A DNA stretch of 64,000 nucleotides, taken from NCBI RefSeq assembly GCF_000763905.1, contig NZ_JRKN01000009.1, positions 62,001-126,000 of the forward strand, read 5' to 3'. The notes below the pieces were generated by a model. That model had not been told where the DNA came from, did not search any database, and worked only from the letters and a program-made list of their open reading frames with translations. Each line of letters opens with the position of its first letter. Within the stretch, counting starts at the first letter, position 1. Of this stretch, positions 1 through 64,000 are shown in pieces. The translations under genes and the position numbers were made by a program. Origin of the DNA: Paracoccus halophilus (GTDB lineage: Bacteria; Pseudomonadota; Alphaproteobacteria; Rhodobacterales; Rhodobacteraceae).

Positions 1-1463
1 ACCAGCGTGGCGATGCGGTCCTCGAGAAAGCGGGAATTGGCGAAATACAGGCTTTCATCGACGCGCAGCGACAGGATCTCGGGGCAGGTGATGACGCTGT
101 GGCGGTCGATATTTCGGAAATGCTCGGTCCCCGGGACCTGACCGACCACGGCGGAATGCGGGCGCGAACTGCGGTAAAGCTGCATGATCAGCGACAGCAG
201 CACGCCGGCCACGATGCCCTGTTCGACCCCGATCAGCAGGGTGGTGACGATGGTCGTCGCCATGGCCAGGAAATCGCGCGGCGAATAGGCAAAGACCCGG
301 ATCATCGCCGGGATATCGACCAGCGACAGCACCGCCAGGATGATCGTCGCGGCCAGCACCGCCTGCGGCAGATCGGCCAGCAGCGGCGTCAGGAACAGCG
401 CCGCCAGCGCGATGCCAAGCGCGGTCAGGATGCCGGCCGCCGGGGTCTGCGCGTCGGCATCGTAATTCACCACCGAGCGCGCGAAGCCGCCGGTCACCGG
501 ATAGCCCGCCGTCAGCCCGGCGGCCAGATTGGCCGCGCCCAGCCCGATCAGTTCCTGATCCGGGGCGATCCGCTCGCGCCGCCGTGCCGCCAGCGTCTGC
601 CCGACCGAGACCGATTCGACAAAGCCCACGACCGAGATCAGCAATGCCGCCGGCGCCAGCGCAAGGATCAGCTCGGGTGACATTGCCGGGATGCCGGGCC
701 GGGGCAGGCCCTGCGGGATCGCGCCGACCAGCGCCACGCCGCTGGCGCCCAGATCCAGCGCCCTGGTCAGGGCGATGGTCAGGGCGATGGCGATGATCGG
801 CGCGGCGCGCGCCAGCATGTCGGCCAGCCATGCGGGCAGGCCGATGCCGCGCAGCCCGCCCCGGCCCCAGCGTCGCGCGGCATATAGAAAGACCAGCGCC
901 GCCAGCCCGATCGCCAGCGTCCAGGGGTTGGTCTGCGGCAGGTTCCGCCACAGCGCGGGTGTGATTTCGGGCAGGGTGGCGCCGCCGCCGGGCACGCCCA
1001 GCAGATGCCGGATCTGGCCGGCCGCGATCAGCAGCCCCGAGGCGGTGATGAAACCAGACATCACCGGATGGCTCAGGAAATTGGCAACAAACCCCAGCCG
1101 GAGCAGCCCTGCCGCGACCAGCATCGCGCCCGACAAGAGCGCCAGCGCCACCGCCGCCACCATCGGCGTGGCCAGCCCCTGCGCGACCACCGGCCCGATG
1201 GCCGAGGCGGTCATCAGCGAGATCACCGCCACCGGCCCGACCGCCAGCACCCGCGAGGTGCCGAAGACCGCATAGGCGATCAGCGGCGCGATCGAGGCAT
1301 AGAGCCCGACCTCGGGCGGCAGGTTCGCCAGCATCGCATAGGCCAGGCTTTGCGGGATCAGCATGATGGTGACGATCACCGCCGCCAGCAGGTCGGCGCC
1401 CAGCATCGCGCCGCCATAGCCGCGCGCCCATTGCAGGCAGGGCAGGCGGGGCGGCGCCTTCAC
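1..1463 (-). CDS. SulP-family anion permease, C-terminus cut by window edge
   Basis: Reading the minus strand from a GTG at 1463 gives an uninterrupted frame that opens with LPCLQWARGYGG and continues AVIVTIMLIPQSLAYAMLANL, the hallmark first helices of SulP sulfate/anion transporters. Hydrophobic segments follow, and near the edge the frame reads LLIGVEQGIVAGVLLSLIMQ and then the start of a STAS domain with FANSRFLEDRI. The protein should be an inner-membrane anion transporter (sulfate or another oxyanion; substrate not readable). The start is weakly defined: an in-frame TAG lies about 50 bases upstream of the GTG. It lies 48 bases downstream of the persulfide-dioxygenase-like gene on the same strand, so the two are probably cotranscribed. 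Much of the STAS domain and the stop lie outside the window. Confidence 0.85.
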   Translation of the reverse strand, partial: MKAPPRLPCLQWARGYGGAMLGADLLAAVIVTIMLIPQSLAYAMLANLPPEVGLYASIAPLIAYAVFGTSRVLAVGPVAVISLMTASAIGPVVAQGLATPMVAAVALALLSGAMLVAAGLLRLGFVANFLSHPVMSGFITASGLLIAAGQIRHLLGVPGGGATLPEITPALWRNLPQTNPWTLAIGLAALVFLYAARRWGRGGLRGIGLPAWLADMLARAAPIIAIALTIALTRALDLGASGVALVGAIPQGLPRPGIPAMSPELILALAPAALLISVVGFVESVSVGQTLAARRRERIAPDQELIGLGAANLAAGLTAGYPVTGGFARSVVNYDADAQTPAAGILTALGIALAALFLTPLLADLPQAVLAATIILAVLSLVDIPAMIRVFAYSPRDFLAMATTIVTTLLIGVEQGIVAGVLLSLIMQLYRSSRPHSAVVGQVPGTEHFRNIDRHSVITCPEILSLRVDESLYFANSRFLEDRIATL

Positions 1464-1511
1464 TTGGGTGGATCCCGGCGCGGATCCGGGTGGGGCGGCG
1501 GCGCGATCATG

Positions 1512-2390
1512 CTAGCTCCAGCGTGCATCGAGCAGGTCCAGCGGGATCTTGAGATAACGCCGGCCGTTCGATTCCGGCGCGGGCAGACGCCCGGCATTGG
1601 TGTTGATCTGCAAGGCGTGCAGGATCAGTCGCGGCATCGGCAGGGTCTTGTCGCGGGCCTCGCGCAGGGCGACGAAATCGGGTTGCGCGGGATGCCTCGC
1701 GATATGGATATTCGTGGCCTTCTGCTCGGCCACGGTCGATTCCCAGCGGGGCGCCCGCCCGCCCGGGCAATAGTCATGGCCGGTATAGATGCGGGTCGCA
1801 TCGGGCAGGGCCAGGATGTCCTGGATGGATTGCCACAGCGCGTCGGCGCTGCCGCCCGGGAAATCGGCCCGCGCGGTGCCGCTGTCGGGCATGAACAGCG
1901 TGTCATGAACAAAGGCCGCGTCGCCGATGACATAGGTGATCGAGGCCAGCGTGTGCCCGGGCGAGAACATGACGCGGCCCGGGATATCGCCGATGCTGAA
2001 CCTGTCTCCCGCGGCGAAAAGCCGGTCCCATTGCGAGCCGTCGGCAGGAAAATCCGGCCAGTTGTAGAAGCCGGCCCAGAGCTTCTGCACCTCGGTCACC
2101 TTTGCGCCGATGGCGGTCGGCGCGCCGGTTCGGCCCTTGAGGTAATCGGCGGCGGTGAAGTGATCGGCATGCGGGTGGGTGTCCAGGATCCACTGCACCC
2201 GATAGCCGCGATCCGCGATGAACTGCAGAATCCGGTCGGCCTGGATCGTCGCCGTGGCGCCGGATTTCTCGTCATAATCCAGCACCGGGTCGATGATCGC
2301 GCATTGGCCGGTGGCGGGATCGGCCACGACATATTGCACCGAGCCGGTTCGCTTCTCGTAGAACCCTGTCACCTCGGGGGCGGATGTCAT
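1512..2390 (-). CDS. blh: Metallo-beta-lactamase-fold hydrolase, Blh / persulfide dioxygenase-like
   Basis: The 292-residue protein has the metallo-beta-lactamase signature THPHADH at residues 71-77, a later SPGHT histidine, a DTLF aspartate and a GHDYCPGG histidine, which together form the metal site of the ETHE1/Blh branch. Family members oxidise glutathione persulfide to sulfite or act in sulfide detoxification under the repressor BigR. The N-terminal substrate-side features (TGSVQYVVADP, IIDPVLDYDEKSG) match Blh proteins from Agrobacterium and Xylella, from memory. No rhodanese domain is fused. The SulP gene follows on the same strand, fitting production and transport of a sulfur oxyanion. 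No BigR gene is visible in the window. The specific activity is inferred from family resemblance. Confidence 0.82.
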   Translation of the reverse strand: MTSAPEVTGFYEKRTGSVQYVVADPATGQCAIIDPVLDYDEKSGATATIQADRILQFIADRGYRVQWILDTHPHADHFTAADYLKGRTGAPTAIGAKVTEVQKLWAGFYNWPDFPADGSQWDRLFAAGDRFSIGDIPGRVMFSPGHTLASITYVIGDAAFVHDTLFMPDSGTARADFPGGSADALWQSIQDILALPDATRIYTGHDYCPGGRAPRWESTVAEQKATNIHIARHPAQPDFVALREARDKTLPMPRLILHALQINTNAGRLPAPESNGRRYLKIPLDLLDARWS

Positions 2391-2518
2391 GGGAAAACCT
2401 CACTGATATTATCGCGTCGGGCGGAATTTCATTCCTGTTATGGCGATGATGTCGGGATTTTCAACATCCTCGGCACCATCGCGGCCGCAATTCCGCGTCA
2501 GGGGGGGGCAGAAAGGAA

Positions 2519-2550
2519 AACGGGCCGTGGCCTGCGCGGCCCGGCCCGTT
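2519..2550 (-). terminator. Hairpin terminator downstream of pyc
   Basis: The arms at 2519-2526 and 2543-2550 are perfectly complementary (AACGGGCC / GGCCCGTT), with further GC pairing possible inside. Read on the minus strand, the stem is followed by a T-rich stretch. It sits 27 bases past the pyc stop, so it probably ends pyc transcription before the blh promoter region. Confidence 0.6.
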
Positions 2551-2576
2551 TCATCCGGTTGCGCCGGGCGCAGCCG

Positions 2577-5500
2577 TCAGGTGATTTCGACCAGCAGGTC
2601 CTTGGCGTCGATCTGTTCGCCGGGGCGGACATGCAGCGCGCTGATCACGCCGGCGCGGTCGGCATGGATGCCGGTCTCCATCTTCATCGCCTCGATGGTC
2701 ACCAGCATGTCGCCGTGATTGACCCTCTGGCCCTGCGTCACCGCGACCGAGGCGACGACGCCCGGCATCGGCGCGCCGACATGGGCATCATTGGCCGGGT
2801 CCGCCTTGGGCCGGGCGACGGTCTGCGATTTCACCAGACGGTTCGGCACCCGGATCACGCGGGGCTGGCCGTTCAGTTCGAAAAAGACCTTGACGTCGCC
2901 CTGATCGTCGGTTTCGCCGACGGTCTGCAGCCGGATCTCCAGCGTTTTTCCGGGGTCGATCTCGGCCTCGATTTCCTCGCCCGGCTCCATGCCGTAGAAA
3001 AAGCTGCGCGTCGGCAGGGTGCGGACCGGGCCATACTGGCGGTGCCGGCCCATGTAATCCAGAAACACCTTGGGATACATGAGATAACCGTTCAGGTCCT
3101 CGTCATCGACCGCCTTGCCCTCAAGCTGTTCGGAGAGGTCGGCGCGCGTCGCCTCGAGGTCCACCGGCGGCATGCTGGCGCCGGGCCGGGTGGTCATCGG
3201 CTCCTCGCCCTTCAGCACCTTTTTCTGCAACCCTTCGGGCCAGCCGCCGGGGGGCTGACCCAGGTTGCCGCGCATCATGTCCACGACCGAATCGGGAAAG
3301 CTGACATCGGTGTCCGGGTCGATGACCTGTGCGGGCGTCAGGCCCTGCGCCACCATCATCAGCGCCATGTCGCCCACCACCTTGGAGGACGGCGTGACCT
3401 TGACGATATCGCCGAACATCCGGTTCACATCGGCATAGGCCTGGGCGACCTCGTGCCAGCGTTCCTCAAGCCCAAGGCTGCGGGCCTGGGCTTTCAGGTT
3501 GGTGAACTGGCCGCCGGGCATTTCGTGCAGATAGACCTCGGAGGCGGGGGCCTGCAGGCCGGATTCAAAGGCCGCGTAATGTTCGCGCACCGCCTCCCAA
3601 TAGTTCGAAATCGCGCGGATGGCGGCAATGTCCAGCCCGGTATCGCGATCCGAATGGCGCAGCGCCTCGACGATCGAGCCCAGCGTCGGCTGGCTGGTAT
3701 TGCCCGACAGCGCGTCCATGGCGCAATCGACCGCATCGACGCCGGCCGCGGCGGCTGCGAGGATCGAGGCCCCGGCGATACCGCCCGTGTCATGGGTGTG
3801 GAAATGGACGGGCAGGCCGACCTCTTCCTTCAGCGCCTTGACCAGCACCCCGGCCGAGGCGGGTTTCAGGAGCCCCGCCATGTCCTTGAGCCCCAGCACA
3901 TGGGCGCCGGCATCGCGCAGCTCGCGCGCCATGTTCAGGTAGTATTTCAGATCGTATTTCGAGCGCTCCGGGTCGAGGATATCGCCGGTATAGCAGATCG
4001 TGCCCTCGCAGATCTTGCCGCTCTCGATCACCGCATCCATGGCGACGCGCATGTTCTCGACCCAGTTCAGGCTGTCGAAGACCCGGAACAGGTCGATCCC
4101 GGTCGCGGCGGCCTGACGGACAAAGCCCTGCACGACATTGTCGGGATAGTTCGTGTAGCCCACCCCGTTCGAGCCGCGCAGCAGCATCTGCGTCATCAGG
4201 TTCGGGATCGCCTTGCGGATATCGCGCAGCCGCTGCCAGGGACATTCCTGCAGGAAACGATAGGCCACGTCGAAGGTCGCGCCGCCCCAGCATTCGACCG
4301 AAAACAGCCCCGGCAGATTCGCCGCGTAAGAGGGCGCCACCCGGATCATGTCGATCGAGCGCATCCGCGTGGCCAGCAGCGACTGGTGCCCGTCCCGCAT
4401 CGAGGTATCCGTGATCAGCAGGCGTTTCTGCGCCAGCATCCAGTCGGCGACGGCCTTCGCGCCCTTTTCCTCAAGCAGTTGTTTGGTGCCGGGGGCCGGA
4501 TCGGCCTTGGGCCGGGGCGCCACAGGGTTGCGCGCCTCGGCCGGGGGCATGGGCCGGCCGACGGTCTCGGGATGGCCGTTCACGGTGATGTCGGCGAGAT
4601 AGATCAGCAGCTTGGTCGCCCGGTCGCGGCGCTTGCGGAAAGCGAACAGATCGGGAGTCGTGTCGATGAACTTGGTCGTGTAGGTGTCGTTCAGGAACGT
4701 CGGGTGTTTCAGCAGGTTGATGACGAATTCGATATTCGTCGCCACGCCGCGCACCCGGAATTCGCGCAGGGCGCGGTCCATACGCCGGATCGCCTGTTCC
4801 GGGGTCTGGGCATGGGCGGTGACCTTGACCAGCAGCGAATCGTAATAGCGCGTGATGACGCCGCCGGCATAGGCAGTGCCGCCATCCAGACGGATGCCAT
4901 TGCCGGTGGCGCTGCGATAGGCGGTCAGGCGGCCGTAATCGGGGATGAAATTGTTCAGCGGATCCTCGGTCGTGACCCGGCATTGCAGGGCATGGCCTTG
5001 CAGGTGCACGTCCTCCTGCCGCTTGATGCCGGTGGCGTCGGCCAGGGTCGCGCCCTCGGCGATCATGATCTGGGATTGCACGATGTCGATGCCGGTGACC
5101 TCTTCGGTCACGGTATGTTCGACCTGGACGCGCGGGTTCACCTCGATGAAGTAGAAGTTCCCGCTGTCCATATCCATCAGGAATTCGACCGTGCCGGCAT
5201 TCTGATAGCCGACCGCGCGGCCGATCTTCAGCGCCAGTTCGCAGACTTCCTCGCGCTGCTCGGGGGTCAGATAGGGGGCGGGGGCGCGCTCGACCACCTT
5301 CTGGTTGCGGCGCTGCACGGTGCAGTCGCGTTCGTAAAGATGATAAAGGCCGCCATGGGTGTCGCCCAGCAGCTGCACCTCGACATGGCGGGCGCGCTGG
5401 ATCATCTTTTCCAGATAGCCCTCGCCATTGCCGAAGGCGGCCTCGGCCTCGCGACGGCCCTCGCGGACCTTTTCGACCAGCTCGTCGGGGCCGGTGATCG

Positions 5501-6011
5501 GGCGCATGCCGCGCCCGCCGCCGCCCCAGCTGGCCTTGAGCATCAGCGGATAGCCGATCGCGGCGGCCTCGGCCTTGATGGCGTCGAAATCATCGCCCAG
5601 CACCTCGGTCGCGGGAATGACCGGCACGCCCGCGCCGATCGCCACCTTGCGGGCGCTGGCCTTGTCGCCAAGGGCGCGCATGGTTTCCGCCCTGGGGCCG
5701 ATGAAGGTGATCCCGGCCTTGACGCAGGCATCGACGAATTCGGGGTTTTCCGACAGCAGGCCATAGCCCGGATGGATGGCGTCGGCGCCGCTTTCCCTGG
5801 CCACGCGGATGATTTCGGGGATCGAAAGATAGGCGGCGACCGGCCCCAGCCCCGCGCCGATGCGGTAAGCCTCATCCGCCTTGAAGCGGTGCAGGCCCAG
5901 CTTGTCCTCTTCGGCATAGATGGCGACGGTTTTCTTGCCCAGTTCGTTCGCGGCCCGCATGACACGGATCGCAATTTCGCCGCGATTCGCTATCAGGATC
6001 TTTCGAAACAT
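2577..6011 (-). CDS. pyc: Pyruvate carboxylase
   Basis: This 1144-residue single-chain enzyme makes oxaloacetate from pyruvate, bicarbonate and ATP, an anaplerotic step. The biotin carboxylase half comes first (MFRKILIANRGEIAIRVMRAA, then WGGGGRGMR and the EVNPRVQVEHTVTEEVTG signature). The carboxyltransferase domain starts near residue 530 with ITDTSMRDGHQSLLATRMR and contains the metal-binding HFHTHDT. A biotinyl domain closes the protein with EAMKMETG; the acceptor lysine is about residue 1110. Length and domain order match the usual full-length alpha-4 type enzyme. It lies 92 bases downstream of tadA on the same strand. No truncation or frameshift is seen. Confidence 0.98.
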   Translation of the reverse strand: MFRKILIANRGEIAIRVMRAANELGKKTVAIYAEEDKLGLHRFKADEAYRIGAGLGPVAAYLSIPEIIRVARESGADAIHPGYGLLSENPEFVDACVKAGITFIGPRAETMRALGDKASARKVAIGAGVPVIPATEVLGDDFDAIKAEAAAIGYPLMLKASWGGGGRGMRPITGPDELVEKVREGRREAEAAFGNGEGYLEKMIQRARHVEVQLLGDTHGGLYHLYERDCTVQRRNQKVVERAPAPYLTPEQREEVCELALKIGRAVGYQNAGTVEFLMDMDSGNFYFIEVNPRVQVEHTVTEEVTGIDIVQSQIMIAEGATLADATGIKRQEDVHLQGHALQCRVTTEDPLNNFIPDYGRLTAYRSATGNGIRLDGGTAYAGGVITRYYDSLLVKVTAHAQTPEQAIRRMDRALREFRVRGVATNIEFVINLLKHPTFLNDTYTTKFIDTTPDLFAFRKRRDRATKLLIYLADITVNGHPETVGRPMPPAEARNPVAPRPKADPAPGTKQLLEEKGAKAVADWMLAQKRLLITDTSMRDGHQSLLATRMRSIDMIRVAPSYAANLPGLFSVECWGGATFDVAYRFLQECPWQRLRDIRKAIPNLMTQMLLRGSNGVGYTNYPDNVVQGFVRQAAATGIDLFRVFDSLNWVENMRVAMDAVIESGKICEGTICYTGDILDPERSKYDLKYYLNMARELRDAGAHVLGLKDMAGLLKPASAGVLVKALKEEVGLPVHFHTHDTGGIAGASILAAAAAGVDAVDCAMDALSGNTSQPTLGSIVEALRHSDRDTGLDIAAIRAISNYWEAVREHYAAFESGLQAPASEVYLHEMPGGQFTNLKAQARSLGLEERWHEVAQAYADVNRMFGDIVKVTPSSKVVGDMALMMVAQGLTPAQVIDPDTDVSFPDSVVDMMRGNLGQPPGGWPEGLQKKVLKGEEPMTTRPGASMPPVDLEATRADLSEQLEGKAVDDEDLNGYLMYPKVFLDYMGRHRQYGPVRTLPTRSFFYGMEPGEEIEAEIDPGKTLEIRLQTVGETDDQGDVKVFFELNGQPRVIRVPNRLVKSQTVARPKADPANDAHVGAPMPGVVASVAVTQGQRVNHGDMLVTIEAMKMETGIHADRAGVISALHVRPGEQIDAKDLLVEIT

Positions 6012-6103
6012 CCATCACTCCCATGTTCGCTGACGCGGCAGCATAGGCATGCCGCGCTGCAGCGCAAGCTGTCACTAACGCCAGATGATCCTGCAATAAT
6101 GCG

Positions 6104-6556
6104 CTATCCACGCCGCTGGCGAAAGAATTCCCGCAAAAGGCCGCGCGATTCTGCTGCCGCAATGCCGTCGATCACCTCTGGCCGGTGATGGCATTGCCTA
6201 TGCTCAAAGACCCGCGCGCCATGCCGGACGCCGCCCATCCGGGGGTCCTCGGCGCCGTAATACAATGTCGCGATCCGCGCGGCCGAGATCGCGGCGGCGC
6301 ACATCGGACAGGGTTCCAGCGTGACCCACAGCCTCGCGCCGGGCAGCCGCTCGGACCCGGCGGCGGCGCAGGCCGCGCGAATGGCAAGGATTTCGGCATG
6401 CGCGGTCGGGTCCGACAATTCGCGCGTGCGGTTGCCGGCGCGGGCCAGCACGCGGCCATCGGCGCCGACCAGCACCGCGCCCACGGGCACCTCGCCGCGA
6501 CGGGCGGCGGCCTGCGCCTCGTGCAGGGCATCGGACATGTATGAGACGAAATCCAT
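6104..6556 (-). CDS. tadA: tRNA-specific adenosine deaminase
   Basis: The 150-residue cytidine-deaminase-fold enzyme converts the wobble adenosine of tRNA-Arg(ACG) to inosine. The zinc and proton-shuttle motif TAHAEILAIR and the second zinc motif LEPCPMCAAAI are intact, and RGEVPVGAVLV is typical of TadA. The chosen ATG (MDFVSYMSDAL) has an AGG-containing stretch upstream; the internal ATG at 6538 lacks one. The open frame continues far upstream but has no family similarity there and runs antisense to the pseudouridine synthase, so that part is not coding. The gene is divergent from that synthase, with 126 bases between the two starts. Confidence 0.95.
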   Translation of the reverse strand: MDFVSYMSDALHEAQAAARRGEVPVGAVLVGADGRVLARAGNRTRELSDPTAHAEILAIRAACAAAGSERLPGARLWVTLEPCPMCAAAISAARIATLYYGAEDPRMGGVRHGARVFEHRQCHHRPEVIDGIAAAESRGLLREFFRQRRG

Positions 6557-6682
6557 GCCCGTTTCTGACCTGCCGCGCGCCCGGCTGCAATATGTCCCGG
6601 GGCTGGGCCGCGCTCTTCCCTTTGCGGCCATTCGCGCGTAGATATGGCGCTTTGCCACCGCAGAGATGCGCAGGAGATCGCC

Positions 6683-7966
6683 GTGACCGACCAGACGCCC
6701 GAACAGACCCCCGACAACCCGACCCCGAAAGCCGACCGTATCGCCAAGGTGATGGCGCGCGCCGGCATCGCCAGCCGCCGCGAGGCCGAGCGGATGATCC
6801 TTGAGGGCCGCGTCACCGTGAACGGCGACAAGATCGACAGCCCGGCGCTGGACGTGCTGCCCTCGGACAAGGTGCGCGTCGATGGCAAGCCGCTGGACGA
6901 GCCGCAGGAGACGCGGCTCTGGCTTTATTACAAGCCCATCGGGCTGGTCACCTCGGCCTCGGATGAAAAGGGGCGGCAGACGGTTTTCGACGCGCTGCCC
7001 CGCGATATGCCCCGGGTGATGACGGTCGGCCGGCTGGACCTGAACTCCGAAGGGCTGCTGCTTTTGACCAATGACGGCGAGCTGAAGCGCCGGCTGGAGC
7101 TGCCCAGCACCGGCTGGCTGCGCCGCTATCGGGTGCGGGTCAACGGCCAGCCCAACGATCTGACATTCGCCCCCCTGCGTCGCGGCGTGACCATCGACGG
7201 CGAGGAATTCCAGCCGATGGAGATCAACCTGGACAGCCAGCAGGGCGCCAATGCCTGGCTGACCGTCGGCATCCGCGAAGGCCGCAACCGCGAGATTCGC
7301 CGCACCATGGCCCATGTCGGGCTGATCGTGAACCGGCTGATCCGCATCGGCTATGGCCCCTTCAAGCTGGCCGGGCTCGAGGAAAACGAGGTGCGCGAGG
7401 TCAGGCGCAAGGTGCTGCGCGACCAGCTGGGCGGCTTGCTGACCGGCGAGACGGATGAAAAGCCGCGCGGTTTTCGCGAACGCGGCGCCGCCCGGCCCGC
7501 CTCGCAAGACGAGGCGTCTCGCCCGCGCGGGCCGCGCGCCGAGGGCGAGCGCAAGTTCGCAGCGCGCCGCGACGATCGCGGCGGAGAGCGGCGCGGCGGA
7601 TCGGACGAGCGCGCCGAAGGCGGCAAGCCGCGCGCCAGGCCCGCCGGTTTTCGCAACCGCGACGAGGCGCGGCGCGAGGCCGATGAGGGGCGCGGCGGCA
7701 AGCCCGGCTTCAAGCGCGGCGCCCGGAGCGATCGTCCGGGTGAGGCGAGCGGCGAGGGTCGTGGCGGAAAAGCGGGCGGCTTCAAGCCGCGCGCCGGGGG
7801 GAAGCCTGCGGGCAAGCCCGGCGGCAAACCGGGCGGCAAGCCCGGGGCCAAGCCGGGATTCGGGCCGAAAACCGGCCAGAATACCGACAGGCCCGGCCGT
7901 CCAAAGACAAATCGCGCCCCCGGCAAGGGGGCGCGACCCGAGGGAAAAAGGCCGGGGCGCGGATGA
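6683..7966 (+). CDS. rluB: 23S rRNA pseudouridine synthase, RsuA/RluB family, with long basic tail
   Basis: Residues from about 15 to 65 form an S4 RNA-binding domain (IAKVMARAGIASRREAERMILEGRVTVNG). The synthase domain follows, with the catalytic-aspartate motif GRLDLNSEGLLLLTNDG and the later REGRNREIRRTM. The best start is the GTG at 6683, preceded by AGGAG at 6672-6676; an upstream in-frame ATG at 6644 has no such site. After the catalytic domain about 180 residues are Arg-, Gly-, Lys- and Pro-rich, ending in repeats such as GKPGGKPGGKPGAKPG. Such tails occur in alphaproteobacterial RluB-like proteins and are probably disordered RNA-contacting segments. RluB rather than RsuA or RluE is inferred from overall resemblance. 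Confidence 0.9.
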   Translation: MTDQTPEQTPDNPTPKADRIAKVMARAGIASRREAERMILEGRVTVNGDKIDSPALDVLPSDKVRVDGKPLDEPQETRLWLYYKPIGLVTSASDEKGRQTVFDALPRDMPRVMTVGRLDLNSEGLLLLTNDGELKRRLELPSTGWLRRYRVRVNGQPNDLTFAPLRRGVTIDGEEFQPMEINLDSQQGANAWLTVGIREGRNREIRRTMAHVGLIVNRLIRIGYGPFKLAGLEENEVREVRRKVLRDQLGGLLTGETDEKPRGFRERGAARPASQDEASRPRGPRAEGERKFAARRDDRGGERRGGSDERAEGGKPRARPAGFRNRDEARREADEGRGGKPGFKRGARSDRPGEASGEGRGGKAGGFKPRAGGKPAGKPGGKPGGKPGAKPGFGPKTGQNTDRPGRPKTNRAPGKGARPEGKRPGRG

Positions 7967-7977
7967 GACGCGCCCGG
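7952..7977. other. GC hairpin over the rluB stop codon
   Basis: CCGGGGCGCG at 7952-7961 pairs with CGCGCCCGG at 7969-7977 with one bulged base. It spans the rluB stop and lies between the convergent rluB and hemP genes. There is no T-tract, so it may be a bidirectional transcript end or simply GC-rich sequence. Confidence 0.3.
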
Positions 7978-7987
7978 CTGCGGCAAA

Positions 7988-8164
7988 TCACTTGGTCAGG
8001 ATAAGCTTGCCGGCGCGGGTGATGCGCAGGTTGTAAACCTGATCGCCCAACACGATCAGCGCCTGGTTGCCGCCGGCGGTCAGGGTTTCGGCGTCATGCT
8101 CGGGCAGGCGCTGCAGGGCGGTCACGCCGGGGCGGGCGAATTCGGCTGGGCGGGTCGCGGTCAT
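7988..8164 (-). CDS. hemP: Hemin uptake protein HemP
   Basis: The C-terminal half, GGNQALIVLGDQVYNLRITRAGKLILTK, carries the HemP family core ending in LILTK. The chosen ATG at 8164 gives 58 residues and has GAGG about 8 bases upstream; the ATG at 8170 is too close to that site, and the open frame extends further only through a TTG. HemP proteins are small, found with heme uptake systems, and in several bacteria act in heme-responsive control. Here the gene stands alone, without hmu or TonB-receptor genes nearby, convergent with rluB. An iron-rhodo-type box lies 37 bases upstream of the start. Confidence 0.88.
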   Translation of the reverse strand: MTATRPAEFARPGVTALQRLPEHDAETLTAGGNQALIVLGDQVYNLRITRAGKLILTK

Positions 8165-8200
8165 TACCATGTCCTCGTTTCTGTCGCGGTAACGATAATC

Positions 8201-8215
8201 TGACAAATTCGATCA
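8201..8215. promoter_or_regulatory. Iron-rhodo-box-like site (TGA-N9-TCA) upstream of hemP
   Basis: TGACAAATTCGATCA is seen 37 bases before the hemP start. TGA-N9-TCA is the core of the iron-rhodo box described for Rhodobacterales iron genes (attributed to RirA/Rhodo-type Rrf2 regulators). Its position in front of the only iron-related gene here supports function; binding is inferred. Confidence 0.6.
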
Positions 8216-8305
8216 GGGATGTCAAAGGAAATTAGTCAGGAATTTTCCGCTGAAGATAATACATCCATTTCAGTGGTATATTCGCTGTCTCATGGATGTC
8301 GTACC

Positions 8306-8321
8306 CTTGCCGGCCGGCAAG
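8306..8321. repeat. Perfect 16-bp palindrome between hemP promoter and znuA stop
   Basis: CTTGCCGGCCGGCAAG reads the same on both strands. It lies 11 bases past the znuA stop in the direction of znuA transcription, with no T-tract on either side. It could be an mRNA 3' hairpin or a protein-binding site; nothing decides between them. Confidence 0.5.
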
Positions 8322-8332
8322 ACTGGGACGAG

Positions 8333-9250
8333 TCAGTTCTGGCCCAGGCATGAGGTCAATGCCCGCGCGAGGCCGCGCAGCACGCCGGCATAGAGATCCG
8401 GGCCGGCGGGCAGGGTGCTGCCCTCGGGGTCAAGCGCGGGGCCCTGCCTTGCGGCGCTGTCCTCGATCGCGGTCAGGATCGGGGCGTCGCTGTGATTCGC
8501 CTCGGGAAAGGCGCATGTCACGGCCTCGGCCCGGATCCGGTCGCGGATCCCGCTCAGCCGCGCCGCCGAAACGGCCGAGGCATCGCCGGGGCTGATCGCG
8601 ATGGCCGGGGAGAGGCCGTAATGGTCGGTGAAATAGCCATAGGCGTCGTGCAGGGTGACGAAGCTTTTGCCAGCCAGCGGCGCGAGTTCGGCGCGGATGG
8701 CGGCATCGGTTTCGGCAAGCGCCGCGCGGGCGCGCTCGGCGTTGCGGCGATAGACCGGCGCGTTCTCCGGGTCGCTTTGCGACAGGCCGTCGGCAATGGC
8801 GCCCAGCCATGCGCCGCCGTTTCCGGGGTCCAGCCAGGCATGCGGATCGAGATCGCCGTGATCATGCCCTGCCGGCGCCGCGTGATCGTGCCCGCTCCCG
8901 CCCGAAAAATCGCGGCGATAGGTCTGCGGCAGGCTCAGCAGCGGCAGCGAGACCGCCCGGGCCGCCAATGCGGTGCTGGCGCGGTCCAGCCAGGGTGTCA
9001 TCTCGGGGCCGATCCAGACCAGCAGATCGGCGCGGGCCAGGTTTCGCGCCTGATCGGGGCGCAGCTGATAATGGTGCGGATCGCTGCCGGCTTGCAGCAG
9101 CAATTCGGGTGCGCCCAGATCGCCCATGACCTGCCGGACAAGCGAATCGACGACCGGCAGATCGGTCACCACGCGGGGGATTTCGGCCGTGGCGGGCAGG
9201 GCGGGGATCAGCGCCAGTGCGGACAGGATCAGACGGTGGCAAAGGGTCAT
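8333..9250 (-). CDS. znuA: Zinc ABC transporter, periplasmic binding protein
   Basis: The start at 9250 gives MTLCHRLILSALALIPALPATAEI, a clear Sec signal peptide; the frame upstream runs into the Zur-box region and is not needed. The mature protein has the cluster A-I metal ligands in GSDPHHYQLRPDQA, a His/Asp-rich loop (SGHDHAAPAGHDHGDLDPHAWLDP) and LHDAYGYFTDHYGL. This loop is typical of ZnuA and absent from manganese-binding relatives. It delivers periplasmic zinc to ZnuB. It is transcribed away from zur-znuC-znuB, with both transcription units starting at the shared 76-base region holding two Zur-like sites. Confidence 0.95.
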   Translation of the reverse strand: MTLCHRLILSALALIPALPATAEIPRVVTDLPVVDSLVRQVMGDLGAPELLLQAGSDPHHYQLRPDQARNLARADLLVWIGPEMTPWLDRASTALAARAVSLPLLSLPQTYRRDFSGGSGHDHAAPAGHDHGDLDPHAWLDPGNGGAWLGAIADGLSQSDPENAPVYRRNAERARAALAETDAAIRAELAPLAGKSFVTLHDAYGYFTDHYGLSPAIAISPGDASAVSAARLSGIRDRIRAEAVTCAFPEANHSDAPILTAIEDSAARQGPALDPEGSTLPAGPDLYAGVLRGLARALTSCLGQN

Positions 9251-9286
9251 GGCATACTCGCTTGCGAAAACCACGCGGTTATTTAT

Positions 9287-9299
9287 GTTATATCGTAAC
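9287..9299. promoter_or_regulatory. Zur-box-like operator, znuA side
   Basis: GTTATATCGTAAC is an inverted repeat (GTTA/TAAC) within an AT-rich stretch. It lies 36 bases upstream of the znuA start and has the same core, in opposite orientation, as the second site at 9314-9326. Zinc-dependent repression by Zur is the expected use. Confidence 0.65.
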
Positions 9300-9313
9300 C
9301 CGTCAAGCGAATT

Positions 9314-9326
9314 GTGATAATATAAC
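9314..9326. promoter_or_regulatory. Zur-box-like operator directly abutting the zur start codon
   Basis: GTGATAATATAAC (reverse complement GTTATATTATCAC) matches the first site in its GTTATAT half. It ends one base before the zur ATG, so Zur bound here would cover the start of its own gene. The extreme closeness leaves little room for a leader. Confidence 0.6.
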
Positions 9327-9824
9327 ATGATGCAGGATCCTTGCGACCCCGACCCGTTTCACGACCACGATCATGACGGCTGCGCCGCGGCGGTCCTGCA
9401 CCGCGCCGAAGAGCAGACCCGGGCGGAGGGCGTGCGCCTGACCCCGGTGCGCCGCCGCGCGCTGGAGATCCTGCTGGAATCGCATCGCGCCATGGGCGCC
9501 TATGAGGTGCTGGAAAGGCTGGCCGCGGATGGTTTCGGCCGTCAGCCGCCGGTCGCCTATCGCGCGCTGGATTTTCTGGTGCAGCACGGTTTCGCGCATC
9601 GCGTCCAGCGCCTGAACGCCTATGCCGCCTGCCTTTCGCCCGAGCGCGATCACGCGCCGGTCTTTCTGATCTGCCGCGGCTGCGAACAGGTGGCCGAGGC
9701 TGACGCACCCGCCCTGGCCGCCGCCATGCGCGATCTGGCGACCAGCTCGGAATTCACCATCGAGCGCAGCACCGTCGAACTGCTGGGGCTTTGCGCGCGC
9801 TGCCGCGATGAGGGGCGCGGATGA
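9327..9824 (+). CDS. zur: Zinc uptake regulator Zur (Fur family)
   Basis: The 165-residue protein has a winged-helix N-terminal half (EGVRLTPVRRRALEILLESHRAMGAYEVLERLAADG...PPVAYRALDFLVQHGFAHRV) and the two structural-zinc CxxC pairs of the Fur family, CRGC and CARC. The N-terminus is unusual: PDPFHDHDHDGC, rich in metal ligands. Zur represses zinc uptake when zinc is replete. No ribosome-binding site precedes the ATG because a Zur-like box occupies that place, so a leaderless mRNA is possible. The stop overlaps znuC by four bases (ATGA). Identity as Zur rather than Fur follows from the znu context. Confidence 0.93.
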   Translation: MMQDPCDPDPFHDHDHDGCAAAVLHRAEEQTRAEGVRLTPVRRRALEILLESHRAMGAYEVLERLAADGFGRQPPVAYRALDFLVQHGFAHRVQRLNAYAACLSPERDHAPVFLICRGCEQVAEADAPALAAAMRDLATSSEFTIERSTVELLGLCARCRDEGRG

Positions 9825-10600
9825 GCGCGCTGATCCAGGCCACGGACCTCTCGGTCAGCCATGCCGGTTCCCAGATGCCGGTGCTGCGCGGCGTCGATTT
9901 CCGCATCGATCCGGCCGAGATCGTGACCGTCGTGGGACCGAACGGCTCGGGGAAATCGACGCTGGTGCGCGCGCTTCTGGGCCATGTGGACCTGACTTCC
10001 GGCCGGGTGCGGCGGATGGCCGGGCTGCGGATCGGCTATGTCCCGCAGCGGGTGCATATCGAAAAGGCGCTGCCGATGACGGTGCGCCGCTTCCTGTCGC
10101 TGCCGCGCCGGGTCGGCGATGCCGAGGCCGGCGCCGCGCTGGCCCGGACCGGCGTGCCGGGGCTGGAAAGCCGCCAGATCACCGCGCTGTCGGGGGGGCA
10201 GTTCCAGCGGGTGCTGCTGGCGCGCGCGCTGCTGAACGATCCGCAACTGCTGGTGCTGGACGAACCGACCCAGGGGCTGGACCAGCCCGGCATTGTCGCC
10301 TTTTACGAGCTGATCGAGGATGTCCGCGCCGAGACCGGGGCCGCCGTGCTGATGGTCAGCCATGACCTGCTGGTGGTGATGCGGGCCTCGGACCGGGTGG
10401 TCTGCCTGAACGGCCATGTCTGTTGCGAGGGCACGCCGCAGGTGGTCAGCGCGGCGCCCGAATATCGCGCGCTGTTCGGCGCCGGATCGCCGGGCGCGCT
10501 GGCGCTGTACCAGCACCATCACGACCATGACCACGACCATGTCGCGGACGAGGGCGGGCATGCGCATCGCCACGGCCCCGATTGCCGCCACCAGCACTGA
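9821..10600 (+). CDS. znuC: Zinc ABC transporter, ATP-binding protein
   Basis: The 259-residue ABC ATPase shows Walker A GPNGSGKST, the signature LSGGQFQRV, Walker B LLVLDEPTQGLD and the switch histidine in MVSHDL. It powers zinc import with ZnuB and ZnuA. The start overlaps the zur stop, so it is translationally coupled. The last 35 residues or so are strongly His/Asp-rich (QHHHDHDHDHVADEGGH and HAHRHGPDCRHQH), an extension that could bind zinc and that many ZnuC proteins carry. Confidence 0.95.
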   Translation: MSALIQATDLSVSHAGSQMPVLRGVDFRIDPAEIVTVVGPNGSGKSTLVRALLGHVDLTSGRVRRMAGLRIGYVPQRVHIEKALPMTVRRFLSLPRRVGDAEAGAALARTGVPGLESRQITALSGGQFQRVLLARALLNDPQLLVLDEPTQGLDQPGIVAFYELIEDVRAETGAAVLMVSHDLLVVMRASDRVVCLNGHVCCEGTPQVVSAAPEYRALFGAGSPGALALYQHHHDHDHDHVADEGGHAHRHGPDCRHQH

Positions 10601-10608
10601 GAGGCCCG

Positions 10609-11394
10609 ATGCTTGACGATTTTCTGACCCGCGCCATCCTTGCCGGGCTGGGCCTGGTGCTGGTGACCGGGGCGCTTGGTTCATTCGTGGTCTGGCGCCG
10701 GATGGCCTATTTCGGCGATGCGACCGCGCATGCAACGATTCTGGGCGTCGCGCTGAGCTTTGCCTTTTCGGCCCCGCTCTATCTGGGCACGCTGGGCGTC
10801 GCGCTGGCGGTGGCGCTGATCGTCGCGCATCTGAGCGCGCGCGGGCAGACGGTCGATACCGTGCTGGGCGTTCTGGCCCATGGCGCGCTGGCTCTGGGGC
10901 TGGTCGCGGCCAGTTTCGTGCCGTCCCTGCGCAGCGATCTGGATGCCTTTCTGTTCGGCGATATCCTGCTGGTCAGCCGCGCCGACCTGGTCTGGATCTG
11001 GGGCGGGGCGGCGCTGGTGCTGGGCTTGCTGGTCTGGCGCTGGCAGCGGCTGGTGACTGCCTCGGTGAACGAGGAACTGGCCATGGCCGCCGGCATCGAT
11101 CCGGCGCGCGAAAGGCTGATCCTGTCGCTGGCCCTGGCGATCGTGGTGGCGATAGCGATTCGGATCGTGGGCGCGCTGCTGATCTCGGCCATGCTGATCA
11201 TTCCGGCCGCCGCTGCGCGGGGATTCGCCAGAACGCCCGAACAGATGGCGGGTTCCGCCACCGCGATCGGTGCGATATCGGTTCTGGCAGGGCTTGGCGC
11301 GAGTTTCTGGCTCGGCACCCCGGCCGGTCCCTCGGTCGTGGCCGTATCGGCGGTGATTTATACATTTTCCTTAATATGTTACGGGAAGGGATGA
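10609..11394 (+). CDS. znuB: Zinc ABC transporter, permease
   Basis: The 261-residue membrane protein belongs to the ABC-3 family: hydrophobic helices throughout, with FGDATAHATILGVALSF near the N-terminus and ALLISAMLIIPAAAARGFA near the C-terminus, both typical of ZnuB. The ATG at 10609 follows GAGAGG and lies 8 bases past the znuC stop; an earlier in-frame start inside znuC is unlikely. It forms the inner-membrane channel of the zinc importer and closes the zur-znuCB operon. Confidence 0.94.
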   Translation: MLDDFLTRAILAGLGLVLVTGALGSFVVWRRMAYFGDATAHATILGVALSFAFSAPLYLGTLGVALAVALIVAHLSARGQTVDTVLGVLAHGALALGLVAASFVPSLRSDLDAFLFGDILLVSRADLVWIWGGAALVLGLLVWRWQRLVTASVNEELAMAAGIDPARERLILSLALAIVVAIAIRIVGALLISAMLIIPAAAARGFARTPEQMAGSATAIGAISVLAGLGASFWLGTPAGPSVVAVSAVIYTFSLICYGKG

Positions 11395-11605
11395 CTTTTC
11401 CGTACGCGGCGGAAACCGGCAGAATATGCGCAATGTTACGGCGGGAAGCTGCTGAAACAATAACAAGCTGGCCAATATGCAACAGTTGCCCGCATGGCGT
11501 GTGAATTCCCGATCAAGAGCGCTTCCCAAGTCCTTGGGTTTATGCGACTGTCGCTGCGATGCTGTTGGAGACGGCAGCCTTCAAAGTACTGAACGGAGCA
11601 TGATC

Positions 11606-11836
11606 ATGACCAAATTTGCTACCTTTGCCCTGGCTCTCGGCATGACGGCCTCCTCGGCCCTCGCCGGTGGCTACGTTGCCCCCGTCGTGGAAGTTGAGCC
11701 GGTCGTCGTCGACGAGCAGCCCGCTTCGTCGAATGCTGGCCTCGTCGTTCCGGCCCTGCTGCTGCTGGGCGTCATCGCTGCCGTCGCTTCGGACGACGAC
11801 GACGATGATGACGATGACGGCACCGATGGTACCTAA
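11606..11836 (+). CDS. Small exported protein with one membrane helix and poly-Asp tail
   Basis: The 76-residue product begins with a signal peptide (MTKFATFALALGMTASSALAGGYVAP), then a Val/Glu-rich segment (VVEVEPVVVDEQPASSNAG), a hydrophobic helix (LVVPALLLLGVIAAVA) and nine consecutive aspartates before GTDGT. The second ATG, at 11606, is chosen because CGGAG sits 7 bases upstream; the ATG at 11600 overlaps that site. Proteins of this shape are common unnamed small proteins in Rhodobacteraceae; no function is known to me. Two hairpins follow its stop. It is convergent with yjbF, and its size resembles the small YjbE protein of yjbEFGH operons, but no real sequence similarity is seen. Confidence 0.7.
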   Translation: MTKFATFALALGMTASSALAGGYVAPVVEVEPVVVDEQPASSNAGLVVPALLLLGVIAAVASDDDDDDDDDGTDGT

Positions 11837-11839
11837 TAG

Positions 11840-11855
11840 TTATCCGCAAGGATAA
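11840..11855 (+). other. Short stem-loop with GCAA tetraloop after the Asp-tail gene
   Basis: TTATCC and GGATAA flank a GCAA tetraloop, 3 bases past the stop codon. It is followed 12 bases later by the stronger terminator, so it may protect the mRNA 3' end. Confidence 0.45.
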
Positions 11856-11867
11856 TTATCTGGTTTA

Positions 11868-11894
11868 GGGCTGGCCTTCGGGCCGGCCCTTTCC
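11868..11894 (+). terminator. Intrinsic terminator of the Asp-tail gene
   Basis: A 9-bp stem GGGCTGGCC / GGCCGGCCC (one G-T pair) closes a TTCG loop and is followed by TTTCCTTTT. This is a textbook Rho-independent terminator for the plus-strand gene. Confidence 0.85.
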
Positions 11895-11953
11895 TTTTGC
11901 TCCGCCGGTTTTCCTTAATCTCCGCCTGTCGCCTATTGCGATGCCAGCAAGAA

Positions 11954-11980
11954 AAAAGACCCGCCGACGGCGGGTCTTTT
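11954..11980 (-). terminator. Intrinsic terminator of the yjbHF operon
   Basis: AAAAGACCCGCC at 11954-11965 and its complement at 11969-11980 form a 12-bp stem with a 3-base loop. On the minus strand it ends in a run of T, 34 bases past the yjbF stop. The T and A tracts on both sides would let it act in both directions. Confidence 0.85.
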
Positions 11981-12013
11981 CGCAATTGTGGCCATTGCCG
12001 GTCGAAGCAGGCG

Positions 12014-12670
12014 TCAGGGCCGCAGTTCCTGAATGGTCACATAGCCCAGGTTGGGGCCGATCCATTGCCGCGACACGGTGACCCGGCCTCCCTGTACGAT
12101 ATAGTTGTTCTGGATATTCAGCGGGCCGTTCTGACAGCTTTCCACGATGGTGCCGGCTTTCGCGCCCGGCCCGATGGTGCAATCCAGGCTCAGCGGCCGC
12201 TCCAGCCCGTCGCCGGTCCAGTAGCGCATGACCCGCCGCGCCTGCCCGCTGCGGCCCGAGCGGATCAGGGCCGACGAGCCCGACATTTCCGCGACCGACA
12301 GGTCGTTGCCCAGCCCGCGCGTGCCGACCAGCATGCCGTCGCGCATGATCAGCGCCTGTTCGTTCTTGGTCATATAGGTGCGCTGACCGGCGTTTTGCCC
12401 GGTCATGGCCAGCACCTGCGTGGTGCCCATCCGCTCCAGCCCGACCAGGATCAGCGGGCCGGGATTGACCCGCAGCGCCTCGGCCGCCATGGCCGAGGGA
12501 TCGGGGGCGGGGGCCACTTTCGCCTCTTCGCCCCGCATCCTGGCGGCGCTTTGCTTCAGCGCCGTGGCGAACATTCCGGAAATCGAACCCTCGCTGCCGG
12601 TATTGCCGCAGGCCGCCAGCATGGCCAGCAATGCCGCGCCGATCGCGCCGCGTGTGATCTTGCGGTTCAT
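12014..12670 (-). CDS. yjbF: YjbF/GfcB-family lipoprotein
   Basis: The 218-residue protein opens with a lipoprotein signal peptide (GAIGAALLAMLAACGN, lipobox cysteine about residue 21). Its core, NPGPLILVGLERMG...IMRDGMLVGTRGLGNDLS and the following RYWTGDGLERPLSLDC, matches the YjbF/GfcB family, which works with YjbH in exopolysaccharide or group 4 capsule secretion at the outer membrane. The ATG at 12670 overlaps the yjbH stop (ATGA), so the two genes are translationally coupled. YjbE and YjbG are not present next to it. Confidence 0.85.
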   Translation of the reverse strand: MNRKITRGAIGAALLAMLAACGNTGSEGSISGMFATALKQSAARMRGEEAKVAPAPDPSAMAAEALRVNPGPLILVGLERMGTTQVLAMTGQNAGQRTYMTKNEQALIMRDGMLVGTRGLGNDLSVAEMSGSSALIRSGRSGQARRVMRYWTGDGLERPLSLDCTIGPGAKAGTIVESCQNGPLNIQNNYIVQGGRVTVSRQWIGPNLGYVTIQELRP

Positions 12671-14874
12671 CGCCAGAACCTCCCCCAACCTTGATTGATC
12701 TGGCCCGACTGGCTGTCGCGGATCGTGTCGTAGAGCCGCCCCCTGACGCTTACGCGGGTGCCGCCATCGCGTGAGAGCGAGCGGATATTGCCGCCCACGC
12801 GCCGCAGCGAGGGCTGGCCCGTGCCCCAGGCGAGCGGGATCGACAGGGTCACGCCCTTGTCGAACGAACCTTCGCCGAAATCCTCGGTGCTCATATCGGT
12901 CTTGGTGACCCATGCGCCGACCCGCCAGCCATTGGCGAATTCGCGGGTCACGGTCAGTGTGGCGCCCTTGTCGCCGGCCAGGTATTTGCCGATATCCAGC
13001 TGGGTCGAAATACCGTTCTGGAAATCGTAATAGGCCGAGACATGGCCGGTCGTGACCTCATAGTCGCGGAAACCGAACACGTCGCGGAAATCGCGCTTCT
13101 TGACCCGGTTTATCTCGGCGCCAAGTGCCAGCCGCGAATTCGAGGGCCACCACAGCACCTCGCCCGAGACGCCGCCAAAGGCGCGCTCCAGCAGGCCGAC
13201 GGTGACGCGGCTATAGATGTCCTCGGTCGGCTTGGCGTACCAGGCCAGCGTCAGGCGCGGAACGGTCGGCCCCTTGTCGCCCGAATACATCCGGCTGTCC
13301 GAGCGGACGCGCGGCACGCCGTTGCTGTTGTAATCCGTGTCCAGCGCCTTGTACTCGCCGACGGTCAGGCTGCCGGGCGCGTCCTGGTCCTTGTTGCCAA
13401 AGGCGCGCTGGCGCACGCTGCCCGAAAGGATCAGCCCCGGCATCAGCTCGTATTCGCCGGAAAGCTGCGCGCCGACCTCGTAGCGGAACGGCTCGTCCGG
13501 ATCGAAGAGCGAGGTCGAGACATAGGGCCGCAGCGACCAGCTGAAGCGCGGAAACAGGCCCGGCGTATAAACCAGATTGCCGGGGCGCGGATCGGCGCTG
13601 GACAGAACCGCGGCCTCCGAGATCTGGCTGGCCTCGGTATTTTCCAGCCGCTCCACATCCGAGCGGCGCAGCGTGACCGAACTGGTCGGCATGCCGTCCT
13701 GCGACGAGGTGATGACCAGCGTCTCGACCGAGGGCGGCAGGGCGCGCGTCATCAGCCGCGCGGTGCGGCCGATGGCCTCGGCCTGCTGGATATAGCGGTT
13801 GTTGCGGATCCGGACCTCGGCGCGATTGGCGTCCAGCGCCATGCTTTCCAGCACCTGGCCCTCATCGGCCAGGGCGTCGCCAAGCGCCTTCTGGATGGCG
13901 GGATGGGCGGTCGGATCGGCCGACCATGCGCCGGACCAGCCTTCGGGATCTGCGTTGCGGGCGACGCGCGGGCGCACCGGGGCCGGGGCCTTTTCGGTGC
14001 CCGAGGGGAAGGGCGACTGGCGCGGATCCATGGCCACGGTGAACTGCACGCCCAACTGCTTGCCGCCCAGCACATAGCCGGTGAGCTGGTAATTCTGGCC
14101 GATCTGATAGGTCAGGCCCAGGTTGAGGCGGTTCTTCAGCTCGTCCTCGTCGCTGAGCCAGGGGGTGCGCGGGCAGTCCTCGGTATCGCCGGTTTCGCAG
14201 GCATACCGGTCGCCGGAATATTCGGCGGTCAGGTAGATATTGTCGGTGGCCTGCCAGCTGGCGCTGACGAAGGGCGCGACATCGCCGCGGAACCACTGGT
14301 CGACATTGGGCTTGCCGCCTTCCTCGTCATCGGGATCGGGGCGGTGGCCGAACGGGTTGCCGATGCTGCCCTGCTGCGCGAGGCGGCCCCAACCCAGACC
14401 GGCGCTGATCCGCAGGCGCGGGTTGATGGTCTTGGTCGCGACCAGATATTCCGCGCTGAAGATGCCGGTGCCCAGGAAATCCTGCAGGCCGATGGCGACG
14501 GCCGGGCGCCAGCTGTTCGGATCCTCGTCCAGGAACTGGTAGCGCAGGTCGAAGCTGCGGTCCCAGATATAGCCGCGGCGTTCCTCGGTGCTCTCGACCC
14601 GGGAATAGCGCAGCACCACGGTCAGCCGGGGCAGGGCCTGGAACACGATCGAATTGCGCCGCGCCATGTTGGAATAGGCGACCGTCGCGCCCAGCGTCGA
14701 GTCGGGCAGCATCTCGGCGGTCGGCGTGTCGATCGCGCCGGGTAGGCCATAGGCGCCGATGGTCCGGCCGATCAACGGATCGGCGCGCCCGGGCGCGGCA
14801 TCCTGGCCGATCAGCAAGGCCACCGGCAGGGCCGAGGCCAGCAGGCGGCGGGTCAGTGTCGAATGGGCGCGCAT
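12667..14874 (-). CDS. yjbH: YjbH/GfcD-family outer-membrane protein
   Basis: The 735-residue protein has a signal peptide (RRLLASALPVALLIGQDAAPGRAD) followed by the YjbH opening IGRTIGAYGLPGAIDTPTAEMLPDSTLGATVAYSN. Many alternating aromatic beta-strand segments follow (FDLRYQF, YLTAEYSGDRY, LTLAWYA, VSAYYDF) up to the C-terminal GWGRFWR. This fits a large outer-membrane beta-barrel involved in exopolysaccharide export. It is the first gene of a two-gene operon with yjbF. Length agrees with the family (about 700). A lipoprotein gene lies about 90 bases upstream on the same strand. Confidence 0.88.
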   Translation of the reverse strand: MRAHSTLTRRLLASALPVALLIGQDAAPGRADPLIGRTIGAYGLPGAIDTPTAEMLPDSTLGATVAYSNMARRNSIVFQALPRLTVVLRYSRVESTEERRGYIWDRSFDLRYQFLDEDPNSWRPAVAIGLQDFLGTGIFSAEYLVATKTINPRLRISAGLGWGRLAQQGSIGNPFGHRPDPDDEEGGKPNVDQWFRGDVAPFVSASWQATDNIYLTAEYSGDRYACETGDTEDCPRTPWLSDEDELKNRLNLGLTYQIGQNYQLTGYVLGGKQLGVQFTVAMDPRQSPFPSGTEKAPAPVRPRVARNADPEGWSGAWSADPTAHPAIQKALGDALADEGQVLESMALDANRAEVRIRNNRYIQQAEAIGRTARLMTRALPPSVETLVITSSQDGMPTSSVTLRRSDVERLENTEASQISEAAVLSSADPRPGNLVYTPGLFPRFSWSLRPYVSTSLFDPDEPFRYEVGAQLSGEYELMPGLILSGSVRQRAFGNKDQDAPGSLTVGEYKALDTDYNSNGVPRVRSDSRMYSGDKGPTVPRLTLAWYAKPTEDIYSRVTVGLLERAFGGVSGEVLWWPSNSRLALGAEINRVKKRDFRDVFGFRDYEVTTGHVSAYYDFQNGISTQLDIGKYLAGDKGATLTVTREFANGWRVGAWVTKTDMSTEDFGEGSFDKGVTLSIPLAWGTGQPSLRRVGGNIRSLSRDGGTRVSVRGRLYDTIRDSQSGQINQGWGRFWR

Positions 14875-14962
14875 CGGCGGGTCCTCTCAGGTCTTGCGCC
14901 CGCCGCCAAGTGCAGCGGGCCGGCGCGGTCCGTGCGGCGGCCGCCGCGCGGACCCGATATGG

Positions 14963-15808
14963 TCATTCTCCGGCGGATGACGGCTGGTCGCCGGCCGTCG
15001 GAGGGGTGGGCGGCAGCACGATCTGCGGCGCCGGCACGCCATTGCCCGTCGGTGCCGTCGCGGCCGGTGCAGTGGTGGCCGGGGCAGTTTCGGCGGGCGG
15101 GGTCGCGGCGGGTGCCACCGTTTCCGCTGCCGTTTCCGCTGCCGCATCTGCCCCGGTATTCGCGGCCGGTGCCGCCGGCGCGGGCGCTGGCTCTGCCGGG
15201 GTCGCGGGCGCCGGGGTTTCGGCTGGCGTCTCGGCCGGGGCGGTCTCGGCCGGTTTCGGCTGGGGCGCCGCCGGCTTTGGCTGCGATTTCGGCGCGGGCG
15301 GCGAGGACGAGGCGCGCGTGTCGGGCCGGGGCAGGGCCTCTGCCGGACCGGCGCAGCCGCTCAGGCGCTGGCTGCCGACGCGCAGCTGCGCGGTAAAGGG
15401 CAGCCGCTCGCCCGCGGTCTCGCAGGCGGCGGCGCGGATATTCAGCGAGAACAGCGTGCCGTTCATCATGCCGATGAACTCGACCCCGCTGGCATAGGTC
15501 ATGCGGCGCACGGTGACGCCCACCGATGACCGGCCGGGGCGCTCATAGACGGCGGTCTTGTCGGCGGCGCTGACCGTCCAGCCGGAGCCCGAGGCGCGGA
15601 AGATCGCGGTGTTCATCGTCGTGGCCTCGGCCGTGGCGACGGCACGGCTTGGGGCGCCGGTCTCGATCGGCTGTTCCAGCGGCGAGACGCCGGGCGGGCC
15701 GACATGGCCCTGGGCTGCGGGGTCGGAGGCTTGCTGGAACGGCAACTCACCGCAAGCGGCAAGGGCCACAGTCATCGAAAGCGCGGCGAAAGCCGAACTG
15801 AATTTCAT
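14963..15808 (-). CDS. Lipoprotein with COG3650-like domain and Ala/Pro/Thr-rich tail
   Basis: Residues 1-19 are a lipoprotein signal (AFAALSMTVALAACGE). Residues about 70-155 resemble the COG3650-type domain: FRASGSGWTVSAADKTAVYE, VTVRRMTYASGVEFIGMMNGTLFSLNIRAAAC, then FTAQLRVGSQRLSGCAG with two conserved cysteines. The final 110 residues or so are low-complexity Ala, Pro, Thr and Glu, probably a flexible periplasmic spacer. No enzymatic motif is visible and the function is unknown. It is upstream of yjbH on the same strand and could share its transcript, but that does not establish a role in polysaccharide export. Confidence 0.7.
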   Translation of the reverse strand: MKFSSAFAALSMTVALAACGELPFQQASDPAAQGHVGPPGVSPLEQPIETGAPSRAVATAEATTMNTAIFRASGSGWTVSAADKTAVYERPGRSSVGVTVRRMTYASGVEFIGMMNGTLFSLNIRAAACETAGERLPFTAQLRVGSQRLSGCAGPAEALPRPDTRASSSPPAPKSQPKPAAPQPKPAETAPAETPAETPAPATPAEPAPAPAAPAANTGADAAAETAAETVAPAATPPAETAPATTAPAATAPTGNGVPAPQIVLPPTPPTAGDQPSSAGE

Positions 15809-15933
15809 CTGCTCTGTCCCGGTTCCTTGGGCTTATTGTGGCCATTCGCTACAGGAAGGCCATGGTTTGAGCAAGCAAAGACAAACACCGGACAGTTCAA
15901 AACCTGCGGACTGCGCGAATAATCGCACGGTTT

Positions 15934-17316
15934 TCAGCAGTTGGGCACGTTGACGGCCAGACCGCCCAGCGAGGTTTCCTTGTACTTCTCGCTCATGTCC
16001 TGACCGGTCTGGCGCATCGTCTCGATGGCGGCGTCAAGCGGCACGAAATGCTGGCCGTCGCCGCGCAGCGCCAGGCTGGCGGCGGACACCGCCTTGATCG
16101 CACCGAGGCCGTTGCGCTCGATACAGGGGACCTGCACCAGCCCGCGCACCGGGTCGCAGGTCATGCCCAGATGATGCTCCAGCGCGATTTCGGCGGCGTT
16201 CTCGACCTGCGCCGGGCTGCCGCCCAGGGTCGCGCAAAGCCCGGCCGCCGCCATGGCAGAGGCGCTGCCCACCTCGGCCTGGCAGCCGCATTCCGCGCCC
16301 GAGATGCTGGCATTGTGCTTGATCAGCCCGCCGATCGCCGCCGCCGTCAGCAGGAATTCGTCCAGCTGCCGCTCGGAGGCGCCGGGCACATGATCCAGCC
16401 AGTAGCGGATCACCGCCGGCACCACGCCCGCCGCGCCATTGGTGGGGGCGGTCACGACCTGCCCGCCGGCGGCGTTTTCCTCGTTCACGGCCATGGCATA
16501 CATCGACATCCAGTCGTTGATGACATGGGGCGCGGTCAGGTTCATCCCCGCCTCGGCCTTCAGCGCGTCAAGGATGCCGGGCGCGCGGCGGCGGATCGAC
16601 AAGCCGCCGGGCAGGATGCCGCGCGTCGCCAGCCCGCGATCCATGCAGTCGCGCATCACGCCCCAGATGCGATGGATGCCGGCGGTGATCTCGGCATCGT
16701 TGCGAAAGACGCGCTCGTTCTCGCGCTTCATGGCGGCGATGGATTTGCCCGATTTCGCGGCCATGTCCAGCATCTCGGCGGCGCTGGCAAAGGCATAGGG
16801 CACTTTGGGCGAGGCATCGCTGCGCGTGTCGTCGCCGCGCGCGGCCAGCTCCGCCTCGGTCAGCACGAAGCCGCCGCCGATCGAGTAATAGGTTTCCTGC
16901 GAGATCACGTCGCCCTGCGCGTCGGTCGCCATCAGGATCATGCCATTGGCATGACCGGGCAGGGCGCGGTCGAAGTCGAAGATCAGGTCGCGCGCGGGAT
17001 CAAAGGACAGCTCGCCCAGATCGCGGGGCGACAGGGTTTTCGTCTCGCGATTGGCCGCCAGCGCGGCCTCGGCAGCCTCGGCATCCATGGTTTCCGGCAG
17101 GAACCCGGCGAGGCCGAGGATGGTGGCGCGGTCGGTGGCGTGTCCCGTGCCGGTGAAGGCCAGGCTGCCATGCAGGCTGGCGCGCAGCCCGTGCGGGCGA
17201 AAGGGCTGGCCGCGCAGCAGGTCCAGAAAGCGCCCGCCCGCCACCATCGGCCCCATGGTATGCGAGGACGAAGGGCCGACCCCGATCTTGAAGATGTCGA
17301 AGACCGAAAGAAACAT
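15934..17316 (-). CDS. sdaA: L-serine ammonia-lyase (iron-sulfur, single chain)
   Basis: The 460-residue enzyme deaminates L-serine to pyruvate and ammonia. The N-terminal beta domain begins FLSVFDIFKIGVGPSSSHTMGPMVAGGRF, the classic signature. The alpha domain holds the cysteines expected to bind the [4Fe-4S] cluster (SGAECGCQAEVGSASAMAAAGLC, TCDPVRGLVQVPCIERN). The start at 17316 has AGGAG about 8 bases upstream; the open frame continues upstream without family sequence. It is divergent from dusB, with 234 bases between that show no clear riboswitch or operator. Confidence 0.96.
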   Translation of the reverse strand: MFLSVFDIFKIGVGPSSSHTMGPMVAGGRFLDLLRGQPFRPHGLRASLHGSLAFTGTGHATDRATILGLAGFLPETMDAEAAEAALAANRETKTLSPRDLGELSFDPARDLIFDFDRALPGHANGMILMATDAQGDVISQETYYSIGGGFVLTEAELAARGDDTRSDASPKVPYAFASAAEMLDMAAKSGKSIAAMKRENERVFRNDAEITAGIHRIWGVMRDCMDRGLATRGILPGGLSIRRRAPGILDALKAEAGMNLTAPHVINDWMSMYAMAVNEENAAGGQVVTAPTNGAAGVVPAVIRYWLDHVPGASERQLDEFLLTAAAIGGLIKHNASISGAECGCQAEVGSASAMAAAGLCATLGGSPAQVENAAEIALEHHLGMTCDPVRGLVQVPCIERNGLGAIKAVSAASLALRGDGQHFVPLDAAIETMRQTGQDMSEKYKETSLGGLAVNVPNC

Positions 17317-17550
17317 GGGCCGGCTCCTGCAAATCAGTGGCGCCTGCAGGTTAGCCGCAGTCGCGATCCCGGGCCAGAGGGGCTGCGACGCCGGCAAGGG
17401 AACTCTGCGACATCCGGCAGGTTGAACCTTGCCTGAAATCTTGGCATTCTGCGCAAAATAACGGCAATCCTCGGCGCGGGCAGACCGGAAATTCACCGGG
17501 CCTGTGCCGTATTCTTTCCCGTTTCACACAGCAGACTTACGAATCCCCAC

Positions 17551-18564
17551 ATGAGATTGCCCGAACCGATCACCCTTGGCACGATCCGGCTTGGCCCGCC
17601 GGTCTTTCTGGCGCCGATGGCCGGGATCACCGATCTGCCCTTTCGCCGCGCGGTGGCGCGCCGTGGCGGCGCCGGGCTGATGGTCAGCGAGATGGTCGCC
17701 TCGACCGAGATGGTGACGCCGCGCCCCTCGACCCGGGCCGGGGTGCGGGCCAGGGCGCTGACCGAGGGCGCGCTGCCGGTCAGCGTGCAGATCGCCGGTC
17801 GCGAGGCGGGCGCGATGGCCGAAACCGCGCGGATCGTCGCCGGCATGGGCGCGCGCATCGTCGATATCAACATGGGCTGCCCGGCCCGCAAGGTGACCGG
17901 GGGGCTCTCGGGCGCGGCCCTGATGCGCGATCTGGATCATGCCCTGGGGCTGGTCGATGCGGTGGTGGCTGCCGTGCCCGACCTGCCGGTGACGCTGAAG
18001 ATGCGGCTGGGCTGGGATCACGATTGCCTGAACGCCCCGGAACTGGCGCGCCGCGCGGCGGCGGCCGGGGTGCGGATGCTGACCGTGCATGGCCGCACGC
18101 GCGCGCAGTTCTATACCGGGCAGGCCGACTGGCGCGCCATCCGCGCGGTCGCGAACCTGCCGGGCCGGCCGCCGCTGGTCGCCAATGGCGATGTCGTCGA
18201 TGCCGGCTCGGCGCGCGCGGCGCTGGAGCAGTCGGGCGCCGAGGCGGTCATGGTCGGGCGCGGCGCGCAGGGCGCGCCCTGGCGGCTGGCGCAGATCGCG
18301 CATGCGCTGTGGAACTTGCCGGCGCCGGTCATCCCGCAAGGCGCCGCCCTGGCCGAGGCGGTGGCCGAGCATTATGCCGATATCCTGTCGCTTTACGGGC
18401 GCGAGCTGGGGCTGCGCGTCGCGCGCAAGCATCTGGGCTGGTATGCCCAGGCGAATGGCGCCCCGAATCGCGCCGAGCTGATGCGCGCCGCCACCCCCGA
18501 GGCGGCGCTGGCCGCGATCCGCGCGGGATTCAGCGATGCCGGCTGCGCCGCGGCGGGGGCATGA
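17551..18564 (+). CDS. dusB: tRNA-dihydrouridine synthase (NifR3/DusB)
   Basis: The 337-residue flavoenzyme reduces uridines in the tRNA D-loop. The FMN barrel begins FLAPMAGITDLPFRRAVARRGG, and the active-site motif DINMGCPARKVTGG contains the catalytic cysteine; MLTVHGRTRAQ and MVGRGAQGAPW complete the phosphate-binding region. In alphaproteobacteria this gene, first called nifR3, heads the ntrBC operon; here its stop overlaps the ntrB ATG in the same way (ATGA). Length agrees with the family. Confidence 0.95.
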   Translation: MRLPEPITLGTIRLGPPVFLAPMAGITDLPFRRAVARRGGAGLMVSEMVASTEMVTPRPSTRAGVRARALTEGALPVSVQIAGREAGAMAETARIVAGMGARIVDINMGCPARKVTGGLSGAALMRDLDHALGLVDAVVAAVPDLPVTLKMRLGWDHDCLNAPELARRAAAAGVRMLTVHGRTRAQFYTGQADWRAIRAVANLPGRPPLVANGDVVDAGSARAALEQSGAEAVMVGRGAQGAPWRLAQIAHALWNLPAPVIPQGAALAEAVAEHYADILSLYGRELGLRVARKHLGWYAQANGAPNRAELMRAATPEAALAAIRAGFSDAGCAAAGA

Positions 18565-19733
18565 CGGCGCGATCCCGCCCCGGGCGCGGAACCGGCGGCC
18601 GCGCGGCCGCCCCGCCCCTTGTCGTCCCGCCCTTTGTCGCCGCGACCGTCGGGCCGAACTGGTCGGCCCTGCCCCTGCCCGCGATCATCCTGGACGCGCA
18701 GGGGCGGATCGCGGCGATGAACGATCTGGCGGAAGCCTTTCTGAACATCTCGTGCCGCTCCTCCCTTGGCCTGGCGATCGAGGGGGCGGATATGCTCAAG
18801 CGGCTGCGGGTGGTGCCGCCGCTCGCCACGCTCGTCGAGCGCGTGGCGAGCGGCCATGATGCGCTGCACCGCGCCGGCATCCGCTTCGAGATCGGCGACC
18901 GTTCGGGCGGCCATTCCGACCGCATTGCCACCGTCCATGCCGGCCCCGCCCCCAGCCCCGCGGGCGGCACCGTGCTGATGATCGCGCCGGACGGGGGCGG
19001 CGGCTGGCTGGGGCAGGGGCAGGCGGCGCGCTCGGCCGCGCGCTCGGCCATCGGCATGTCCGAGATGCTGGCGCATGAGATCAGGAACCCGCTGGCCGGC
19101 ATCCGCGGCGCGGCGCAGCTGATCGGCATGAACCTGCGCCCCGAGGATCGCGACCTTGCCGATCTGATCGTCGCGGAATCGCGGCGCATCGTCGACTTGC
19201 TGGATCAGGTCGAACGGTTCGGCGACAGTTCGGCGCCGCGGCTCGCGCCGTTCAATCTGCATGACGTGCTGGAACGGGTGCGCCGCTCGGCGCTGCTGGG
19301 CTTTGGCGAGGGGGTGCGGATCGTGCCCGATTACGACCCCTCGCTGCCGCCGGCGCTGATCGATGCCGACCAGATGGTGCAGGTGTTTCTGAACCTGGTC
19401 AAGAACGCCGCCGAGGCGATCCGCCGCGCCGGGGACGAGCCCGGCACGATCCGTATCCGCACCTGCTATGACGGCGCCCTGCGCCTTGCGCCGAGCCCGG
19501 CCGAGCCGCAGGGCCGCAGCCTGCCCCTGCAGGTCGAGATCGAGGATGACGGCCCCGGCATCCCCGGCCCGATCGTCGAGCAGGTATTCGAGCCCTTTGT
19601 CTCGGGGCGCGAGAACGGCACCGGGCTGGGCCTGGCGCTGGTCTCTAAGATCGTCACCGATCACGGCGCCTGGATCGCGCTGGAGACACGCCCCGGCCGC
19701 ACCGTTTTCCGCATTTCCCTGCCCAAAGCCTGA
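18561..19733 (+). CDS. ntrB: Nitrogen sensor histidine kinase NtrB
   Basis: The 390-residue soluble kinase has no membrane helix. A PAS-like domain spans about residues 30-140 (LPAIILDAQGRIAAMNDLAEAFL). The phosphoacceptor box is MLAHEIRNPLAGIRGAAQLI, and the ATPase domain carries QVFLNLVKNAAEAI (N box), DDGPGIPG (G1) and GTGLGLALVSKIV (G2). It phosphorylates NtrC when nitrogen is short, under PII control. The start ATG overlaps the dusB stop. A long Arg/Pro-rich N-terminus (TARSRPGRGTGGRAAAPP) precedes the PAS region. ntrC follows after 9 bases. Confidence 0.94.
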   Translation: MTARSRPGRGTGGRAAAPPLVVPPFVAATVGPNWSALPLPAIILDAQGRIAAMNDLAEAFLNISCRSSLGLAIEGADMLKRLRVVPPLATLVERVASGHDALHRAGIRFEIGDRSGGHSDRIATVHAGPAPSPAGGTVLMIAPDGGGGWLGQGQAARSAARSAIGMSEMLAHEIRNPLAGIRGAAQLIGMNLRPEDRDLADLIVAESRRIVDLLDQVERFGDSSAPRLAPFNLHDVLERVRRSALLGFGEGVRIVPDYDPSLPPALIDADQMVQVFLNLVKNAAEAIRRAGDEPGTIRIRTCYDGALRLAPSPAEPQGRSLPLQVEIEDDGPGIPGPIVEQVFEPFVSGRENGTGLGLALVSKIVTDHGAWIALETRPGRTVFRISLPKA

Positions 19734-19742
19734 GGTTTCATC

Positions 19743-21242
19743 ATGGACGGCACCGTATTGATCGCCGATGACGACCGCACCATCCGCACGGTGCTGACGC
19801 AGGCACTGACCCGTGCCGGCTGCCGGGTCCATGCCACCGGCGCGCTGGCGCAGCTGCTGCGTTGGGTCGAGGAGGGGCGGGGGGATCTGGTGATCACCGA
19901 TGTGATGATGCCCGATGGCAACGGGCTGGACCTGATCCCGGCGATCCGCAAGGCGCGGCCCGATCTGCCGGTGATCGTGATCTCGGCCCAGAACACGATC
20001 GTCACCGCGATCCGCGCCACCGAGGCCGAGGCTTTCGACTATCTGCCCAAGCCCTTTGACCTGCCGGACCTGATGACGCGGGCCGGACAGGCGCTGTCGC
20101 GCCGCCTGCGCCGCGGCGATATCGCGCCCGCCTCCTCCGGCGTGGCGGCCGGGGATGCGCCCGCCACCGAGGGCGCCGATCCGGCGCTGCCGCTGATCGG
20201 CCACGCGCCGGCCATGCAGGGCCTGTTTCGCATGGTGGCGCGGATGCTCAATGCCGACCTGCCGGTGCTGATCGCGGGCGAGGCCGGGGTGGGCAAGACC
20301 GTGGTCGCGCGCTCGTTTCACGATCTCTCGGACCGGCGCGAGGCCGGGTTCATCACGCTGACCTCGGCCGACCTCTCCGAGGAGGCGGTGCAGCGCGCGG
20401 GCGAACGTGCCCGAGGCGGCACGCTGCTGATCGAGGATCCGCCCGGCTTCGACATGGCCGCGCAGGCGCGGCTGATCGGCATGATCGAGGCCTGGGAAAG
20501 CGGGCCGCTTCGCAGCCAGATGCCGCGCATCGTCTCGACCACCGGACCCGACCCGGCGGGCGATCTGGCGGCCGGGCGGCTGCGGGCCGATCTGTATTAC
20601 CGGCTGGCCGGCGCCACGATCACCGTGCCGCCGCTGCGCGCCCGGGTCGATGACATCCTGCCCCTCGCGCGGCATCTGCTGGCCCGCGCGGCGATGCATG
20701 GCCTGCCCTCGCGCCGGCTCTCGGACGAGGCCGCGGCACTGATTCGCGCCTATCCCTTTCCCGGCAATGTGCGCGAGCTGGAAAACACCATGCGCAGGCT
20801 TGCCCTGACCTCGGCCGGCGAGGAAATCACCGGCGCCGAACTGCTGGCCGTCCTGCCCGATGCCCGGCTTGTTCCCGCGACGCCGGGGGCGGGGCCGGCC
20901 CGCCATGCCGGCGCCGCGAAAACCGGCGGCGCGACCCCGCAGCCGGTTGCGGCGGCGATGGCGGGCCTGCCGCCGGGCGAGACCGCGAATATGCGGCTGG
21001 CACAATCGGTTGAGATGCATTTGCAACGCTATTTCGACCTGCATGGCGATCAGCTGCCGCCGCCGGGCCTCTATGACCGCATCCTGCGCGAAATCGAAAA
21101 GCCGCTGCTGGAAATCGCGCTGGACGCAACCGGCGGAAACCAGCTTCGCTGCGCCGATCTGCTGGGCATCAATCGCAATACGCTGCGCAAGAAACTGACG
21201 GATCTGAATATCGAAGTGACAAGGCGCCGCAAACTGATGTAA
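19743..21242 (+). CDS. ntrC: Nitrogen response regulator NtrC lacking the GAFTGA loop
   Basis: The receiver domain ([11 protein letters not shown], phosphorylated Asp about residue 53 in [12 protein letters not shown]) is followed by an AAA+ domain with Walker A GEAGVGKT and a degenerate Walker B region, [13 protein letters not shown]. Between them the sequence reads [20 protein letters not shown] where sigma54 activators have GAFTGA, so the sigma54-contact loop is missing. The C-terminus has a Fis-type helix-turn-helix ([24 protein letters not shown]). This matches Rhodobacter capsulatus NtrC, known to work with the housekeeping sigma factor. The gene therefore probably activates nitrogen genes without RpoN. 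Confidence 0.94.
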
Positions 21243-21253
21243 AACCGCCACAG

Positions 21254-23584
21254 GTGGCCGCGCGAGAGTCACGCAGCCGCCACATAATGCCGCGAGACAG
21301 CGGCAATGGCGTGAGGTCGGGCGAATTGGCGGAAACGCTGTCCAGAAGAACATGGGAACGGGTCGCGCTGCTGCGGCGCAAGCGGTGGTATCACAATGCC
21401 ATGACGCTGATCCTGGTGCTGTTGGGGCCGCTGCTGGCGGCGCTGACCTTTACCGTCATGGGTCCGCCCGCCGATGCGGGCGGCGGCGGTGCCGCGCTGC
21501 GGCTGGTCCTGCTGGCCGACCTGATCTACCTGATCGTGCTGATCGGGCTGGTGGTGACGCGGATGGCGCGGATCGTCGCCGCGCGGCGCAACTCGGCCGC
21601 CGGCTCGCGGCTGCATATGCGTCTGGTCGGGGTATTCGCCACCATCGCGCTGGTGCCGACGGTGCTGGTCGCGCTGTTTGCCGGCCTGACGGTGAATATC
21701 GGGCTGGAGGGCTGGTTCTCGGACCGGGTGCAGCAGGTGGTCTCAAGCTCGCTTGCCGCGGCCGAGGCCTATCAGGAGGAACACCGGCGCGACCTGACCA
21801 AGGACGCGCAGCTGCTGGCCGGCGCCTTGAAACAGGCGGCGCGGCAGAACCCGATGCTGGTCGATGGCGAGTTGCGGCAGCTTCTGGGGCAGGGTCAGGC
21901 CCTGATCCAGCGCGGCCTGCGCGAGGCCTATGTGATCGACGGCCGCGGCGAGATCCGCGCCCGCGGCGAACGCAGCTATCAGTTCTGGTACGAGGAACCG
22001 ACCGACCGGCAGTTCGACGCCGCCAGCGCGCAGGGGCTGGTCCTGATCGAGGACTGGCAGAACAATGAATTCCGCGCCCTGGTGCCGCTGCCGCCGCTGA
22101 CCGACCGCTATCTTTACGTCACCCGCGATGTCGATGGCAGCCTGCTGGGGCTTCTGGACGACACCCGCGCGACGGTCGGCGAATATCAGCGCCTGGAGCA
22201 GGAGCGCGGCCGCGTCCTTCTGGAGTTTTCGCTGCTTTATCTGGGCTTTGCCCTGCTGCTGGTGGCGGCGGCGATGTGGCTGGGCCTGTGGTTCGCGGAT
22301 CGCCTGTCGCGCCCGATCGGGCGGCTGGCCGAGGCCTCGGAACAGGTGGGCGAGGGCAATCTGGACCTGCAGATCCCCGAGCCCGATACCGGCGACGAGA
22401 TCCAGACGCTGGGCCAGAGCTTCAACCGCATGATGCGGCAGCTGAAGCAGCAGCGCCAGGAACTGGTCGAAAGCTATCGCGCCGCCGATGACCAGCGGCG
22501 GCTGTTCGATTCCGTGCTGACCTCGGTCACGGCGGGGGTGATCGGTCTGGACGCGGCGGGCGAGATCGACTTTCTGAACCGCTCGGCCACGCGGCTTCTG
22601 GGGCTGGACCCGGGGCGCGACCACGACCGGCTGCTGTCCGAGGCGGTGCCGGAATTCGGGCCGCTTTTCGAGCGGCTGCACCAGTCGGTCAACGAATGGG
22701 TGCAGGACGAGATCCGCCTGACCCGCGAGGGGCGGGTGGAAAGCCTGCTGGTGCGCATGGCGATCCGGCGCGGCGCGGCCGGCGGGCTCGAGGGCTATGT
22801 GGTGGCGCTGGACGACGTGACCGATCTGGTCTCGGCGCAGCGCATGGCGGCCTGGGGCGATGTCGCGCGCCGCGTCGCGCATGAGATCAAGAACCCGCTG
22901 ACGCCAATCCAGCTGTCGGCCGAGCGGATCCGGCGCAAATTCGGCCCGATCGCCGGCGCCGATCGCGACACGCTCGAGCAATATACCGAGGTCATCATCC
23001 GCCAGACCAACGATCTGCGCCGGATCGTGGACGAGTTCTCGCGCTTTGCCCGGATGCCCGAGCCGGACCGCAAGGAAACCGATATCGCCCGGCTGCTGCG
23101 CGATGCCGAACTGCTGCAGCGCGACGCGTTGCGCGGCGCGCTGGAATCCGACATCCCCGACCAGCCGGTGGTGGTGGATGCCGATCCGGGCATGCTGCAT
23201 CAGGTGTTCACCAATCTCTTGAAGAACGCCGGAGAGGCCATCGACGATCTGCGCGAAAACCCACCCGATGGATGGGTGCCCAAGGTCCGGGTCGAGATGC
23301 GCTCGGCCCCCGATTCGGTCACCATCCGGATCATCGACAACGGCCCCGGCCTGCCCGACGACCGGACCCGTCTGTTTGAGCCCTATGTGACGATGAAGCC
23401 CGGCGGCACCGGCCTTGGCCTGCCGATCGTCAAGAAGATCGTCGAGGAGCATGGCGGCAGCCTGTCTCTGACCGACGCCCCCGGAGATCGCGGCGCCATG
23501 GCCGAGATCCGGCTGCCGCGCGAGCGCCAGCCGGTGCGCCTTTCGGCCCGCCGCCAGAAAAACGAGCAGGAAGCAGTGAAATGA
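21254..23584 (+). CDS. ntrY: Nitrogen-related sensor histidine kinase NtrY
   Basis: The protein, up to 776 residues, has two N-terminal membrane helices (MTLILVLLGPLLAALTFTVM, LVLLADLIYLIVLIGLVV), a third (LVGVFATIALVPTVLVALFAGL), a periplasmic region and a further helix (LLYLGFALLLVAAAMWLGLWF). A HAMP segment (RLSRPIGRLAEASEQVGEGNL), a PAS domain, the H-box RRVAHEIKNPLTPIQLSAERI and an ATPase domain (LLKNAGEAID, DNGPGLP, GTGLGLPIVKKI) follow. It partners NtrX. The start is uncertain: GTG 21254 is the longest, ATG 21287 is an alternative, and neither has a clear ribosome site. The stop overlaps ntrX (ATGA). Confidence 0.94.
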   Translation: MAARESRSRHIMPRDSGNGVRSGELAETLSRRTWERVALLRRKRWYHNAMTLILVLLGPLLAALTFTVMGPPADAGGGGAALRLVLLADLIYLIVLIGLVVTRMARIVAARRNSAAGSRLHMRLVGVFATIALVPTVLVALFAGLTVNIGLEGWFSDRVQQVVSSSLAAAEAYQEEHRRDLTKDAQLLAGALKQAARQNPMLVDGELRQLLGQGQALIQRGLREAYVIDGRGEIRARGERSYQFWYEEPTDRQFDAASAQGLVLIEDWQNNEFRALVPLPPLTDRYLYVTRDVDGSLLGLLDDTRATVGEYQRLEQERGRVLLEFSLLYLGFALLLVAAAMWLGLWFADRLSRPIGRLAEASEQVGEGNLDLQIPEPDTGDEIQTLGQSFNRMMRQLKQQRQELVESYRAADDQRRLFDSVLTSVTAGVIGLDAAGEIDFLNRSATRLLGLDPGRDHDRLLSEAVPEFGPLFERLHQSVNEWVQDEIRLTREGRVESLLVRMAIRRGAAGGLEGYVVALDDVTDLVSAQRMAAWGDVARRVAHEIKNPLTPIQLSAERIRRKFGPIAGADRDTLEQYTEVIIRQTNDLRRIVDEFSRFARMPEPDRKETDIARLLRDAELLQRDALRGALESDIPDQPVVVDADPGMLHQVFTNLLKNAGEAIDDLRENPPDGWVPKVRVEMRSAPDSVTIRIIDNGPGLPDDRTRLFEPYVTMKPGGTGLGLPIVKKIVEEHGGSLSLTDAPGDRGAMAEIRLPRERQPVRLSARRQKNEQEAVK

Positions 23585-24969
23585 GCGATATTCTTATTGT
23601 GGACGACGAACGGGACATCCGCGAACTGATCTCGGACATCCTGCGCGACGAAGGCTACGCGACCCGCCTGGCGGCCAATTCCGACCAGGCGATGACAGAG
23701 CTGAACGCCGAGGAACCTGCGCTGATGATCCTGGATATCTGGCTGAAGGACAGCAAGATGGACGGGATCGACATTCTCAAGCAGGTCAAGCGCAACAATC
23801 CCGACGTGCCGGTGGTCATCATCTCGGGGCATGGCAATATCGAGATCGCGGTCGCGGCGATCAAGCAGGGCGCCTATGACTTCATCGAGAAGCCGTTCAA
23901 TATCGACCAGCTTCTGGTGGTCATCCGCCGCGCCATGGAGACCTCGCGGCTGCGCCACGAGAACGCGACGCTGAAACGCGGCGAGGCCCGCGCGGCCGAG
24001 ATGCTGGGCAATTCCCCGCCCTATCGGCGGCTGCGCGACCAGCTCGACAAGGTGGCGAAATCGAACGGCCGGGTGATGCTGACCGGCGAGCCGGGCGCGG
24101 GCAAGGAAATCGCCGCGCGCTACATCCATGCGCAAAGCCCGCGCGCGCGCGCGCCCTTTGTCACCGTGTCCTGCGCCACCATCGAGCCCGAGCATATGGA
24201 AGAGGTCCTGTTCGGCCGCGAAAGCGCCGAGCGCGGCATCGAGCCGGGCCTGCTGGAACAGGCCCATGGCGGCGTGATCTATTTCGACGAGGTCGCCGAC
24301 ATGCCGCTGGGCACGCAGCCGAAAATCCTGCGCGTGCTGACCGAACAGCAATTCCAGCGCGCCGGCGGCTCGGACAAGGTGCGGGTCGATCTGCGGGTGA
24401 TTTCCTCGACCAATCGCGATCTGGCGGCGGAAATCGCCGCCGGCCGGTTCCGGCAGGAACTCTACGACCGGCTGAACGTGGTGCCGGTCGCGGTGCCGTC
24501 GCTGGCCGAACGGCGCGAGGATATTCCGATGCTGGCCGAATATTTCATCGAGCAGTTCCACGCCACGCAGGGCCTGCCGCTGCGCGAACTGCCCGAGGAA
24601 ACCAGCGCCGCGCTGCAGGCGATGAACTGGCCCGGCAATATCCGCCAGCTGCGCAACGTGATCGAGCGGGTGCTGATCCTGGGCGACGGCACCGGCCCGA
24701 TCCAGCCCTCGGAACTCGAGACGCGGAACGGCGGCGCGGGCGCCGGAGAGGCGCTGGCATTGGGGCCGCAGATCACCAGCCTTGCCCTGCGCGAGGCGCG
24801 CGAGCTGTTCGAGCGCGAATACCTGCTGGCCCAGATCAACCGTTTCGGCGGCAATATCAGCCGCACCGCGCAATTCGTCAGCATGGAGCGCTCGGCCCTG
24901 CATCGCAAACTGAAATCGCTGGGCGTGGTCGGCGGCGTGCGCGTCGATGACGAGGTGGCGGCGAAATAG
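23581..24969 (+). CDS. ntrX: Nitrogen-related response regulator NtrX
   Basis: The receiver domain (DILIVDDERDIRELI, phosphorylated Asp about residue 52 in LMILDIWL) is joined to an AAA+ domain with GEPGAGKEIAARY and GGVIYFDEVADMPLG. The sigma54-contact loop is again absent: EEVLFGRESAERGIEPGLLEQ stands where GAFTGA would be, as is usual for NtrX. A Fis-like C-terminus (INRFGGNISRTAQFVSMERSALHRKLKSLGV) binds DNA. NtrYX controls nitrogen, redox and cell-envelope genes in alphaproteobacteria. Translational coupling to ntrY by ATGA. It is the last gene before a 117-base gap leading to trkA. Confidence 0.95.
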   Translation: MSDILIVDDERDIRELISDILRDEGYATRLAANSDQAMTELNAEEPALMILDIWLKDSKMDGIDILKQVKRNNPDVPVVIISGHGNIEIAVAAIKQGAYDFIEKPFNIDQLLVVIRRAMETSRLRHENATLKRGEARAAEMLGNSPPYRRLRDQLDKVAKSNGRVMLTGEPGAGKEIAARYIHAQSPRARAPFVTVSCATIEPEHMEEVLFGRESAERGIEPGLLEQAHGGVIYFDEVADMPLGTQPKILRVLTEQQFQRAGGSDKVRVDLRVISSTNRDLAAEIAAGRFRQELYDRLNVVPVAVPSLAERREDIPMLAEYFIEQFHATQGLPLRELPEETSAALQAMNWPGNIRQLRNVIERVLILGDGTGPIQPSELETRNGGAGAGEALALGPQITSLALREARELFEREYLLAQINRFGGNISRTAQFVSMERSALHRKLKSLGVVGGVRVDDEVAAK

Positions 24970-25086
24970 GCCGGGCCGGGCGCACCGCATCGCGGCTTTT
25001 TCCGGCCCTGCCGCCGGCGGCCTCTATCCGGCGCCGCGCCCACGGGTTAGGATCGCGGTTCACGAAGGGCAGAAACCGGGATCAGG

Positions 25087-26463
25087 ATGAAGATCATTAT
25101 CTGCGGAGCGGGGCAGGTCGGCTGGCATATCGCGCGCCACCTCGCGGGCGAGCGGAACGATGTCACCATCATCGACACCAATGCCGAACTGATTCGCCGG
25201 GCGACCGATGCGCTGGACGTGCAGGGGGTGACGGGTTTCGCCAGCCATCCCGACGTGCTGGACCGCGCCGGGGCGCGCGACGCCGATCTGCTGATCGCCG
25301 CCACCCATTCCGACGAGGTGAACATGGTCACCTGCCAGGTCGCGCATTCGGTGTTCCAGGTGCCGCGCAAGATCGCGCGGCTGCGCAGCTCGGCCTATCT
25401 GGACGCGATCTATTCGGATCTCTACCGCACCGATCACCTGCCCATCGACGTGGTCATCAGCCCCGAGCGCGAGGTGGCGCGGGCGGCGCTGCAACGGCTG
25501 TCGGCGCCCTCGACCTTTGACGCCGAAACCTTTCTTGACGGGCGCTTGCATCTGCTGGGCATCGCGCTGGAACCCGACAGCCCGGTGCTGAACACGCCGC
25601 TGCGCCAGCTCAACGACATGTTTTCAAGCCTGTCGGCGACCGTGGCCGGGGTGCGGCGGCAGGGCAAGCTGTTCGCCCCCGAGCCCAATGACCAGCTGTT
25701 CGAGGGCGATCAGGTCTATGTCTTTACCCTGGCCGAGGACGTGCCGCGAACGCTGGAAATCTTTGGCAAGCCGATGGCCAAGCAGGAAAGCGTGGTCATC
25801 ATCGGCGCCGGCAATGTCGGCCTGGCGGTGGCCCAGACGCTGGAATCGCGGCCCGAGCGGATCCGCGTCAAGCTGATCGAGCGCAATCGCGGCCGGGCCG
25901 AGGACGCGGCCGACACGCTGAACCGGACCATCGTGCTGAACGGCGACGGGCTGTCCGCGGAACTGCTGGAAGAGGCCGCCGTGCCGCGCGCGGATGCGGT
26001 TCTGGCGATCACCGATGACGACAAGACCAATATCCTGGCCGCGGTGCGCGCCAAGCAGGCTGGCGCCAAGCTGGCGATTTCGCTGGTCAACGACCCGACG
26101 CTGATGCCGATGATGGAGCCTTTGGATATCGACGCCTTCATCAACCCGCGCGCCAGCACGGTTTCGACCATCCTGCGCCATATCCGGCACGGGCGGGTGC
26201 GCGACATCTATTCCATCGGCGATGCCGAGGCCGAGGTGATCGAGGCGCAGGTGCTCTCTACCTCGCCGATCGCGGGCCGGCCGGTGCGCGACATCGAATT
26301 CCCCGAGGGCGCGCTGATCGGCGCCGTCCAGAAGGGCGGCAGGGTCATCAAGCCGGTGGGCGATCTGCGTGTCGAAGAGGGCGATATCGTGGTGATCTTC
26401 TCGCTGGCATCCGATATCCCCGAGGTCGAGCGCCTGCTGCAGGTCTCGATCGACTTTTTCTGA
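25087..26463 (+). CDS. trkA: Trk potassium uptake regulator TrkA
   Basis: The 458-residue peripheral membrane protein is a tandem of two RCK_N/RCK_C units. The first nucleotide-binding fold starts KIIICGAGQVGWHIARHLAGE and the second at about residue 235 with VVIIGAGNVGLAVAQTLE. Each has the expected acidic residue after the second strand and a C-terminal TrkA_C part (SPVLNTPLRQL; LSTSPIAGRPVRDIEFPEGALIGAV). It binds NAD(H) and gates the TrkH channel. trkH follows after 8 bases. The trkA position right behind ntrX is the usual alphaproteobacterial order. Confidence 0.95.
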   Translation: MKIIICGAGQVGWHIARHLAGERNDVTIIDTNAELIRRATDALDVQGVTGFASHPDVLDRAGARDADLLIAATHSDEVNMVTCQVAHSVFQVPRKIARLRSSAYLDAIYSDLYRTDHLPIDVVISPEREVARAALQRLSAPSTFDAETFLDGRLHLLGIALEPDSPVLNTPLRQLNDMFSSLSATVAGVRRQGKLFAPEPNDQLFEGDQVYVFTLAEDVPRTLEIFGKPMAKQESVVIIGAGNVGLAVAQTLESRPERIRVKLIERNRGRAEDAADTLNRTIVLNGDGLSAELLEEAAVPRADAVLAITDDDKTNILAAVRAKQAGAKLAISLVNDPTLMPMMEPLDIDAFINPRASTVSTILRHIRHGRVRDIYSIGDAEAEVIEAQVLSTSPIAGRPVRDIEFPEGALIGAVQKGGRVIKPVGDLRVEEGDIVVIFSLASDIPEVERLLQVSIDFF

Positions 26464-26471
26464 GGCGCGCG

Positions 26472-28094
26472 ATGGGCATTCTTCTGCGCCTGCCGCTGAT
26501 CGTCATCCTGGCCGGGATCGGCTCGCTGGCGATGCTGGTGCCGGGGCTTTATGCGCATGCGCTGGATCAGCACAAGGTCGGCACGATATTCGTCAGCTCG
26601 TCCGGCCTTTTCCTGCTGCTGAGCGCGATCCTGGGGCTTGCCACCGCCGGCCGCCCCGAGGGGCCGCGCGCGCGCAGCGCCCTGCTGACCATGCTGGGCA
26701 CCATGGCGCTGTTGCCGGCGATGCTGGCGGTGCCCTTTGCCATGTCGCTGCCCGATACCGGCTATCTGAACGCCTGGTGGGAAATGGTGTCCAGCCTGAC
26801 GACCACCGGCGCCTCGCTCTATTCGGCGGATCTGCTGGCGGCGCCCCTGCATCTGTGGCGTGCGACCGTGGGCTGGCTGGGCGGGCTGTTCATGCTGACC
26901 GCGGCGGTGGCGCTGCTGGCGCCGCTGAGGGTCGGCGGGTTCGAGATCCTGTCCTCGCCCTATGGGCGCAGCGAACGGTTCCAGCGCCTGCCGCAATCGG
27001 CCGAGGCGGCCTTTCTGCCCGGCTATGTGGTGGCGCCCACGCATCGCAGCGGGCTGGTCGGGCCGGTCTTTCGCATGATGCGTGCGGGGCAGCTGGTGTT
27101 GCCGCTTTATGGCGGGCTGACCCTGCTGATGTGGGTGTTGCTGCTGATGATCGGCGAGCCCGGGCTGATCGCCCTGACCCGCGCCATGGGCACCCTTTCG
27201 ACCAGTGGCATCAGCCCGGTCACCGGCCCGGCCGGGCAGTCCAGCGGCATCCTGGGCGAGGTGGTGATATTCCTGTTCCTGATCCCCGCCCTGTCGCGGC
27301 GTTTCTGGCCCGGCGGAAACGAGCTGAGCACCGGCGGCGGCTGGATCGAGGACCCCGAATTGCGGATGGCCGCCGGGGTCGTCCTGCTGGTTTCGCTGGC
27401 GCTGTTCGCGCGCCATTTCGTCGGCGCCATCGACGTGTCGCCCACCGGCGCGGCGGGGGTGCTAGAGACATTGGACAGCGCGGCATCGGCGGCCTGGGGC
27501 GGCATTTTCAGCGCGCTGAGCTATCTGACCACGACCGGCTGGAACTCGGTCGAGTGGCAGGGTGCGCGGAACTGGTCCGGGCTCAGCTCTCCGGGGTTGA
27601 TGCTGGCGGGGCTGGCGATGATGGGCGGCGGTGTCGCGACCACGGCGGGCGGGGTCAAGCTGCTGCGCGTCTATGCGCTGGCACGTCACGGCGAACGCGA
27701 GATGGAAAAGATCGTGCATCCCGATTCGATTGCCGGCGGCGGGATGATGGCGCGGCGGCTGCGCCGCGAGGGGGCCTATCTGGCCTTTATCTTCTTCATG
27801 CTGTTTGCCAGTTCCATCGCGGTGGTGGTGATGCTGATCTCGATCCAGGAGATCGAGTTCGACAGCGCCACGATCCTGTCCATCGCCGCGCTGACCAATA
27901 CCGGGCCGCTTGCCGGCGCGATTCCGCTTACGCCGACCTTTCAGGGTTCGGCCGGCATGGCCGGCGCCCCGTGGGAGGGCTGGGCCGGTCTGCCGGCGGC
28001 CACCAAGGCCATTCTGGCCGGCGCGATGATCGTCGGACGGGTCGAGACGCTTGCGATTCTGGCGCTGTTCTCGCCGGAATACTGGCGCCGCTAG
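26472..28094 (+). CDS. trkH: Trk potassium transporter membrane subunit TrkH
   Basis: The 540-residue protein has the four pore-loop repeats of the Trk/Ktr family. The selectivity segments are recognisable as SLTTTGAS, LSTSGISP, LTTTGWNS and LTNTGPLA. Membrane helices fill the rest, and the C-terminus carries LAGAMIVGRVETLAILALFSPEYWRR, the typical ending. It conducts potassium in complex with TrkA, encoded just upstream. No truncation is visible, and length is slightly above the classic 480 because of the loop around residues 270-300. Confidence 0.94.
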   Translation: MGILLRLPLIVILAGIGSLAMLVPGLYAHALDQHKVGTIFVSSSGLFLLLSAILGLATAGRPEGPRARSALLTMLGTMALLPAMLAVPFAMSLPDTGYLNAWWEMVSSLTTTGASLYSADLLAAPLHLWRATVGWLGGLFMLTAAVALLAPLRVGGFEILSSPYGRSERFQRLPQSAEAAFLPGYVVAPTHRSGLVGPVFRMMRAGQLVLPLYGGLTLLMWVLLLMIGEPGLIALTRAMGTLSTSGISPVTGPAGQSSGILGEVVIFLFLIPALSRRFWPGGNELSTGGGWIEDPELRMAAGVVLLVSLALFARHFVGAIDVSPTGAAGVLETLDSAASAAWGGIFSALSYLTTTGWNSVEWQGARNWSGLSSPGLMLAGLAMMGGGVATTAGGVKLLRVYALARHGEREMEKIVHPDSIAGGGMMARRLRREGAYLAFIFFMLFASSIAVVVMLISIQEIEFDSATILSIAALTNTGPLAGAIPLTPTFQGSAGMAGAPWEGWAGLPAATKAILAGAMIVGRVETLAILALFSPEYWRR

Positions 28095-28113
28095 GCCGTT
28101 GCCGATGACATGC

Positions 28114-28142
28114 TTGCAAGCCGCTGCGGGCTCGCCTAAGTC
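28114..28142 (+). promoter_or_regulatory. Candidate sigma70-type promoter for hfq
   Basis: TTGCAA at 28114-28119 and TAAGTC at 28137-28142 are separated by exactly 17 bases, 34 bases before the hfq start. The -10 element is weak, so this is a candidate only. Confidence 0.35.
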
Positions 28143-28175
28143 TTGAAAAACAGCGATAAGGACAAGGTGCCACCT

Positions 28176-28409
28176 ATGGCCGGCGACAAACAGAACCTGC
28201 AGGACGCTTTTCTCAACCATGTTCGCAAGGGCAAGGTTCCGGTCACGATCTTCCTTATCAATGGCGTCAAGCTGCAGGGCGTCATCACCTGGTTCGACAA
28301 TTTCTGTGTGCTGTTGCGCCGCGACGGGCAATCGCAGCTGGTCTACAAACATGCCATCTCGACCATCATGCCGGGCCAGCCGATCAGCCTTTACGACGGC
28401 GAGGACTGA
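28176..28409 (+). CDS. hfq: RNA chaperone Hfq
   Basis: The 77-residue Sm-like protein starts [41 protein letters not shown]. The Sm1 region is followed by the Sm2 signature [16 protein letters not shown], with the proximal-face YKH motif intact. It forms a hexameric ring that pairs small RNAs with mRNAs. The ATG at 28176 is preceded by an AAGG-containing stretch; an upstream TTG would add eleven non-conserved residues. The C-terminal tail is short, as in other alphaproteobacteria. hflX begins on the next base after the stop. Confidence 0.97.
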
Positions 28410-29717
28410 TTGGCGGAAGCCTTTGAAACCCGCGAACGTCCGACCCGCGCCTATGTGATCCATCCCGATCTGGGCAATGAGCGCACCCGCCGCGCGCCCG
28501 ATCTGGCGCTGGAAGAGGCGGTGGCGCTCGCTCATGCGCTGCCCGCGATCGAGGTCACCGGCGCCGAGGTCGCGCGGCTGCGCAAGCCCGATCCGGGGAT
28601 GCTGTTTTCCAAGGGCAAGCGCGAGGAGGTGGGCCGCAACATCAAGGCTGCCGCCGGGGGCGAGGGGGCCGAACTGGTGCTGATCGACGGGCCGGTGACG
28701 CCGGTCCAGCAGCGCAATCTGGAACAGGACTGGGGCGTCAAGATCCTGGACCGGACCGGGCTGATCCTCGAGATCTTCGCCGACCGCGCCCAGACCCGCG
28801 AGGGGGTGTTGCAGGTGGAACTGGCGGCGCTGGCCTATCAGCGCACGCGGCTGGTCCGCGCCTGGACCCATCTGGAGCGCCAGCGCGGCGGGCTGGGCTT
28901 TGTCGGCGGTCCCGGCGAAACCCAGATCGAGGCCGACCGCCGCGCAATCGACGACCAGATGGTGCGCCTGCGCCGGCAGCTGGAGCGCGTGGTCAGGACG
29001 CGCGAGCTGCATCGCAAGGCGCGCGCCAAGGTGCCCTATCCGATCGTCGCGCTGGTGGGCTATACCAATGCCGGCAAATCGACGCTGTTCAACCGCCTGA
29101 CCGGGGCCGAGGTGATGGCGAAGGACCAGCTTTTCGCGACGCTGGACCCGACCATGCGGCAATTGACCCTGCCCGGCGGGCGGCGGGCGATCCTGTCGGA
29201 CACGGTGGGCTTCATCAGCGATCTGCCGCATGAGCTGGTCGCCGCCTTCCGCGCCACGCTGGAAGAGGTTCTGGCGGCCGATCTGATCCTGCATGTGCGC
29301 GATATTTCCCATCCCGAGACCGAGGAACAGGCCGGCGATGTCGGCGAGATCCTGGACAGTCTGGGCGTCGATGACGACGTGCCGCTGATCGAGGTCTGGA
29401 ACAAGATCGACGCGCTCTCGCCCGAAACCCGCGCCGCGCTGCGGCGCGCCGATGCCCGGACCGAGGGCGTTCAGGCGATCTCGGCGCTGTCGGGCGAGGG
29501 GCTGGAGGATCTGCTGGCCGCGATCGAAGCGCATCTGGCCGCGGCCCTGGAAGAGCCCCGCAGCGAGGCCGAACTGGTCCTGCCCCATGCCGATGGCCGG
29601 CGCCGCGCCTGGCTGCATGGCGAGGGTGTCGTCCTTGGCGAAGAGATCGCCGAGGACGGGGTGCATATGCGGCTGCGCTGGACCGAGCGGCAGAAAAGCC
29701 GGTTCGAGGGGCTGTGA
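28410..29717 (+). CDS. hflX: Ribosome-associated GTPase HflX
   Basis: The 435-residue GTPase has an N-terminal HflX domain with the glycine-rich MLFSKGKREEVG and the linker GGPGETQIEADRR. The G domain shows G1 GYTNAGKST, G3 SDTVGFI followed by SDLPHELVAAF, and G4 WNKID. HflX splits stalled or stressed ribosomes. The start is a TTG immediately after the hfq stop (LAEAFETRERPTRAYVIHPDL), with no other good start before the conserved region, so it probably depends on coupling to hfq. The hfq-hflX pair is a conserved operon. Confidence 0.95.
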   Translation: MAEAFETRERPTRAYVIHPDLGNERTRRAPDLALEEAVALAHALPAIEVTGAEVARLRKPDPGMLFSKGKREEVGRNIKAAAGGEGAELVLIDGPVTPVQQRNLEQDWGVKILDRTGLILEIFADRAQTREGVLQVELAALAYQRTRLVRAWTHLERQRGGLGFVGGPGETQIEADRRAIDDQMVRLRRQLERVVRTRELHRKARAKVPYPIVALVGYTNAGKSTLFNRLTGAEVMAKDQLFATLDPTMRQLTLPGGRRAILSDTVGFISDLPHELVAAFRATLEEVLAADLILHVRDISHPETEEQAGDVGEILDSLGVDDDVPLIEVWNKIDALSPETRAALRRADARTEGVQAISALSGEGLEDLLAAIEAHLAAALEEPRSEAELVLPHADGRRRAWLHGEGVVLGEEIAEDGVHMRLRWTERQKSRFEGL

Positions 29718-29808
29718 CGGCGGCGCCGGTGACGGCCGCCGCATGGATATTTATCTGAAGAAGAAAGCCGCGGCGGCGCCCCGGTCCGGCGCGGCCGCTG
29801 CGTGACGC

Positions 29809-30729
29809 TCAGGCCGGGAGCGCCGTCAGTTCATGCGCCCAGGGCGGGTCGGCGCCGGGGCGCGAGACGGTGATCGCCGCCGCGCGGGTGCCCAGCGTCA
29901 GGGCGTCGAGGATCGTCCCGGCTGTCAGCTGGCCGATCCCGGCGCGTGTCAGGGCGCCCTGTCGCGCCAGCGCGGCCAGCACGCCGGCATTGAAGGTATC
30001 GCCCGCGCCGATGGTGTCGGCCACCTTGACGCTGACGGCGCTGGCGGCCAGGGTTTCGCCCGACCAATGCGCGCGCGCCCCCCGGGCGCCGCCGGTCTGG
30101 AAGATCACCCGCGGTCCCTTGCCGAGGATGGCGGCGGCGGCTTCGTCCGTGCTTGCGCCCGGGGCCAGCCATTCGAGGTCGTCGCCGGAGAGCTTGACCA
30201 GATCGGCCATGCCGAGCAGGCGTTCGAGCCGGGCGCGATAGGCGGCTTCATCGGCGATGAAGAAGGGCCGGATATTGGGGTCGATCATGACCGGCATACG
30301 GGGGCGGCAGCGCGCGACCAGCGCCTCGATCGCGGCGCCGCAGGGATCGGGGACCAGGCTGATGCCGCCGATGAAAAGGGCCGTCACGGTTTCCGGGATT
30401 TCGGGCAGATCCTCGGGGCGCAGCATGCGGCCGGCCGAGCCTTCGTCGTAAAAGGCATAGCGGGCCTCGCCGCCGGTCAGCGTCACGAAGGCCAGCGTGG
30501 TCAGCCGGTCGCTGCGCGGACAGAGCGAGATATCGACGCCTGCCCCGGTCAGCGGCGGCAGCAGCATTTCGCCGAAGCCATCGCGCGAGATCGGCCAGAG
30601 ATAGCCGCTGGGCGCGCCCATCCGTCCCAATGCGATGGCGGTGTTGTAGACCGCGCCGCCCGGCATCGGGCGGTAGCTGGCGCCTTCGGGCACCATGTCG
30701 ATCAGCGATTCGCCTGCGCAAAGGATCAT
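29809..30729 (-). CDS. PfkB-family sugar kinase, fructokinase-like
   Basis: The 306-residue kinase begins MILCAGESLIDMVP and has the sugar-site GGAVYNTAIALGRMGA and the PfkB second signature DTIGAGDTFNAGVLAAL, which contains the catalytic aspartate and anion hole. The substrate is probably fructose or a related ketose; sequence alone does not decide. The start overlaps the stop of the zinc-ribbon gene (ATGA), making it the last gene of the telA operon. A sugar kinase is an odd partner for envelope-type genes, so the link may be only transcriptional. It converges on hflX with 91 bases between the stops. Confidence 0.88.
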   Translation of the reverse strand: MILCAGESLIDMVPEGASYRPMPGGAVYNTAIALGRMGAPSGYLWPISRDGFGEMLLPPLTGAGVDISLCPRSDRLTTLAFVTLTGGEARYAFYDEGSAGRMLRPEDLPEIPETVTALFIGGISLVPDPCGAAIEALVARCRPRMPVMIDPNIRPFFIADEAAYRARLERLLGMADLVKLSGDDLEWLAPGASTDEAAAAILGKGPRVIFQTGGARGARAHWSGETLAASAVSVKVADTIGAGDTFNAGVLAALARQGALTRAGIGQLTAGTILDALTLGTRAAAITVSRPGADPPWAHELTALPA

Positions 30730-32084
30730 GTCGCCTCCTCCCTCCGGGCCGGCCCCGCGATGGCCGCGGTGTCGGACAAGGTTCTCTGATAGCGGTAACT
30801 TCCGTGCGGGGGAAGGGATTTCATCGGGAGGCCGGCGGTGACCTGTGTCGCCGCGTCACCCGCCCGGCCGATGCGCAGGAAGCCGCTCTTTTCGTTCAGC
30901 GCCAGCAGCCCCGCCAGCAGGACAAGCGCCAGCAGCACCGCCAGCGCGATCTTCCAGACCGACCAGGGCCGTTCGCCCTGCACGCGCCCCGACTGGCCGT
31001 TGACCACGAAGCGGTAGCTTTTGCGGTTGTAGCGATAGGCGGCGGTCCAGACCGGCAGCAGGATATGTTTGAACGTCTCGTCCCGGTAATCGGTCTGGAC
31101 GGCATTGATGCGCTGTTCATCGCCGCCGATATCGCGGCGCACATCCATGGCGATGACGCCGGCCATCTCCTGGCGCGCGATCTCGTGGCCCGCGGCAAGC
31201 GGCACGGTATAGCCCTCGGCCAGGAAGCCGGCGAGGTAATCGGGGCGATAGGGCATCAGATGCGACAGGTCCCATGGCGTCAGCGCATCGGTGATGCGGC
31301 GCGGCAGGGAACTGGTGGCAAGCACCAGCACATCGTCGAAATCCCGCGCGACCCGGCCCGAGACCGGGCTCCAGCGGGTGCGGCGGACCTGCTGCGCCAC
31401 GCGCTGCTTGCGGCCGTTGATTTCGCGCGTGACATGGACGGTTTCGTAGTACCAGTCGCCGCGCGCGCCGCTGTAGCGCGAGGCGGTATCTGCGTCGAAG
31501 GTCCAGAAGGGCGAATAGATGCCGTTCATCTTCTTGCCGCGGCGGGCATAGGCCGTGAGGCCCGAGGGCGCGAACCAGAGACCCCTGAGCCAGTCCTCGA
31601 GCGCGGCTTTCGCCTGCGCCTCGGTGATCACAAAGGGCAGCACGCCCTGCGGCTTGAGAAAGCGGCTCGTGCCCGTATCGGTGACGACCGGCGTCGCGCA
31701 GAAGGGGCAGGTCGTGGCGTGGCGTTCGCTGGTGATCTCGATCCGGGCGCCGCAATTGGGGCAGGAGAGCGTGCGATGGCTTTCCGTCAGGTCGCTGTCG
31801 CGGTCGAGCGACAGGCCCTGCGCCAGCGGCACTTCGCCAAGCTGCGGCGCCTTGTGCCCGGCATCCCATTGCAGCGCGCGGCCGGTCGAGGGGTCGAGCA
31901 GGATGGCGCTTTCGCCCCATGGTCCCTGTCTTGGCTGGCGGCCGGGTGCGCGGCTCGGGCCGGGGCCGATCTCCTGCTTGTGTCCGCAATAGGGGCAGAC
32001 GAGGCTTTGCTGCCCCGGCGAGAATTCAAGGCTGGCGCCGCAATTCTCGCAGGGATAGCGGTATTCTGACGGGGGCGTCGGCAT
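30726..32084 (-). CDS. Zinc-ribbon membrane protein, YdjG-like
   Basis: The 452-residue protein opens with a TFIIB-type zinc ribbon, CENC at residues 12-15 paired with CPYC at about 30-33. A second ribbon, CPNC...CPFC, lies near residues 108-128. A long middle domain without known motifs (FWTFDADTASRYSGARGDWYYE) leads to a single membrane helix near the C-terminus (IALAVLLALVLLAGLLAL). This layout recalls Bacillus subtilis YdjG, encoded beside an SPFH protein and PspA. The start lies 11 bases past the stop of the SPFH gene. The biochemical role is unknown; a bridge between the membrane and the SPFH protein is a reasonable guess. Confidence 0.75.
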   Translation of the reverse strand: MPTPPSEYRYPCENCGASLEFSPGQQSLVCPYCGHKQEIGPGPSRAPGRQPRQGPWGESAILLDPSTGRALQWDAGHKAPQLGEVPLAQGLSLDRDSDLTESHRTLSCPNCGARIEITSERHATTCPFCATPVVTDTGTSRFLKPQGVLPFVITEAQAKAALEDWLRGLWFAPSGLTAYARRGKKMNGIYSPFWTFDADTASRYSGARGDWYYETVHVTREINGRKQRVAQQVRRTRWSPVSGRVARDFDDVLVLATSSLPRRITDALTPWDLSHLMPYRPDYLAGFLAEGYTVPLAAGHEIARQEMAGVIAMDVRRDIGGDEQRINAVQTDYRDETFKHILLPVWTAAYRYNRKSYRFVVNGQSGRVQGERPWSVWKIALAVLLALVLLAGLLALNEKSGFLRIGRAGDAATQVTAGLPMKSLPPHGSYRYQRTLSDTAAIAGPARREEAT

Positions 32085-32095
32085 TCCCGCCCCGT

Positions 32096-33250
32096 TCAGC
32101 CGTCCTGCCTGGGCAGCGGCGGCGGAGGTGGCGGCGGTGCGATGGTGAAGAGCTGCGCCAGCTCGTTCACTTCATCGGCGGGTTTCCAGCCGTCCTGGCC
32201 GGGGGTCCAGACCAGCGTGTCGCGGCTGAACTGGCCTTCGTTTGCCAGCCGGCCCAGCTTGGCGCGGCCATAGGGGCCCTGCGCCTGACCGTCCACGGCG
32301 ATATGCCAGACGGTTTCGGGTTGCAGCGGCGGCGGGCTTTGCGGGGCGGGTTGCGACGCCGATTGCGGCACCGGTCCCCAGGGGCCGCGCGCCCCGGCCA
32401 TGTTCATCCCGGCCATGGCCGCGCCCATGCCGGCGCCAAGCCCCGCGCCGAGGCCGGCCCCCATGCCGCCGCCGGGCTGGTTCGAGGCGTTCAGCATTGC
32501 CTCGGAGGCGGCATATTGGCCGAAGCGGTTCAGATCGCCGACGATCCCCATCGAGGTGCGCTTGTCCAGAATTTTTTCAACTTCATCCGGCAGGCTAATG
32601 TTTTCGATATAGAATTCAGGAATGGTCAGCCCGTATTCCTGAACTGTGGGGCTGATCGCCTGGGCGATCATCTTGCCGAAATCGCCGGTATTGGCCGCCA
32701 TGTCCAGAACCGGGATACCGGAGCCCGCGATCATCCGCGAGAATTCCTGCACGATGATATTGCGCAGCTGAAAGCTGATCTCGTCGCGGGTGAATTCGCC
32801 ATCGGTGCCGACGATCTCGGTGATGAAGCGGCCGGGATCGGTCACGCGCATGGAATAGGTGCCGAAGGCGCGGATGCGGACCGGGCCGAATTCCGGATCG
32901 CGCGCGATGACCGGGTTGCGCGTGCCCCATTTCAGATCGTTGAAGCGGGTGGTGTTGACGTAATAGATTTCCGATTTGAACGGGCTGCGAAAGCCGTGAT
33001 CCCAATGCTGCAAGCGGGTCAGGATCGGCAGGTTGTTGGTTTCCAGCATGTAAAGGCCGGGGCCGAAGACATCGGCCAGCTGGCCCTCGTGGATGAAGAC
33101 AGCCGCCTGGCCCTCGCGCACGGTCAGCTTGGCGCCGTATTTGATCGCATTTCCGACGGTAGGAAAGCGATAGACCATCGTGTCGCGCGAGTCGTCGGTC
33201 CATTCGATGATCTCGATGAACTCGCCGCCAAGGATGTTGAACAGGGACAT
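32096..33250 (-). CDS. SPFH-domain protein with C-terminal GYF_2 domain, YdjI-like
   Basis: Residues about 1-250 form the SPFH/virion-core type domain (FIEIIEWTDDSRDTMVYRFP, QAAVFIHEGQLADVFGPGLYMLET, then the coiled region EYGLTIPEFYIENISLPDEVEKILDKR). A Gly/Ala/Met-rich repeat segment (GAGLGAGLGAGMGAAMAGMN) links to a GYF_2 domain near the C-terminus (WHIAVDGQAQGPYGRAKLGRL and following), then a poly-Pro run. The ATG at 33250 begins MSLFNILGGEF, as in relatives; the open frame upstream is not conserved. Proteins of this kind oligomerise on membranes, and the B. subtilis relative YdjI is needed to place PspA at the membrane. It is the middle gene of the telA operon. Confidence 0.83.
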   Translation of the reverse strand: MSLFNILGGEFIEIIEWTDDSRDTMVYRFPTVGNAIKYGAKLTVREGQAAVFIHEGQLADVFGPGLYMLETNNLPILTRLQHWDHGFRSPFKSEIYYVNTTRFNDLKWGTRNPVIARDPEFGPVRIRAFGTYSMRVTDPGRFITEIVGTDGEFTRDEISFQLRNIIVQEFSRMIAGSGIPVLDMAANTGDFGKMIAQAISPTVQEYGLTIPEFYIENISLPDEVEKILDKRTSMGIVGDLNRFGQYAASEAMLNASNQPGGGMGAGLGAGLGAGMGAAMAGMNMAGARGPWGPVPQSASQPAPQSPPPLQPETVWHIAVDGQAQGPYGRAKLGRLANEGQFSRDTLVWTPGQDGWKPADEVNELAQLFTIAPPPPPPPLPRQDG

Positions 33251-33371
33251 GAGGGCCTCGCTTGCGAAAATGGTCTTGTTCGGGCCGCAGGTTAGCGCAG
33301 GGGGGCGGCGCGATCCATCGGCCATTCGGGCCGCGGGTAAAATCTGCGTCAGGCGCGGCGCTGGCCGGCCG

Positions 33372-34412
33372 TCATGCCTCGATCGCCAGCAATTCGCGGG
33401 CGATCTGCAGCACGATGGGGCGGGCCTCGGCCTCGGTCATGCCGGGTTGCAGGCGCGCATCGTAGAGGATTTTCAGCAAAAGCTCGTCATGGCGGGTCAG
33501 ATAGGCGAATTCCTCGTCATCGTTGAAGATCGAGGGCCGCGCCATCGGGCTGTCATTGGCCAGCCCCATGCCCTGGGCCAGTTCCTCATGGATGCAGGAG
33601 CGGCGAAGCCGGGGCGGCAATTCGGCCCGGATCAGCGCCACCGCCTGGACATAGACAGCCGAATTCCCCTGTGAATAGGCGAAGACCGTGCAGTAGTTCT
33701 GCGGCGCCAGTTCGCTGAGCGCGTTCACATCCGAGTCGGGGATGCCCGGCACCAGCGAGTTCAGGCGCGGGCCGATGGCGCGGCGCTCGTCCTCGTTGAC
33801 GATCAGCACGGCGAAATTGCCCTCGGCCCCGGTCAGGGAAACCGGATGGCCGCTGACGCGCTGGATGCGGGCGGCGAAACTGCCGATCTCGGCCCTGTCG
33901 CGGCTGCGCTGGCCGGTATCCACCGAATCGCCGAATTCGACGCGCAGCTGGACGGGCCGCTGCCAGCGCCGCAGCGGTGCCGGGGTGTCGCGCGCAACCA
34001 GCCGGCCGCCGTCGCGGGCATATTCGTCATAAAGCGCGATCCTGATGAAATCATCGGCCAGCTTTTCCGGCGACAGCGCGATCTCGCTGCCCTGATCGGT
34101 GCGCAGCTTGCCGCGCGCGATCAGCGCCTCTTCGATGCCGGTCAGGTAGTTGCGCATGTTCATGCTGGCAGGGCTGGCCGCCGCGGCCCTGGCGCGGGCA
34201 TTGGCGTCGCGCGCGCCATGCGCGCGTTCGCGGCGCAGCGCGGCCTGATCCACACGCGGCAGATCGGGCTTTTCCGGCGGGGCCGTGCTGTCGATCCCGG
34301 GCGGCGGTGGCGGCGGCGGCAATTCGGCGGCACAGCCCGCCAGAGCCGCGGCCAGCGTCACGGCAAGGGGCAGGCCGGCGCGCGGCCTGCGGACTTGAAG
34401 CATGGCTGTCAC
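33372..34412 (-). CDS. DUF2927 lipoprotein, metalloprotease-like
   Basis: The 346-residue protein has a lipoprotein signal (LAVTLAAALAGCAAELPPPPPPPG) and a Pro-rich spacer. The DUF2927 domain runs from about residue 120 to the end (LADDFIRIALYDEYARDGG...). It contains CIHEELAQGMGLANDSP followed by RPSIFNDDEEFAYLT, an arrangement reminiscent of zinc-peptidase HExxxxxG motifs. Whether it is a protease is not established. The start overlaps the telA stop by four bases, so translation is coupled. It is expected to be anchored in the outer or inner membrane facing the periplasm. Confidence 0.78.
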   Translation of the reverse strand: MTAMLQVRRPRAGLPLAVTLAAALAGCAAELPPPPPPPGIDSTAPPEKPDLPRVDQAALRRERAHGARDANARARAAAASPASMNMRNYLTGIEEALIARGKLRTDQGSEIALSPEKLADDFIRIALYDEYARDGGRLVARDTPAPLRRWQRPVQLRVEFGDSVDTGQRSRDRAEIGSFAARIQRVSGHPVSLTGAEGNFAVLIVNEDERRAIGPRLNSLVPGIPDSDVNALSELAPQNYCTVFAYSQGNSAVYVQAVALIRAELPPRLRRSCIHEELAQGMGLANDSPMARPSIFNDDEEFAYLTRHDELLLKILYDARLQPGMTEAEARPIVLQIARELLAIEA

Positions 34413-35587
34413 GATGGCGCGGTCTGGGTGGGGGTTGTGGATCGGGCGCTGGCCGCGGCGAGGGTGTTGCGCAATTCGCTTTCCATCGTCTTGAGGTCCT
34501 CTTCGGCGGCGGCGCGGCGGGTGCGGCCCTCATCGGCGATGCGCAGGCTGTCCTCGATGGTCGAGATCAGTTCCGCATTGGCGGTGCGCACCGCCTCGAT
34601 GTCGAAGACGCCGCGCTCGACTTGGGTGCGGATCTGGGCATTCGCCTGACGCAGGTTCCTGGCATTGGCGGTCAGGAGGTCGTTGGTCAGGTCATTGGCG
34701 CCCTTGACCGCGCGGGCGGCCTCGGCGCTGCGCTGGATGGTGACGGCCTGCGCCAGCTGGGTTTCCCACAGCGGCACGGTGTTGACCAGCGTCGAGTTGA
34801 TCTTGGTGACCAGCGACTTGTCGTTTTCCTGAACCAGCCGGATCGAGGGCAGCGACTGCATGGTGACCTGGCGGGTCAGTTTCAGGTCATGCACGCGGCG
34901 CTCCAGATCGTCGCGCGCCGAGCGCAGGTCGCGCAGCTCCTGCGCCGCCATGACCTTGTCGTTTTCGGCCGCGGCCTCGATGGCGGCCTCTTTCGCGGGA
35001 ATCTCGGTGGCGTCGATCTGCGCCAGCTTTTCCTCGCCGGCGGCGATGTAGAGCGCCAGTTCGTCGTAGAAATTCAGCGTGCGGTCGTAAAGCAGGTCCA
35101 GCGACTTGATATCCTTGAGCAGCCGGTGCTGGTGCTGGTCGAGATCGGCGCTGATCCGGTCGATCTGGGACTGCACCTCTTCGTAGTTGGCGACGAATTT
35201 GGCAAAGGGCGCGGCGCGGCCCAGCAGGCGTTCCCACCAGCTGCGCTGGCGGCGCACGTCGAGTTCACTGACCGAGAAACCGCGGATGGTGGTCACTATC
35301 TCGCGCAGCGATTCGCCGGCCGGACCGACATCCTTGTTCTTGACATCGGCCAGCATCGCCTGGCTGATTTCCTGCAGCTCGTTCTGGGCGCGGGCGCCGA
35401 AATGGACGATCGAGCCGGAATCGCCGATATCGAGCTCGGCAAGGCGCTTGCGGATCTCGCCGGCGACGGCGGGATCGGCCTCGGCAAGCTTTGGGGCGGT
35501 CGCGGGCGGCTCGGGCAGGACTGTGGCGGTTACGGTCTGGATCTCTTCCAGGGCCGCTTCGGCGCTGGCCTGCGTCTGGGTGGTCAT
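34409..35587 (-). CDS. telA: TelA-family protein (toxic anion resistance)
   Basis: The 392-residue protein matches the TelA/KlaA family: IVHFGARAQNELQEISQAMLADVKNKDVGPAGE, then the conserved RRQRSWWERLLGRAAPFAKFVANYEEVQSQIDRI. Long helices follow, including MQSLPSIRLVQENDKSLVTKINSTLVNTVPLWETQLAQAV. It is mostly coiled coil, without signal or membrane segment. TelA homologues are linked to tellurite and envelope-active agents, but the mechanism is not known. It is the first gene of a five-gene minus-strand operon and is divergent from fabF (220 bases between). Confidence 0.88.
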   Translation of the reverse strand: MTTQTQASAEAALEEIQTVTATVLPEPPATAPKLAEADPAVAGEIRKRLAELDIGDSGSIVHFGARAQNELQEISQAMLADVKNKDVGPAGESLREIVTTIRGFSVSELDVRRQRSWWERLLGRAAPFAKFVANYEEVQSQIDRISADLDQHQHRLLKDIKSLDLLYDRTLNFYDELALYIAAGEEKLAQIDATEIPAKEAAIEAAAENDKVMAAQELRDLRSARDDLERRVHDLKLTRQVTMQSLPSIRLVQENDKSLVTKINSTLVNTVPLWETQLAQAVTIQRSAEAARAVKGANDLTNDLLTANARNLRQANAQIRTQVERGVFDIEAVRTANAELISTIEDSLRIADEGRTRRAAAEEDLKTMESELRNTLAAASARSTTPTQTAPS

Positions 35588-35745
35588 CCGGTCGTCCTTT
35601 CTGCTGGGTTCAGGACCGGCGGCAGAATAGGCCGATTCCCGGCAAGTGCAACGAGCACCAGAGGGGAAAGTTCCTGTCGTCGCGGTAATGTCGCCGATCT
35701 GTGGCTATCGTGTTCGCGGTGCGCCGCCTGCCGGGAGGCTTTGCG

Positions 35746-35774
35746 TTGCGCGCCGTTCGGACGGCGTGTAGAAC
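35746..35774 (+). promoter_or_regulatory. Candidate promoter for fabF
   Basis: TTGCGC at 35746-35751 and TAGAAC at 35769-35774 are 17 bases apart, 33 bases upstream of the fabF ATG. It would give fabF its own promoter, in keeping with the absence of acpP upstream. Confidence 0.35.
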
Positions 35775-35807
35775 CTGTGCGATTACACGCTGCTAAGGAG
35801 CCCGTGC

Positions 35808-37070
35808 ATGCGCAGAGTTGTCGTCACCGGTCTGGGAATGGTCACGCCGCTGGCCTCGGGGGTCGAGGAGACCTGGAAAAGGCTGCTGGCCGGGGAATCC
35901 GGCGCCGGTCCGATCACCCGCTTCGACGCGACGGACGTGACGACGAAATATGCCTGCGAGATTCCCTTTGGCGACGGCAGCGACGGCACGTTCAACCCCG
36001 ATGACTGGATGGAGCCCAAGGACCGCCGCAAGGTCGATGACTTCATCCTTTACGGCATGGCGGCGGCGGAACAGGCGGTCCGGGATTCCGGCTGGGCGCC
36101 GGTCACTGACGAGGATCGCGAGCGCACCGGCGTCATGATCGGCTCGGGGATCGGCGGGCTGCGCTCGATCGCCGAGACCGCCGTGATGATCAAGGAGCGC
36201 GGGACCAGGCGGGTTTCGCCGTTTTTCATTCCCGGCGCGCTGATCAATCTGGTCTCGGGGCAGGTCTCGATCCGCTTCGGCTTCAAGGGGCCGAACCATG
36301 CGGTGGTCACCGCCTGCTCGACCGGGGCGCATGCGATCGGCGACGCGGCGCGGCTGATCATGCTGGGCGATGCCGATGTCATGGTCGCAGGCGGCACGGA
36401 AAGCCCGATCTGCGAGATCGGCGTCGCCGGCTTCAACGCCTGCAAGGCGCTGTCGACCAGATACGAGGACAACCCCCGGACCGCCAGCCGTCCCTGGGAC
36501 CAGGATCGCGACGGCTTCGTCATGGGCGAGGGGGCCGGCGTCGTCGTGCTGGAGGAATACGAACATGCCCGCGCGCGCGGCGCGAAGATCTATGCCGAGG
36601 TGCTGGGCTATGGCCTGTCGGGCGATGCCTATCACATCACCGCCCCCAGCGAGGATGGCGATGGCGGTTTCCGCAGCATGACCAACGCGCTGAAGCGGGC
36701 GGGGATCGCGGCCGGGGATCTGGACTACATCAATGCGCATGGCACCTCGACCATGGCCGATGTGATCGAGCTGGGCGCGGTCGAGCGGCTGCTGGGCGAT
36801 GCGGCGGACAATGTCGTCATGTCCTCGACCAAATCCTCGATCGGGCATCTGCTGGGCGCGGCGGGCGCGGTCGAGGCGATCTTTGGCATCCTGGCGATCC
36901 GCGACCAGATCTGCCCGCCGACGATCAACCTGGACAAGCCCGCGCGCGCGACCCGGATCGATCTGGCCGCCAATGCGGCGGTGCGCCGCAAGGTGGATCA
37001 TGTGCTGTCGAACAGCTTCGGTTTCGGCGGCACCAATGCAAGTCTGGTCATCGGGCGGGTCAAGGAATGA
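35808..37070 (+). CDS. fabF: 3-oxoacyl-[acyl-carrier-protein] synthase II
   Basis: The 420-residue thiolase-fold enzyme elongates acyl-ACP by condensation with malonyl-ACP. It starts MRRVVVTGLGMVTPLASGVEETW and shows the catalytic triad in the usual places: cysteine in VVTACSTGAHAIG, histidine in YINAHGTSTMADV and a second histidine in SSTKSSIGHLLGAAGAVEAI, with the closing NSFGFGGTNASL loop. AAGGAG precedes the ATG. In related genomes acpP normally lies directly upstream; here it does not. mltG overlaps by four bases (ATGA). Confidence 0.97.
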   Translation: MRRVVVTGLGMVTPLASGVEETWKRLLAGESGAGPITRFDATDVTTKYACEIPFGDGSDGTFNPDDWMEPKDRRKVDDFILYGMAAAEQAVRDSGWAPVTDEDRERTGVMIGSGIGGLRSIAETAVMIKERGTRRVSPFFIPGALINLVSGQVSIRFGFKGPNHAVVTACSTGAHAIGDAARLIMLGDADVMVAGGTESPICEIGVAGFNACKALSTRYEDNPRTASRPWDQDRDGFVMGEGAGVVVLEEYEHARARGAKIYAEVLGYGLSGDAYHITAPSEDGDGGFRSMTNALKRAGIAAGDLDYINAHGTSTMADVIELGAVERLLGDAADNVVMSSTKSSIGHLLGAAGAVEAIFGILAIRDQICPPTINLDKPARATRIDLAANAAVRRKVDHVLSNSFGFGGTNASLVIGRVKE

Positions 37071-38245
37071 TCTGGCGCAACATCGCGTCCAATTTCCTGA
37101 CCTTGCTGATCGTGATCCTGATCGCGGTCGCGGCGACGGTCGCATGGGCCAAGCGTGAATACAGCAAGCCCGGCCCCAGCACCCTCGCCGCCTGCGTGCG
37201 GGTGGCGCCGGGCGCCAGCCTCAACGCGGTCAGCCAGCAACTGGCGGAACAGGGCGTGGTGTCCAATGCCTATGTCTTTCGTGCCGGCGCAGATTACGCG
37301 GGCAAGGCGCGTGATCTGAAATTCGGCTCGTACCTGATGCCGCCCAATGCCAGCATGGAGGATGTGGTCGCCGCGATCACCGCCGGCGGCCCTTCGACCT
37401 GCGGCACCGAGGTGGTCTTCCGCATCGGTGTGCGCGAAAATTCGGTCGTGCTGCGCGATCTGGACGCCGAGACGGGCGAATTCGCGGAACAGGCGAAATA
37501 TGTCCCCGGCGCCGAAGAGGTTCCCGCGGCGATCGCCGCCGCCGAGCAGAAGCCCGATGCCCGCCTGCGCATCGCCGTGGCCGAGGGCGTGACCAGCTGG
37601 CAGGTGTCCGAGGGGCTGAAACAGGCCGGTTTCATGGCCGGAGAGATCGGGGACCTGCCGCCCGAGGGCAGCCTTGCGCCCGATACCTATGATGTCCAGA
37701 GAGGCGCCGACCGCGCCGGGCTGCTGGCCGAGATGGGCCGCCGCCAGGTCGCGATCCTGGCGCAGGCCTGGGAAAACCGGGAAGCCGGCCTGCCCTATGA
37801 TAGCCCCGAAGAGGCGCTGATCATGGCCTCGATCATCGAAAAGGAAACCGCCGTTCCCGATGAGCGGCGCGTGGTGGCCAGCGTTTTCGTCAACCGCATG
37901 CGGCAGGGCATGCGGCTGGAGACGGATCCGACGGTGATCTATGGAATCACCAATGGCGAAGGGGTTCTGGATCGCGGTCTTCGCGGCTCGGAACTGCGCC
38001 GGCGGACGCCCTATAACACCTATCAGATCGACGGCCTGCCGCCGACGCCGATCGCCAATCCCGGCCGCGCCTCGATCGAGGCGGCGATGGATCCCGAGGA
38101 TACGGATTACATCTTTTTCGTGGCTGACGGCTCGGGCGGGCACGCCTTCGCGCGCACATTGGACGAGCATAACGAGAACGTCCGCCGCTGGCGCGAGATC
38201 GAGCGCCAGCGCGGTCAGGCATTGTCGCCGGTTCAGGGCGAATGA
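37067..38245 (+). CDS. mltG: Endolytic murein transglycosylase MltG
   Basis: The 392-residue protein has one N-terminal membrane helix (FLTLLIVILIAVAATVAWA) and a periplasmic YceG domain. The catalytic glutamate lies in MASIIEKETAVPDERRVVASVFVNRMRQGMRLETDPTVIYG, and the C-terminal NTYQIDGLPPTPIANPG is diagnostic. MltG cuts nascent glycan strands and so terminates peptidoglycan elongation. The start overlaps the fabF stop; the fabF-mltG pair is common in alphaproteobacteria. Length is typical. Confidence 0.95.
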   Translation: MIWRNIASNFLTLLIVILIAVAATVAWAKREYSKPGPSTLAACVRVAPGASLNAVSQQLAEQGVVSNAYVFRAGADYAGKARDLKFGSYLMPPNASMEDVVAAITAGGPSTCGTEVVFRIGVRENSVVLRDLDAETGEFAEQAKYVPGAEEVPAAIAAAEQKPDARLRIAVAEGVTSWQVSEGLKQAGFMAGEIGDLPPEGSLAPDTYDVQRGADRAGLLAEMGRRQVAILAQAWENREAGLPYDSPEEALIMASIIEKETAVPDERRVVASVFVNRMRQGMRLETDPTVIYGITNGEGVLDRGLRGSELRRRTPYNTYQIDGLPPTPIANPGRASIEAAMDPEDTDYIFFVADGSGGHAFARTLDEHNENVRRWREIERQRGQALSPVQGE

Positions 38246-38377
38246 TGGCGGCGGCGCGGCCGTCGCCTTTCGCGCGTGTTTGACAGAATCGCCAACACTT
38301 CGCACCATTCGCGGGATGGCCGGCCGCCGGCCGGATGCGGCGCCGCTTTGGCGCATCGCGATCAAGGAGAATAAACG

Positions 38378-38821
38378 ATGAAACTTTCCGACCTGTTTAT
38401 CAATCTTGCCGATGGTGCCCGCAATCTGGAGGAGCGGGTCAAGAAATGGCAGGAGGATCTGGAAGCCCGGAACGCGGATATGATGGAAAGCGCCCGCCGC
38501 TGGCAGGCCGATGCCGCCGCGCGCCAGGAAGAGCTGCAAAAGAAGATCCAGGGCTATCTGGACGATGCCAGCGACAATGTGCGCGCGCAGTGGAACGGCA
38601 TGCAGAAAAGCTGGGACGAGCAGGTCGCCCAGACCAGGGCCAAGGCCGAGGAGATGCGCAGCAAGGCCGAAACCATGACCGCCGAGGAAAAGGCCGACTG
38701 GCACGAGGCCTATGCCGCCACCATGGTCAATTTCGCCCAGAAGATGCAGGATGAGGCCAGCACCGCCGTTGCCGCCGCCGCCGAGGCGCGCGCCAAGGCA
38801 GAGGCGGCGAAAAAGGGGTGA
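38378..38821 (+). CDS. Small Ala/Glu-rich coiled-coil protein, unknown function
   Basis: The 147-residue protein is almost wholly helical with heptad-like spacing (ARNLEERVKKWQEDLEARNADMMESARRWQ; later NFAQKMQDEAS and AEARAKAEAAKKG). No signal peptide, membrane segment or catalytic motif is visible. AAGGAG sits about 8 bases before the ATG. A consensus-like TTGACA occurs at 38280-38285, but a good -10 element is not evident. A hairpin begins right at its stop codon. It resembles apolipoprotein- or phasin-like helical proteins in composition only. It stands between mltG and the GTA leader. Confidence 0.65.
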   Translation: MKLSDLFINLADGARNLEERVKKWQEDLEARNADMMESARRWQADAAARQEELQKKIQGYLDDASDNVRAQWNGMQKSWDEQVAQTRAKAEEMRSKAETMTAEEKADWHEAYAATMVNFAQKMQDEASTAVAAAAEARAKAEAAKKG

Positions 38822-38860
38822 TTCCACGCCCCGGCGCCCGTGATCCGGCCGGGCGTGGAA
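38822..38860 (+). terminator. 10-bp hairpin directly after the coiled-coil gene
   Basis: TTCCACGCCC at 38822-38831 pairs perfectly with GGGCGTGGAA at 38851-38860, beginning one base after the stop codon. There is no T-tract, so termination would be weak or Rho-assisted; an mRNA 3'-protecting role is equally possible. Confidence 0.5.
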
Positions 38861-38954
38861 GCTGTTGCATGGGCGCGCGCTGCGGTGTTGCGCGCGGTAT
38901 TTCATTGATAATAATGAAGAATATGTGAATCGCGGATCAACCTGTGGTTAAGCA

Positions 38955-38983
38955 TTGACTGTGCGAACGCCCTGAGGTAGAAA
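38955..38983 (+). promoter_or_regulatory. Strong candidate promoter of the GTA leader
   Basis: TTGACT at 38955-38960 and TAGAAA at 38978-38983 are spaced by exactly 17 bases, the best sigma70-like promoter noticed in the window. A start site 6-7 bases downstream would fall at or next to the ATG at 38990. Confidence 0.6.
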
Positions 38984-38989
38984 TTACCC

Positions 38990-39031
38990 ATGCTGGGAGA
39001 GGTGGGCAAGCGGCCGGGTCGGATGACCTGA
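38990..39031 (+). CDS. Possible 13-residue leader peptide ahead of the GTA cluster
   Basis: ATG at 38990 opens the frame MLGEVGKRPGRMT, ending at TGA 39029-39031. The ATG lies where the predicted promoter would begin transcription, so the mRNA may be leaderless. The last seven codons and the stop lie inside the terminator hairpin at 39010-39043, as in attenuators. No biased run of a single amino acid is seen (two Arg, two Gly-rich positions), so what would stall the ribosome is unclear. Very short ORFs arise by chance; coding is unproven. Confidence 0.3.
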   Translation: MLGEVGKRPGRMT

Positions 39032-39043
39032 GGCCGCTTTTTT
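39010..39043 (+). terminator. Intrinsic terminator in the GTA leader
   Basis: GCGGCC at 39010-39015 pairs with GGCCGC at 39032-39037, with an inner GGTC/GACC pair, and six T follow at 39038-39043. It lies between the candidate promoter and g1, 55 bases before the g1 start, so transcription of the GTA genes from that promoter must pass it. Confidence 0.7.
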
Positions 39044-39097
39044 CATGTCTCGCTCGTGCGGACAGGCACACGAGGGCAGGGCGATACAGGAATGGTG

Positions 39098-39454
39098 ATG
39101 AACTTCGATCCGGGGCCCGGGGCGCCGGAAGGACCTTTCATGCCCGGCGCCGCCATGGCGCAAGACATGGATGTGGTCGAGATCGCGGATGGGCTGTTCC
39201 GGTCCTATGCGGGGGATCTGCACAAGCTGCGCCTGAAGATTCAGGCGGGCGAAACCGATGAACTGAAGGAATCCGGCAAGCTGGTGCGCGACCTTCGGGC
39301 TGCGGCGCAACTGGTGCTGGAGGAAAGGAACAAGGTTGACAAGCTTCGCAAGGACGCAGCCGGGAATGTCGGAGCAGGCACGCTCGACCTTGCCGCGGCA
39401 CGAGATGAAATCGGGCGCCGCCTGGCTTGCCTGCGCCGAGCCGGAGGAGGTTGA
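39098..39454 (+). CDS. GTA g1, small terminase-like protein
   Basis: The 118-residue protein has a disordered N-terminus (NFDPGPGAPEGPFMPGAAMAQ), a helical core (ADGLFRSYAGDLHKLRLKIQAGETDELKESGKLVRDLRAAAQLVLEERNKV) and the C-terminal AARDEIGRRLACLR conserved in GTA g1 proteins. In R. capsulatus g1 was shown to be an unusual small terminase that recruits DNA weakly and without sequence specificity. The ATG at 39098 is chosen for AGGA 7 bases upstream; ATG 39092 and GTG 39056 are in frame. It overlaps g2 by about 89 bases. Confidence 0.8.
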   Translation: MNFDPGPGAPEGPFMPGAAMAQDMDVVEIADGLFRSYAGDLHKLRLKIQAGETDELKESGKLVRDLRAAAQLVLEERNKVDKLRKDAAGNVGAGTLDLAAARDEIGRRLACLRRAGGG

Positions 39455-40745
39455 CGAATTCCTGGGCGCGCTGAGCGACAATGCGCTGGCAAGCCTGCCC
39501 TGGCTGTTCGAGTTCTGGGCCCTGCCGCATCAGTTGCCCCCGGCGGGTGACTGGAAGACATGGGTGATCATGGGCGGGCGCGGCGCCGGCAAGACCCGCG
39601 CCGGGGCCGAATGGGTGCGCGCCCAGGTCGAGGGCGCCACGCCCGAGGCGCCGGGGCGCGCGCATCGCGTGGCGCTGGTCAGCGAGACCTTCGATCAGGC
39701 GCGCGATGTGATGGTCTTCGGGGATTCGGGCATTCTGGCCTGTTCGCCCCCCGACCGCCGTCCGCAATGGGAGGCCGGGCGGCGCAGGCTGGTCTGGCCC
39801 AATGGCGCCACCGCGCAGGTCTATTCGGGGCATGAGCCCGAGGCGCTGCGCGGCCCGCAATTCGATGCCGCCTGGGTCGATGAACTGGCCAAGTGGAAAA
39901 AGGCCGAGGACAGCTGGGACATGCTGCAATTCGCCCTGCGTCTGGGCGAGCATCCGCAGCAGGTCGTGACCACGACGCCCCGCAATGTCGCGGTGCTGAA
40001 GCGGATTCTGGGCAATGCCTCGACCGTGACCACCCATGCGCCGACCGATGCCAACCGCGCCTATCTGGCCGAAAGCTTCCTGACCGAGGTCGAGGCGCGT
40101 TATGCCGGCACAAGGCTGGGCCGGCAGGAACTGGAGGGGCTGCTGCTGGATGATGTCGAGGGCGCGCTTTGGACCACCGCGATGATCGAGGGCTGCCGGG
40201 TCGAGGCGGCGCCGAAACTGTCGCGGATCGTGGTCGCGGTCGATCCGGCGGTGACCGGCGGGGCTGGTTCGGACGAATGCGGGATCGTGGTGGCCGGGGT
40301 GGTCTCGGACGGGCCGGCGACCGGCTGGCGCGGCTATGTGCTGGAGGACGCGACGGTGAAGGGCGGGCCGACCGACTGGGCGCGCGCGGCGATTGCCGCC
40401 ATGGACCGGCACGGGGCCGAGCGGCTGGTGGCCGAGGTCAATCAGGGCGGTGATCTGATCGAGAGCGTGATCCGCCAGATTGATCCGTTGGTGCCGTTCC
40501 GGGCGTTGCGCGCCGGGCGCGGCAAGGGGCTCCGCGCCGAGCCGGTGGCGGCGCTTTACGAGCAGGGGCGCATTCATCACCTGCGCGGGCTTGGTGCGCT
40601 GGAGGACCAGATGTGTCGCATGACGCTGCATGGTTATGACGGCAAGGGATCGCCCGACCGGCTGGATGCGCTGGTCTGGGCGATCCATGAGCTGATGATC
40701 GCGCCGGCGGCGCGGGACCGGCGACCGCAGGTGCGGGGCTTGTAA
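39366..40745 (+). CDS. GTA g2, large terminase
   Basis: The 459-residue DNA-packaging motor shows the ATPase Walker A GGRGAGKTRAGAEW, an acidic Walker B region (FDAAWVDELAKWK), the coupling segment VVTTTPRN, and nuclease-domain acidic residues in IVVAVDPAVTGG and ALVWAIHEL. The start is uncertain: ATG 39366 (MSEQARSTLPRH) has AAGGA upstream, while ATG 39405 (MKSGAAWL) would lie nearer the usual family start; both overlap g1. It packages random host DNA headfuls in GTAs. Confidence 0.93.
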   Translation: MSEQARSTLPRHEMKSGAAWLACAEPEEVDEFLGALSDNALASLPWLFEFWALPHQLPPAGDWKTWVIMGGRGAGKTRAGAEWVRAQVEGATPEAPGRAHRVALVSETFDQARDVMVFGDSGILACSPPDRRPQWEAGRRRLVWPNGATAQVYSGHEPEALRGPQFDAAWVDELAKWKKAEDSWDMLQFALRLGEHPQQVVTTTPRNVAVLKRILGNASTVTTHAPTDANRAYLAESFLTEVEARYAGTRLGRQELEGLLLDDVEGALWTTAMIEGCRVEAAPKLSRIVVAVDPAVTGGAGSDECGIVVAGVVSDGPATGWRGYVLEDATVKGGPTDWARAAIAAMDRHGAERLVAEVNQGGDLIESVIRQIDPLVPFRALRAGRGKGLRAEPVAALYEQGRIHHLRGLGALEDQMCRMTLHGYDGKGSPDRLDALVWAIHELMIAPAARDRRPQVRGL

Positions 40746-40746
40746 G

Positions 40747-40790
40747 CCGGGGCTCTGCCCCGGACCCCGGGATATTTGGAATGAAAGAGA
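40747..40790 (+). repeat. Intergenic hairpin plus GGATATTT motif after g2
   Basis: Directly past the g2 stop, CCGGGGC and GCCCCGG form a perfect 7-bp stem around TCT (40747-40763), followed by a GGATATTTGGAA-type box and a purine-rich run. From memory, this composite is frequent between genes in Rhodobacteraceae. Related GGATATTT boxes occur at 29745 and near 46545 in this window. Confidence 0.5.
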
Positions 40791-40811
40791 ATGGGCCTTT
40801 TGGGGCCGGGA

Positions 40812-40836
40812 AGGGCTGCGGTTTGCGGCCCTTTTT
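40812..40836 (+). terminator. Terminator-like hairpin between g2 and g3
   Basis: AGGGCTGC at 40812-40819 pairs with GCGGCCCT at 40825-40832 (one G-T) around a five-base loop and runs into five T. It has all marks of an intrinsic terminator inside the GTA operon, 24 bases before the g3 start. Confidence 0.7.
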
Positions 40837-40859
40837 CATTGGAAATTCAGGAGGGACCT

Positions 40860-42044
40860 ATGGCGTTTCCTTGGTTCGGGCGGGCGCGTTCCGCCGCTGT
40901 CGAGGTCGAGAAGAAGGCCAGCGCCACGGGCAAGCTGGTGGCGCTGGCGGCGGGCTCGGGGCGGGTGGTCTGGTCGCCGCGCGATACGGTCTCGCTGGTG
41001 CGGACAGGCTTTGCCGGAAATCCGGTCGGTTTTCGGGCCGTGCGGCTGATCGCCGAGGCTGCCGCGGCCGTGCCGCTGATCTGCCAGGATCGCGAGCGGC
41101 GCTATGAGATGCATCCGGTTCTGGACCTGCTGCGCCGGCCCAATGCCGGGCAGGGGCGGGCCGAGCTGTTCGAGGCGCTGATCGGGCAGATCCTGCTGAG
41201 CGGCAACGGTTATCTCGAGGCCGTGGGCGCGGGCGTGAAGGGGCTGCCGGCAGAGTTGCATGTGCTGCGCTCGGATCGGGTGGCGGTGGTGCCGGGGGCG
41301 GATGGCTGGCCCTCGGGCTATGAATATTCGGTGGGCGGGCGCAAGTTCCGTTTCGATATGACCGGCAGCCCCGATCCGATCTGCCATATCCGCAGTTTCC
41401 ATCCGCTGGACGATCACTACGGGCTGTCGCCGATGCAGGCGGCGGCTGTCGCGGTGGATGTGCATAACAGCGCGTCAAGCTGGTCCAAGGCGCTTTTGGA
41501 CAATGCCGCGCGGCCTTCGGGCGCGATCATCTACAAGGGGGCGGATGGGCAGGCCAGCCTGTCGCCCGACCAGTATGACCGGCTGGTGACCGAGATGGAG
41601 ATGCATCATCAGGGCGCCCGCAATGCCGGGCGGCCGATGCTGCTGGAAGGCGGGCTCGACTGGAAGCCGATGGGTTTCAGCCCCAGCGACATGGAATTTC
41701 ATGAGACCAAGAAGGCCGCCGCGCGCGAGATTGCCCAGGCGTTCGGCGTGCCGCCCATGCTGATGGGGATACCGGGCGATGCGACCTATGCCAATTACGC
41801 CGAGGCGCATCGGGCGTTTTACCGGCTGACGGTGCTGCCTTTGGTTTCGCGCGTGGCCAGTGCGCTGGCCTGGTGGCTGGGCGAGCATCTGGGGGCCGAG
41901 ATCGATCTGCGCCCCGACCCCGATCAGGTGCCGGCACTGGCCGAGGAACGCGACCAGCAATGGAAGCGCATCGGCGAGGCCACGTTCCTGACCGATGCCG
42001 AAAAGCGCGCGGCGCTGGGTCTGCCGCCGCTGCCGGAGGATTGA
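40860..42044 (+). CDS. GTA g3, portal protein
   Basis: The 394-residue protein is an HK97-type phage portal: VRTGFAGNPVGFRAVRLIAEAAAAVPLI, LLSGNGYLEAV, the HIRSFHPLDDHYGLSPMQAAAVAVDVHNS helix and FGVPPMLMGIPGDATYANYAEAHRAFY. Twelve copies form the DNA channel of the capsid. The ATG at 40860 has an excellent AGGAGGG site; the frame upstream overlaps the terminator hairpin and is not coding. g3.5 starts 1 base after its stop. Confidence 0.94.
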   Translation: MAFPWFGRARSAAVEVEKKASATGKLVALAAGSGRVVWSPRDTVSLVRTGFAGNPVGFRAVRLIAEAAAAVPLICQDRERRYEMHPVLDLLRRPNAGQGRAELFEALIGQILLSGNGYLEAVGAGVKGLPAELHVLRSDRVAVVPGADGWPSGYEYSVGGRKFRFDMTGSPDPICHIRSFHPLDDHYGLSPMQAAAVAVDVHNSASSWSKALLDNAARPSGAIIYKGADGQASLSPDQYDRLVTEMEMHHQGARNAGRPMLLEGGLDWKPMGFSPSDMEFHETKKAAAREIAQAFGVPPMLMGIPGDATYANYAEAHRAFYRLTVLPLVSRVASALAWWLGEHLGAEIDLRPDPDQVPALAEERDQQWKRIGEATFLTDAEKRAALGLPPLPED

Positions 42045-42045
42045 G

Positions 42046-42279
42046 ATGGAGGGCTCGCGTTTCGTCAAGGAGCCCTTTGACTGGCACGATCAGCGCATGG
42101 ACGCGCAGGAGCGGATCATGGCGCTGCAATTCGGCCAGGTCGAGCGCCGGCTGGAACGGATCGAGGCGCTGATCGAGGGGCTGGAGCGCCGGCTCTGGAT
42201 GACGGTTTACGGCGTCGTCGCCGTGATCCTGACCCAGGCGGTGCAGTCCATCCTGGAATTTGCACCGAAAGGAGGGTGA
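42046..42279 (+). CDS. GTA g3.5, small coiled-coil membrane protein
   Basis: The 77-residue product has an amphipathic helix (QERIMALQFGQVERRLERIEALIEGLERRLW) and one hydrophobic helix (MTVYGVVAVILTQAVQSIL). Its place between portal and protease matches g3.5 of R. capsulatus, whose role is not settled. GGAGGA lies about 7 bases upstream, inside the g3 end. It stops 1 base before the g4 GTG. Confidence 0.75.
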   Translation: MEGSRFVKEPFDWHDQRMDAQERIMALQFGQVERRLERIEALIEGLERRLWMTVYGVVAVILTQAVQSILEFAPKGG

Positions 42280-42280
42280 C

Positions 42281-42829
42281 GTGAATTCAACTGATTACGG
42301 GCTGGAGCTGAAATATGCGCCGGGCGCGCAGATCGTCAGCGACGGCACGCGGATCGAGGGATATGCCAGCCTGTTCGGGCTGACCGATCAGGGCGGCGAC
42401 ATCGTCCAGAAGGGCGCCTATGCGGCCAGCCTGAAGCGGCTGGCGGCGCGGGGCGACAAGGTGCGGATGCTGTGGCAGCACGATCCGGCCCGGCCGATCG
42501 GCGTCTGGGACGAGATCCGCGAGGACGAGAAGGGCCTGTGGGTCAAGGGGCGCCTGCTGCCCGATATCGCACAGGCCCGCGAGGCGGCGGCGCTGATCGC
42601 GGCGGGGGCCATCGACGGGCTGTCGATCGGCTATCGCACGATTTCCGCGGAGCGAGACGGCAAGGGCCGGCGCCTGCTGAGCGAGGTTGAACTGTGGGAG
42701 GTGTCGCTGGTCACATTCCCGATGCTGGCCGAGGCCAAGGTGGGGCGGAAATCCGACCCGGCGGCGGTGCAGGCCAACGAGATGGCGGCGGCATTCCGTG
42801 CCGCGACGCTGGCGCTGCGCGCCGAATAG
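42281..42829 (+). CDS. GTA g4, prohead protease
   Basis: The 182-residue serine protease of the HK97 U35 family reads RIEGYASLFGLTDQGGDIVQKGAY, MLWQHDPARPIGVWDEIRED with the catalytic histidine, GLSIGYRTI with the catalytic serine, and LWEVSLVTFPM. It processes the capsid precursor during head assembly. Its GTG start at 42281 is preceded by AAAGGAGG. The capsid gene follows after 23 bases. Confidence 0.94.
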   Translation: MNSTDYGLELKYAPGAQIVSDGTRIEGYASLFGLTDQGGDIVQKGAYAASLKRLAARGDKVRMLWQHDPARPIGVWDEIREDEKGLWVKGRLLPDIAQAREAAALIAAGAIDGLSIGYRTISAERDGKGRRLLSEVELWEVSLVTFPMLAEAKVGRKSDPAAVQANEMAAAFRAATLALRAE

Positions 42830-42852
42830 GTTTCACCGAAACGGAGAGGACC

Positions 42853-44019
42853 ATGACCGAGGTGAAAGCCGCGGCCGGGGCGGATATGCCCGGCGATCTG
42901 GGGGCTGAAATGATCGGGTTCGTCAATGAACTCAAATCATTCCGCGACGATTTTCAGAAAAAACTGCAAGCACAGGATGAACGCATGAGCATGTTGGACC
43001 GCAAGACCGTTTCGCGCGCCCGCGCCCCTCTGTCGGCCGAGGCCGATGCGGGTGCGCCGCATCAGAAGGCGTTCGACGCCTATATCCGCCATGGCGATGA
43101 CGATGCGCTGCGCGGCCTGCCGCTGGAGGGCAAGGCGATGACCACCGTCAGCGATGGCGGTTTCCTGGCGGCGCCCACGGTCGCCTTGCAGGTGCAGGAT
43201 GCGCTGAACGTTACCGCCTCGCTGCGCCGGGTGGCCAATGTCGTCAGCGTGGAATCGGCCAATTACGAAGTGCTGGTCGATATGGGCGATATCGCCTCGG
43301 GCTGGGCGAGCGAGGCCGGCACGCAGGACGAGACCGGGACCTCGACCGTGCAGCGCGTGGTCATTCCGGTGCATGAACTGTCGGCCATGCCCAAGGCCAG
43401 CCAGCGCCTGCTGGACGATGCCGCCTTTGACGTCGAGACCTGGCTGGCCGGTCGCATCGCCGAGAAATTCGCCCGCGCCGAGGCCACGGCCTTTGTCAGC
43501 GGCGACGGTGTGAACAAGCCCAAGGGGTTCCTGACCCATCACATGGCCCCCGATGCCACGGCCACCCATGCCCAGATCGGCACCATCGCGTCGGGCGGGA
43601 ACGGCGATTTCGCCACCACCAACCCGGCCGATGCGCTGATCGATCTGGTCTATGCGCTGGCGGCGGAATATCGTGCCAATGCGAGCTTCGTGATGAATTC
43701 CAGGACCGCCGCGGCGGTGCGCAAGATGCGCGACGCCGACGGTCGCTTCCTGTGGACCGATTCGCTGGCCGCCGGTCAGCCGGCGCAGTTGCTGGGCTAT
43801 CCGGTGCTGGTCTGCGAGGACATGCCGGATATCTCGCTGGGCTCCGCCTCGATCGCGTTCGGCGATTTCCGCGCCGGTTATACGATCGTCGAGCGCCCTG
43901 ACCTGCGGGTGCTGCGCGATCCCTTCTCGGCCAAGCCGCATGTGCTGTTCTATGCCACCAAGCGCGTCGGCGGCGGGGTGACCGATGCCCGCGCGATCAA
44001 ACTGATGGTCTTCGGCTGA
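42853..44019 (+). CDS. GTA g5, major capsid protein
   Basis: The 388-residue HK97-fold protein has an N-terminal helical delta domain (MIGFVNELKSFRDDFQKKLQAQDERM) that g4 should remove, then the capsid core: KAMTTVSDGGFLAAPTV, SGWASEAGTQDETGTS, VIPVHELSAMPKASQRLLDDAAFDVETWL and VSGDGVNKPKGFL. In GTA heads this builds a small T=3 oblate shell. GAGAGGA precedes the ATG. A very strong hairpin sits just downstream, fitting the need for much more capsid than any other head protein. Confidence 0.97.
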   Translation: MTEVKAAAGADMPGDLGAEMIGFVNELKSFRDDFQKKLQAQDERMSMLDRKTVSRARAPLSAEADAGAPHQKAFDAYIRHGDDDALRGLPLEGKAMTTVSDGGFLAAPTVALQVQDALNVTASLRRVANVVSVESANYEVLVDMGDIASGWASEAGTQDETGTSTVQRVVIPVHELSAMPKASQRLLDDAAFDVETWLAGRIAEKFARAEATAFVSGDGVNKPKGFLTHHMAPDATATHAQIGTIASGGNGDFATTNPADALIDLVYALAAEYRANASFVMNSRTAAAVRKMRDADGRFLWTDSLAAGQPAQLLGYPVLVCEDMPDISLGSASIAFGDFRAGYTIVERPDLRVLRDPFSAKPHVLFYATKRVGGGVTDARAIKLMVFG

Positions 44020-44033
44020 TCCAGGGCCGAAGC

Positions 44034-44120
44034 GGGGGCCGCGCAGGCAGATGTCCGCCTGACCGGCTGAGCAACTGTCCGCGCGCGCGACGGCGGATCT
44101 GCGCGGCCCCCATTTCTTTT
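44034..44120 (+). terminator. Long hairpin with T-rich tail between g5 and g6
   Basis: GGGGGCCGCGCAG at 44034-44046 is perfectly complementary to CTGCGCGGCCCCC at 44099-44111. A second left arm at 44047-44059 can extend pairing with GGCGGATCTGC, giving about 20 bp in total with two small bulges. ATTTCTTTT follows. It is probably a partial terminator or a 3' stabiliser of capsid mRNA. Confidence 0.6.
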
Positions 44121-44159
44121 GCCCTTGGGATGCAGGCTCCGCACACGGGAGAGACGAAG

Positions 44160-44777
44160 ATGATGCTTGTGGAAGTGACGGCGCCCCCCCTTGCGGCGCT
44201 GCCGGTCGCCGGTTTGCAGGACCATTTGCGGCTGGGAACGGGGTTCGGGACGGCCGGGGACATGGCCGAGACGGCGGCGCTGGCGGGGTTCCTGAGGGCC
44301 GCCATCGCCAGCATCGAGGCGCGCACCGGCAAGGTGCTGCTGGCGCGGCAGTTCCGGCTGCGGCTTGAGGAATGGCGCGACCCGATGGGCCAGCCGCTGC
44401 CGCTGGCGCCGGTCAGTGCCATCGAGCGGGTCGAGATCGTGAATGTGGCGGGGGCCGTCACCCCTGTCGATCCGGCGGTCTATCGGCTGGTGCCGGATAT
44501 GCAGCGCCCGCTGCTCGCGCCCGTTGGGGCGTTTCTGCCGGGGATTCCTGCCTCGGGGCATGCGCTGGTGACCTTTTCGGCGGGGTTTGGTTCCGCATGG
44601 GCGAATGTGCCGGCCGATCTGGCGCAGGCGGTGCTGATGCTGGCCGCGCGCTATCACGAGGATCGCAGCTATGAGGGCACGCAGGCGGCGATGCCCTTTG
44701 GCGTGAGCGCGCTGATCGAGCGCTGGCGCTCGGTCCGGGTGCTGGGAGGGCGTGGCAATTCGCGCGGCGGGGCATGA
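44160..44777 (+). CDS. GTA g6, head-tail connector (adaptor) protein
   Basis: The 205-residue protein matches the gp6-like connector family in GTAs: FLRAAIASIEARTGKVLLARQFRLRLEEW, VDPAVYRLVPDMQRPLLAPVGAFLP, then LAQAVLMLAARYHEDRSYEG. It forms a ring below the portal. GAGAGACGAAG precedes two adjacent ATG codons (44160 and 44163). Its stop overlaps g7 by four bases. Confidence 0.88.
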   Translation: MMLVEVTAPPLAALPVAGLQDHLRLGTGFGTAGDMAETAALAGFLRAAIASIEARTGKVLLARQFRLRLEEWRDPMGQPLPLAPVSAIERVEIVNVAGAVTPVDPAVYRLVPDMQRPLLAPVGAFLPGIPASGHALVTFSAGFGSAWANVPADLAQAVLMLAARYHEDRSYEGTQAAMPFGVSALIERWRSVRVLGGRGNSRGGA

Positions 44778-45124
44778 GCACGCCGCGACTGACGGTGCCG
44801 CTGACCATCGAAAGCCCGGTCCGTGAGGCCGACGGCATGGGCGGCTATGAGCTGCGTTGGCGTGATATCGGAAAAATCTGGGCCGAGATGCGGTCGGGTG
44901 CGGGTGGCGAACGGTTCGCCGAGGTGGGGGCGCAGAGTGTCGTGACCTGGCGGATCACCGTCAGGGCGGCACCGGCCGGCGACCCGCGCCGCCCGCGCCC
45001 CGAGCAGCGGCTGCGCATGGGCGAAGGTGCCGACGCGCGCCGCTTCAAGATCGAGGCGGTGGCCGAGAAGGATGCCGGCGGGCGCTGGCTGGTCTGCGTT
45101 GCGAAAGAGGAGTCCCTGGCATGA
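44774..45124 (+). CDS. GTA g7, head-tail joining (stopper) protein
   Basis: The 116-residue protein belongs to the phage head-tail adaptor family: TIESPVREADGMGGYELRWRDIGKIWAEMRSGAGGERFAEV and RRFKIEAVAEKDAGGRWLVCVAKEE. It occupies the stopper position between head and tail. It overlaps its neighbours on both sides by ATGA, so g6-g7-g8 should be made in step. Confidence 0.9.
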   Translation: MSTPRLTVPLTIESPVREADGMGGYELRWRDIGKIWAEMRSGAGGERFAEVGAQSVVTWRITVRAAPAGDPRRPRPEQRLRMGEGADARRFKIEAVAEKDAGGRWLVCVAKEESLA

Positions 45125-45540
45125 GCTATGCAGCGACGGCCGCGCTTCAGGTGGCGGTCTATCAGGCCTTGCGGCAAAGCCCGGCGCTGACCGACCTGGT
45201 CGGCGACGCGATCTATGACGCGATGCCGGTGGCGGCGCCGACGGGGACCTATGTCGCGCTTGGTCCCGAGGATGTGAAGGATGCCGGCGACATGACGGGC
45301 GCGGGCGCCATGCATGATTTCGTGGTCTCGGTACTGTCCGGCTCGGACGAGGCGAGCGGGTTCGGCGCGGTGAAAGAGGTCGCGGTGGCGGTCTCGGACA
45401 CGCTTGAGAGCGCCGCGATCGCGCTGGATCGCGGTCATCTGGCGGGGCTGTGGTTCCTGCGCGCCCGCGCGCGGCGGGCTGAAAAGGGCGCCGGGCGGCG
45501 GGTCGACATGACCTTTCGCGCGCGCATTGATCTGGGTTGA
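45121..45540 (+). CDS. GTA g8, DUF3168 tail terminator protein
   Basis: The 139-residue protein has the DUF3168 pattern: AALQVAVYQALRQSPALTDLVGDAIYDAMP, YVALGPEDVKDAGD, HDFVVSVLSGSDEASGFGAVKEVAVAVSDTL. Family members cap the tail tube next to the head. Start overlaps g7; the stop lies 12 bases before g9. Confidence 0.9.
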   Translation: MSYAATAALQVAVYQALRQSPALTDLVGDAIYDAMPVAAPTGTYVALGPEDVKDAGDMTGAGAMHDFVVSVLSGSDEASGFGAVKEVAVAVSDTLESAAIALDRGHLAGLWFLRARARRAEKGAGRRVDMTFRARIDLG

Positions 45541-45552
45541 GGAGAGACGGAT

Positions 45553-45966
45553 ATGGCGGTGCAGAACGGACGCGACCTGCTGATCAAGATGGACATGACC
45601 GGGGACGGCCAGTTCGAGACGATCGCGGGCCTGCGCGCGACTCGGCTGGGCTTCAATGCCGAGACGGTGGATGTGACGAGCCTGGAAAGCGAGGGCCGCT
45701 CGCGCGAATTGCTGGCCGGCGCGGGGGTGCGCTCGGCCTCGATCTCGGGGTCCGGGGTGTTTCGCGACGGCACCACGGATGAGCGCGCGCGGCAGGTGTT
45801 CTTTGACGGCGAGGTGCCGCGCTTTCAGGTGGTGATCCCCGATTTCGGCACGGTCGAGGGGCCGTTCCAGATCACGTCGCTGGAATATGCAGGCAGCTAC
45901 AATGGCGAGGCAAGCTATGAGATTTCCCTGGCAAGCGCGGGCGCGCTCAGCTTCGTCGCGCTCTGA
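45553..45966 (+). CDS. GTA g9, major tail tube protein
   Basis: The 137-residue protein is a TP901-1-type major tail protein: AVQNGRDLLIKMDMTGDGQFETIAGLRATRLGFNAETVDVTSLES, GSGVFRDGTTDERARQVFFDGEVPRFQVVIPDFGTVEG and FQITSLEYAGSYNGEASYEISLASAG. Stacked rings of it form the tail tube. GAGGAGA is found about 7 bases upstream. The next gene starts 1 base past its stop. Confidence 0.94.
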   Translation: MAVQNGRDLLIKMDMTGDGQFETIAGLRATRLGFNAETVDVTSLESEGRSRELLAGAGVRSASISGSGVFRDGTTDERARQVFFDGEVPRFQVVIPDFGTVEGPFQITSLEYAGSYNGEASYEISLASAGALSFVAL

Positions 45967-45967
45967 C

Positions 45968-46285
45968 ATGGCCAATCCGTTGACCGGAGAGGTCGAGATC
46001 TGGCTGGACGGGCAGGCGCATCGCGCCAAGCTGACGCTGGGTGCGCTGGCCGGGCTTGAGGCGGAACTGGGCGCCGACAGCATGGTGGCGCTGGTCGAAC
46101 GCTTTGAGGGCGGGCGCTTTTCCAGCCGCGACGTGATGGCGGTGCTGGTCGCGGGCCTGCGTGGCGGCGGCTGGACCGGTGGCGGTGACGATCTGCTGGC
46201 GGCCGAGTTCCGGGGCGGGCCGGTCGGCGCCGCCCATGCGGCTGCGGCGCTGCTGGCGCGTGCCTTTCGCATCGAGGGCACATGA
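45968..46285 (+). CDS. GTA g10, tail assembly chaperone
   Basis: The 105-residue protein reads ANPLTGEVEIWLDGQAHRAKLTLGALAGLEAELGADSMVALVERF and FSSRDVMAVLVAGLRGGGW, the pattern of the GTA gp10 / tail tube chaperone family. Together with g10.1 it corresponds to the G and GT tail chaperones of siphophages. Here the two are separate overlapping genes (ATGA). Confidence 0.88.
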   Translation: MANPLTGEVEIWLDGQAHRAKLTLGALAGLEAELGADSMVALVERFEGGRFSSRDVMAVLVAGLRGGGWTGGGDDLLAAEFRGGPVGAAHAAAALLARAFRIEGT

Positions 46286-46509
46286 GCGGCGCGCAGGCCC
46301 CGGGCGGCATGGACTGGCCCGGCCTGATCCGCGTGGGGATCGGGCCGGCGCGGCTGGGCGGGCTGGGCCTGACGCCGGCGCAGTTCTGGGCGCTGACCCC
46401 GGCCGAGCTGGCGCTGATGCTGGGGATCGCGCCGGGCACGGGCGGCGCGATGACGCGCGCCCGTCTGGCCGAGCTGGTCGCGCGCTATCCCGACGGCCAG
46501 GCGCGATGA
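46282..46509 (+). CDS. GTA g10.1, second tail assembly chaperone
   Basis: The 75-residue protein contains LIRVGIGPARLGGLGLTPAQFWALTPAELALMLGIAPGTG, the small-chaperone signature found right before tape-measure genes. It overlaps g10 by four bases. A recurring GGATATTT box and 60 non-coding bases separate it from g11. Confidence 0.85.
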   Translation: MSGAQAPGGMDWPGLIRVGIGPARLGGLGLTPAQFWALTPAELALMLGIAPGTGGAMTRARLAELVARYPDGQAR

Positions 46510-46569
46510 CCGGGCCGCGGGTGCCCGCGCTCGCAAAGTGAAACCGGATATTTGAGAGGAGGCGTCGTC

Positions 46570-47238
46570 GTGGCGAACAAGGACGGATTCGACGCGCTGG
46601 TCGAGGATGGCCAGACCACGCTGGGTAAGACTGCCGATCAGGGCGCGCGCGCCACGGCCGAGCTTGACGCCGAACTGGCGCGGCTGCGGCAGTCGATGCT
46701 TTACACAAATCGCGAGATGGCCAGCCTGACCTCGGGGATCGGCCGCGGTCTGCGCCGCGCCTTCGAAGGCCTGGCCTTCGACGGCATGAAGCTGAGCGAT
46801 GCGCTGAAGGGGATCGCACGCAGCATGGCCGATACCGCCTTTTCGGTGGCGATGAGGCCGGTTGAGCAGGCGGTTTCGGGGGCGCTGGCGCAGGGCGTGA
46901 ACGGGCTGGTCTCGGGGTTGTTGCCATTCGCCGATGGCGCGGCTTTCGCGCAGGGGCGCGTCATGCCCTTTGCCAGGGGGGGCGTGGTCAGCCAGCCCAC
47001 CTATTTCCCGATGCGCGGCGCGACCGGGCTGATGGGCGAGGCCGGGGCCGAGGCGATCATGCCCTTGCAGCGCGGTGCCGATGGCCGGCTGGGGGTCGCG
47101 GCCCAGGGAGCGGCGGCCCGGCCGGTCAATGTGACCTTCAATGTCTCGACCCCCGATGTGGCGGGGTTCCAGCGCAGTCAGAGCCAGATCGCGGCGCAGA
47201 TGGGGCGGCTGCTGGCGCGTGGCGAAAGGAACGGGTGA
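46570..47238 (+). CDS. GTA g11, short tape measure protein
   Basis: The 222-residue protein is helical at the start (LGKTADQGARATAELDAELARLRQSM), has a hydrophobic middle (VSGALAQGVNGLVSGLLPFADGAAF) and ends with the GTA-conserved GEAGAEAIMPLQRGADGRLGV and VNVTFNVSTPDVAGFQRSQSQIAAQM. The short length agrees with the short GTA tail. The GTG at 46570 is chosen since AGGAGG lies 8 bases upstream; an in-frame TTG at 46552 overlaps that site. Confidence 0.88.
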   Translation: MANKDGFDALVEDGQTTLGKTADQGARATAELDAELARLRQSMLYTNREMASLTSGIGRGLRRAFEGLAFDGMKLSDALKGIARSMADTAFSVAMRPVEQAVSGALAQGVNGLVSGLLPFADGAAFAQGRVMPFARGGVVSQPTYFPMRGATGLMGEAGAEAIMPLQRGADGRLGVAAQGAAARPVNVTFNVSTPDVAGFQRSQSQIAAQMGRLLARGERNG

Positions 47239-47241
47239 GAA

Positions 47242-47874
47242 ATGGCGTTTCACGAGATCAGATTTCCCGCCAACCTGTCATTCGGCTCGGTCGGCGGGCC
47301 GGAGCGGCGCACCGAGATCGTCGCCATGACCAACGGCCACGAGGAACGTCGCACGCCCTGGGCGCATTCGCGCCGGCGCTACGATGCGGGGCTTGGCCTG
47401 CGTTCGCTGGACGATGTGGCGGCGCTGATCGCCTTTTTCGAGGCGCGCGCGGGCCAGATGCACGGCTTTCGCTGGAAGGACTGGGCCGATTACAAATCCT
47501 GCGCCCCCAGTGCCACGCCGGCCTTCGAGGATCAGAATATCGGCACCGGCGACGGCGTGAACCGGGTTTTCAGGCTGCGCAAGGCCTATGCCTCGGGTCC
47601 CGGGCGCTATGCGCGTCCGGTGACCAAGCCGGTCGGCGGCGCGGTGCTGGCCGGCGTGGGCGGCATCGAGCTGCGCGACGGGCTTGATTTCCAGGTCGAT
47701 ACGGCAAGCGGGACCGTCACCTTCGCGGTTCCGCCCGAGGGGGGCGCGAGGGTCACCGCCGGGTTCGAATTCGATGTGCCGGTGCGGTTCGATACCGACC
47801 GGATCGCGGTCTCGGTCGCCTCGTTCCAGGCGGGCGATCTGCCGCAGGTGCCAGTGGTGGAGGTGCGGCTATGA
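47242..47874 (+). CDS. GTA g12, distal tail protein (DUF2460)
   Basis: The 210-residue protein has the DUF2460 pattern: FHEIRFPANLSFGSVGGPERRTEIV, NGHEERRTPWAHSRRRYDAGLGLRS, FFEARAGQMHGFRWKDWADYKSC, and VPVRFDTDRIAVSV near the end. It forms the ring at the tail tip to which the hub binds. Three bases separate it from g11, and it overlaps g13 by four. Confidence 0.94.
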   Translation: MAFHEIRFPANLSFGSVGGPERRTEIVAMTNGHEERRTPWAHSRRRYDAGLGLRSLDDVAALIAFFEARAGQMHGFRWKDWADYKSCAPSATPAFEDQNIGTGDGVNRVFRLRKAYASGPGRYARPVTKPVGGAVLAGVGGIELRDGLDFQVDTASGTVTFAVPPEGGARVTAGFEFDVPVRFDTDRIAVSVASFQAGDLPQVPVVEVRL

Positions 47875-48692
47875 GCGAGACGGTCGCAAGGGCATGGGCG
47901 GTCACGCGGCGCGACGGCATGGTGCTGGGCTTTACCGATCACGACCGCGCGCTGAGCTTTGAGGGGATAGACTTCCGCCCCGATACCGGGCTGAACGCGC
48001 GCGCCGTGGTTCAGGGATCGGGCCTGTCGGTCGACAACAGCGAGGCGGTCGGGGCGCTGTCGGACAGCGCCATCACCGAGATCGACCTGATGGCCGGCCG
48101 CTGGGACGCGGCCGATGTCCGGCTGTGGGAGGTGGACTGGACCGATACGGCGAACCGCCGGCTGATCTTTCGCGGCCATCTGGGCGAGGTCTCGCGCAGC
48201 GGCGCGGCCTTCCGGGCCGAGTTGCGCGGATTGTCCGAGCCGCTGAACCGCATGCAGGGGCGGGTCTATCACCCGCGCTGCTCGGCGCAGCTGGGCGATG
48301 GGCGCTGCGGGTTCGACCTGTCGCGACCCGGCTATTCTGCCGAAGGGGTGATCGTTTCGGACGAAGGTGGGCAGCGTTTCATCCTGTCCAATGTCGATGG
48401 CCATGATGCACGCTGGTTCGAGCGTGGTCAGCTGGTCGTGCTGTCAGGCCCGGCCGAGGGCCTTTCGGGGATCGTCAAGTCGGATCTGGCGCTTGCGGGC
48501 GCGCGGCGCGAGATCGAGCTTTGGGCCGGGCTGGGGATCCGCCCGGCAATCGGGGATCGCGTGCAATTGGTCGCGGGCTGCGACAAGCTGGCCGAGACCT
48601 GCCGGATGAAGTTCCTGAATTACCTGAACTTCCGGGGCTTCCCGCACCTGCCGCCCGAGGATTGGCTGCTGGCGCCCGGGGTCAACCGATGA
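47871..48692 (+). CDS. GTA g13, hub protein (DUF2163) with four conserved cysteines
   Basis: The 273-residue protein matches DUF2163: LGFTDHDRALSFEGIDFRPDTG, AITEIDLMAGRWDAADVRLWEVDW and FRAELRGLSEPLNRMQGRVYHPRCSAQLGDGRCGFDL. Cysteines in that last segment and in AGCDKLAETCRMKF are well placed to hold the iron-sulfur cluster reported for the R. capsulatus hub. It overlaps g12 and g14. The closing NFRGFPHLP is typical. Confidence 0.94.
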   Translation: MSETVARAWAVTRRDGMVLGFTDHDRALSFEGIDFRPDTGLNARAVVQGSGLSVDNSEAVGALSDSAITEIDLMAGRWDAADVRLWEVDWTDTANRRLIFRGHLGEVSRSGAAFRAELRGLSEPLNRMQGRVYHPRCSAQLGDGRCGFDLSRPGYSAEGVIVSDEGGQRFILSNVDGHDARWFERGQLVVLSGPAEGLSGIVKSDLALAGARREIELWAGLGIRPAIGDRVQLVAGCDKLAETCRMKFLNYLNFRGFPHLPPEDWLLAPGVNR

Positions 48693-49117
48693 GCGTCGCG
48701 ATCGTTCAGGCGGCGCGGGGCTGGATCGGTACGCCCTATGTGCATCAGGCCTCGGTCAGGGGGGCGGGAATGGATTGCCTGGGCCTTGTCCGTGGGGTCT
48801 GGCGCGAGATTGTCGGCGCCGAACCCGAACCGATGCCGGCCTATACCCCGGACTGGGGCGAGGCGGGCGGCGCGGAATTGCTGCTGGGCGGGGCGGGGCG
48901 GCTGTTGCACCCCGCCCCGGATGAGCAGCCGGGCGATGTGCTGGTCTTTCGCATGCGGGCCGGCGCCATCGCCAAACATCTGGGAATACTGGCGCAGACC
49001 GGGGCGCAGGCCAGTTTCGTGCATGCCTATGACCGGCATGGCGTGGTCGAAAGTCCGCTATCGGCGCCATGGCGGGCGCGGATCGCGGGACGGTTCCGGT
49101 TTCCGCCGGTCAATTAG
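48689..49117 (+). CDS. GTA g14, NlpC/P60 cell-wall peptidase
   Basis: The 142-residue peptidase has the catalytic cysteine in GAGMDCLGLVRGVWRE and the histidine in AIAKHLGIL. It is expected to open peptidoglycan of the recipient during DNA delivery. The ATG overlaps the g13 stop. g15 follows after 16 bases with GGGAAAGGTAGGG before its ATG. Confidence 0.93.
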   Translation: MSVAIVQAARGWIGTPYVHQASVRGAGMDCLGLVRGVWREIVGAEPEPMPAYTPDWGEAGGAELLLGGAGRLLHPAPDEQPGDVLVFRMRAGAIAKHLGILAQTGAQASFVHAYDRHGVVESPLSAPWRARIAGRFRFPPVN

Positions 49118-49133
49118 GGAAAGGTAGGGCGCA

Positions 49134-52100
49134 ATGGCGACGATTCTGCTGGGGGCGGTCGGGGCTTCGATCGGTGCGGGTTTTGGCGGCACCGTCCTGG
49201 GCCTGTCGGGTGCCGTGATCGGCCGTGCGGTCGGCGCGACGCTGGGGCGTGCGATCGACCAGCGGCTGCTGGGCGCGGGCTCGAAAGCGGTCGAGACGGG
49301 GCGCGTGGACCGCATGCGCATCCAGACCGCGGGCGAGGGCACGCCGATCCCCCGGCTTTGGGGCCAGATGCGGGTGCCCGGCCATTGCATCTGGGCCGGC
49401 CCGCTGATCGAGGTGCGCCGGCGTCAGGGTGGCGGCAAGGGCTCGACCCCCAGTGTGACAAATATCAGCTATCGGCTGAGCTTCGCGCTGGCGATCTGCG
49501 AGGGGCCGATTCTGGGCATCGGCCGGATCTGGGCGGATGGCGAGGAAATCTCGCCCGAGGATCTGAACATGCGGGTCTATACCGGCGATGAGGATCAGTT
49601 ACCCGATCCGGCCATTGCCGCGCGCGAGGGCGACGAGGCGCCGGCCTATCGCGGGCTGGCCTATGTCGTGTTCGAGGATCTGGGGCTGGAGAAATGGGGC
49701 AATCGGGTCCCGCAACTGTCATTCGAGGTCACGCGCGCGGCCAGCGAGGGGCGCGGCCTGTCGCGCGAGGTCCGGGCCGTCGCGATGATTCCCGGGACCG
49801 GCGAATATTCGCTGGCGACCAGCCCGGTCAGCTATGATTTCGGTCTGGGCGAGATGCGGGTCATCAACCGCAACACCCCGCTTGCGGGCACGGATTTTCT
49901 GGCCTCGATGCAAATACTGGGGCGGGAGTTGCCCAATGTCGGTTCGGTTTCGCTGGTGGTGTCCTGGTTCGGCGACGATCTGCGCGTGGGCGAATGCACG
50001 GTGCAGCCCAAGGTCGAGGATGCCTCGCGCGAGGGCGAGGGGATGGACTGGCGTACAGGCGGCGTCGGGCGCGAGGGCGTGGCCGGGGTTGCGCGGGTCG
50101 AGGACCGGCCGATCTATGGCGGCACGCCGGCCGATGGCTCGGTCATCCAGGCGCTGCGGGCGATCGCGGCAAGCGGGCGCAAGGCGGTATTCTATCCCTT
50201 TATCCTGATGGAGCAACTGGCGGGTAACGCCCGTCCCGATCCCTGGAGCGGAGCGGCCGATCAGCCGGTCATGCCATGGCGCGGGCGGATCACCAGCAGC
50301 GTCGCGCCGGGGGGCGCGGGCAGCCCGGACGGAACCGCAGCCGCCGCGACTGAGGTCGCGCGGTTTTTCGGCACAGCCGAAGCCGGCGATTTCCGGCGCG
50401 ATGGCGAGCGGATCGCCTATTCCGGGCCGGATGAGTGGTCCTATCGCCGGTTCATCCTGCATTACGCGCATCTTTGCGCGGCGGCGGGCGGTATCGACAG
50501 TTTCCTGATCGGCTCGGAAATGCGCGGGCTGACGCAGATTCGCGGGGCGGAAAACAGCTTTCCGGCGGTGGCGCAGCTGATCCGGCTGGCGGCGGATGTG
50601 CGCGCCATTCTGGGCGAGGGGGTCAAGATCGGCTATGCCGCCGACTGGTCGGAATATTTCGGCTATCAGCCCGGCAATGGCGATGTGTTCTTTCACCTTG
50701 ATCCGCTCTGGGCCGATGAGAATATCGACTTCATCGGCATCGACAATTACATGCCGCTGTCCGATTGGCGCGATGGCGAGGAGCATCTGGATGCCGGCTG
50801 GGGGCGGATCGACGACCCCGGTTACCTGCGCGCCAATGTCGCCGGCGGCGAGGGCTACGACTGGTATTACGCGCGCGAGCAGGACCGGCTGGAGCAGAAG
50901 CGCACACCGATCCATGACGGCGCCTATGACGAGCACTGGATCTGGCGCTACAAGGATATCCGCAACTGGTGGCAGCGCCATCACCACGAGCGGATCGGCG
51001 GCGTGCGGCAGGCCGCGCCGACCGCCTGGCAGCCCGGCTCGAAACCGGTCTGGTTCACCGAGATGGGCTGCGCGGCGCTGGACAAGGGCACCAACCAGCC
51101 CAACAAGTTCCTGGATGCGATGAGTTCGGAATCCATGCTGCCCTATTTCTCGGACGGGCGGCGCGACGATGCGATTCAGGCGGCCTATGTCCGGGCGATG
51201 ACCGAATTCTGGTCCGATCCGGCCAACAATCCTGCGCGCGCGGCCCATGGCCGGACCGGGGCGGGGCGGATGATCGACATGTCGCGCGCCCATGTCTGGT
51301 GCTGGGATGCGCGGCCCTATCCGGCTTTTCCGGCGCGCACCGATCTGTGGTCGGACGGCCCGGCATGGGAACGCGGGCACTGGCTGAACGGGCGCGCGGG
51401 CGCGGTGCCTCTGGCGGACGTCGTGGCCGAAATCTGCCGCGAGGCGGGCGTGCGGTCATTCGATGCCGAGGGGCTGCGCGGCCTGGTGCGCGGCTATGCG
51501 CTGAACGGCACGGAAAGCGGGCGCGCGGCGCTGCAGCCGCTGATGCTGGCGCATGGTTTCGATGCGGTCGAGCGAGACGGCGTGCTGGGCTTTGTCATGC
51601 GCAGCGGCCGTGTCGATGCCGAACTGGGACCCGATGACATGGCGCTCGCCGAAGATCTCGGCGCGGTCGAGGTGTCGCGCGCGGCAGATGCGGAACTGGC
51701 GGGCCGCGTCCGGCTGACCCATGTCGAGGCGGGCGGCGATTACACCGCTCGCACCGCCGAGACGGCCATGCCTGGGGCCGAACTCCAGGCGGTTTCGGAC
51801 AGTGAACTGGCCATGGCGCTGACCCGCGGCGAAGGGCTGGCAATCGCCGAGCGCTGGTTGTCGGAGGCGCATGTCGCGCGGGATGCGGTGCGCTTTGCGC
51901 TGCCGCCCTCGCTGGCCCATCTGGGGCCGGGCGATGTGGTGCGGCTGGCCGAGGAACGGGCGGCGGCGAAACGCTGGCGCATCGACCGGGTCGAGCGGGC
52001 CGGCGCGATCACCGTCGATGCGGTGCGTGTCGAGCCGGGCGTCTATCGCCCCGCCCGGGTCATCGCGGGCGAGGTCTCGTCGCGCGCCTTCGTGCCGCCG

Positions 52101-53024
52101 ATCCCGGTCTGGCCGGTGTTTCTGGACCTGCCGCTGTTGCGCGGCGACGAGGTGCCGCATGCGCCGCATCTGGCGGTCACCGCAACGCCATGGCCGGGGG
52201 CGGCCGCTGTCTGGGTCTCGGGCCAGGAAGCGGGGGGCTATGCGCTGAATACCAGCATCGCCCAGCCCTCGGTCATGGGGCGGACGGTGACGCCGCTGGC
52301 CGCGGCGCGCTCCGGGGTCTGGGATCGGGGCCCGGCGCTGCGCATCCGCATCAAGGGCGGCACGCTGGAAAGCGCCACGCCTGATGCGTTGATGTCGGGG
52401 GCGAACCTGCTGGCCATCGGAGATGGCTCGGCCGAAAGCTGGGAATTGCTGCAATTCGCCGAGGCCAGGCTGGTTTCGGCCGGGGTGTGGGACATCTCGA
52501 CCCGGTTGCGCGGGCAGGCCGGCACGGATGCCTTCATGCCCGAGGTCTGGCCGGCGGGCAGCGTGGTCGTGCTGCTCGACGGCGCCGCGCGACAGGTCGA
52601 ATTGGCGCCCTCGGCCCGGAACCAGATGCGGCATTGGCGCATCGGCCCGGCAAGCCGGGCACCGGACGATGCCAGCTTTCGGCATGTCGCGGTGGCCTTT
52701 CGCGGCGCCGGGTTGCGGCCGCTGTCGCCCTGTCACCTGGAGGTCCACGAGCGGGTCGTCACCTGGATCCGGCGCACGCGGCTGCAGGGGGACGACTGGG
52801 ATATGTCCGATGTGCCTCTGGGCGAGGCCATCGAGCGCTACAAGGTGCGCATCGTGCAGGACGGAAACGTGCTGGAGCGCGACGAGGTTTCGGTTCCGCG
52901 CTGGACCGTGCCGCAGGCGGTCTGGTCCGCTGCCGTCGCGGGGGGCGCATTTGCCGTCGAGGTCGCCCAGATTTCCGACAGCTTCGGACCGGGGCTCTAT
53001 GCAAGGAGGATGATCAATGCCTGA
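49134..53024 (+). CDS. GTA g15, megatron protein with TIM-barrel domain
   Basis: The 1296-residue baseplate spike starts with a Gly/Ala-rich hydrophobic segment (ILLGAVGASIGAGFGGTVLGLSGAVIGRAVGATLG), then a tail-tip region (PIPRLWGQMRVPGHCIWAGPLIEVRRR). From about residue 410 to 740 lies the GTA TIM-barrel, glycoside-hydrolase-like (FLIGSEMRGLTQIRG, IDFIGIDNYMPLSDWRDG, KPVWFTEMGCAALDKGTNQPN). A phage tail-type domain and beta-rich C-terminal regions follow. It is the central receptor-facing protein in the GTA baseplate. The stop overlaps the next gene by eight bases. Confidence 0.96.
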   Translation: MATILLGAVGASIGAGFGGTVLGLSGAVIGRAVGATLGRAIDQRLLGAGSKAVETGRVDRMRIQTAGEGTPIPRLWGQMRVPGHCIWAGPLIEVRRRQGGGKGSTPSVTNISYRLSFALAICEGPILGIGRIWADGEEISPEDLNMRVYTGDEDQLPDPAIAAREGDEAPAYRGLAYVVFEDLGLEKWGNRVPQLSFEVTRAASEGRGLSREVRAVAMIPGTGEYSLATSPVSYDFGLGEMRVINRNTPLAGTDFLASMQILGRELPNVGSVSLVVSWFGDDLRVGECTVQPKVEDASREGEGMDWRTGGVGREGVAGVARVEDRPIYGGTPADGSVIQALRAIAASGRKAVFYPFILMEQLAGNARPDPWSGAADQPVMPWRGRITSSVAPGGAGSPDGTAAAATEVARFFGTAEAGDFRRDGERIAYSGPDEWSYRRFILHYAHLCAAAGGIDSFLIGSEMRGLTQIRGAENSFPAVAQLIRLAADVRAILGEGVKIGYAADWSEYFGYQPGNGDVFFHLDPLWADENIDFIGIDNYMPLSDWRDGEEHLDAGWGRIDDPGYLRANVAGGEGYDWYYAREQDRLEQKRTPIHDGAYDEHWIWRYKDIRNWWQRHHHERIGGVRQAAPTAWQPGSKPVWFTEMGCAALDKGTNQPNKFLDAMSSESMLPYFSDGRRDDAIQAAYVRAMTEFWSDPANNPARAAHGRTGAGRMIDMSRAHVWCWDARPYPAFPARTDLWSDGPAWERGHWLNGRAGAVPLADVVAEICREAGVRSFDAEGLRGLVRGYALNGTESGRAALQPLMLAHGFDAVERDGVLGFVMRSGRVDAELGPDDMALAEDLGAVEVSRAADAELAGRVRLTHVEAGGDYTARTAETAMPGAELQAVSDSELAMALTRGEGLAIAERWLSEAHVARDAVRFALPPSLAHLGPGDVVRLAEERAAAKRWRIDRVERAGAITVDAVRVEPGVYRPARVIAGEVSSRAFVPPIPVWPVFLDLPLLRGDEVPHAPHLAVTATPWPGAAAVWVSGQEAGGYALNTSIAQPSVMGRTVTPLAAARSGVWDRGPALRIRIKGGTLESATPDALMSGANLLAIGDGSAESWELLQFAEARLVSAGVWDISTRLRGQAGTDAFMPEVWPAGSVVVLLDGAARQVELAPSARNQMRHWRIGPASRAPDDASFRHVAVAFRGAGLRPLSPCHLEVHERVVTWIRRTRLQGDDWDMSDVPLGEAIERYKVRIVQDGNVLERDEVSVPRWTVPQAVWSAAVAGGAFAVEVAQISDSFGPGLYARRMINA

Positions 53025-53730
53025 GAACACCACCGCCAATTGCGCCCTGCCGCTGCTGATGCCGGCGCAGGCACAGAAACATGTCACCGTCAACGACGCG
53101 CTGATGCGACTGGACGGGCAGGTGGATCTGGTGCTGCAGAGCCTGACCCGTTCGACCCCGCCCGAAGCGGTGGCGGACGGGCTTTGCTGGGGCGTGCCCG
53201 CCGGTGCGGTGAACGCCTGGGAGGGGCAGGCGGGCAAGATCGCGATAGCCGCGAATGGCGGCTGGGTCTTTGTCCAGCCGGGTTTTGGCCGCCGCGCCAT
53301 GATTGCCGATCAGGGGGCGACAGCGCTTCATGACGGTCTGGTCTGGGTGGTCGGTGCGGTCACACTGGGCGAACACGGCTCGGGCATGATCGCGCGGCAG
53401 ATGTCCGAGGATGTGACATTGGGGCGCGGGACAGGTTTCCAGACCGTGATGGCGATTCCGTCAAGCGCGCTGGTGATCGGCGCCACCGCGCGGGTGCTGA
53501 GCACGATCACTGGCGGCGCGGCGTCCTGGACCATGGGCACCGAGGGCGCGCTGAACCGCTTTGGCCAGGGGCTGGGCAAGGAACAGGGGTCGTGGGCGCG
53601 CGGCATCCTGTCGGCGCCGATGACCTATTGGGAGCCGGCGCCGGTGATCCTGACCGCGACGGGCGGGCAGTTCACCGGCGGGCAGGTGCGCGTGGTCGTG
53701 CATTGGTGGGAGTTGCGGGTTCCCAACTGA
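53017..53730 (+). CDS. DUF2793 protein, probable GTA tail fibre
   Basis: The 237-residue protein has the DUF2793 core: ANCALPLLMPAQAQKHVTVNDALMRLDGQVDLVLQS, GDGLCW-type turn (VADGLCWGVPAGAVNAWEGQAGKIAIAANGGWVFVQP), then a beta-rich C-terminal domain (WTMGTEGALNRFGQGLGKEQGSW, VVVHWWELRV). DUF2793 proteins are found in GTA-bearing Rhodobacteraceae; in R. capsulatus a tail-fibre gene is placed outside the main cluster. Here the gene overlaps g15 by eight bases with AAGGAGG before its ATG, so it is surely part of the GTA operon. The fibre role is inferred. Confidence 0.8.
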   Translation: MPENTTANCALPLLMPAQAQKHVTVNDALMRLDGQVDLVLQSLTRSTPPEAVADGLCWGVPAGAVNAWEGQAGKIAIAANGGWVFVQPGFGRRAMIADQGATALHDGLVWVVGAVTLGEHGSGMIARQMSEDVTLGRGTGFQTVMAIPSSALVIGATARVLSTITGGAASWTMGTEGALNRFGQGLGKEQGSWARGILSAPMTYWEPAPVILTATGGQFTGGQVRVVVHWWELRVPN

Positions 53731-53787
53731 CCGGCGGCCGCCATGCGCGACCAGTCCGGCCTTTTCGCGCCCGTCCGTTTCCGCTAG

Positions 53788-54663
53788 ATGTTACAGCAGG
53801 AAACAGACGGGTGCAGAACGGTGAACCTGCAAAAAAAAGACAAGGTCAAGCCGCTTATCGACGCGCGCGAGGCAACGCGCGAGACATTATGGGGCCAGAT
53901 TCAGTGCGAGGCCCAGGTTGCCGTGCGCGATGAGCCTTTGCTGGGTTCGCTGATCCATGCCGGGCTTTTGCATCACGCGACATTCGAGGCGGCGCTTGCC
54001 TATCGCTTTTCGCTGAAACTGTCCTCGCGCGAGATGAGCGAGCAGATCCTGCGCGAGATCGCCGACAATGCCTTCGCCCGCGCGCCAGAACTGGCCGAGG
54101 CGGCCAAGGGCGATCTGCTGGCTGTCTATGACCGCGACCCGGCCACGCACCGGCTGATGCAGCCGATCCTGTTCTTCAAGGGATATCAGGCGCTTCAGGC
54201 CTATCGCATCGGCCATTGGCTATGGCAGCAGGAGCGGCGCGATCTGGCCTATTTCGTGCAGATGCGCTGCTCGGAAGTGTTCGGGGTGGATATTCATCCG
54301 GCGGCGCGGATCGGCACCGGGGTGATGATCGACCACGCCCATTCCATCGTCATCGGAGAGACCGCGGTGGTCGGCAACGATGTCTCGATGCTGCATTCGG
54401 TGACGCTGGGCGGCACCGGCAAGGAGGACGGCGACCGCCACCCCAAGATCGGCAATGGCGTGATGATCGGCGCCGGCGCCAAGGTGCTGGGCAATATCCA
54501 TATCGGGCACCATTCGCGGATCGCCGCCGGCTCGGTGGTGCTGAACGAGGTGCCGCCCTGCAAGACCGTGGCGGGTGTCCCCGCACGGATCATCGGCGAT
54601 GCGGGTTGTCGCGAGCCCTCGAACATGATGAACCAGCTCCTGGGGCATGAAGACCTGTTCTAG
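53788..54663 (+). CDS. cysE: Serine O-acetyltransferase
   Basis: The enzyme makes O-acetylserine, the first step of cysteine synthesis. The N-terminal helical domain reads ETLWGQIQCEAQVAVRDEPLLGSLIHAGLLHH, and the left-handed beta-helix carries VDIHPAARIGTGVMIDHAHSIVIGETAVVGNDVSMLHSVTLGGTGK with the active-site histidines. The C-terminus is short and lacks the final isoleucine of classic CysE. The start is unsettled: ATG 53788 gives 291 residues, GTG 53821 would give 280, and neither has a convincing ribosome site. cysE next to g15 is the usual arrangement in GTA-bearing alphaproteobacteria. Confidence 0.95.
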   Translation: MLQQETDGCRTVNLQKKDKVKPLIDAREATRETLWGQIQCEAQVAVRDEPLLGSLIHAGLLHHATFEAALAYRFSLKLSSREMSEQILREIADNAFARAPELAEAAKGDLLAVYDRDPATHRLMQPILFFKGYQALQAYRIGHWLWQQERRDLAYFVQMRCSEVFGVDIHPAARIGTGVMIDHAHSIVIGETAVVGNDVSMLHSVTLGGTGKEDGDRHPKIGNGVMIGAGAKVLGNIHIGHHSRIAAGSVVLNEVPPCKTVAGVPARIIGDAGCREPSNMMNQLLGHEDLF

Positions 54664-54783
54664 CTATGAATATGTCTGCAAAACTGGACAGCAGAACCAG
54701 ATCGCTTCGTCCTGAATTCGATCTCCCATATAGTCAGGACTGAACAGCGGGGCTGCCGCGGCCATGCAATCACCCGGCCTTTT

Positions 54784-55911
54784 TCATGCCACGCGGCGGC
54801 CCTTGACCCAGCTTCCGGTGATGCGGGCCGTGCGCTCCATATCCGCCAGACGGATCAGATCGGCGCGCAGGCCGACCTCGATCCGGCCGCGATCGGTCAG
54901 CCCGGTGGCGCGGGCGGGGGCCTCGGTCACGGTGGCGAAGGCGCGCGGCAGATCGTCCCAGAGCCGCGCCAGATGGCAGGTGCCCAGCAGCAGGCTTGAC
55001 GGGATGTAATCCGACGAGATGATGTCCAGAAGCCCGGCCTGCGCCAGTTCCTCGGCCGCGACATTGCCCGAATGCGAGCCGCCCCGGACCAGATTGGGGC
55101 CGCCCATGATCGTGCGGATGTCGTGTTCGTGGCAGGCGGCGGCGGCTTCCGCGGTGGTCGGGAACTCGGCCAGGCGGATGCCATGGCCGGCGCTGGCGAC
55201 AACCTGTTCGGCGGTGGTGTCGTCATGGCTGGCCAGCGTCGCGCCCAGCCGGTGCGCGGCGGCGACCGCGCCGGTTTCATGCGCATCGCCCACGCGGGCG
55301 CGCAGATCGGTCAGCCGCGCCACGTGATCGGCGAATGCCTTGTCGCTGAAGCCGTGCTTGCCCTGCATGTATTGCGCCAGCTTGGACAGGTCGCGGAACT
55401 GACGCTGGCCGGGCGTATGATCCATCAGGCTGATCAGCCGCACGCGATCCTCGGGCATGAAATCGGCCAGTTCCTCGAGCAGCGATTCGCTGCAGATTTC
55501 GGCGCGCAGGTGGATATAGTGGCTGATCCGCATGCGCCCGGCGGCGGTCAGGCTGTTGATCTCGCTGGCAAGCGGCCGGGCATAGCGCGGCGAGGATTCC
55601 TCCTCGAGGATCGAGCCGACCCGCAGCGCGTCGAAAACCGTGGTGATCCCGACCGCCGCCAGTTCGCCGTCATGGGCGAAAAGCGCGGCGGAATGGGGCC
55701 AGTCCACGCCCGGGCGCGGCTGCAGGTGGCGCTCCAGATTGTCGGTATGCAGCTCGATCAGGCCCGGCGCCAGATGCGCGCCCCGGCAATCCTCGGCGCC
55801 CGGCGGCACGGCATCGCCTTCGCGGATCTCGGCGATGATGCCACCCTCGATATGGACCGCGCCGCGCATCACGCGGTCGGGCAGGATAAGTTCGGCATTG
55901 GCAAGGATCAT
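54784..55911 (-). CDS. phnM: Ribose 1-methylphosphonate 5-triphosphate diphosphatase
   Basis: The 375-residue amidohydrolase removes pyrophosphate from the C-P lyase substrate. Visible signatures are ILANAELILPDRVMRGAVHIEGG, the metal site GLIELHTDNLERHLQPRPGV, LISLMDHTPGQRQF, ATLASHDDTT and PNLVRGGSHSGN. It is the last gene of the phnGHIJKLNM run and overlaps phnN by four bases. Length and motifs agree with the family. Confidence 0.95.
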   Translation of the reverse strand: MILANAELILPDRVMRGAVHIEGGIIAEIREGDAVPPGAEDCRGAHLAPGLIELHTDNLERHLQPRPGVDWPHSAALFAHDGELAAVGITTVFDALRVGSILEEESSPRYARPLASEINSLTAAGRMRISHYIHLRAEICSESLLEELADFMPEDRVRLISLMDHTPGQRQFRDLSKLAQYMQGKHGFSDKAFADHVARLTDLRARVGDAHETGAVAAAHRLGATLASHDDTTAEQVVASAGHGIRLAEFPTTAEAAAACHEHDIRTIMGGPNLVRGGSHSGNVAAEELAQAGLLDIISSDYIPSSLLLGTCHLARLWDDLPRAFATVTEAPARATGLTDRGRIEVGLRADLIRLADMERTARITGSWVKGRRVA

Positions 55912-56435
55912 GCTGTTACCTTTTCCAGCGCCGCAAGAAAATCTGCGGTCGCCGCTTCGATGGTGGTTGAGTTGTCGATATGGATCACCGGCAGGTCCAA
56001 AGGCAAGTCGCCGACATCGCGCGCGATCCGGGCGGCGATCTGGGCCGCGTCCTCGCGTCCTCGCGCCGCCAGCCGCTGCGCCAGGATCTCGGGCCTCGCG
56101 CTGACATGGATGACACGGAGGCCCGGCAGGGCCGCCGCCGCGCGCGGCAGGATCCGGCGCGACAGGTTGATCAGCTTGGGGCCGCCGTAGAATGCGTCCC
56201 GGGGCAGGCCATAGCTCAGCCCGTGCGCCTGCCAGTCCAGAAGAAAGCGCCCCTCGGCGCGCATGCGGGCGAATTCGCCGGGGCTCACCCCCTCGAAATC
56301 CTCGCCGCCGGAGTCCGCGGGGCGGGTGATGACCCGGCGCAGCGGCGACAGGTCGGGGCGCGCGGCCAGTGCCGCGGCGATCAGCGTATCCTTGCCCGCG
56401 CCCGAGGGGCCGACCACCGCGACATGGGCCGTCAT
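55908..56435 (-). CDS. phnN: Ribose 1,5-bisphosphokinase
   Basis: The 175-residue P-loop kinase converts ribose 1,5-bisphosphate to PRPP, the last C-P lyase pathway step. Walker A is GPSGAGKDT; RVITRPADSGGEDFEGVSPGEF and FLLDWQAHGLSYGLP resemble guanylate-kinase relatives. The ATG at 56435 overlaps the phnL stop (ATGA); the much longer open frame upstream only shadows phnL. Confidence 0.94.
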   Translation of the reverse strand: MTAHVAVVGPSGAGKDTLIAAALAARPDLSPLRRVITRPADSGGEDFEGVSPGEFARMRAEGRFLLDWQAHGLSYGLPRDAFYGGPKLINLSRRILPRAAAALPGLRVIHVSARPEILAQRLAARGREDAAQIAARIARDVGDLPLDLPVIHIDNSTTIEAATADFLAALEKVTA

Positions 56436-57121
56436 GCCGCGACCCCGGGGCGAAAGCCCGTCACATCGACCAGCCGGTCGCAGAGCCGCGCGCGCGCGCC
56501 CTCGTCGTGGAAGATCCCGAGGATGGCGCCGCCGCGCGCCTTGGCCTCTTCGATCAGGCACATGACGGTTTCGCGGTTGGCGGCGTCCAGGCTGGCCGTC
56601 GGCTCGTCCAGCAGCAGCGCCGGATAGGGATGGACAAAACCGCGCGCGATATTCACCCGCTGCTGTTCGCCGCCGGAAAAGGTCGTCGGCGACAGGCCCC
56701 ACAGGCTTTCGCCGATGCGCAGCCGGCTCAGCAATTCGGCGGCGCGGGCCTCGGCCTCGGCCTCGGGGGTGCCAAGCGCCAGCAGCGGCTCGGCCACCAC
56801 GCGCAGGGTGGGCACGCGCGGCAGTACGCGCAGGAACTGGCTGACATATCCCAGCGTGGTGCGGCGCAGCGCGATGATCTGACGCGGCTCGGCGCTGGAG
56901 ACCTCGGTCCCGGCCACGCGGATATGCCCGGCATCGGTGCGGTAATTGCCCCAGATCATCCGCATCAAGGTGGATTTCCCGGCGCCCGAGGCCCCGGTCA
57001 GCGCCACGCATTCCCCCGGCGCGACCTTCAGGCTGGCGCCCTCCATCACCCGCAACACGGTACCGCCCTGATTGTGCAGGGTGAATTCCTTGGCGACGTT
57101 TTCGGCAATGATCATGGTCAC
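56432..57121 (-). CDS. phnL: C-P lyase accessory ABC protein PhnL
   Basis: The 229-residue ABC-type ATPase shows Walker A GASGAGKST, signature FSGGEQQRVNIARG and Walker B LLLDEPTASLD. The opening FTLHNQGGTVLRVMEGASLKV is characteristic of PhnL. It has no membrane partner; family members associate with the C-P lyase core complex. Its start overlaps phnK and its end overlaps phnN by four bases each. Confidence 0.94.
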   Translation of the reverse strand: MTMIIAENVAKEFTLHNQGGTVLRVMEGASLKVAPGECVALTGASGAGKSTLMRMIWGNYRTDAGHIRVAGTEVSSAEPRQIIALRRTTLGYVSQFLRVLPRVPTLRVVAEPLLALGTPEAEAEARAAELLSRLRIGESLWGLSPTTFSGGEQQRVNIARGFVHPYPALLLDEPTASLDAANRETVMCLIEEAKARGGAILGIFHDEGARARLCDRLVDVTGFRPGVAA

Positions 57122-57948
57122 ACCTGCAGGACAGAGGAAACAAGAAGCTGCGTATAGGCATGCTGCGGATCGTCCAGCACCTGATCGGTCAGCCCGCTTT
57201 CGATGACATGGCCGCCCTTCATCACCATCAGCCGGTCGGCCAGCAGCCGTACCACGGCCAGGTCATGGGTGACCAGCACCACCGACAGGCAGATATCGCG
57301 CACCAGCCCGCGCAGCAGGTCCAGAAGCCGCGCCTGAACGCTGACATCCAGCCCCCCCGTCGGCTCGTCCATGAAGGCCAGCCGCGGACCGGAGACCAGA
57401 TTGCGCGCGATCTGCAGACGCTGCTGCATCCCGCCCGAGAACTGCCGCGGGCGGTCGTCGATGCGGCCGGGGTCGATCTCGACCCGCGCCAGCCAGTCCT
57501 GCGCGGTGGCGCGGATATTGCCGTAATGGCGCGCGCCATTGGCCATCAGCCGCTCGCCGACATTGCCGCCGGCGCTGACGCCCAGCCGCAGACCGTCGCG
57601 CGGGTTCTGATGCACAAAGGCCCAGTCGGTGCGGCCCAGATGCCGCCGCTCGCGCTCGGACATCCGCAAGGTATCGACCGGCCCCCGGTCGCGGCTGTCG
57701 AAAACGACCTCGCCGGTATCGGGAACGAGTTGCCCCGACAGGCAGCCCAGCAGCGTCGATTTGCCCGAGCCGCTTTCGCCCACGATCCCCAGCACCTCGC
57801 CGGGCCACAGATCGAAGCTGACATCGGCGCAGCCGATCCGCGCCCCGTAGCGCTTGCCGACATCGCGCACCGACAGCAGCGGCCCGGGCGCGGGTGCGGT
57901 TTCCACCATGCCCGGCATATGCCCGACCGTGGCATCCAACATCGCCAT
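57118..57948 (-). CDS. phnK: C-P lyase core-associated ABC protein PhnK
   Basis: The 276-residue ABC ATPase has Walker A GESGSGKST, signature FSGGMQQRLQIARNL and Walker B LAFMDEPTGGLDVSVQ. Its insertion QNPRDGLRLGVSAGGNVGERLMANGARHYG is typical of PhnK. In E. coli PhnK docks on PhnJ. The ATG at 57948 shares a base with the phnJ stop (TGATG), with GAGGGAG 7 bases upstream. The first 20 residues (AMLDATVGHMPGMVETAPAP) are extra. Confidence 0.94.
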   Translation of the reverse strand: MAMLDATVGHMPGMVETAPAPGPLLSVRDVGKRYGARIGCADVSFDLWPGEVLGIVGESGSGKSTLLGCLSGQLVPDTGEVVFDSRDRGPVDTLRMSERERRHLGRTDWAFVHQNPRDGLRLGVSAGGNVGERLMANGARHYGNIRATAQDWLARVEIDPGRIDDRPRQFSGGMQQRLQIARNLVSGPRLAFMDEPTGGLDVSVQARLLDLLRGLVRDICLSVVLVTHDLAVVRLLADRLMVMKGGHVIESGLTDQVLDDPQHAYTQLLVSSVLQV

Positions 57949-58781
57949 CACTGAACTCCCTCTGCGCGCCGGGCGCAATAATCCGTGTCCGAGCAGACGA
58001 ACATCCGCCCGCCATCGTCATCGGTGATCACCTCGTCGAGATAGCTGGTCCCCGAGCCGCAGATCGCACAGGCATGATCGGCCTTGGACGCGGTAAAGGG
58101 GTGATCGTCGAAATCCAGGCTGCGCACGCCCGTATGCGGCGGCAGGGCATAGATGCGCTGTTCGCGGCCGGCGCCGAAAAGCTGGATGGCGGGGCAGTCG
58201 TCCAGTTTCGGATTGTCGAATTTCGGAATGGGCGAGGGGTCCATGACATAGCGCCCGGCCACCTCGACCGGATAGGCATAGGATGTCGCGATCTCGCCAT
58301 GGCGGGCGATATCCTCGTACAGGCGCACCTGCATCAGCCCGTAATCAGCCAGCGCGTGGATGCGCCGGGTCTCGGTCTCGCGCGGTTCAAGGAAACGCAT
58401 CGGTTCGGGGATCGGCACCTGATAGACAAGGATCTGATCCCCGGTCAGGGGCGTTTCGGGGATGCGGTGGCGGGTCTGGATGACGGTCGCCTCGGTCGTG
58501 CGTTCGGTCACCTCGACCCCGGCGGTCTTTTGAAAGAACTTGCGGATGCTGACCGCGTTGGTGGTGTCGTCAGCGCCCTGGTCGATGACCTTCAGCACAT
58601 CCTGGGGCACCAGCGTGGCGGCGGTGATCTGCACGCCGCCCGTGCCCCAGCCATAGGGCATCGGCATCTCGCGGCTGGCAAAGGGCACCTGATAGCCGGG
58701 GACCGCGATGCCCTTCAGGATCGCGCGACGGATCATGCGCTTGGTATCCTCGTCCAGATAGGCGAAATTGTAATCGCTCAT
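57948..58781 (-). CDS. phnJ: Carbon-phosphorus lyase, radical SAM subunit PhnJ
   Basis: The 277-residue protein carries the C-P bond cleavage site. The unusual radical SAM cysteines lie near the C-terminus in HACAICGSGTSYLDEV and MFVCSDTDYC, with the extra cysteine needed for catalysis. The N-terminus, YNFAYLDEDTKRMIRRAILKGIAVPGYQVPFASREMPMPYGWGTGG, is highly typical. It overlaps phnI by four bases and phnK by one base. Length is normal. Confidence 0.97.
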   Translation of the reverse strand: MSDYNFAYLDEDTKRMIRRAILKGIAVPGYQVPFASREMPMPYGWGTGGVQITAATLVPQDVLKVIDQGADDTTNAVSIRKFFQKTAGVEVTERTTEATVIQTRHRIPETPLTGDQILVYQVPIPEPMRFLEPRETETRRIHALADYGLMQVRLYEDIARHGEIATSYAYPVEVAGRYVMDPSPIPKFDNPKLDDCPAIQLFGAGREQRIYALPPHTGVRSLDFDDHPFTASKADHACAICGSGTSYLDEVITDDDGGRMFVCSDTDYCARRAEGVQ

Positions 58782-59854
58782 GACGCGTCCTCCGTGCCGG
58801 CGCGCAAGCGGCGCACCAGTTCCAGTTCCGCCTGGAAATCGACGTAATGGGGCAGCTTGATATGTTCCAGAAACCCGGTCGCCTGAATATTGTCGCAATG
58901 CGACAGCACGAATTCCGGGTCCTGCGCCGGCGCGCCCTGATCCTCTTCGCCCAGTTCCTGCCACCGCAGGGCCCGGTCCACCAAGGCCATCGAGATCGCC
59001 TTGCGCTCGGTCTGGCCAAAGGTCAGCCCGTAGCCGCGGGTGAACTGCGCGGGTTCGGTCTTCGAGCCCTTGAACTGGTTCACCGTCTCGCATTCGGTCA
59101 GCTCGACCTCGCCGATCTCGATGGAAAAGCCCAGCTCGGGGATGTCCATTTCGACCGTGACCGCGCCGATGCGCAATTCGCCGACAAAGGCATGGTTGCG
59201 AGCATATCCGCGCTGCGTCGAATAGGCCAGACCCAGCAGAAAGCCCTCATCCGCGCGCGCCAGCGCCTGCAGGCGCAGGGCGCGGTCGGCGGGCAGTTCC
59301 ATCGGCTCGCGCGTCAGATCGGGGGGCGTCTCGCCGCTGTCGGGCGCGTCCTCGATCAGCCCGTCGCGGTCCAGAAAACCCAGCACATGCGGGGCGTGAA
59401 GCGGCTTGCCCTCGGCGCCCGAGGCGGGGCTCGCGGGCAATTCGCCATTGGCCATCAGCCGGAAATCCAGCAGCCGGTGGGTATAGTCGAAGGTCGGCCC
59501 CAGCACCTGACCGCCCGGGATATCCTTGAACGTGGCCGAGACGCGGCGCTTGACCCGCATCGCCCCCGTGTCCACCGGATCCGAGGCCCCCAGCCGGGGC
59601 AGCGTGGTGCGATAGGCGCGGATCAGGAAGATCGCCTCGATCAGGTCGCCGCGCGCCTGCTTGATCGCCAGCGCGGCCAGATCGGGATCGTAAAGCGAGC
59701 CCTCGGCCATCACCCGGCCCACGGCCAGCGCCATCTGGTCGCGGATCTGGGCGGTGTCCAGCGCCGGTTGTTCGGCCGGTCCGCGATGCGCGCGGCCCAG
59801 CCAGTCATGGGCGGCGTCGATCGCGCGCTCGCCCCCTTTGACGGCGACATACAT
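58778..59854 (-). CDS. phnI: C-P lyase complex subunit PhnI
   Basis: The 358-residue protein begins MYVAVKGGERAIDAAHDWL and contains RDQMALAVGRVMAEGSLYDPDLAALAIKQARGDLIEAIFLIRAYRTTLPR and the final HYVDFQAELELVRRL. PhnI swaps the adenine of ATP for the phosphonate, with PhnG, H and L. The start shares a base with the phnH stop (TGATG). Confidence 0.96.
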   Translation of the reverse strand: MYVAVKGGERAIDAAHDWLGRAHRGPAEQPALDTAQIRDQMALAVGRVMAEGSLYDPDLAALAIKQARGDLIEAIFLIRAYRTTLPRLGASDPVDTGAMRVKRRVSATFKDIPGGQVLGPTFDYTHRLLDFRLMANGELPASPASGAEGKPLHAPHVLGFLDRDGLIEDAPDSGETPPDLTREPMELPADRALRLQALARADEGFLLGLAYSTQRGYARNHAFVGELRIGAVTVEMDIPELGFSIEIGEVELTECETVNQFKGSKTEPAQFTRGYGLTFGQTERKAISMALVDRALRWQELGEEDQGAPAQDPEFVLSHCDNIQATGFLEHIKLPHYVDFQAELELVRRLRAGTEDAS

Positions 59855-60423
59855 CAGAAAACCTCGGTCGAACGGGGCAGGGCGGCGATACGCGCGCCTG
59901 CGGTGAAGATGGCGTCCCAGCCCAGCGGAAAGTGGGCGTGATTGGCGGTGAACGGTTCCACCTCGGGCAGGGCAAGCCGGGCCCGGTCCTTGATGCCGGG
60001 GCCGCGCAGGTTCTGTGCCGGGGCGTCAAAATCGTGGTTGTCCACGATCAGCGTGGCGGCGCGGTCGGGATATTCGGGCGTGCCGATGGCAAAGCGGTCC
60101 AGCGGTTGCAGCGCCGCCCAGTCGCCAAGCGCGAAGCCGGCATCCCCGGGCGCGACAAGCGGGGCGCTGCAATGAAAGGCGATCCAGTCGCGCAGCTCGG
60201 GCGTATCGTGCGAGGGCGCCAGATAGAGCGGCGTGGTGCGGTCGCACAGCACCAGAAGCACCGTCGCCGCCGCGTCCGAGATCGGCGCGGGGCCTTGTCC
60301 GCCCTGCATCTGCCCGATCGTTCCGGGCCGGGCCATGGCGGACAGGATGGCGCGGAACCCTCTGGCGCTGTCATGGGCGGGATGGGCGAAACCGCCCGAA
60401 AGCCGGGTCATGGGCGCGTTCAT
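59854..60423 (-). CDS. phnH: C-P lyase complex subunit PhnH
   Basis: The 189-residue protein reads SGGFAHPAHDSARGFRAILSAMARPGTIGQM near the start, then VLLVLCDRTTPLYLAPSHDTPELRDWIAFHC and FPLGWDAIFTAGARIAALPRST at the end, all typical of PhnH. It is a structural member of the C-P lyase core without its own catalytic motif. It overlaps phnG by four bases. Confidence 0.95.
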   Translation of the reverse strand: MNAPMTRLSGGFAHPAHDSARGFRAILSAMARPGTIGQMQGGQGPAPISDAAATVLLVLCDRTTPLYLAPSHDTPELRDWIAFHCSAPLVAPGDAGFALGDWAALQPLDRFAIGTPEYPDRAATLIVDNHDFDAPAQNLRGPGIKDRARLALPEVEPFTANHAHFPLGWDAIFTAGARIAALPRSTEVF

Positions 60424-60860
60424 TCGTCCTCTCCTCGGACCAGGGTAAAGAATTCGACGCGGGTGGCGGCGGCCTCGGCGGCGATACGGGCGCGGCGGCG
60501 GTCCTCTTCCTCGCGCAAGGGCGTCAGGATCGGGGCGACCCGTGCCGGATCGGCCTGTCCCATGGCATCGACCAGCGCGGCGCGCAGGGCATGGGCCTTG
60601 TCGCGGCCCTGCACATAGCCATGCCCGACCTCGCCGCCATGCAGCCGGATGCTGGCGCGGGTCACCGTCACCTCGCCCAGGTTGAAGGCGCTGCCGGTGC
60701 CGCCGGCGCGGCCGCGCACCATGACGGTGCCGATTTCGGGGGCGCGCAGAACCTCATGCGCGGGCAGTTCGGGCAGCAACTCAGCGAGCCTTGCGGCCGG
60801 CGCCCGGGCCAGAAGCCCCAATGCCTCGCGCCGGTCGGTCTGGGAAAATGTCTCGGGCAT
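60420..60860 (-). CDS. phnG: C-P lyase complex subunit PhnG
   Basis: The 146-residue protein includes LLARAPAARLAELLPELPAHEVLRAPEIGTVMVRGRAGGTGSAFNLGEVTVTRASIRL and GHGYVQGRDKAHALRAALVDAM, the PhnG pattern. The ATG at 60860 (MPETFSQTDRREALG) is chosen; the frame extends to a TTG at 60884 but that lies over the operator region. It is the first gene of phnGHIJKLNM, divergent from phnF with 91 bases between. Confidence 0.93.
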   Translation of the reverse strand: MPETFSQTDRREALGLLARAPAARLAELLPELPAHEVLRAPEIGTVMVRGRAGGTGSAFNLGEVTVTRASIRLHGGEVGHGYVQGRDKAHALRAALVDAMGQADPARVAPILTPLREEEDRRRARIAAEAAATRVEFFTLVRGEDE

Positions 60861-60874
60861 GGATTTCACCGGTT

Positions 60875-60890
60875 GTCTATACAACTAGAC
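60875..60890. promoter_or_regulatory. Candidate PhnF operator between phnG and phnF
   Basis: GTCTA at 60875-60879 and TAGAC at 60886-60890 form an inverted repeat with a 6-base centre; overlapping it, TTGT and ACAA flank CTAT. It sits 14 bases before the phnG start and 61 before phnF, the right place for a GntR-type regulator acting on both genes. Confidence 0.5.
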
Positions 60891-60951
60891 TTCTTGTAGA
60901 GTGAAACCGGGCGGGGGACAATCCGTCAAAACGTGAATTTTTGGTGACAGA

Positions 60952-61656
60952 ATGAGCTTGTGGCAAAGTATCGCGGATCGGTTGCGTGGCGAGATCGCCG
61001 GCGGCAAGTGGCCGCCCGGCACGCGTCTGCCGCCCGAGGCGGAAATGGCCGCGCGATTCGGCGTGAACCGGCATACCGTGCGCCACGCGACACGGGTGCT
61101 GGCCGATGAGGGGCTTTTGTATTCGCGTCGCGGGGCGGGGGTCTTCGTCGCCGCCAATCCGGTCGAATATCCGCTGAGCGAGCGGGTGCGTTTCCACCGC
61201 AATATCGAACTGTCGGGCAAGGTGCCCGGCCGCACCATCGACGCCATTACCACGCGCGCCTGCGGCGATGCCGAGGCGCTGGCGCTTGGCCTGCGCCCCG
61301 GCGAGATGGTGCATGTGGCCGAAGGTGTCTCGCTGGTCGATTTCAGGCCGGTGGCGCTGTTTCGCGCCGCCTATCCGGCCGATCTGTTGCCCGATCTGCC
61401 CGCCGCCCTGCGCGCCGAGGAATCGGTGACGCGCGCCCTGAAAGCCTGCGGAGTCGATGATTATCAGCGCATTACGACGCGAATCTCGGCCAGGATCTGC
61501 GATGCGGTACAGGCCGCGAAATTGCAGCTTGAGCCGGGCGACCCGCTGCTGCGCACCGAGGGGCTGAGCCAGTGGCGCGGGCGTATGGTCGAGCGCGCGC
61601 TGACCTGGTGGGCGGCCGAGCGGGTGACGCTGACCCTGCCTCATTCCGGGGCATAA
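60952..61656 (+). CDS. phnF: GntR-family phosphonate regulator PhnF
   Basis: The 234-residue regulator has a GntR winged helix (IADRLRGEIAGGKWPPGTRLPPEAEMAARFGVNRHTVRHATRVLADEGLLYSRRGAGVFVA) and a UTRA ligand domain (AALRAEESVTRALKACGVDDYQRI...LEPGDPLLRTEG). It probably represses the divergent phnG operon. Its 3' end overlaps the convergent hexapeptide transferase by 16 bases. Effector not readable. Confidence 0.92.
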   Translation: MSLWQSIADRLRGEIAGGKWPPGTRLPPEAEMAARFGVNRHTVRHATRVLADEGLLYSRRGAGVFVAANPVEYPLSERVRFHRNIELSGKVPGRTIDAITTRACGDAEALALGLRPGEMVHVAEGVSLVDFRPVALFRAAYPADLLPDLPAALRAEESVTRALKACGVDDYQRITTRISARICDAVQAAKLQLEPGDPLLRTEGLSQWRGRMVERALTWWAAERVTLTLPHSGA

Positions 61657-62261
61657 AGGTCCAGGAACTCGCGCACCGGCAGGCGCCGGAAATCCGGCAG
61701 GGCCGCGCGCAGCCGGTCGTGGTCCCAGTCCCACCATGCCAGCCGCATCAGACGCGCGCCGATTTCCGGCGCGAATCGGGGGCGCAGCGGTTTCGCCGGG
61801 CAGCCCGCGACGATCATCCAGTCCGGCACGTCCCTTGTGACCACCGCGCCCGCCGCCACGATGGCGCCGTGACCGATGGTAAGCTCCGGCTTGATGATCG
61901 CGCCGTGGCCGATCCATGTGTCATGGCCGATCACCGTGCGCCGCGCGGCGCGGGCGGCAAAGAAATCCGGGTCCGCCGTGGCATCGTCCCAGTAGTTTTC
62001 CGAACGATACAGGAAATGATGCAGGCTGGCCGTCGTCATCGGATGGTCGGTCGGCCCGATCCGCGTCATCGACGCGATATTGGCGAATTTGCCGATCGTG
62101 GTATTGGCGATATCCGACAGCCGCTCGCAATAGCTGTAATCGCCGAATTCCGAATTCAGCACGCGGGAATCGGCGCCCACCTCGCAATAGCGGCCAAAGC
62201 GCGAATCGACGATATCGGCGCCGTCATGGAGGAACGGCGCATCGGGCGAGAGTTTTGGCAT
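61641..62261 (-). CDS. Phosphonate-associated hexapeptide acyltransferase
   Basis: The 206-residue protein is a left-handed beta-helix enzyme (VDSRFGRYCEVGADSRVLNSEFGDYSYCERLSDIANTTIGKFANIASMTRIGP, then WIGHGAIIKPELTIGHGAIVAAGAVVTRDVPDWMIVAGCPAKPLR). It fits the hexapeptide family repeatedly found in phn clusters, whose acceptor is not known. The catalytic-type histidine of xenobiotic acetyltransferases is in DHPMTTASLHHFLY. Its start shares a base with the SDR stop (TGATG). An acetylating role towards aminoalkylphosphonates, similar to PhnO, is only a guess. Confidence 0.83.
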   Translation of the reverse strand: MPKLSPDAPFLHDGADIVDSRFGRYCEVGADSRVLNSEFGDYSYCERLSDIANTTIGKFANIASMTRIGPTDHPMTTASLHHFLYRSENYWDDATADPDFFAARAARRTVIGHDTWIGHGAIIKPELTIGHGAIVAAGAVVTRDVPDWMIVAGCPAKPLRPRFAPEIGARLMRLAWWDWDHDRLRAALPDFRRLPVREFLDLYAPE

Positions 62262-62914
62262 CAGAACGGTCTTTCGCTGCCATCGTGACGGAAAAAGCGC
62301 CCGCTTCCGGCCAGTGTCAGCCCCTCGGCAAGCTCAAGGATGCCCTGCGCCACCTGCTGCGCCGACAGATCGGCCGCGGCGCCCCCCATATCGGTGCGCA
62401 CCCAGCCCGGATCGACCAGCGCGACGGCGATCCCTTCGGGCTCCAGCCGCGTGGCAAGGCCCTGCATCACCTTGTTCAGCGCCGCCTTCGAGGCACGATA
62501 GGCGATGCGATCCGCCTTGGCATAGCCCATCCAGGCCATCTGGCTGGAGATCGACAGCACCCGCGCATGCCCCGCCGCGCGCAGATTGGGCAAAAAGGCC
62601 TGGGTCACCGCCAGCGGCGCCAGCGTATTGACCTGCAGCAGCTCGGCAAAACCGTCGAAATCCATGTCCAGCGGGTCCTGTCGATCGGGGCCGATGATGC
62701 CTGCATTGTTGATCAGGATGTCCACCGGGCCGGTCCGGCCCGCCGCCAGGTCCAGCGCGGCCCGGTCGGTCACGTCCAGAAACAGCGCCTGCGCGCCGGC
62801 GGGCGGCTCGCCCCGGCGCAGGGTCACGGTCACCCGCCAGCCGCGCGCAAGGCCGTTTTCGGCCAGCGCCCGGCCGATGCCGCGCCCGCCGCCGGTGATC
62901 AGCAGATGGGGCAT
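62261..62914 (-). CDS. Short-chain dehydrogenase/reductase in the phn region
   Basis: The 217-residue classical SDR has the cofactor motif TGGGRGIGRALAENG, NNAGIIG, catalytic serine in VLSISSQMAWMG, and Tyr/Lys in AYRASKAALN. The substrate is not readable. It lies between phnE (6 bases away) and the hexapeptide transferase (one-base overlap), so it is cotranscribed with a phosphonate transporter. SDR enzymes are not a regular part of C-P lyase operons. Confidence 0.88.
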   Translation of the reverse strand: MPHLLITGGGRGIGRALAENGLARGWRVTVTLRRGEPPAGAQALFLDVTDRAALDLAAGRTGPVDILINNAGIIGPDRQDPLDMDFDGFAELLQVNTLAPLAVTQAFLPNLRAAGHARVLSISSQMAWMGYAKADRIAYRASKAALNKVMQGLATRLEPEGIAVALVDPGWVRTDMGGAAADLSAQQVAQGILELAEGLTLAGSGRFFRHDGSERPF

Positions 62915-62920
62915 GCGCTG

Positions 62921-64000
62921 CTAGCCCCGGATCAGCCGCGCGCGGATGCGGCCCGACAGCCAGTCCATCAGCATGACCATCAGCACGATCAGCACGATGT
63001 AATAGGTCACCTGTTCCCAGTTCTGGGTGGTCTGCATCGCCTGCATCAGCAGCAGGCCGATGCCGCCGCCGGTAATGGCGCCGATGACGGTGGCGCTGCG
63101 GGTGTTCGATTCCAGGTAATAGAGAAGCTGCGACAGGATCACCGGCGCGATTTGCGGAATCACCGCCCAGCGGACCCGCGACAGCGCGCCGGCACCGGTC
63201 GAGCGCAGCCCCTCGATGGGCTTTTCATCGACATTTTCCAGCGCCTCGGAGAACAGCTTGCCGAAGGTTCCGGTCTCGGTCAGCAGCATGGCGAGGCTGC
63301 CGGTCAGCGGGCCGGGGCCAAAGGCGCGCGACAGGATGATGGTCCAGATCAGCGCATCCACGCCGCGCAGGAAATCGAAGAACCGCCGGAACAGCTGCCG
63401 CACGATCCGCGAGGGCGCGAAATTCGACGCCGCCATGAAGGCGATCGGCAATGAGATCAGCCCGGCGCCAAAGGTGCCCAGAAACGCCATCAGCACGGTT
63501 TCGAACATCGCCCAGGCGACATCGCCATGGTGCCAGATGCTGTTGTTCCAGAAATCCTGTGCCATCCCGGCAATGTTCGAGCGTTCCGGGTCCAGGCGCT
63601 CGCCGCTGAGCGCCAGCCCGATCAGCTGCGGCAGGGACCTGCCGTAGAACGGGCTGGAGAGGTCAAAGAAGAACAGCTCCCACCCCGCCTGGCGGCGGAA
63701 AACCTCGCTGCGCGAGCGGGTGACGGTCAGGCGGGCGCCCTCGGGCAGGGTGGCGCTGAAACGCTTGTCCGAGATGCTGAAATTGGGCGGCGGGTCCGGG
63801 ATATCGGCCTCGATCCCGTCGCCGGTGGGGCGGATGGCATAGCTGGCCTCGGGCGTGGCCAGGGTGACCAGCCCGTCGCCGGCGATGGTCACGGAATGGC
63901 CGCGCGGCAGGGTGATTTCGCGGCCGTCATCCTCGCGCCGGGCGATCCAGCCGGGCTCGTTCGCGGCGCTGAACGTGGCGTTGCGCATGCCCTCGATCGA
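62921..64000 (-). CDS. phnE: Phosphonate ABC transporter permease PhnE, N-terminus outside the window
   Basis: The C-terminal part has the permease helices DVAWAMFETVLMAFLGTFGAGLISLPIAFMAASNFAP, DALIWTIILSRAFGPGPLTGSLAMLLTETGTFGKLFSEALENVDEKP (EAA-type loop) and SRVRWAVIPQIAPVILSQLLYYLESNTRSATVIG, matching PhnE. An ATG at 63988 is possible, but the frame stays open to the edge and no membrane helix precedes residue 100, so the true start and a first helix are probably upstream. The beta-rich segment before the helices (REITLPRGHSVTIAGDGLVTLATPEASYAIRP) is typical of the long form in Rhodobacteraceae. phnC and phnD are not in the window. Confidence 0.88.
   Translation of the reverse strand, partial: SIEGMRNATFSAANEPGWIARREDDGREITLPRGHSVTIAGDGLVTLATPEASYAIRPTGDGIEADIPDPPPNFSISDKRFSATLPEGARLTVTRSRSEVFRRQAGWELFFFDLSSPFYGRSLPQLIGLALSGERLDPERSNIAGMAQDFWNNSIWHHGDVAWAMFETVLMAFLGTFGAGLISLPIAFMAASNFAPSRIVRQLFRRFFDFLRGVDALIWTIILSRAFGPGPLTGSLAMLLTETGTFGKLFSEALENVDEKPIEGLRSTGAGALSRVRWAVIPQIAPVILSQLLYYLESNTRSATVIGAITGGGIGLLLMQAMQTTQNWEQVTYYIVLIVLMVMLMDWLSGRIRARLIRG

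Follow-up and report, generated by a model that had tools for sequence, protein, structure and literature searches.

What lies between the promoter of a GTA operon and its first gene, and what might RNA polymerase have to overcome on the way? In the Paracoccus halophilus DNA analyzed here (the window, a stretch of 64,000 nucleotides), a GC-rich hairpin followed by six T is found about 50 nt 5' of GTA gene g1, close behind a promoter-like sequence. The initial annotation saw an attenuator-like leader in which a ribosome moving through a leaderless 13-codon frame would cover the left arm of a terminator, or else a small RNA of about 55 nt, and held that neither is described for GTAs. In R. capsulatus, the activator GafA is reported to have bound one out of five probes, a 50-bp one lying 76 to 125 nt upstream of g1, and this probe is stated to contain the -10 element and the transcription start (PMC6363796). 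The C-terminal part of GafA binds the same probe, and the N-terminal part binds the fragments flanking it (PMC9638019). In Caulobacter, GafZ, which is like the C-terminal part of GafA, was shown experimentally to be an antiterminator that lets polymerase pass terminators; its binding element lies between -35 and -10. GafZ is reported to lack sequence or structural similarity to known antiterminators, and its authors raised antitermination by GafA as a possibility (PMC11150451). A paper on antitermination in the Bartonella GTA is cited by title in PMC13236601. The claim that nothing of this kind is described for GTAs thus fails for antitermination, which is already known; the leader terminator itself was not found in print. 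The main texts of PMC6363796 and PMC9638019 have no word starting with "terminat," and among titles and abstract starts, a coverage that leaves most subscription journals outside, no report was found that places a compact terminator ahead of g1 and after the transcription start of an RcGTA-type cluster.

Results

The site and its surroundings. Direct sequence reading confirmed TTGACT, a 17-nt spacer, TAGAAA, TTACCC, ATG, and a hairpin with T6 at 38955 to 39043 (Table 1), and the geometry given in the initial annotation (promoter, ATG at 38990, 13-codon frame, hairpin, and six T) was borne out. The neighbors of the site are, on one side, a small ORF together with fabF- and mltG-like genes and, on the other, an RcGTA-type cluster that includes terminase, portal, prohead protease, and HK97 capsid. 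The product of g1 gave no Pfam or NCBIfam match; we take its identity from its position before TerL and from the RcGTA gene order. A 147-aa ORF at 38378 to 38821, between mltG and the GTA promoter, has a weak, sub-cut-off apolipoprotein-like Pfam match. Generic promoter and terminator scans of the window listed neither this promoter nor this terminator, the former because its -10 element is far from consensus and the latter because the loop limit was 8 and the stem is bulged. The pattern TTGAC...GTANAA...ATG, which was composed after the site had been seen, has one match in the 64-kb window versus 0 expected. When up to 3 mismatches are allowed, the promoter pattern occurs at 22 places in the whole genome versus 40 for the reversed control, and the exact pattern occurs at the GTA site only. 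It is the conservation of the site, described below, by which we judge that it is not a chance pattern. A comparison of the window with Rfam gave 0 families above the gathering score, and between 38900 and 55000 on both strands there are 9 terminator-like sites versus 7.2 in shuffles, that is, no excess.

Table 1. Features of the GTA leader and the first GTA genes, in window coordinates
Feature	Position	Strand	Remarks
-35 element TTGACT	38955-38960	+	TTGA invariant, C in 99/100 family rows
17-nt spacer	38961-38977	+	Conserved CGNNCG core (CGAACG, 38964-38969); candidate GafA loading element
-10 element TAGAAA	38978-38983	+	First position T in 94/100, second position A in 99/100
Predicted transcription start (A 38990) and conserved initial transcribed sequence	38990-39009	+	Consensus A[A/T]GCT[A/G]GAAGAAGTGGGCAA
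13-codon frame MLGEVGKRPGRMT	38990-39031	+	ATG 38990-38992, TGA 39029-39031; judged not a conserved gene
Outer stem, 5' half (GAGAGGTG)	38997-39004	+	
Predicted intrinsic terminator	39010-39043	+	Hairpin 39010-39037 (arms GCGGCC 39010-39015 and GGCCGC 39032-39037; inner GGTC/GACC), U-tract 39038-39043; fold, conservation, covariation
Outer stem, 3' half (CATGTCTC)	39044-39051	+	3' of the U-tract
Second conserved hairpin CTCGTG...CACGAG	39053-39074	+	Double changes in 6/6 pairs; 95.5% of cells paired
GTA g1 (small terminase position)	39092-39454	+	Start ATG 39092 or 39098
GTA g2, terminase large subunit (TerL)	39336-40745	+	Pfam Terminase_6N and 6C; true start uncertain; anchor for relatives

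Conservation and distribution of the leader. Loci for comparison, both the genus loci and the named loci, were chosen by their terminase and not by their leader. Within Paracoccus, a terminase was found in 119 of 125 genomes, own genome included, and 38 loci were read from these 119 genomes (25 with top terminase scores, 12 from genomes drawn as relatives, and that of own genome). The block is present in all 38, in 37 of them by the strict pattern, and the last one has TTGGCT. A covariance model of 126 positions (R1), for which the window plus 33 named loci served as input, matches the window and 80/80 named loci selected by TerL. The 33 building loci are among these 80, which are the best 80 of 446 relatives by terminase and hence close to the window. 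The best-scoring terminase relatives with names are Paracoccus species, and R. capsulatus SP108, R. viridis, R. maris, Phaeovulum veldkampii, Paenirhodobacter enshiensis, and Pseudothioclava arenosa are also among the matched loci. At family scale, R1 matched 255 of 394 genomes (254 of 393 genera), nearly always with one copy per genome. TerL was detected in 353 of the 394 genomes and in 250 of the 255 R1-positive ones, and in 100 of the 101 places present in both tables the leader precedes a same-strand TerL by 211 to 307 nt; in the single exception the two are on different contigs. At class scale (289 genomes), R1 had 4 matches, namely, own genome, one more member of the family, and 2 weak matches outside the family.

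Five genomes match R1 and have no TerL match, and three of them were read. Two of these loci (L149 in G334 and L178 in G452) kept mltG and the leader and lost the terminase and more GTA genes, so they look like GTA clusters with internal deletions; in L178, by eye, the start of g1 is fused into a capsid-like remnant. In a third (G312), the contig ends 433 nt past the leader. Conversely, 103 of the 353 TerL-positive family genomes have no R1 match. We read 16 of these 103, all those among the 150 TerL places listed, and found a terminator-like hairpin in the leader zone in 9, versus 0.94 expected from shuffles. The other 7 have no scored hairpin in the scanned zone, and one of them (L176) has one just beyond it. 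By eye, several of the 16 have no ATG at the start position. Control in these lineages may differ.

Viral sequences were searched as well. With blastn, the 146 bases gave nothing at E 0.01 against 50,697 phage records. A 20-base leader pattern was found at 65 loci in viral contigs (L266 to L330), of which 53 match R1 (14/22 and 39/43) and 52 have a GTA-like TerL; one short stretch (L290) carries MltG, and the remaining 12 have neither TerL nor an R1 match. We rejected phage carriers of the leader, since the carriers on viral contigs look like GTA clusters. As a side observation, many IMG/VR entries of the leader-bearing kind are probably chromosomal GTA clusters.

Promoter, spacer element, and predicted start. 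The following counts are based on 100 distinct family rows, comprising the window, R. capsulatus, L180, and 97 further family genomes. With each row anchored at CAAGGTAG, C-1, A+1, T+5, G+7, and A+11 are invariant, and +1 to +24 are strongly conserved. The transcription start is predicted at the A of CATGCTAGG, and the ATG that had been called leaderless coincides with this expected +1, 6 nt 3' of the -10 element. In R. capsulatus (L130), the predicted start precedes g1 by 94 nt and thereby falls inside the GafA-bound probe. The spacer contains CGNNCG in 84 of the 100 rows versus 9.5 expected from shuffled spacers, and its position agrees with that same probe (PMC6363796), which makes the spacer core a candidate GafA binding element. 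In the 70-mers directly upstream of the promoter, the IHF consensus was present in 13 of 100, as a raw count. The half-sites TTAAC/GTTAA, which we take to be CtrA-like, occur in the 80 nt 5' of the -35 element in 66 of the 100 family loci versus 20 expected from shuffles. CtrA is reported not to bind the R. capsulatus GTA promoter (PMC6363796). By eye, we also saw in R. capsulatus that the GTA promoter is separated from the upstream gene by another hairpin with a T-run, so read-through from upstream may already be blocked there.

The 13-codon frame. The would-be start triplet is AAG in 57 of the 100 family rows, ATG in 42, and ATA in 1, and frame length among the 42 rows with ATG varies between 4 and more than 130 codons. 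Of 81 full-length rows in the Paracoccus-dominated set, 80 have the ATG, with frames of 10 to 163 codons; only 33 of these 80 frames end ahead of the U-tract, and the position of the stop is scattered. P. albicereus (L069) has AAG at the start triplet and keeps the rest of the block. The third codon positions are slightly more variable (1.30 bits versus 1.57 and 1.73 at the first and second positions in the 42 ATG rows), and this is the single point favoring coding. We rejected the leader ORF as a regulator. As the alignments read, what is conserved here is not a reading frame but the first transcribed bases, A[A/T]GCT[A/G]G. What had been expected of GTA-bearing relatives, that they would keep both promoter and ORF, holds for the promoter in the loci matched by the model and does not hold for the ORF.

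RNA structure of the leader. Folding of the 54-nt stretch gave -25 kcal/mol (z -3.2), a value reached by 1 of 200 shuffles; termination is predicted at the hairpin and U-tract. In the 100 rows, 94.9% of the cells are paired, versus 85.8% in shuffles and 35 to 60% in slid controls, and double changes occur in 21 of 22 pairs versus 9.8 in shuffles, with 0 of 500 shuffles as high; these rows were found and aligned with the structure-bearing model R1, so that their pairing counts lean toward structure. RNAalifold on alignment A1 gave 20 pairs, 3 of them with double changes, and did not predict the outer stem. The outer stem was first spotted by eye and then tested statistically. It joins +8 to +15 to the eight bases after the U-tract, and in the window 7 of its 8 pairs form, with one mismatch. 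In the 38 genus loci, with the arms anchored by sequence alone and relatedness uncontrolled, 279 of 304 cells are paired and 0 of 2,000 shuffles were as high. Among 10 loci tested from lineages without an R1 match, it is clear in 1 (L162) and not significant in the other 9, so the outer stem is not universal. As its 3' half lies beyond the U-tract, the outer stem is possible only in read-through RNA.

Folding of 100 leaders, each ending where the model match ends, gave a probability of at least 0.8 for the terminator stem in 100/100, and there was no alternative fold without this stem within 15.8 kcal/mol of the best. We therefore rejected an RNA switch with alternative folds, and folding gave no antiterminator structure that a ribosome on the leader could promote. 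With no competing fold, relief by refolding is unlikely, which points to a factor acting on the polymerase.

DUF6456 in leader-bearing genomes. GafA carries DUF6456, and own genome has one match to it (PF20057, E 7e-59); the search also matched the Caulobacter control genome. DUF6456 is present in 249 of the 255 R1-positive genomes, with six lacking a match, and in 360 of the 394 family genomes, including 111 of the 139 without an R1 match; 18 genomes have DUF6456 and no TerL. Since the domain is also common without R1, its co-occurrence with the leader supports a role for GafA weakly.

Discussion

The conserved hairpin suggests that the production of GTA particles depends on a helper, probably GafA, that gets polymerase past it. 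The explanation that we favor, and consider probable, is a promoter-proximal terminator of the GTA operon that is overcome by GafA, as at phage Q sites and with GafZ. The leader would consist of a sigma-70-like promoter and some 45 to 50 conserved transcribed bases, with an intrinsic terminator ahead of g1. Unaided polymerase would stop at the U-tract and free an RNA of about 50 nt. GafA, the GTA-specific activator, would load at the promoter via the spacer element and the start region and make polymerase ignore the terminator, and g1 and the rest of the operon would then be transcribed in GafA-containing cells only. In the read-through RNA, the 5' end would refold as a longer hairpin, followed by the second hairpin, and it is possible that this refolded end protects the message or helps the elongation complex. 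Termination, GafA as the reliever, and the role of the outer stem are what we infer here; the binding of GafA to the promoter, the antitermination by GafZ, and the position of the start together would make the leader terminator the natural first target of GafA.

The closest published system is the control by GafY, GafZ, and IHF in Caulobacter crescentus, which has a related GTA structural operon and a DUF6456 homologue. There, too, a regulator is reported to bind at the core promoter and a terminator early in the operon must be bypassed, both of which are predicted here. The Caulobacter terminator is described as three 150-bp GC-rich repeats after the first gene, unlike the Paracoccus leader with its compact hairpin about 45 to 50 nt after the start and before g1. 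Its binding element is given as the palindrome GCGCCCG-CTGGCGC (PMC11150451), to which the spacer element with CGNNCG is a loose match. The Caulobacter promoter, sought in the 289 class genomes for direct comparison, was not found. The lambdoid Q systems (lambda pR' and phages 21 and 82; discussed in PMC11150451) share the order of promoter, short leader, intrinsic terminator, and late structural genes. Their antiterminator element lies between -35 and -10, the interval that holds the candidate CGNNCG here. Both the sequence and its conservation indicate a Q-type arrangement, in which an intrinsic terminator closely follows the promoter and the late genes come after it. Q-type sites also have a sigma-dependent pause in the initial transcribed region, a stretch whose sequence is conserved in this leader, and a dedicated antiterminator protein, for which GafA is the candidate here. 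The leader is shorter than lambda 6S RNA.

An unlikely but reasonable alternative is that the terminator is an unregulated filter, reducing both basal transcription and read-in by a fixed factor, and that GafA only recruits polymerase. GafA is published as contacting the omega subunit of polymerase in R. capsulatus, potentially recruiting polymerase (PMC9638019; PMC11150451), so activation without antitermination is possible. Such a filter would be useful because GTA release kills the cell, as reported for Caulobacter (PMC11150451). The hairpin and T-run 5' of the R. capsulatus promoter argue against it, as they make insulation from upstream look redundant, and so does the precedent of GafZ, which is one of antitermination.

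The preferred reading, a terminator relieved by GafA, could be extended to the RNA itself. Once read through, the outer stem and the second hairpin might form a cis-acting RNA that keeps polymerase, acting with GafA and perhaps Nus factors, resistant to terminators across the operon. This is a speculation to which we give a small chance. If true, it would be a DNA-and-RNA-loaded antitermination module that is conserved in about 250 of the genera sampled and that Rfam does not match in the window.

It is improbable that the terminated RNA of about 50 nt is the main product and acts in trans, although the strong conservation of the first 24 transcribed bases and the strong predicted terminator would fit such a small RNA. 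The pairing of the outer stem beyond the U-tract implies selection also on the read-through RNA, the promoter spacer and the second hairpin are conserved too, and the matches are nearly always single and adjoin the GTA operon. Of the small RNA originally proposed, a by-product is possible and a main function less likely.

Very improbable, in our view, is antitermination by RNA of the HK022 put or Bacillus EAR type, in which the folded leader itself would modify polymerase for later terminators. These systems also have a structured RNA shortly downstream of a promoter that drives a long operon, and two covarying hairpins in the promoter-proximal leader and an outer stem that forms only after read-through are in line with them. 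Unlike in put and EAR, the first hairpin here is followed by a U-tract, as in terminators, and no Rfam family reaches threshold in the window. The absence of an excess of terminator-like sites within the cluster also speaks against this type, and antitermination by a protein of the GafZ type is the nearer precedent.

The translation-coupled attenuator has hardly any probability left: the ATG at the predicted start in the Paracoccus-dominated set and the variable third positions favor it, but, unlike trp-type attenuators, with which it shares a terminator in the leader after the promoter, this leader has neither a conserved ORF across the terminator arm nor a mutually exclusive fold. Of the attenuator-like leader in the initial annotation, the promoter and the overlapping terminator thus stand, with deep conservation, and the translational coupling falls away.

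For the archetypal GTA of R. capsulatus and its relatives, these results offer a concrete conserved predicted terminator that GafA would need to overcome, and the published suggestion that GafA is an antiterminator is now directly testable. They also provide a structured leader without an Rfam match in the window, together with a sequence signature by which the GTA control region may be recognized in much of the family and a predicted start of transcription.
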